Positions 1 through 21,775 of a DNA stretch of 21,775 bases are shown piece after piece. A program made the translations under genes and the position numbers. Under the pieces are notes generated by a model. It ran no database searches. It was not told where the DNA came from and worked only from the letters and a program-made list of their open reading frames with translations. Position 1 is the stretch's first letter; the number at the start of each line of letters is the position of its first letter. This DNA is from a virus: positions 1 to 21,775 of the IMG/VR virus record IMGVR_UViG_3300015373_000050; one strand, written 5' to 3'.

Positions 1-463
1 CGGCATCAACCCCAACCTCGTCGCCGCCGCCGACCCGATCCTCGTCCTGCCCATCCCCTACGAGGCCACCGACGATGACGGCCCGTGGATGGTGCAGGTC
101 ATCGTCTTCAGCCAGTTCTACATGCGGGACGACGGCACCAAAGAGCACAACCTGCTCACCCGGCAGCCGGTGACGTTCCAGCGCACCGTGCCCCTACGGG
201 CGCCCTTCCCGACCGAGACCACCACGGACGGAGAAGACCATGGCCAAACTGACCGGCAAGCAGCGCAAGAAGCTCCCCAAGAGCTCATTCGCGATCCCCA
301 GCAAGCGCAAGTTTCCGATCCCCGACAAGGCCCACGCCCGGAACGCCCTGGCGAGGGTCAAGCAGTCAGGAACGAAGGCGCAGCAGAAGAAAGTCCGCGC
401 CGCCGTGACGAAGCGGTTCCCCAGCCTGAAGAAGACCGGCAAGAAGAAGTAGGTGCCCGATGA
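1..463 (+). CDS. 3' end of an unidentified phage structural (head-module) protein
   Basis: The gene starts before the window. Reading frame 2 is open from base 2 to a TGA at 461-463. Up to about base 238 its codons almost all end in G or C, as in genuine genes of this window, and encode a compact stretch (LVAAADPILVLPIPYE, then VIVFSQFYMRDDG). From 240 onward the next gene lies wholly inside in another frame; there this frame loses its third-position GC bias (roughly half) and encodes a charged, Gln/Glu/Arg/Pro-rich, probably disordered tail. No stop separates the two parts, so a ribosome in this frame must read to 463, where TGA overlaps the next start (ATGA at 460-463). Position before the neck genes suggests a head protein, possibly the capsid or a head accessory protein, but I do not recognise the family. 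Confidence 0.6.
   Translation, partial: GINPNLVAAADPILVLPIPYEATDDDGPWMVQVIVFSQFYMRDDGTKEHNLLTRQPVTFQRTVPLRAPFPTETTTDGEDHGQTDRQAAQEAPQELIRDPQQAQVSDPRQGPRPERPGEGQAVRNEGAAEESPRRRDEAVPQPEEDRQEEVGAR
240..452 (+). CDS. Small basic phage protein with FAIPxKRKFPIxDxxHARNALARV motif
   Basis: This 70-residue, very Lys/Arg-rich protein carries a motif at residues 17-41 (SFAIP, KRKFPIPDKAHARNALARV) that I recall from small actinophage proteins and from domains attached to phage head proteases or capsid proteins (DUF6582-like). Its molecular role is unknown; the charge suggests nucleic-acid or capsid contact. Third-position GC is very high across the whole length, which marks it as a real gene even though it is nested inside the 3' end of the upstream reading frame. 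The start ATG at 240 follows the purine-rich GGACGGAGAAG. The stop TAG at 450-452 is 8 bases before the next start. Confidence 0.75.
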   Translation: MAKLTGKQRKKLPKSSFAIPSKRKFPIPDKAHARNALARVKQSGTKAQQKKVRAAVTKRFPSLKKTGKKK

Positions 464-852
464 CCGACACCCCCGAGGAGCCGCAAGCACACGGCGTGCA
501 CATCGACGCCCAGCCCGGCAGCGCCACCATCACCCTCGACGGCACCCCCCTTGCCGCGGGAACGGTCACCGGCTACGTCCTCGAGCACGCCGTCGCCGAG
601 GCCCTGCCCATGCTGATCCTGCACACCCGGCAGCCCGACCACGTCGCCTTCGATGGCCTGGCCCGCGTCGCGGTCGGCGTTCACAAGTCGCCCGGCGAGC
701 TGGTGGCCTCCTTCCTCGCCGAGATCGACCCCGTCCTGCTGGACCAGGAGGCCCTCAACCGGTCCGACTACGGCGGCGGCCCGGGTGCCACCGCCCGCGC
801 CATGCTCGCCACCCTCATCGAGTGGGCGCGCGGCGGGAAGGAGGGAACCTGA
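460..852 (+). CDS. Hypothetical phage protein, head-neck region
   Basis: This 130-residue acidic protein has no family I can name. The middle alternates short beta-type stretches (SATITLDG, VTGYVLEHAV, MLILHTRQ), followed by a helical C-terminal half (ELVASFLAEIDPVLL, ARAMLATLIEWARGG). No signal peptide or membrane segment is visible. The ATG at 460 forms an ATGA overlap with the TGA of the upstream frame, and the stop at 850-852 overlaps the next ATG at 852 (TGATG), so it is translationally coupled on both sides. Position between the head genes and the DUF6093-like connector suggests a head or neck accessory role. That role is inferred from order only. Confidence 0.8.
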   Translation: MTDTPEEPQAHGVHIDAQPGSATITLDGTPLAAGTVTGYVLEHAVAEALPMLILHTRQPDHVAFDGLARVAVGVHKSPGELVASFLAEIDPVLLDQEALNRSDYGGGPGATARAMLATLIEWARGGKEGT

Positions 853-1295
853 TGCCCGGCCTCGACCTGTCCTCGGTCGCCGCAGTGGTGGAGGGGATGA
901 TCCTCCTCGACACCGTCCGCTTCACCACCCCCGCCGCCGGCAAGCCCGTCTTCGACCCGGCCACCGGCCGCTACACCTACCCCGAGGGCGACCTCCTTTA
1001 CGAAGGCCCCGGCGCCGTGCAGTCCGGGGCCATGCCCGAATCAGCGGCCGCGGCGGCGGCGAACATGCCGTGGGTCAACGAGACCACGTCGAAGTACCGG
1101 GCGCTCACACCACTGTCGGCGCCGCTCGCCGCCCGGGACACCCTGGTCACCGTCGTCGCCGTGCACGCTGGCGGGGACCTGTCGCTGATCGGCCGTCAGT
1201 GGCGGGCGCAGGATCCGTCACTGGGCGGCACCCTGGGGGTCGTCCGCATCACCAGCCTGGACCAGATCCAGCAGCAGGCGGGGGCGGGAAGCTGA
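852..1295 (+). CDS. DUF6093-like protein, probable head-tail connector (stopper)
   Basis: This 147-residue protein resembles the DUF6093 family of actinobacterial phages. Seen features: a helical start (LSSVAAVVEGMILLDTVRF), a central loop describing a small domain (FDPATGRYTYPEGDLLYEGPGAVQ), and a C-terminal beta-rich part ending in WRAQDPSLGGTLGVVRITSLDQ. The arrangement resembles head-tail stopper or adaptor proteins, and the place between the head genes and the gp10-like and terminator genes agrees. The longer open frame upstream of 852 is antisense-like noise over the previous gene, so the TGATG-coupled ATG at 852 is taken as the start. The stop overlaps the next ATG by one base. Family assignment is from memory of the motif pattern. 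Confidence 0.75.
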   Translation: MPGLDLSSVAAVVEGMILLDTVRFTTPAAGKPVFDPATGRYTYPEGDLLYEGPGAVQSGAMPESAAAAAANMPWVNETTSKYRALTPLSAPLAARDTLVTVVAVHAGGDLSLIGRQWRAQDPSLGGTLGVVRITSLDQIQQQAGAGS

Positions 1296-1687
1296 TGGAC
1301 CTCGATGAGCTCGCGGGGCGTCTCGAGCAGGCCGCGGGCCGGGTCGGCCCGGAAACCAACCGGACCGTCAAGCAGCAGGGGCGTCTGCTGCGTGCGCTCA
1401 TCATGGAGAACGCGTCCGGCCGGCCCGGCCCGAACGTCATCTCCAGTGACTACCGCGAATCGTGGACGCCGGAGCCGTTCGCGGTCCCCGACGGCGGGGG
1501 CGTCACCATCGGCACCCGTAAGCCGCAGGGGCGGCGTCTCGAGTACGGCTTCTACGACATGACGGACAGCATCGGCCGCCACTTCTTCCAGGTACCTCGC
1601 CCGCACGTGGGGCCCGCAGTGAACGAACTGTCACCGGAGTACAAGGAGGCGTTCAAGGGCGCCCTGGACCGCATCTTCGGGAGCTGA
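1295..1687 (+). CDS. HK97 gp10-like neck / tail-completion protein
   Basis: This 130-residue protein has a helical N-terminus (LAGRLEQAAGRVGPETNRTV, then LLRALIMENAS), followed by GRPGPNVISSDYRESW, a short beta segment, and YGFYDMTDSIGRHFFQVPRPHVGPAV. The pattern of a long helix, a GRPGPNVxSGxYxxSW-type motif, EYG and a PxPHVGPA-type end is typical of HK97 gp10-like proteins, which sit at the head-tail junction. Gene order (connector, gp10-like, terminator, tail tube) supports this. The start ATG at 1295 overlaps the preceding TGA (TGATG), with GGGAAG just upstream. The longer frame running back to 653 is a shadow of earlier genes. Confidence 0.8.
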   Translation: MDLDELAGRLEQAAGRVGPETNRTVKQQGRLLRALIMENASGRPGPNVISSDYRESWTPEPFAVPDGGGVTIGTRKPQGRRLEYGFYDMTDSIGRHFFQVPRPHVGPAVNELSPEYKEAFKGALDRIFGS

Positions 1688-1689
1688 CC

Positions 1690-2157
1690 GTGATTGACCG
1701 CCTGCCCGTAACTCAGGGCCTGCAAGCACTCCTTGAGACGCTGACCACGTTCCCCGTCGGCCTGCGCACCGTCCCCCTGAACGAGTCCGGGAACCCGGTG
1801 CCGCCGCCGTACACGCTGCTGTACCCGCTGGACAGGGGTGACGACACTGGCACCCTCGCCGACAACGGCACAGCGGCCGTCGTGGACTACCAGGCCACGT
1901 TCGTGTCCGGCCCCGACCCGCAGAACCCCGACAGCCGCGGCGGCGACGAGCAGGCCCAGTGGATGGCCGACCGCGGCTGGAAGGTCACCGAACGGCCCGC
2001 GGACGGAAGCCCCGGTTACGCGCACCCGATCAGCGTGGGCCCTGGTGTCGGCTGCTGGTGCCGGGAAGCGCGGGAGGCGGGGGGAACGTCCGACCAGAAC
2101 GATGCAATCATCACTTCAGTGATCCGTTACCGCCTCTACCTCGAGGCGACCGCCTAG
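1690..2157 (+). CDS. Tail terminator-like (tail completion) protein
   Basis: This 155-residue protein starts with GTG at 1690, two bases after the preceding stop. The N-terminal helix (VTQGLQALLETLTTFPVGLRTV) followed by strands (YTLLYPLDRG, VDYQATFVSG, then VIRYRLYLEATA at the C-terminus) fits the alpha/beta fold of siphovirus tail terminators, which cap the tail tube and join it to the neck. A GVGCWCREAREAG segment near residues 117-129 has two Cys two apart. Position just before the major tail protein supports the call, which rests mainly on gene order and secondary-structure pattern. It is followed by a 127-base structured spacer. Confidence 0.65.
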   Translation: MIDRLPVTQGLQALLETLTTFPVGLRTVPLNESGNPVPPPYTLLYPLDRGDDTGTLADNGTAAVVDYQATFVSGPDPQNPDSRGGDEQAQWMADRGWKVTERPADGSPGYAHPISVGPGVGCWCREAREAGGTSDQNDAIITSVIRYRLYLEATA

Positions 2158-2284
2158 ACAGGCGGAGTACGACCGCACCGCGGCGGGACCCCACGCGGAC
2201 GCTGCCAGGCAGGCAGCCGCCACACACCGACACGTGTAGCAGGGGCCCCAAACGTTCGGCCCCTATCCGCGAGGGGCCATTTTC
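2158..2284 (+). promoter_or_regulatory. Structured leader of the major tail protein gene with three-part switch-like repeat
   Basis: This 127-base spacer holds three short segments: AGGGGCC (2241-2247), GGCCCCT (2258-2264) and AGGGGCC (2272-2278). Segment 2 is exactly complementary to both 1 and 3, so two exclusive hairpins are possible: 1:2 with a 10-base loop, or 2:3 with a 7-base loop. Segment 3 contains the Shine-Dalgarno-like GAGGGG (2271-2276) for the ATG at 2285 and is followed by ATTTTC. Hairpin 2:3 would therefore hide the ribosome-binding site and could also act as a weak terminator, while 1:2 would free it. A switch or an mRNA-stabilising role is inference; the complementarity is directly visible. 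Confidence 0.6.
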
Positions 2285-3073
2285 ATGAGGTTCAACCGCA
2301 AGGGCGTAACGAAGATCAAGTTTGTGCCGACGATCGCATCGACGGCACTGCTTCCGACGCGCGCCGAGATCAGCGCAGGCAACGACCTGACCGACGGCAT
2401 CCGCTCCATCGACGGCTGGAGCCTGGAGAACCAGCCCATCGAAACCCCCGACATGGGCTCCACGTTCGTCTCGAAGATCGACGGCGACGACGCGGCAGCC
2501 GACTCCAGCCTCGGCTTCTACGAGGACAACACCCTCGACGACATCGAAACCGACCTCGCCAAGGGCACCACCGGCTTCATCTGCATCTTCTCCAAGGGCG
2601 ACGTGCCCGCCGGGAAGGGCCTGGACGTCTTCCCCGTCAAGGTCGCATCCAACTCGAAGGCGTACTCCACGGACAACGAGGCCGCACAGATCAACGTGCA
2701 GTTCGTCATCACCGACCGGCCCGTCTTCAACCAGACCGTGCCCGCAGCCGGCACGGACGAGGTCCAGACCGTCACCATCACCGGCACGCCGACGGGCGGC
2801 ACGTACACGCTGACCTTCAGCGGGCAGACCACCGCAGCGATCGCCTACAACGCCACCGCCTCCGCGGTGCAGTCCGCCCTCGAAGCCCTCTCCAACATCG
2901 CACCGGGCGACATCACCTGCGGCGGCGGCCCGCACCCGGGCACCCCTATCACGGTCAACTTCGGCGGCGGCGCCTACGACGGTGCCGACGTCCCGCAGAT
3001 GACCGCCACCGGATCGTTCACCGGCGGCACCAGCCCGGCCGTCACCGTCAGCACCACCACACCTGGCGGCTGA
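2285..3073 (+). CDS. Major tail protein (tail tube) with C-terminal add-on domain
   Basis: This 262-residue protein forms the tail tube. Residues 1 to about 155 look like a siphovirus tail-tube subunit: strands around a core with FVPTIASTALLP, GWSLENQPIETPDMGSTF and acidic turns, ending in a VQFVITDRPVF-type strand. Residues about 156-262 form a separate domain (VTITGTPTGGTYTLTFSGQT, AIAYNATASAVQSALEAL, GGAYDGADVPQMTATG) that I recall as an add-on in many actinophage tail and surface proteins; it probably projects from the tube surface. The start ATG at 2285 has GAGGGG eight bases upstream, inside a hairpin. The gene lies between two structured spacers, as expected for a product needed in hundreds of copies. 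Position before the chaperone pair is canonical. Confidence 0.85.
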   Translation: MRFNRKGVTKIKFVPTIASTALLPTRAEISAGNDLTDGIRSIDGWSLENQPIETPDMGSTFVSKIDGDDAAADSSLGFYEDNTLDDIETDLAKGTTGFICIFSKGDVPAGKGLDVFPVKVASNSKAYSTDNEAAQINVQFVITDRPVFNQTVPAAGTDEVQTVTITGTPTGGTYTLTFSGQTTAAIAYNATASAVQSALEALSNIAPGDITCGGGPHPGTPITVNFGGGAYDGADVPQMTATGSFTGGTSPAVTVSTTTPGG

Positions 3074-3088
3074 CCCACCCCCTCAAGC

Positions 3089-3148
3089 CCCCGGCCGGGC
3101 GCCCCGCGTACTGGGAAGGGCGCCGTGCGCGCCCGGCCGGGCCTTCCC
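3089..3148 (+). terminator. Strong hairpin between major tail protein and chaperone genes
   Basis: CCCGGCCGGGCGC at 3090-3102 pairs perfectly over 13 bases with 3129-3141, leaving a 26-base loop. A second stem, GGGAAGG (3113-3119) with CCTTCCC (3142-3148), uses part of that loop and the bases just after it. The two stems interlock, and with no linker between 3141 and 3142 they are unlikely to form together at full length. No run of T follows. Such a structure could partly terminate transcription, or stop 3' exonucleases, keeping the tail-tube mRNA in excess over the downstream genes. Which of these applies cannot be read from sequence. Confidence 0.55.
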
Positions 3149-3161
3149 ACTGGAGATCCAC

Positions 3162-3695
3162 ATGACCACCGGAACCAACGGATGGGACGCCCTCGCCAAG
3201 CGTCTCGACAACGTCAAGAAGCCCGTGCAGACGTTCCTGCTGTGCGACGACGCCGACATCCGGGACCGCTACCAGGCGGCGAAGCAGGACGCCGAGCAGG
3301 CCGACGCCTACCTCAAGGCGCTGCCCAAGAACACCCCCGCCGAGGACCGGGCTGCGGTGGAGAAGCAGGCCAAGGACGCACAGACCGAACTCGCGGCCGC
3401 GCAGAAGGCGTACAACGCGCACACCGTCACCCTCCGTTTCGCCGCCCTCGAACGCAAACAGCTTGAGCTGTTGCAGAAGCAGCACCCGGCGACCGAGGAG
3501 GACGAGGAGCGCGGCGAGGACTGGCACACCGAAACCTTCGCGCCGGCCCTCATTGCCGCCTCCTCCCTGGACGGCATGCCCGTCGAAGCCGCCCGCACCT
3601 ACCTCGACACGTGGGCGCCCGGCGATGCCCGCGACCTGTGGCAGGCCGCCTGGACCATCCAGCACCAGAAGCGCACCGACCTGGGAAAAGGCTGA
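3162..3695 (+). CDS. Tail assembly chaperone, short form (gpG-like)
   Basis: This 177-residue protein is the short product of a tail-chaperone pair. It is charged and helical (DADIRDRYQAAKQDAEQADAY, then a Lys/Glu/Ala-rich coiled-coil-like stretch at about residues 57-90) and ends in an acidic segment and a helical domain. Such proteins coat the tape measure and recruit tail-tube subunits, and are absent from the finished virion. ATG at 3162 is preceded by GGAG (3152-3155). The last codons are CTG GGA AAA GGC TGA, placing a slippery site just before the stop. The gene sits between the tail tube and the tape measure, as is usual. Confidence 0.88.
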   Translation: MTTGTNGWDALAKRLDNVKKPVQTFLLCDDADIRDRYQAAKQDAEQADAYLKALPKNTPAEDRAAVEKQAKDAQTELAAAQKAYNAHTVTLRFAALERKQLELLQKQHPATEEDEERGEDWHTETFAPALIAASSLDGMPVEAARTYLDTWAPGDARDLWQAAWTIQHQKRTDLGKG

Positions 3696-4057
3696 TCGAC
3701 GATGCCGCGTTCCGTGCCGAGATGGAGCTGTGCCACCAGTGGGGTATGCCCCACAGCCGGTTCCGCGGGCACGGCGACGGCACCTGGACCGACCTCGACC
3801 GCCGTAAAGCACTCGCCTACGCCGACTACCTCAAACAGCTCTGCCCCTCCTGCGGCACCCGCCCAGAGGAGTGGGACGAGAACGCGGGCGGCGACGAGGA
3901 CGCCTACCGGGCCTTCAGCCACCGCTGCATCGGATGCCAGCTCCTGGCCGATAAGCAGAAGACCGTACCCACGGACGACGAGGGACACGGCGTGAAGGTC
4001 GGCCTGATCCCCACCAGCGTCCACGCGGCCATGCGACTGGCACGCCAGCAGCACTAG
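3162..4057 (+). CDS. Tail assembly chaperone, frameshifted long form (gpGT-like) with zinc-ribbon C-terminus
   Basis: A -1 shift at 3683-3689 joins codons 3162-3689 to frame 2 starting at AGG 3689-3691, giving about 298 residues ending at TAG 4055-4057. The junction reads DLGK-RLIDDAAF. The added 122 residues have strong codon bias only after the shift point, and no good independent start or ribosome-binding site at the junction. They contain CPSC (Cys228, Cys231) and CIGC (Cys256, Cys259), a probable zinc ribbon of a kind I associate with actinophage T domains. The long form is expected at low ratio and to contact the tape measure. The frame continues to 22 bases before the tape measure start. 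Confidence 0.87.
3683..3689 (+). other. Programmed -1 ribosomal frameshift site GGGAAAA
   Basis: The heptamer G GGA AAA fits the X XXY YYZ rule exactly in the reading frame of the short chaperone (CTG GGA AAA), and closely resembles the lambda G-T site (GGGAAAG). It lies four bases before the zero-frame TGA at 3693-3695, and the -1 frame is open from here to 4057 with genuine codon bias. No clear downstream stimulatory stem was recognised by eye. Confidence 0.88.
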
Positions 4058-4078
4058 ACGAGCGAAGGGAGGCAGCAG

Positions 4079-7000
4079 ATGTCCGAGTGGAACCTGAGCG
4101 TACGCCTCAGCGGGCAGGGATCCGACCTGTCCCGCACGCTGCGCGACACCGCCCGGGGCGCCCGCACTGCCTCCCGCGACGTCAACGCGCTGCGCCGCGA
4201 CATCGGCCGGCTGCGTACGGAGGCCGCCCGGGACATCCGGGTACGGCTCGACGTGGACGCCGACCATCTGCGGACAGACATCCGCGCAGCAATCACCGCA
4301 GCCGGCGGCCAGTCCGTCACCATCGGCATCACCGTCGACGACACGGGCCTCACCGCGCTGCGGGCCAACGCACGGGACACCGCGCACGCCCTCAACGTCC
4401 TCCAGCGTGCCGCCCGCGAAGCGAAGAACGAACTCGGAGAACTCGAAGGGCGCTCGCTCACCACCGCAGCCGCCCTGCGCCGCATCAACACCGCAGCCGG
4501 CCGGGCCCACAACCGCCTCGGTGACCTGTCAGGCAGCACACGCACGTTCCGCACAGACCTCGACGACCTCGACGGCTCCCTCACCCGCGTGAGCGGACGG
4601 CTTGGTGACCTGCGCGGACGGGTCGGCGGCCTGAACAACAACAGCGGCGGACGCGGTGGCCGCGGCGGATCCGGCATGCTCATGGGCCTGCTCACGTTCG
4701 CCCCCGCAGCGATCCCACTGGCGGCCGGGCTGACCGCCGAACTCGCCCCGCTGACCGCCCAGTTCACCGCCGCCGGTGTGGCCGGGGCCGCGTTCGGCAT
4801 CGCGATCGCCGGGCAGATCGGACCGCTGTCCGACACGGCCGACGCGGAGGAGAAGTACCGCAAGGCCGTCATGCAGCACGGCGCCGCCTCCAAGGAGGCT
4901 ATGGCCGCCTCCCTCGCCTACCAGCAGCAGCTCGCCCAACTGCCGCCCGCCAGCCAGCAGGCCGCGGTTGCCCTGTCCACCCTGAAGGGCACCTTCTCCG
5001 GCTGGTCCAACGACATGACCCGCTTCACGATGAAGCCGGTCACCAACGGCATCGCCCTCCTCGATGCGCTCATCCCGCACCTGACCCCGGAAGTTCAGTC
5101 GGCGTCCACCCAGTTGAACCGTCTTGTCTCGGTCGCCGGCGGGGCGTTCGCCTCCCCGGGCTTCGACGCGTTCGCCGGGAGGGTCGCCCGGTTCACCGAC
5201 AGCAAACTCGACCAGCTCACCGACGAGGTCATCCACCTGATGCGGGTGATCTCCTCCGGCGAAGCGGACCACGGCGTCATCGCCGCATTCGTCGACTACG
5301 CGAAGGCGAACGGGCCGGCCGCCAAGGAAGCTCTGAAGGCGATCGCGCAAGCCGTGATCGTCCTCATGGAGGGCGCCGCGCAGGCCGGACCGAGCCTGCT
5401 CACCCTCGTCACCGCCGCCGCGAAGCTGGTGGCCGCGCTTCCGCCCGAGCTGATCGGGATCATCCTGCACGTGGCAGCGGCCCTGAAGCTGCTTCAGCTG
5501 TCCGGGGCCGGTATGGCCGCGCTCGTTGCGGGTCTCGCCAGGGTCCGCGCGCAGATCGTGGCCCTGTCCGCTGCCTCGGCCGGGGCCGGCGGCGGCCTGG
5601 CCGGGCTGCGTGCGGCGTTCATGTCGCTGGGGGTGGCCGCCCGCGCCTCCATCATCGTGGCCGGTCTCGCCGCCGTCGTCATGATCATGGAGAAGCTCGG
5701 GAAGTCATCGAAGGCCGCACCCGATGTGGACCGGATGACGACATCCCTCGGGAACCTCGGCCGCACAGGGCGGGCCACCGGTGAGGCGCTCCGCGTGTTC
5801 GGCAAAGGCCTGGACGGTCTGGCTTACGCCGCGGACCGGGTGGCCGGCAAATCGTCGGGCATGGACAAGTTCAACGACGTCATGAACAAGATCTTTTCTC
5901 TTGGTATGGCGAAGTCGAACTCCCTGAAGGAAGCCGAGAAAGACATCGACGCCCTCGACAAGGGCCTCGCCAACCTCGTCAAGGGCGGCAAACCCCAACT
6001 CGCCGCGGCCGCGCTGAAGGAATTGCAGGCGGCGTACGCGAAGAAGGGCGGCGACCCGAAGAAACTCGCATCCGAGATGGACGACTACAAGTCCGCCCTC
6101 GCCGACGCCGCTCTCGAGCAGAAACTCACCGCCGATTCGATGGGCCTGTTCGGTGCCGCGGCGCAGCAGACGTCGGCGAAGCTGGACGCCCAAAAAGCGA
6201 GCGCGGACGGCCTGCGCCAGTCGATCCAGGCCCTGAACGACGCCAACCGGCAGGGCCTGGGCGGGATGATCGGCTTCGAGGCGGCTATCGACGCCGCCGC
6301 GAAGGCCGCGCATGACAACGCGGGCGCCCTGTCGATGACGAACGGGGTGCTGAACCTCGGCTCGGAGAAGGCCCGCAACGCCGCGTCCGCGCTGCAAGAT
6401 CTCGCAGACAAGACGGACTCGGCCGCCGCGTCGGCCCGGGAATCCGGATCCAGCTGGGAAACCGTCAACGGGATCTACGAGCGGGGCCGGTCCGCACTCA
6501 TCAGGAACGCGGAGGCCATGGGCCTGTCCGCCAGCCAGGCCAGGCAACTCGCCGACCAGATCCTGAAGATCCCGGACAAGAACGCCCGGGTCAAGATGAA
6601 CGTCGAGGACGCCACCCGCGACCTCAACGCCTTCAACGCCAAGGTGCGCAGCTCACCCGGCTCAAAGTCCGTCACCCTCAAGACCCTGTCGTCGTCGGCG
6701 GAAGCAGTCCTCAAAGCGTTCGGATTCAAGGTCACACACCTGCCGAACGGCAGCGTAAAAATCACCGCGTCCGCGGGTGGGGCCCTGAGCGTCATCAGCA
6801 GCGTGGCCGGGGCCATCGCAAGCCTCCGCGACCGGCACATCGTCCTGACGACCGAGCACCGCACCATCTACACCGGCAAGGGCGGCCGCGGCCCCAACGC
6901 CGCCACCGGCGGCCTGCTGGCGGCCCTGCCCAAACACAAACTCGCCGACGGCGGCCCCGTGCAGTACTTCCCCGCCGGCGGCTACATCCAAGGCCCCGGC

Positions 7001-8491
7001 TCGGCCACCTCCGACAGCATCCTGGGCACCTTCGCCTCCGGTGCCACCGCGGCCGTCTCCAACAGCGAATACGTCATCCAGGCCAGCGCGGTCCGCAAGT
7101 ACGGGCTGCGCATCTTGGACCAGCTGAACAACGGCACCCTGCCGATGCTCACCCGGCTGTCCTCCGGGGGCCTGACCGGCCTGCCGCACCTCGCGGGCGG
7201 CGGCTTCACCTACACGCCGACCGGCACCATGAAGTCTGCCTCCGATGTGCAGTCGGCCTACAGCAGCGGCCACCAGTCGATCACGAAGGACCAGTACAAC
7301 AAGACGCTGCGCGCCCGCGCGAACGCCGTGGATAGCCTGCGGGCCGCCGAGGCCCGGCTGGCGCAGGTCCGCAAGCACAAGCACACCCACGCCCAGCTGG
7401 TCGCGGCGGAGAACGCGGTCGCCAAGGCCCGGCGCAGCGTGGCCACCGCCACCGACGCCGCGAAGTCAGCGGAGGCCCGCTACAAGAAGCAGTTCTCCCT
7501 GTCCGACTGGGGCAAGACCCTCTCCAGCGCGGTCAAGTCGAACGCCGCCTACGAGGCCAACCTGAAGAAGATCGCCGCCCGGGGTGGCGGGGACATCGTC
7601 GACCAGCTCCGCGACATGGGCGCCGAGGGCGCCACCATGGTCAACGCGCTCGCGAAGGCATCCGGGAAGCAGTTCGCCAGCATCGTCGCGAACCTGCGCA
7701 AGTTCGCCCCGCTGGCCAAGGCCACCCTCGCCGACTACACCGCCCAGCTGAACGCCTCCACCAAGACCTCTAGCGCCTTCCAGGCCAACCTGGCCAAGCT
7801 CGCCGGGATGGGCTACGGCGACCTGGCCACCCAGCTCGCCGCGCAGGGCGACGACGCCGCGCAGAAGCTGGCCGCGGAGGCCGTCAAGTCCAAGGGCGCC
7901 GCCGCCAAGGCCAACAAGGCCGCCAAGAACTCCGCGAACGCTCTGACCAGCGAGCAGCTCGGCGAACTCGTCCAGATCATTGCTGCGATCAAAACGAAGA
8001 CCACCGGCATCCACGACGTCGCCGGTACCACCGGCATCGGCGAAGACGAGATCATCACGGTCGCCAACAAGGCCAAGGGGCAGATCCACACCGCGCTCGG
8101 TACCCGCGCCGGCCGCTTCCTCGCCGACCTGGGCAAGGCAAACAAACACTTGGCATACGCCGATGGCGGCATCCGCGCCGGCCTGTACGCCACCCAGGGT
8201 GGGATCGTGCGGTTCGCGGAGCCGGAGACCCACGGCGAGGCTTACCTGCCCCTGTCGCCCTCGAAGCGGCGCCACGCGTTGCCCGTGCTGGCGGACGTTG
8301 CGCACCGATTCGGGGTCGGACTGACCGACGCGCGCTCCGCCCGCCCGATCGTCATCGTCCGCGACGGCGACACCACCCACGTCACCGTGACACCGGTCCG
8401 CACCGGCGCGACCGCATCCGACATCGGCGCCCAGGTCGGACGCTCTGTCCGCCGCGCCCGCAGGGGAGGGGTGGCCGCCCGTGCCGCTTGA
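4079..8491 (+). CDS. Tail tape measure protein
   Basis: This 1470-residue protein is the longest in the window and follows the chaperones. It sets tail length; at about 0.15 nm per residue it would predict a tail near 220 nm. Seen: an N-terminal helical, coiled-coil-like third rich in Arg/Asp/Ala; a glycine-rich linker (GGRGGRGGSG) near residue 195; hydrophobic segments at about 200-250, 458-490 and 523-541; a long Ala/Lys helical middle; a Gly-rich block near 940-990 (ATGGLLAALPKHKLADGGPV); a duplicated unit at about 1155 and 1232; and a C-terminal FAEPETHGEAYLPLSPSKR motif of a kind common in actinobacterial tape measures. No lytic or peptidase motif was recognised. ATG at 4079 has AAGGGAGG six bases upstream. 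The stop overlaps the next GTG start by 11 bases. Confidence 0.93.
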   Translation: MSEWNLSVRLSGQGSDLSRTLRDTARGARTASRDVNALRRDIGRLRTEAARDIRVRLDVDADHLRTDIRAAITAAGGQSVTIGITVDDTGLTALRANARDTAHALNVLQRAAREAKNELGELEGRSLTTAAALRRINTAAGRAHNRLGDLSGSTRTFRTDLDDLDGSLTRVSGRLGDLRGRVGGLNNNSGGRGGRGGSGMLMGLLTFAPAAIPLAAGLTAELAPLTAQFTAAGVAGAAFGIAIAGQIGPLSDTADAEEKYRKAVMQHGAASKEAMAASLAYQQQLAQLPPASQQAAVALSTLKGTFSGWSNDMTRFTMKPVTNGIALLDALIPHLTPEVQSASTQLNRLVSVAGGAFASPGFDAFAGRVARFTDSKLDQLTDEVIHLMRVISSGEADHGVIAAFVDYAKANGPAAKEALKAIAQAVIVLMEGAAQAGPSLLTLVTAAAKLVAALPPELIGIILHVAAALKLLQLSGAGMAALVAGLARVRAQIVALSAASAGAGGGLAGLRAAFMSLGVAARASIIVAGLAAVVMIMEKLGKSSKAAPDVDRMTTSLGNLGRTGRATGEALRVFGKGLDGLAYAADRVAGKSSGMDKFNDVMNKIFSLGMAKSNSLKEAEKDIDALDKGLANLVKGGKPQLAAAALKELQAAYAKKGGDPKKLASEMDDYKSALADAALEQKLTADSMGLFGAAAQQTSAKLDAQKASADGLRQSIQALNDANRQGLGGMIGFEAAIDAAAKAAHDNAGALSMTNGVLNLGSEKARNAASALQDLADKTDSAAASARESGSSWETVNGIYERGRSALIRNAEAMGLSASQARQLADQILKIPDKNARVKMNVEDATRDLNAFNAKVRSSPGSKSVTLKTLSSSAEAVLKAFGFKVTHLPNGSVKITASAGGALSVISSVAGAIASLRDRHIVLTTEHRTIYTGKGGRGPNAATGGLLAALPKHKLADGGPVQYFPAGGYIQGPGSATSDSILGTFASGATAAVSNSEYVIQASAVRKYGLRILDQLNNGTLPMLTRLSSGGLTGLPHLAGGGFTYTPTGTMKSASDVQSAYSSGHQSITKDQYNKTLRARANAVDSLRAAEARLAQVRKHKHTHAQLVAAENAVAKARRSVATATDAAKSAEARYKKQFSLSDWGKTLSSAVKSNAAYEANLKKIAARGGGDIVDQLRDMGAEGATMVNALAKASGKQFASIVANLRKFAPLAKATLADYTAQLNASTKTSSAFQANLAKLAGMGYGDLATQLAAQGDDAAQKLAAEAVKSKGAAAKANKAAKNSANALTSEQLGELVQIIAAIKTKTTGIHDVAGTTGIGEDEIITVANKAKGQIHTALGTRAGRFLADLGKANKHLAYADGGIRAGLYATQGGIVRFAEPETHGEAYLPLSPSKRRHALPVLADVAHRFGVGLTDARSARPIVIVRDGDTTHVTVTPVRTGATASDIGAQVGRSVRRARRGGVAARAA
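7541..8002 (+). repeat. Two-copy protein repeat near the C-terminus of the tape measure
   Basis: The segment starting NAAYEANLKKIAARGGGDIV (nt 7541) recurs in diverged form as SSAFQANLAKLAGMGYGDLA (nt 7772), a 231-base or 77-residue spacing. Both copies share the order xANLxKxAxxGxGD, then QLxxxGxxA, then a Lys/Ala helix. The end of the second copy is indistinct. Confidence 0.55.
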
Positions 8492-9380
8492 ACTCGCCGA
8501 CTTCCAGTACGACATCGGGGGCGTCCTCATCGGCGCCGGAACGAGCGTGCAGGTCATCGAGACCACTGGCCTCGGCCGTCCCCCCGTGCGGGACTCCGAT
8601 GTGGACCAGCCGTCGATGGACGGCCAGTTCGCCGGCCCCGACTACTGGACCGGACGGCAGATCCAGTTCGATGCCGCGATCCGTATCCCCGGCAACCCGG
8701 CGGCCTGCCACGACATGGTGGCCGCGTTGCAGGCCGCCACCGACGGCGCCGCCGTGCGCCTGGTGGGCGGGCAGGGCCTGACCCTGCGGATCCTGCGCCC
8801 CGGCCGGACGGTGAAGTCTCTGACGGTGCGGGCGCGGAAGATCGACCCGGAGTACAAGCAGGTCATCCACGGCTACGTGCCCCTGGACATGGAGTTCCTG
8901 GCGCACGACCCCACCTTCTACGCGGACACGGACTCCACCACCGAGCTGCCGCTGGGGTGGCTGACCGGCGGCGGGTTCGCCGCCCCCGTCACCGCACCCA
9001 TCTTCGTGCAGGACGGCACGGTGGCCGCCGACCGGCCCGGCTGGGTCACCAACAACGGTGATGCGGACGCCTGGCCGGTCATCCGCATCACCGGGCCCTG
9101 CTCCAACGTCACCATCACCCACGTCGCCACGGGCCGCTCCCTCGCCTTTCCCACCCTGGTCCTCGCGGCCGGGCGGTGGGCGGAGATCGACACCCGGCCC
9201 GGGGCCCGCACCATCACCCTCGACAACGGCGGCAACGCCTCCGCCTACCTCAGCCCCTCCTCCCGCATCGACCTGTTCTCCCTGCCCCCGGGCATGTCGG
9301 AGATGCGCTGGACCGCGTTCGACTCCACCAACTCCGCCCGCCTGCGCCTGACCTGGCGCGACGCCTACATCGCCCTCTGA
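8481..9380 (+). CDS. Distal tail protein (Dit-like, siphovirus tail component)
   Basis: This 299-residue protein follows the tape measure directly, as distal tail proteins do. They form the ring joining tube to baseplate. The N-terminal half shows the usual pattern: LELADFQYDIGGVLIGAGT, a GLGRPPVRDSDVDQPSMDGQF segment, a strand pair with FDAAIRI, then LQAATDG, RTVKSLTVRARKID and VPLDMEFLAHDPTFYAD. The C-terminal half is beta-rich (WPVIRITGPCSNVTITHVAT; WAEIDTRPGARTITLDNGG; a final RLRLTWRDAYIAL) and fits the jelly-roll galectin-like C-terminal domain. It starts at GTG 8481, 11 bases inside the tape-measure end, with GGAGG at 8465-8469. Confidence 0.8.
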   Translation: MPLELADFQYDIGGVLIGAGTSVQVIETTGLGRPPVRDSDVDQPSMDGQFAGPDYWTGRQIQFDAAIRIPGNPAACHDMVAALQAATDGAAVRLVGGQGLTLRILRPGRTVKSLTVRARKIDPEYKQVIHGYVPLDMEFLAHDPTFYADTDSTTELPLGWLTGGGFAAPVTAPIFVQDGTVAADRPGWVTNNGDADAWPVIRITGPCSNVTITHVATGRSLAFPTLVLAAGRWAEIDTRPGARTITLDNGGNASAYLSPSSRIDLFSLPPGMSEMRWTAFDSTNSARLRLTWRDAYIAL

Positions 9381-9388
9381 GGAGCGCC

Positions 9389-10324
9389 ATGACTTTGATC
9401 CCGCAGCCCATCATGGTCAACGGGGCGACCCACAGCGCGCAGACGTTCCGCATGCTGGTGCGTGACCTGGCCCGCGGCAACGAGGGCGTCACCCAGGGAG
9501 ACGACCTGAAGGTGGCGCAGCGCTCCACCCCCGGCGGCGGCGTGACCGTCAGCGACGGCTCCGGTGTCGTGCGCGGGCGGGCGAACGCCTTCCAGGGCTC
9601 CTATGCGGTGTGCAATGTCGGCAGCGCGGACGTCGACATCGCTGCGACCGGCGGCAGTCCACGCTCCGACATGCTAATCGTCCGCGTGGAGGACCCCGAG
9701 TACGAGGGCAGCCTGGACCCCACCGTCGATCAGATCGCCTACTTCCAGGTCATCTCCAACGTGTCCAGCTCCGCCACGGCGATCCCGGACGGGCGTACCG
9801 GCATCCCCCTCGCCCGCATCGACATCCCCGCCTCCACGTCGACCATCACCAACGCGATGATCACCGATCTGCGGTCCATCGCCAACCCGCGCCGCGAACG
9901 CACCCTCCTCGTTCAGTCCCCCTCCGGCCTGTCCACCGACATCGGCGGCACCTCCGGCACCTTCTCCTACTTCTCCACCGCACCCGGCTGGAACATCACC
10001 GTGCCCGGCTGGGCCACCAAGGTCGTCATGTCGCTGTCCGTGGGGCAGCTCCGCTACAACACGGCCGCCTTCTTCGGGCAGATCCGCGCCACCTTCGGCT
10101 CCTTGGCGAGCGTGCAGGCCGTCAACCTCGACGACAACCAGTCCGGAACTCGCCGGGCCACCGTTGTCTTCGGCGACACCATCACCCTGCCCTGGTCCTA
10201 CTTCGTCACCACCCAACTCCTTCGCTTCCAGGCCTGCGGACTCACCGGTAACGCGGGCAAGGTCGGCGTCGACGCCTCCAGCACGCTGATCGCCGACGTG
10301 GAGTTCATCGAGGCACCCAGGTGA
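9389..10324 (+). CDS. Minor tail / baseplate protein
   Basis: This 311-residue protein starts at ATG 9389, eight bases after the previous stop, with GAGGAGC upstream; the open frame extends further left but only as a shadow of the distal tail gene. The N-terminal 175 residues (MVNGATHSAQTFRMLVRDLA, GVTVSDGSGVVRGRANAFQG, then GIPLARIDIPASTSTITNAM and DLRSIANPRRERT) match a baseplate-type domain I recall from Streptomyces phage tail proteins. Residues about 180-311 form a separate beta-rich domain (SYFSTAPGWNITVPGWATKV; TITLPWSYFVTT) that may bind carbohydrate or trimerise. The stop overlaps the next start (GTGA at 10321-10324). The precise place in the baseplate is inferred from order. Confidence 0.7.
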   Translation: MTLIPQPIMVNGATHSAQTFRMLVRDLARGNEGVTQGDDLKVAQRSTPGGGVTVSDGSGVVRGRANAFQGSYAVCNVGSADVDIAATGGSPRSDMLIVRVEDPEYEGSLDPTVDQIAYFQVISNVSSSATAIPDGRTGIPLARIDIPASTSTITNAMITDLRSIANPRRERTLLVQSPSGLSTDIGGTSGTFSYFSTAPGWNITVPGWATKVVMSLSVGQLRYNTAAFFGQIRATFGSLASVQAVNLDDNQSGTRRATVVFGDTITLPWSYFVTTQLLRFQACGLTGNAGKVGVDASSTLIADVEFIEAPR

Positions 10325-11424
10325 GCGCCCCCACCCCGGCCCGGGTCCTCACCCAGCACGCCCTCACCGGGGCGTGGCTGTCGACCGCGCTCCCTGTCGG
10401 CGATCTGGAGTACGGCGACGAGCTCAACGGGCCCGGCAGCCTGTCGGGGAAACTCTCACCCCGCCTGCTGTCCTCCAACCCCACCCTCGCCGACCCCGGC
10501 AACACCCTCATCTACGTGGAGGCGGCCGGGCAGTTGGTGTGGGGAGGCATCGTGTGGGACGTCCGCACCCAGGGAAGCGACTACGCCATCGAGGCCGCCT
10601 CATGGTCGTCCTACCTGCAAAAGCGTTTCGACCTGGACGGCGAGTTCGGCGGCCGCGGCCCCTACACCTACGCCGACCGCTGCCACGTCCTGCGCGACAT
10701 CTGGACGTACGCCCAGTCCATTGCCGACGGCGACCTGGGCGTCACTGTCGATGCCACCACGTCCACGTCGACCATCGGCACCCCCGACGACGTGTACCAC
10801 TCCTACTCCTACGACGTGAACTGCCTCGGCGACAAAGCCGACGACCTGGTCTCCGGGGACGCCACCCCCGACTACACGTGCGCCACCTCCTGGAACGCCG
10901 ACAAGACCGGCGTGGTGAAGCGGATCCGGCTGGGCTGGCCCCGCCTCGGTGCGCGCCGCACCGATATCTCCTTCTCCTCCGGCGTGAACATCATCGAGGA
11001 CCCTGAAGTGGCCCTCGGCGGCGACGACTACGCCCAGGTCGTCATCGCCTCCGGCGCCGGTGACGGTTCGGCGAAGCTGCGGCAGATCTCCGCCGTCCGC
11101 AACGGACGCCTCCGCCTCGAAGCGGCGATCGACGCGCCGGAGCTCAACGGAAACGACACCCTGAAGGCCCGGGCGTCCGCCGAGCGGGCCTGGCGGCAGG
11201 TGCTGGGCTCCGTCGACCAGATCACCATCCGCAACACGGCTGCGGCACCGTTCGGGTCGTGGCAGGTCGGCGACGACGTGTACACGCGCGTCCATAACGC
11301 GTGGACGGACTTCACCGGCTGGTGCCGCATCACCGGATGGATCGTCAAGCCGGATGCGGCCGGCGGCCCGCAGGCCACGGTCTCCCTTAAACCGTCCGCC
11401 ATGTACAACTACGGGGGCGTGTGA
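10321..11424 (+). CDS. Minor tail protein, baseplate hub-like
   Basis: This 367-residue protein fits the hub-like (tail-associated) proteins of actinophages, similar in layout to the Gp37-like family. Seen: [20 protein letters not shown] near residues 22-41; [20 protein letters not shown] at about 64-83, typical of the hub beta-barrel start; [14 protein letters not shown]; a central helical and beta part; and a C-terminal return of barrel strands ([30 protein letters not shown]). No peptidase or lysozyme motif was found, so it is probably structural. It starts at GTG 10321 in a GTGA overlap, and its TGA (11422-11424) is one base before the GTG of the next gene. Confidence 0.72.
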
Positions 11425-11425
11425 C

Positions 11426-14275
11426 GTGGACATCGGCCGCAAGCTGAACGAGCTCGACACCCGCGTGGCGAAGGTGGAGCGCTCCGCGCGCCTGTCCCAT
11501 GCGGCGATCGACAACACGTCCGTCGCCGTGAAGGACGGCGCGGGGAACCTGCGGGGCATCATCGGCGTGCAGGCCGACGGCACGACCGCGGTGAACATCG
11601 TCAACGGCGCCGCGCCTCCGCAACCCTCTGCCCCGGCCGTGGTATCGGTGCTGGGTGGGGTGACCGCCGCCTGGGACGGCGCGTTCGCCGGCGGCGCCAC
11701 CATGCCCATGGACTGGCAGCGCGTCGAAGTCCACGCCTCGGTGACGAGCGGCTTCACCCCCGACCCGACCACCCTCAAGGCCACCATCGAAACCCCGCAG
11801 GGCGCCACTACGGTCATCGTCACCGCCATGGACGTGTACGTGCGCCTGCTGGCCCGCAACACCTCCGGCACCGCCTCCACACCATCCGACCAGACCGGCC
11901 CGCTCGGGCCGACACCGGTCGTTGCCGACGACATCCTCGACGGCATCGTCACCACCATCAAACTTGCCGACGACGCGGTCACCGAGGCCAAGGTAGCCAC
12001 CGGCGCGATCGGCTCCACCGCCATCCAGGACGGCGCCGTCCTGGAGGCGAAACTCGCCGCGAACGCCGTCACCACCGGCAAACTCGCCGACCTGGTCATC
12101 ACCGAAACGAAACTCGCCGCGAACGCGGTCACCGCGGCGAAGGTCGCGGCGGGGGCGATCGACACTGTGGCGATCGCAGACTCCGCGATCAATGCGGCGA
12201 AGATCGGGGCGGCGGCCGTCGTCGCGGGGAAACTCGCCTCGAACGCGGTTACCTCGACGACCATCGCCAACGATGCTGTCACCGCGGGGAAGGTGGCAGC
12301 GGACGCCATCACCGCCCGGGAGATCACCGCCGGAGCGGTGACGACCGCGGAGCTCGCCGCCGGCGCGGTCACGGCCAACGAGATCGCCGCCAACGCCGTC
12401 GTAGCGGGGAAGATCGCCGCGAATGCGGTCACCGCCACGACGATCGCGGCCGGGGCCGTGCAGACCGCGGCCCTCGCCGCAGACGCGGTCGCCGCCGGGA
12501 AGGTGGCCGCAGACGCCATCACGGCCCGGGAACTCGCTGCCTCCTCGGTGACCACCGCGGAGATCGCCGCCGGCGCGGTCACCGCGGCCGCTGTCGCCGC
12601 AGGGGCCATCACCACCGACAAACTCACCGTGACCGGCGGCGCCAACGTGCTGTCCGATCCCAGCTTCGAGGGCGCCTACAGTGCCGCCCTCGTCTCCGGC
12701 AGCAGCTTCCTCAGCATCGACACCACCGGCAACGGCTCCGCGCACTCCCTGAAAATCAACGCGGTCGCCGGATCGGCCACCACCCGATCCCAGAAAATCA
12801 CCGCCCTGCCCATCCTCCCCGGCGACCAGCTGTACGTGGCCGCCGACTACCTCACCACCAGCGACTACACGGCCACGGCCACCGTCAAGTTCTACGCCCG
12901 CTGGGAGGACTCCACCGGCACCGTCCTCGGCTACGGCGTAGCGCAAGGCTCCCCGCCCGTCCTCGGCGGCTCCACCTGGACCCGCATCACAGCCACGGTC
13001 ACCGCGCCCGCGAACACCGTGACCGCCAGCATCTGGGCCGAGTCGTTCCAGGCGTCCGCCGGCAGCGTCTGGTTCGACAACGCCTCCGTCCGCCCCGTCC
13101 TCGCGGGCACGCAGATCCAGGACGGCGTCATCACCACCGCCAAGATTGCCGCCCTGACCATTCAGGCCGGGAACATCGCCGCGGACGCCGTGGCGGCCGG
13201 GAAGATCGCCGCGGATGCGGTGACCGCCCGGGAGATTGCCGCGAGCGCGGTCACCGCATCCGAGATCGCCGCCAACACGATCGTCGCGGGGAACCTGGCC
13301 GCCGGGTCCGTTGATGCGACCGCCCTGTCCGCGACCGCCATCACCGGCAAGACCATCACTGGCGGCACCATCACCGGCACCACCATCACCGGCGGCACCC
13401 TCCAGACCGCCACGTCCGGGCAGCGCATCACCCTCAACGAATCGTCCGCCAACAAGATCCTCGTCTACAACAGCTCCGGTACCGCGATCGGCGAACTCTC
13501 CGCATCCGGGCTGCTCGTCAAGGGCACCAACGGGGCGATCATCCAGCTGGACCCCAGCAACGCCTACCCCAACCTGAAACTGACCAACTCTTCGGGTACC
13601 CAGTCCGCCGTCGTCAACATCAGCGGCTCCGACGCCCTCATAGGATTGAACAGTGGGCAGTTTTCCAGCGGCTCTTACACCGACTGGAAATGGCGCACTC
13701 TCTTCGGCAGCAGCAGCGGCACCGAAGTGTGGTGCGCCGAACGCACCCGCGACGGGGACACTTCCACCTACCTCGGCGGCCGCATCTTTATCGACGCCAC
13801 CCGCGCCAGCATCGGGTACATGAGTTCTGCCGATTCCTCCCAAAACGGCTACATCAACTTCACCGCCCAGCTGGCGCAGATCTTTAACGGGCGCTTCGAA
13901 GTCATCCCGATGGCGTCGGCCAACTCGGCCCTGACCGTCAACCCGGCCTCCGGGCACACCGGGAACCTGGCCCGGTTCCAGGTCAACGGCACGGACAAGT
14001 TCGTCGTCGATAAGGACGGCAAGGTCACGGCCGGGAACATGGCCGCCGGCCACGTCACCATCACCCCCGTCGCGAACACTCCCACCAGCGCCACCGTGAC
14101 CGGCCTGAACCTGACCGGAACGGTCCGTGTCGTCGCCACCGCAAGCACATCCGTTCCCGGCACCCAGGTCACCGGTGTCGGCGTCAACAGCGTCAGCACC
14201 ACCGGATTCACGATTTGGCTCACCCGCACCAACACGACTTCCACCGGCGTCGACTGGATCGCCATGGGCGAATGA
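11426..14275 (+). CDS. Long tail fibre with decapeptide repeats and central jelly-roll-like domain
   Basis: This 949-residue protein starts at GTG 11426; the frame is open further left only as a shadow. Domains: residues 1-40 helical attachment part ([18 protein letters not shown]); about 60-150 a fibronectin III-like domain ([16 protein letters not shown] ... [15 protein letters not shown]); about 170-400 a run of decapeptide repeats (AVTAxKIAAx); about 404-557 a carbohydrate-binding-module-like jelly roll ([10 protein letters not shown] at the start, [12 protein letters not shown] at the end); about 564-641 more decapeptides; then [10 protein letters not shown] triplet-like repeats and a beta-rich tail ending in a tip domain ([29 protein letters not shown]). 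It is probably a trimeric fibre for host contact. It follows the hub gene by one base. Confidence 0.8.
11933..12630 (+). repeat. Decapeptide (30-bp) repeat array, first block
   Basis: About 23 consecutive 10-residue units follow the pattern AVxxxK(I/L/V)AAx with almost no phase breaks, for example [40 protein letters not shown]. Units share DNA words such as gcggtcaccg but are diverged. The hydrophobic spacing suggests a regular beta-solenoid or triple-stranded shaft. Confidence 0.85.
13115..13347 (+). repeat. Decapeptide repeat array, second block
   Basis: About eight further units of the same kind (for example [30 protein letters not shown]) resume after the jelly-roll-like domain and start with the same IQDGxI lead-in seen in the first block. 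They pass into ITGxTITGGT repeats. Confidence 0.8.
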
Positions 14276-14304
14276 GCCCGCCCCCGCCACGAAAGGACCC
14301 TGTG

Positions 14305-14637
14305 ATGAGCATCGACCCCGACCCGGCCACGGACGGCGAAGACACCGAGCCGCCGCTCCCCGCCGCCCCCACGCCGCCCCCGCCCGACACCGGCCCCGTC
14401 GACACGCCCCCCGATGCGCCGCCCGCACCACCTCAGCCGATCGTGTTCGAGCCGTTCACCTGGTACCAGGTGACCTCCACGTGCACCACCCCGGCCTGCC
14501 CGAACCTGAACACCACGACGACGGAGCCGATGGTGTACTCCAACGCAGGAACCGTGATCATGGTGTGCGGGCTGTGCAACCAGCGGCGCACCATACTGGC
14601 CGCGACGAAACTGGACCCGCAGCCCGAAATGAGCTGA
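14305..14637 (+). CDS. Small proline-rich protein with C-terminal zinc ribbon
   Basis: This 110-residue protein has an acidic, proline-rich, disordered first half (residues 1-47, runs such as APTPPPPDTG) and a compact second half starting FEPFTWYQVTSTC. Four cysteines, Cys60-x4-Cys65 and Cys88-x2-Cys91, form a likely zinc ribbon. Function is not recognised; it may be a virion accessory or a binding protein. ATG at 14305 is preferred over GTG 14302 because GAAAGGA (14291-14297) is then seven bases away. It lies between the fibre gene (29 bases upstream) and a 167-base spacer before the lysis genes. Confidence 0.75.
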   Translation: MSIDPDPATDGEDTEPPLPAAPTPPPPDTGPVDTPPDAPPAPPQPIVFEPFTWYQVTSTCTTPACPNLNTTTTEPMVYSNAGTVIMVCGLCNQRRTILAATKLDPQPEMS

Positions 14638-14804
14638 CCGTAACCGGCCAGGCCGGGCCAGGGGGAACACACGTCCCACCCGGCTCTACCCTGATCACAC
14701 GGGCGACCCTCCGCCCCTGCTCCGCCCCCCCGAGGGACGACCGCACGCAGCGGCCTGCCACAACGTCAGCTCTGGGCGCGGGGAGTTCAGGAGCACGGGT
14801 CACA
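14638..14804 (+). other. Intergenic spacer before the lysis module
   Basis: This 167-base gap is one of the largest in the window. The frame of the next gene is open through it, but has no good start and encodes low-complexity Pro/Arg/Thr sequence, so I treat it as non-coding. It contains TACCCT at 14687-14692, which fits the loose actinobacterial -10 pattern TAnnnT, with GGAAC near 14664; no standard -35 hexamer is present. A lysis-module promoter is possible but weakly supported. Confidence 0.35.
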
Positions 14805-15623
14805 GTGCCCGACCTCGACATCAAGCAGTACGACGTCACCGGCGCACTGGGCCGGCACCTCGTGCTGGACCCGCGCAGCCTCGCCTACCGGCGCCGCTAC
14901 AACGGCGAGCCCCTCAAGCCCGCCGAGTGGGCCCCCAAGGTGCCCGTCCTGGACCAGCAGGACCTGATCGCCCAAGGAATCCACACCAGCCAGTTGTTCA
15001 AGGGCGCCCCCGACGTGGACGCCCTCGGCTCCTGCACCGCGAACAGTGCCACCGCCCTCATCTCCATCCTCCACGACCCGGCCACGCTCGCCGAAGCCGG
15101 CCTCGACGTCACCGACCCGGCCGCCGCCGAGGAGTGGGCGATCGGCCTCTACTCGGACGCCACCCACCGCGACCAGTGGCACGACCAGGCTTGGCCCAGC
15201 ACCGACTGCGGCTCCTCCGGCCTCGGCGTCGCCAAAGCCCTGCGCCACCGCGGCCTCATCGACCAGTACGGGCACGCCACCACCGCCGAAGAGCTCGGCA
15301 TGCTCCTCCAGACCGGGCCCGTTCTCATGGGCATCGTCTGGGTGGACGCGTTCTTCACGCCAGACCCGGACGGCTTCATCGACACCGCCCCGAACTGGCT
15401 CACCTCCACCGTCGCCGGCGGCCACGAAGTGTGCCTGACCGCCCTCGAAGACGTCGCCTTCAACCCCGACGGCACCCTCGCCGACAGCACCGTCCTGCGC
15501 TTCGTCAACAGCTGGACCACCAGTTGGGGAGACCAGGGATTCGGCCGGCTGACGGTCGGGACGTACCGCGCCCTCAGACACGAGATCGACCTCGTGCAGC
15601 CCCGATTGGACTCCGCCCGATGA
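14805..15623 (+). CDS. Papain-like (C1 family) cysteine peptidase, possible lysis or cell-wall peptidase
   Basis: This 272-residue protein shows the papain-fold catalytic pattern: Cys77 in LGSCTANSA, His207 in GGHEVCLTAL and Asn235 in FVNSWTTSWGDQGFG. Cys135 lies in DCGSSGLGVAKAL. The Gln that normally lies six residues before the Cys (oxyanion hole) is Val here (DVDALGSC), so activity may differ. There is no signal peptide or membrane helix. The GTG start at 14805 follows AGGAG by 11 bases. The TGA overlaps the amidase start (ATGA at 15620-15623), linking the two. It could be a peptidoglycan peptide-cleaving partner of the amidase, a processing protease, or a host-directed protease; the first is favoured by coupling alone. 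Confidence 0.8.
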   Translation: MPDLDIKQYDVTGALGRHLVLDPRSLAYRRRYNGEPLKPAEWAPKVPVLDQQDLIAQGIHTSQLFKGAPDVDALGSCTANSATALISILHDPATLAEAGLDVTDPAAAEEWAIGLYSDATHRDQWHDQAWPSTDCGSSGLGVAKALRHRGLIDQYGHATTAEELGMLLQTGPVLMGIVWVDAFFTPDPDGFIDTAPNWLTSTVAGGHEVCLTALEDVAFNPDGTLADSTVLRFVNSWTTSWGDQGFGRLTVGTYRALRHEIDLVQPRLDSAR

Positions 15624-16804
15624 CCGAGTACCACGTCGCCATCGACCACCTCGCATCCCCCGACCCGGACACCCCCGAGCATCAGGTGGAGACCACCTAC
15701 CTCGGTGTCGTCGACCAGGCCCACGTCGACGACGTCCGCGCCATCGCCGCCCTCGACGACTCGCCCCGGTTCGTGAAGGAGCACCCGCACATCGACGGCG
15801 CCTTCTGCGTGCTGCGCGACGACGGCGACCTGGACGTGTACGTGCCCGTCGGCGCCCCCGAGTACCGGGTGTACGAGCCGGACCCGGGCCCGAAGACGCA
15901 GATAGAGGGCGCCGACATGCCGCGCGGCGCCACCGCTGGCCTGGCCTACATCTCCGGCGTCACCCGGTTCGGCGACCAGTCCATCGGCGGCGCCATGGAC
16001 AGCCCCACCCGGCCCCCGCGGGCCGTGTGGCACACCACCGAATCCCCGGCTGGGGGCAACTACTTCTCCAGTGTTGCCGCCTACCTGATCCGGGTCGCCT
16101 CCGAGCCGCAGGTCATTTACGACCCTGTCACCGACCGGCTGGGCCAGTTCGGCCCGCTCACCCAGTCCGCCCGGGCCTTGCAGAACGACGGCTCCTACCG
16201 CACCAACCGGACCGGGAAGGTGTGTGTGCAAACCGAGGTCCTGGGGCGTGCGGCCAACCCATGGACGAACGGATTCGACCCGTCGAAGAAGCCGAACTTC
16301 CGGAAGCTGATCGCGGCCTTGCGCGGGCACGATATCCCCGACGTGTGGCCTGTGGGTAAGCCTCCGGCGACTCTGGCCGCTGCCACCAAGCGGCCGAAGA
16401 CGACGTGGGAGAACCAGGGCGGGCACTACGCGCACGGGCAGATCCGTGGGCAGAGCCACTGGGACCCGGGCGCTATCGACACCGACATCGTGCCGGGCAA
16501 GCCCGTTGTGGAGACCAAGCCGGCCCCGTCCACGCCGTCCAAGCCGTCCGTGCACTACGAGCCGTTCCCCGGCAGCGGGTTCTTCCACCCGGGGCGGCAC
16601 AGCCCCATCATCACCGCCCTCGGCCGCCGCCTGGTCGCGCTCGGCTTCGGCAAGCACTACAACTCCGGGCCTGGTCCGGACTGGACGAACGCCGACCGGG
16701 CCAACGTGCGCGACTTCCAGTTGTCGCGGGTCGATCTGCGCGGCGATGCCGACGGCATCCCCGGGCCGAAGACCTGGGCAGCGCTCAGGGTCCCGAAGGT
16801 CTGA
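15620..16804 (+). CDS. Endolysin: N-acetylmuramoyl-L-alanine amidase with cell-wall-binding domain
   Basis: This 394-residue protein would cut the amide bond between muramic acid and the stem peptide. Residues about 135-295 form an Amidase_2-like zinc domain: His138 in VWHTTES, Gln204 and Glu206 in VQTEVLG, His280 and Asp282 in SHWDPGAID, giving the likely zinc ligands and catalytic Glu. A Pro/Lys/Ser linker (about 291-310) leads to a C-terminal peptidoglycan-binding-like domain (about 310-394: ALGRRLVALGFG, NVRDFQLSRV, GIPGPKTWAALRV). Residues 1 to about 125 form an extra acidic domain of unknown function. No signal peptide is seen, so export probably depends on the holin. Start ATG 15620 overlaps the peptidase stop. 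Confidence 0.9.
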   Translation: MTEYHVAIDHLASPDPDTPEHQVETTYLGVVDQAHVDDVRAIAALDDSPRFVKEHPHIDGAFCVLRDDGDLDVYVPVGAPEYRVYEPDPGPKTQIEGADMPRGATAGLAYISGVTRFGDQSIGGAMDSPTRPPRAVWHTTESPAGGNYFSSVAAYLIRVASEPQVIYDPVTDRLGQFGPLTQSARALQNDGSYRTNRTGKVCVQTEVLGRAANPWTNGFDPSKKPNFRKLIAALRGHDIPDVWPVGKPPATLAAATKRPKTTWENQGGHYAHGQIRGQSHWDPGAIDTDIVPGKPVVETKPAPSTPSKPSVHYEPFPGSGFFHPGRHSPIITALGRRLVALGFGKHYNSGPGPDWTNADRANVRDFQLSRVDLRGDADGIPGPKTWAALRVPKV

Positions 16805-16844
16805 TCCACCCACCCCCGCCACCACTCACACAAGGAGGCCCGTC

Positions 16845-17216
16845 GTGGCCGCATCACCGTTCAAGATCTTCGGGCGAGAGCCGTCCGTCATCCTCGGCGC
16901 CGTCGCGATCGTCGTGCAGTTCGTGTCCGCGTTCGTCATCAACGTCAGCCAGGACACCCAGACCGCCATCAACGCGGTCGCCGCCGCGCTGGTCGGTTTC
17001 ATCGTGGCCTACATGGTCCACGACGAGGGCGCCTTCGCCGCGTTCGTCGGCCTCGGGCAGGCCGCTCTCGCGCTGGCGATGAACCTGGGCCTGCACTGGT
17101 CGGGCGACAAACAGTCCGCGTTCATGGCGCTGTTCACGATCCTCGGCCAGTTCTGGCTGGTCCGGGACCGGGTCACCGCACCGGTCACCAAGGAAGGCCT
17201 GCGGCTGGCCGCTTGA
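16845..17216 (+). CDS. Holin candidate, multi-pass membrane protein
   Basis: This 123-residue protein starts at GTG 16845 with an excellent AAGGAGG six bases upstream, 40 bases after the endolysin. Four hydrophobic segments are visible at about residues 16-34 (ILGAVAIVVQFVSAFVI), 41-58 (AINAVAAALVGFIVAYMV), 63-82 (AFAAFVGLGQAALALAMNLG) and 91-106 (AFMALFTILGQFWLV), with short charged loops and a charged C-terminus. Size, number of segments and position after the endolysin fit an actinophage holin that permeabilises the membrane at lysis. The longer frame running left is a shadow of the endolysin. Confidence 0.8.
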   Translation: MAASPFKIFGREPSVILGAVAIVVQFVSAFVINVSQDTQTAINAVAAALVGFIVAYMVHDEGAFAAFVGLGQAALALAMNLGLHWSGDKQSAFMALFTILGQFWLVRDRVTAPVTKEGLRLAA

Positions 17217-17251
17217 CCGGCCTGCTCTAACACCCCCCACAGGAGCAGGAC

Positions 17252-17542
17252 ATGGGCGACGAGCCGACCCCCGGAGAAATGGTCCGGCGTCTCGAAGATC
17301 GGCTCGCCGACGTTCGCGATGACATCCAGCAGCTCGGCCGGCGCATGGACGAGAAGGTCGACCAACGGATCTACGACCTTCGACACGAGGCGCTGACCGG
17401 GCGGGTGTCCACGCTGGAAACCCTTCGCGAGAAAGACGCAGAGAAGTTGGTAGCCACCAGACGGTGGCTGATCGGAGCCGTTGTTGTGCCCCTGGTCGGA
17501 ATTCTCCTTCCGGTGATCATCCTCCTTGCCCGGGGGACGTGA
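17252..17542 (+). CDS. Coiled-coil protein with C-terminal membrane anchor, lysis-module accessory
   Basis: This 96-residue protein has a long charged helix (about residues 8-66, MVRRLEDRLADVRDDIQQLG and on) that should form a coiled coil, then a single hydrophobic segment at about 73-92 (WLIGAVVVPLVGILLPVIIL) and RGT at the end. This layout recurs in small proteins next to holins in actinophages and resembles XhlA-type lysis partners; an antiholin, second holin or lysis-timing role is possible. ATG 17252 follows AGGAG (17241-17245) by six bases. Its TGA overlaps the next ATG by one base (TGATG at 17540-17544). Confidence 0.75.
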   Translation: MGDEPTPGEMVRRLEDRLADVRDDIQQLGRRMDEKVDQRIYDLRHEALTGRVSTLETLREKDAEKLVATRRWLIGAVVVPLVGILLPVIILLARGT

Positions 17543-18222
17543 TGACCAGGGCACAGATACGAGCTCAGGAACGACGGTGGCGGCGCGGGGACAGCCTGGC
17601 ACTCCTCGCGGCCGTCATCCTCGGTGTCGCCCTGGCATGGATCCTTCTGGCCGTTCAGGGCCTACAGGACGAGCTGCGCACGTCCAACGACGCCCGGGAT
17701 GCGCTGGCCCGGCAGGTGCGATCGCTTGGTGGTACGCCGGTGGCGGGGCCGCCGGGCAGCCGTGGCGAGCCGGGGAAGACGGTGATCGGTGCGCGCGGGC
17801 CGTCAGGACCGCCGGGCCCGTCGGGTAAGCCAGCACCCACCATCACGCCCAGTCCCGGCCCCAGCGGACCTGCTGGACCCTCGGGAGCGCCGGGAGCGGA
17901 CTCCACCGTGCCCGGCCCGGTCGGACCAACCGGCCCGACCGGGCCGGCAGGACAGGACGGTGCGGCCGGGCAGGACGGAAGCGACGGGAAGAACGGGGCC
18001 CCGCCGTCGTCGTGGACGTACACCGACCAGGACGGCAACGAATACCAGTGCGTGCCCGTCGACGACTTCGACCCCGACAACCCCCGCTACCGGTGCACGC
18101 AGACCTCCACCGCAAGCCCGGGCCCATCGCCCTCACCCAGCGACACGCCGTCCCCGAGCGACAGCCCCACCTCCACTGGTCTGCTGCCGCTGACCATCGC
18201 CGACCGCCGCCGCAGTAGCTAG
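17542..18222 (+). CDS. Membrane-anchored collagen-like protein
   Basis: This 226-residue protein has an Arg-rich N-terminus (RAQERRWRR), a membrane helix at about residues 19-42 (LALLAAVILGVALAWILL), a short coiled-coil-like stem (43-65), a collagen-like Gly-X-Y region at about 69-154 in three runs with two interruptions, a small domain with Cys170 and Cys185 (possible disulphide), a Ser/Pro linker, and a terminal LLPLTIADRRRSS. The positive-inside rule puts the collagen part outside the membrane. It should form a trimer. ATG 17542 (or GTG 17539) overlaps the previous stop. Function is unknown; it could act in lysis, in the cell wall, or in excluding other phages. A virion role is less likely because of the anchor. 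Confidence 0.75.
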   Translation: MTRAQIRAQERRWRRGDSLALLAAVILGVALAWILLAVQGLQDELRTSNDARDALARQVRSLGGTPVAGPPGSRGEPGKTVIGARGPSGPPGPSGKPAPTITPSPGPSGPAGPSGAPGADSTVPGPVGPTGPTGPAGQDGAAGQDGSDGKNGAPPSSWTYTDQDGNEYQCVPVDDFDPDNPRYRCTQTSTASPGPSPSPSDTPSPSDSPTSTGLLPLTIADRRRSS

Positions 18223-18232
18223 GAGACTCACG

Positions 18233-20989
18233 ATGACCACGGTGAACGGGAAGCTGCTCGGGGCGGAGCGCCCGGAGCGGGTGGAGATGGTCGCCACCCT
18301 CGTCGACGTGACCGGGAAGACGGCGGTCGGCTACGTGCCCTCCCTCGAGGGCGAGCTGGTCCGCCCGGTGCCCATCCGCCCGGACAGCACCGGCACCTGG
18401 ACGGCCACCCTGACCGCGAACGCGCTGATCACCTCCCAGGCGGGGGACACCCTGTGGGCGGTGCAGGAGGGCCGGGCCAGGGACGGCAGCCCGATCCTCA
18501 CCTACATCGCCGTCCCCGAGACGGGCGGCCCCTACTGGGCGGGGGAGATCCTCGCCGATCTGTCGTCCACGCAGACCGGGGACAGCACCGTCCTCTACCT
18601 GGCCGGGCCTTCCGGGACGGACGGGGCGTCGGCCTACCAGGTGGCTGTGGCCAACGGCTTCACCGGTACCGAGACGGAGTGGCTGGCCTCCCTGGTCGGG
18701 CCGCAGGGTGCCCCGGGCTCCGGGGGCGGCGCCGTCGACAGCGTCAACACCCTCACCGGGGATGTGGTCCTGGACGCGGCAGCGGTCGGTGCTGACCCAG
18801 CCGGGGCGGCATCCGCAGCACAGTCCGCAGCTGTGACGGCGGCGGCCACGGATGCCACCGCCAAGGTGACCGCCCACACCGGCGCTACGGACCCGCACGG
18901 CGACCGGGCGGCCGCGGCGGCCGCGCTCAGTGCACACACCGGCGACACCACCGACGTGCACGGCATCCCGGACACGGCATCCCTCGAGACATCCGCCGGC
19001 GCCCAGGCGAAGGCCGACACAGCCCAGACGGCCGCGACCACCACGGCAGCCTCCGACGCGACCGCGAAGGTGGCCGCACACGTTGCCGCCACCGATCCGC
19101 ACGGCGACCGCGCTGCCGCATCGAGCGCCCTGACCGCCCACGCCGCCGACTCCACCAACGTGCACGGCATCACCGACACCGCGCTCCTCGAGACGACGGC
19201 CGGCGCGCAGGCGAAAGCGGACGCCGCGCAGACCGCGGCCACCAGTACGGCCGCGAGCGACGCCACGGCGAAGGTGAGCACGCACACGGGCGCATCGGAT
19301 CCGCACGGGGACCGCGCCTACGCCGACTCGGCGAAGCTCGCCAAGACGGCCAACCTGTCCGACCTTGCCAACACCGCCACGGCCCGAACGAACCTGGGCC
19401 TCGGCGGGGCGGCCACGCTCGCCGTGGGCACCGCCTCCGGGACAGTGGCCGCAGGGGACGACAGCCGCATCACCGGTGCGGCACAGAAGGCCTCCAACCT
19501 GTCCGACCTTGGCTCCGCGTCCACGGCCCGCACCAACCTCGGCCTCGGCGGGGCTGCGCTGCTGAACGTGGGCACCAGCGCGGGCACTGTGGCGGCAGGC
19601 GACGACGCCCGCATCACAGGCGCCCTACCGGCCACGGGCGGCACCATCACCGGCGACCTCGAGGTGGCGGGCCGTCTGACCACGGCCGGGTTCGCCCTGC
19701 CGCTCACACCGCCCGCATCCGCCAGGCCCGCCTGGCGGGACGCCTCCAGCATTGTGACGCTGATGCAGTCCGGGCACGGCTGGACCACCTCGGGCACCGT
19801 CGGATCGTCGAACCTCAACGACACCAGCACCTACGCCAAGGGCACCCAGTGCGCCACGATCACCACCGCAGGCGGCGGCGCGGGAGCCAACCTTCAAAAG
19901 CTCGGCATGACGGCCCTCGACCTGACCGGCAAGGCGGTCCGCCTGCTGCTGAAGATCGACGACATCACCCACGTCAGCTTCTTGAACTTCTTCGCCGGCA
20001 CCAGTTCCCTGGCCAACAACTTCAAGTGGATCGCCCAGCGGGCGACCTCAACAAGCTCGCAGAACTGGATTCAGTCGGGGGAGTGGGTGCTCCTCACCCT
20101 GTCCTGGGCGGACGTGAACGCGGCCTCCGGCTCCTACAGCCTGTCCTCCACAGGTGTGCCGTCGACGACGTCCGGGTTCACGGACATGCGGGTGCAGGCC
20201 GTCGACGACGCGGGCGGCACCGTCACCCTCCACGTACAGTCCGTCGAACTGGTCGCGGACACCAGCGAAACCTTCCCCAACGGCGTCGTCTCCATCACCT
20301 TCGACGACTCCTACGACACCGCGTACAACCTCGCCCGCCCCGTGATGGAGAACCTGGGGCAGCGGGGCACCCTGTACACGATCGCCGACGCCATCGGCCA
20401 GTCCGGTTTCCAGACCCTGGCCCAGTTGAAAACCCTGGACCGGGTGGGCTGGGAGATCGCCGGGCACGCCTACACCCGCGCCAAACACGACGTCGGCTAC
20501 AACACGCTGACCGGCCGGGAGGTCGGCGACGAGCTACGCAACCTGCGGGCCTGGCTGGTGTCCAACGGGTTCACGTCCGCCCAGTTCTCCTACCCGCGCG
20601 GTTTCTTCGGGCAGACCACCGACGGCGCCAACATCGAGGAACTCGCCCGCCAGTACTTCTCCACCGGTCGGTCCATCAACTACGACTCCACCATCGAAAG
20701 CTTCCCGCCGCCGATGCCGTCCCGGATGCGCGCCGTGTCGTCCATCGGCTCCGTCATCGGGTCGGGCAACCGCGCCTACCCCGCCAACCTGGTCGGTGCG
20801 GGCGGCCTTCTGGACCGCTGCCAGCTCGAGGGCTCCTGGCTCCAACTCACCTTCCACAAGATCGTGTCCGGGACCGCGTCCGTCACCACCGAATGCTCCG
20901 TCACCGACTTCACCACGATCATGAACGGGATCGCGTCCCGCAACATCCCCGTCCGCACCGTTGACGACGTTATCCGCAACTACAAGTAA
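18233..20989 (+). CDS. Tail fibre/spike with C-terminal polysaccharide deacetylase domain
   Basis: This 918-residue protein has AGGAG seven bases before ATG 18233. Domains: about 1-120 beta-rich attachment domain; about 125-170 short collagen-like turns around a SAYQVAVANGFTGTETEW motif common in phage fibres; about 200-370 a 68-residue repeat with DPHGDR; about 373-470 a 48-residue repeat (NLSDL, TARTNLGLGGAA); a TGGTITGDLEVAG neck; about 498-685 a jelly-roll-like binding domain; and about 686-918 a NodB-type deacetylase. Catalytic elements seen are TFDDS (Asp691, Asp692), GHAYTRAKH (His745, His752), YPRGFF (788-792) and LTFHK (His875). It would bind and deacetylate a host surface glycan. 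The second motif departs from the usual HxxxH. Confidence 0.88.
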   Translation: MTTVNGKLLGAERPERVEMVATLVDVTGKTAVGYVPSLEGELVRPVPIRPDSTGTWTATLTANALITSQAGDTLWAVQEGRARDGSPILTYIAVPETGGPYWAGEILADLSSTQTGDSTVLYLAGPSGTDGASAYQVAVANGFTGTETEWLASLVGPQGAPGSGGGAVDSVNTLTGDVVLDAAAVGADPAGAASAAQSAAVTAAATDATAKVTAHTGATDPHGDRAAAAAALSAHTGDTTDVHGIPDTASLETSAGAQAKADTAQTAATTTAASDATAKVAAHVAATDPHGDRAAASSALTAHAADSTNVHGITDTALLETTAGAQAKADAAQTAATSTAASDATAKVSTHTGASDPHGDRAYADSAKLAKTANLSDLANTATARTNLGLGGAATLAVGTASGTVAAGDDSRITGAAQKASNLSDLGSASTARTNLGLGGAALLNVGTSAGTVAAGDDARITGALPATGGTITGDLEVAGRLTTAGFALPLTPPASARPAWRDASSIVTLMQSGHGWTTSGTVGSSNLNDTSTYAKGTQCATITTAGGGAGANLQKLGMTALDLTGKAVRLLLKIDDITHVSFLNFFAGTSSLANNFKWIAQRATSTSSQNWIQSGEWVLLTLSWADVNAASGSYSLSSTGVPSTTSGFTDMRVQAVDDAGGTVTLHVQSVELVADTSETFPNGVVSITFDDSYDTAYNLARPVMENLGQRGTLYTIADAIGQSGFQTLAQLKTLDRVGWEIAGHAYTRAKHDVGYNTLTGREVGDELRNLRAWLVSNGFTSAQFSYPRGFFGQTTDGANIEELARQYFSTGRSINYDSTIESFPPPMPSRMRAVSSIGSVIGSGNRAYPANLVGAGGLLDRCQLEGSWLQLTFHKIVSGTASVTTECSVTDFTTIMNGIASRNIPVRTVDDVIRNYK
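18845..19325 (+). repeat. 68-residue (204-bp) tandem repeat in the deacetylase fibre
   Basis: The DPHGDR codons start at 18890, 19094 and 19298, exactly 204 bases apart. Each full unit also holds VHGIxDTAxLET and an AGAQAKADxAQTAA helix followed by a DATAKV stretch. The third copy breaks off after DPHGDR. The spacing is precise and the DNA is similar but not identical. Confidence 0.9.
19352..19625 (+). repeat. 48-residue (144-bp) two-copy repeat in the deacetylase fibre
   Basis: NLSDL starts at 19352 and again at 19496, 144 bases apart. Both units read NLSDLxxxxTARTNLGLGGAAxLxVGTxxGTVAAGDDxRITGA, a motif shared with many phage fibres. Confidence 0.88.
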
Positions 20990-21002
20990 AGGGCGGCCTG
21001 CC

Positions 21003-21659
21003 ATGACCCTCCAGGACATCCCCCTCGCATGGTCCCGCCTGCGCACCGCCTGGCAGCTCGCCGGGAACGCCGCCATCACCGGCAACCTGACCGTGGACGG
21101 CACACTGACCGCCACCGGCAACACCCTGGGGCAATCCACTCCGTCCGCCCACGGCATCGCCGCCTGGGCCTACGACCCGGCCCTGGCCGTCAACTCCACC
21201 CAGCTGACCGCCGGGACCCTGTACCTGGTCCGCGTGAACATCGCCGCCAACGTGACCGCCACGAAAATCTACTGGTGGGTGGCAAACACGGGGTCCGGGG
21301 CCACCACCAACGGAAACTGGGTGGGCTTGTACAACTCGTCCGGGGTGCTGCTGACGTCGGCGAACGTGGACAGCGGCTTCTCCTCGGCCACGCTGAAGAC
21401 CACCACGGTCACCGGGACGGCGCTGGCGGCCGGGTCGTTCTACTGGGTGGGCCTGCTGTTCAATGCGTCGGTCACGCCTACGCTGACCCGCGGTAGCGGC
21501 TGGACGGGTGTGGACACGGCGGCGAACATCGGCCTGTCGGCAGCCCAGTACCGGTTCGCGAAGAACGGCACCGGATTGACCACGCTGCCGTCGTCGCTTA
21601 CGCCGGGGTCGAATGTTGGGTCGGACATTGCCGGGCCGTGGGTGGCGGTGGGCGCCTGA
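21003..21659 (+). CDS. Fibre-tip-like tail protein, probable receptor-binding domain
   Basis: This 218-residue protein starts at ATG 21003, 13 bases after the deacetylase fibre, with AAAGGG upstream. A short helical N-terminus (LAWSRLRTAWQLAG) leads to a NAAITGNLTVDGTLTATGNT neck resembling that of the preceding fibre, then a beta-rich domain of about 165 residues (LTAGTLYLVRVNIAANVTAT; NGNWVGLYNSSGVLLTS; AAGSFYWVGLLFNAS). Such domains form trimeric receptor-binding tips. It has no catalytic motif that I can see. It may assemble with the preceding fibre, being coupled in the same operon. The product may equally be a separate short fibre. Confidence 0.72.
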   Translation: MTLQDIPLAWSRLRTAWQLAGNAAITGNLTVDGTLTATGNTLGQSTPSAHGIAAWAYDPALAVNSTQLTAGTLYLVRVNIAANVTATKIYWWVANTGSGATTNGNWVGLYNSSGVLLTSANVDSGFSSATLKTTTVTGTALAAGSFYWVGLLFNASVTPTLTRGSGWTGVDTAANIGLSAAQYRFAKNGTGLTTLPSSLTPGSNVGSDIAGPWVAVGA

Positions 21660-21732
21660 CCGCCGAACTGGGCCGCCAGGTAGCCCGGTGTTGTTGTCGG
21701 TGGCTGGCACTACCGTGGGGCCGATCAAGGCT

Positions 21733-21752
21733 CCTGAGCCCTGGGCCTCAGG
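21733..21752 (+). terminator. Candidate hairpin terminator at the end of the late genes
   Basis: The arms CCTGAG (21733-21738) and CTCAGG (21747-21752) pair perfectly; after one C-C mismatch two more G-C pairs close a small two-base loop. It lies 73 bases after the last stop codon, with no downstream T-run within the window. The rest of 21660-21775 shows no gene. Confidence 0.4.
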
Positions 21753-21775
21753 TAGTCGACCAACAGGCGGGGACG

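What the first reader, a model, noticed from the sequence alone, without database searches (positions are those of the whole stretch)
14805..16804. Translationally coupled papain-like peptidase and amidase: a two-gene endolysin?
The catalytic Cys, His and Asn of a papain-like peptidase are all present, and its stop overlaps the amidase start (ATGA). Split endolysins, with peptidase and amidase on separate genes, have been described for some actinophages, but as far as I recall usually with other peptidase types. Here the usual oxyanion Gln is Val, so substrate or mechanism may differ. If it cuts peptidoglycan stem peptides or cross-bridges, this is an unusual lysin pair.
Basis: partly seen in the sequence, partly recalled or inferred. 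Interest (0 to 1): 0.62.

Follow-up and report, generated by a model that had tools for sequence, protein, structure and literature searches.

The report
Optional papain-like protease beside endolysin
A Streptomyces phage-plasmid carries a real papain-type protease gene directly in front of its wall-digesting amidase, but close relatives swap the amidase for other enzymes or lose the protease altogether, so it looks like an optional lysis-stage protease rather than half of a two-part wall enzyme.

Summary
The two genes and the ATGA junction are real. The peptidase (14805-15623) is a C1A papain-family protease of the xylellain type; the amidase (15620-16804) is a phage endolysin followed by a holin. 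The window is a fragment of a pZL12-like Streptomyces phage-plasmid.

The 'oxyanion Gln is Val' claim is an alignment artefact. The Gln (Gln51) is invariant, but this clade carries a ~20-residue insertion between it and Cys77, seen in none of 83 more distant relatives.

A dedicated peptidase-amidase pair is not supported. Behind the same peptidase stand five endolysin architectures, swapped at least 14 times on the peptidase tree. Two relatives carry HNH genes between the two. Eight of 34 complete phage-plasmids of this family lack the peptidase and keep the endolysin.

Association with the lysis module is nevertheless strong: every clade member with enough sequence, at least 22 of 80 distant viral loci, and several Gordonia phages. 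Other lineages keep the gene far from lysis genes.

Best reading: an accessory, late-expressed, probably protein-cutting C1A protease riding in the lysis module. A peptidoglycan peptidase is not excluded; the substrate is unknown. The split actinophage endolysins examined here use C39 peptidases, not C1.

The parts
14805..15623 (+). C1A (papain-family, xylellain-type) cysteine peptidase gene, 272 aa, GTG start
   Evidence: phrog_16701 peptidase E 4e-22; Pfam PF00112 E 0.021, below cut-off; AF2 pLDDT 82.5; best PDB fold matches Lpg2622 and xylellain
14955..14957 (+). Gln51 codon, aligned with the canonical oxyanion-hole Gln
   Evidence: invariant in A2; hhalign A2 vs A1
14964..15023 (+). about 20-residue clade-specific insertion (residues 54-73) between Gln51 and Cys77
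   Evidence: present in all clade members, absent in 83 more distant relatives
15033..15035 (+). catalytic Cys77 codon (GSCT motif)
15423..15425 (+). catalytic His207 codon (GGHEV motif)
   Evidence: invariant
15507..15509 (+). catalytic Asn235 codon (NSW motif); Gln in six relatives
15620..15623 (+). ATGA: amidase start overlapping peptidase stop
   Evidence: junctions in relatives
15620..16804 (+). N-acetylmuramoyl-L-alanine amidase-type endolysin, 394 aa
   Evidence: phrog_17214 endolysin E 1e-74; ligands H138, H272, D282
15620..15907 (+). N-terminal domain of the endolysin (about 95 aa), no known family; usually co-occurs with the peptidase
15935..16519 (+). amidase catalytic domain
16553..16792 (+). 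C-terminal peptidoglycan-binding domain
   Evidence: PF01471 E 0.004, below cut-off; phrog_1493/880; similar domain in many Streptomyces phage endolysins
16845..17216 (+). holin
   Evidence: phrog_9752 E 3e-29
11354..14275 (+). tail fibre gene upstream of the lysis module
   Evidence: phrog_892 E 2e-45

Best explanation
The gene encodes a xylellain-type C1A cysteine protease that these phage-plasmids carry as an optional member of the lysis module. Shown: family, intact triad, position between tail fibre and endolysin/holin, free exchange of the endolysin behind it, and natural absence in some relatives. Inferred: it is made late together with the endolysin. It has no evident signal peptide, so it stays in the cytosol until the holin opens the membrane. 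It then cuts proteins (of the envelope, of the released cell content, or possibly lysis proteins) rather than peptidoglycan, helping lysis or virion release without being required for it. The conserved N-terminal segment (LGRHxVLDxRSLAYRR) may hold it in check, as the N-terminus of xylellain is reported to do (from memory). The insertion after the oxyanion Gln probably reshapes the substrate cleft.
For: Family and fold. Lysis-module position in every clade locus with enough sequence, in a chromosomal Streptomyces prophage ahead of a GH25 endolysin, directly before endolysins in at least 22 of 80 distant viral loci, and inside the Gordonia lysis cassette next to the holin. Accessory nature: 8 of 34 complete phage-plasmids lack it. 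Not tied to one wall bond: partners are two amidase types, CHAP, GH25 and GH19, with 14 partner changes on the peptidase tree. In Gordonia cassettes a C39 peptidase lysin is already present, and the C1 protease lacks the tail that marks the lysin subunits. Purifying selection: median dN/dS 0.48 (crude, GC-rich).
Against: No substrate is known and no activity was tested. In mycobacteriophages Indlovu and DrLupo, phiC31-like Shaeky, Wilnyevirus Circinus and plasmid pS1D4-14.2 relatives lie away from lysis genes, so the family's role need not be lysis. The tail/lysis boundary is a place where unrelated accessory genes also settle (general knowledge). The gene overlaps a stand-alone wall-binding-domain gene in both ZL12-type and Gordonia cassettes, so it could be a wall enzyme after all.
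Confidence: 0.45

Rival explanations
1. Two-gene endolysin: the C1 peptidase cuts stem peptides or cross-bridges of peptidoglycan and complements whichever amidase, CHAP enzyme or muramidase follows it.
For: Lysis-module position in several lineages. In ZL12-type and Gordonia cassettes it overlaps a stand-alone wall-binding-domain gene. Other actinophages split LysA into peptidase and amidase/GH genes (PMC9671378). Mycobacteriophage LysA proteins include an N5 domain said to resemble papain-family enzymes (PMC6116114).
Against: Absent from 8 of 34 complete relatives. Gordonia cassettes already have a C39 peptidase lysin. No wall-binding domain of its own. No fusion of C1 with a lysin domain was seen. 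BetterKatz gp29, annotated 'N5 cysteine protease', is C39 and has no detectable similarity to C1. Relatives occur in phages of hosts of several genera, which from general knowledge differ in peptidoglycan type.
Confidence: 0.22
2. Accessory (moron-type) protease for host takeover or counter-defence that merely sits at the tail/lysis boundary.
For: Relatives in tRNA arrays, replication regions and a plasmid maintenance region away from lysis genes; patchy presence; HNH insertions at the same spot.
Against: Repeated placement beside endolysin or holin in distinct lineages is more than a random accessory gene would show.
Confidence: 0.2
3. Processing enzyme: it trims the N-terminal domain off the endolysin or matures another late protein.
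For: The endolysin N-terminal domain has the peptidase next to it in nearly all loci, and amidases without that domain have none.
Against: Peptidase with partners lacking this domain; N-terminal-domain amidases without peptidase in L148, L149 and L162.
Confidence: 0.08
4. Virion-associated protease next to the tail fibre gene.
For: Gene follows the tail fibre.
Against: Follows different kinds of upstream genes in other lineages; no structural domain.
Confidence: 0.05

Closest known systems
Xylellain (PDB 3OIS) and Lpg2622 (PDB 6A0N/6A0Q), short bacterial C1A peptidases
   Same: Best fold matches of the model and best sequence-profile matches; GSCT motif, His and NSW motifs
   Different: About 20-residue insertion between oxyanion Gln and Cys, not present in xylellain's VYDQGRIGSCT; phage-borne in a lysis module; only 16% identity over the fold alignment
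Xylellain-type C1A peptidases of tailed phages (PMC10380794)
   Same: The paper reports short bacterial C1A peptidases acquired by Myoviridae and Siphoviridae
   Different: The passages read do not mention lysis position, a Gln-Cys insertion or partner exchange
Streptomyces phage ZL12 pZL12.46c
   Same: 59% identical over 99%, same position, same insertion, ATGA overlap with the next gene
   Different: Next gene is a stand-alone peptidoglycan-binding protein, then an unrelated Amidase_2-type enzyme
Split LysA of Gordonia phages (C39 gene + amidase or GH gene)
   Same: Peptidase and amidase/GH on adjacent overlapping genes
   Different: Peptidase is C39; a C1 gene like this one is an extra member of some of those same cassettes
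Ms6 Gp1, export chaperone upstream of LysA (PMC6116114, PMC9671378)
   Same: Directly upstream of the endolysin; dispensable
   Different: Gp1 is a chaperone that binds the LysA N-terminus; the gene here is a protease with intact triad

Membership tests
C1A papain family (Pfam PF00112) | Papain fold | tested here: met
   AF2 model pLDDT 82.5; 251 PDB matches E<=0.001, the 50 listed being C1A proteases; TM-score moderate, about 0.5
C1A papain family (Pfam PF00112) | Cys-His-Asn triad in that order | tested here: met
   C77, H207, N235; C and H invariant, N replaced by Q in 6 relatives
C1A papain family (Pfam PF00112) | Oxyanion Gln six residues before Cys | tested here: not met
   Gln51 conserved but 26 residues before Cys77 because of an insertion; whether it reaches the oxyanion hole not testable without coordinates
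C1A papain family (Pfam PF00112) | Pfam gathering score | tested here: not met
   15.3 bits against a cut-off of 20.7; the Gordonia relative at 23.8 passes. So it is filed as a divergent C1A homologue on fold and profile evidence, not as a Pfam-certified member
C1A papain family (Pfam PF00112) | E-64-sensitive peptide bond hydrolysis | not testable with these tools
   needs enzyme assay
Xylellain-type short C1A | Closest match among solved C1A structures | tested here: met
   ranks 1-6 are Lpg2622 and xylellain chains; xylellain is best profile hit of the close phage relatives, E 6e-12
Xylellain-type short C1A | N-terminal segment gating the active site | tested here: inconclusive
   conserved N-terminal motif but residues 1-23 have pLDDT < 50
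Actinophage split endolysin (C39 type) | C39-type peptidase gene beside the amidase/GH gene | tested here: not met
   C39 genes are PF13529 hits; the C1 profiles do not hit them
Actinophage split endolysin (C39 type) | Peptidase acts on peptidoglycan | not testable with these tools
   needs zymography or muropeptide analysis
Amidase_2-type endolysin (amidase gene) | His/His/Asp zinc ligands | tested here: met
   H138, H272, D282; HTTE motif in 25 of 26 relatives; second motif found by pattern in 14, the rest missed by the pattern or cut
Amidase_2-type endolysin (amidase gene) | Pfam PF01510 match | tested here: not met
   no PF01510 hit at E<=0.1; PHROG endolysin families match
pZL12-like Streptomyces phage-plasmid | Tail and lysis genes shared with 85-94 kb plasmids | tested here: met
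   34 plasmids with a 42-88% identical minor tail protein, 26 with the peptidase; the window itself is a 21.8 kb fragment

The most novel reading that the evidence does not exclude
Many actinophages carry a dedicated lysis-stage protein protease, distinct from endolysin, holin and lysin B, whose substrates are host proteins rather than peptidoglycan: an extra, optional class of lysis-module enzyme, here in a form with a rebuilt oxyanion-hole loop.
Probability: 0.33. Interest if true: 0.65.

Novelty: new variant of a known kind. Interest (0 to 1): 0.36.

Why it matters
Phage lysis is usually described with holin, endolysin and, in mycolic-acid hosts, lysin B. A C1A protease that recurs beside unrelated endolysins in phages of Streptomyces and Gordonia would be an overlooked accessory function. 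The pZL12-like family offers natural relatives with and without it for a direct test. The Gln-Cys insertion also gives a test of how far the papain oxyanion loop can be altered.

Tried and rejected
Oxyanion Gln replaced by Val: rejected by MAFFT and hhalign alignments. ATGA overlap as evidence of functional pairing: weak, the same overlap occurs elsewhere in the window. C1-amidase fusion as a 'Rosetta stone': long open frames upstream of peptidases do not look coding by GC3-GC2, except L119, which may have a membrane-anchor extension. BetterKatz gp29 as a C1 precedent: it is C39. Endolysin N-terminal domain as a known inhibitor or binding fold: no Pfam or PDB match. Literature searches for a C1 protease in an actinophage lysis module found nothing direct. 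Sigma-70 promoter/terminator scan around the genes: none found. Searches were input errors and gave no data; one search used a wrong frame.

Full report
What is there. The window is a 21,775-base virus record. Its left part holds tail genes, ending in a tail fibre gene (11354-14275) and a small gene (14215-14637). After a 167-base gap come the peptidase (14805-15623), the amidase (15620-16804, sharing ATGA), a holin (16845-17216), a small protein (17252-17542) and collagen-like and fibre-like genes. Nearest relatives are Streptomyces phage ZL12 (59% identity), 42 viral and genome contigs and 26 complete Streptomyces or Kitasatospora plasmids, 25 of them 85-94 kb. The window is therefore most likely a fragment of a pZL12-like phage-plasmid.

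What the peptidase is. It matches PHROG family 16701 (peptidase, E 4e-22), and Pfam C1 only below cut-off. The AF2 model (pLDDT 82.5) matches Lpg2622 and xylellain best. The profile of close phage relatives finds xylellain first (E 6e-12). A published survey already reports xylellain-type C1A genes in tailed phages (PMC10380794).

The active site. Cys77, His207 and Asn235 align with the papain triad. In 35 clade sequences Cys and His are invariant. Asn235 is Gln in six relatives; from memory, Gln at this position keeps much of the activity in papain. MAFFT and hhalign place the canonical Gln at Gln51, with a ~20-residue insertion before Leu74-Gly-Ser-Cys77. The insertion is in every clade member and in a divergent chromosomal relative (L175), and in none of 83 more distant sequences (75 viral contigs plus 8 phages). 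I could not test whether Gln51 or the equally invariant Gln57 reaches the oxyanion hole.

What stands behind it. For 38 distinct clade peptidases with a readable partner, the next lysis gene is: the window-type amidase with an extra N-terminal domain (23); a stand-alone wall-binding protein followed by a different Amidase_2 enzyme (8); CHAP endolysins (5); GH25 (1, after a stand-alone wall-binding gene); Amidase_2-LysM (1). On the peptidase tree, partner type needs 14 changes; the five CHAP cases are as scattered as chance. The peptidase thus keeps its place while endolysins are exchanged. In L033 and L034 HNH genes sit between the two.

Is it needed? Using a minor tail protein as marker, 34 complete plasmids belong to the family; 26 have the peptidase and 8 do not. 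In the six peptidase-less plasmids that I read, tail fibre, wall-binding or amidase gene and the small downstream genes stand in the same order without it. Contig L148 (same length as plasmid CP042280, one of the eight) shows the N-terminal-domain amidase without peptidase. More distant relatives of the amidase lack the peptidase nearby.

Wider family. In Gordonia phages GMA2, Mareelih, Morgana and Lilbeanie the C1 gene lies between a small gene and the holin, in a cassette that already has a C39 lysin and an amidase or GH lysin. The small gene matches the wall-binding end of LysA (Mareelih and Lilbeanie tested). In ZL12-type cassettes the C1 gene likewise overlaps a stand-alone wall-binding gene. 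At least 22 of 80 distant viral loci have an endolysin directly downstream, of amidase, CHAP-like, GH25 or GH19 type (loci not de-duplicated). A Streptomyces chromosome has C1 directly before a GH25 endolysin. In contrast, mycobacteriophages Indlovu and DrLupo, Streptomyces phages Shaeky and Circinus, and plasmid pS1D4-14.2 carry C1 genes away from lysis genes.

How it most likely works. The recurrence beside lysis genes argues for a lysis-stage role in this clade. The partner exchange and natural losses argue against being half of one enzyme. C1A enzymes with this fold cut proteins (established knowledge). I therefore favour a late, optional protein protease released with the endolysin (0.45), over a peptidoglycan peptidase (0.22) and a takeover or counter-defence gene (0.20). 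The proximity to stand-alone wall-binding domains keeps the wall reading alive.

Known systems. Described two-gene actinophage lysins use C39 (tested: Mareelih gp106 and BetterKatz gp29 are PF13529 and unrelated to C1 by profile) or M15/M23 peptidases with GH or amidase (PMC9671378). I found no paper on a C1 protease in an actinophage lysis module, within an open-access library only.

Limits. The window is a fragment. dN/dS values are crude in GC-rich DNA. The 22/80 count rests on simple gene calls. Rarity statements apply only to the collections searched.

Noticed in passing
L002 3164-4584, L004 3240-4618, L005 3183-4570, L006 3293-4605: In Gordonia phages the C39 lysin and the amidase/GH lysin, different folds on separate genes, share a ~20 aa C-terminal tail (LxDxxLAExxxNxRQLGP); tblastn finds it convincingly only in lysin A genes of 15 Gordonia records. 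The following ~122 aa wall-binding gene has ARQLG near its N-terminus. Possible assembly tag of a split endolysin.
   Followed up: partly
window 15620-15907: N-terminal ~95 aa domain of the endolysin: conserved beta-beta-alpha-beta-beta-beta model, no Pfam or PDB match; almost always found together with the C1 peptidase.
   Followed up: partly
L079 and other loci: A second group of phage C1 peptidases ends in a Pro-rich linker and a ~20 aa helix (xLxxAxxxWLxAKGL), absent from the window's clade.
   Followed up: no
L033 6821-7627, L034 6807-7757 (- strand): HNH endonuclease-like genes inserted between peptidase and amidase.
   Followed up: partly
window 18233-20989: Fibre-like 918 aa protein with a C-terminal polysaccharide deacetylase domain (PF01522), after a collagen-like protein (17539-18222).
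   Followed up: no
window 19075-19165 (-): ARAGORN tRNA-Leu call antisense inside the 18233-20989 gene; probably a false positive in repetitive coding sequence.
   Followed up: no
L119 4542-5810: C1 peptidase whose open frame has a coding-like N-terminal extension with two hydrophobic stretches, possibly membrane-anchored.
   Followed up: no
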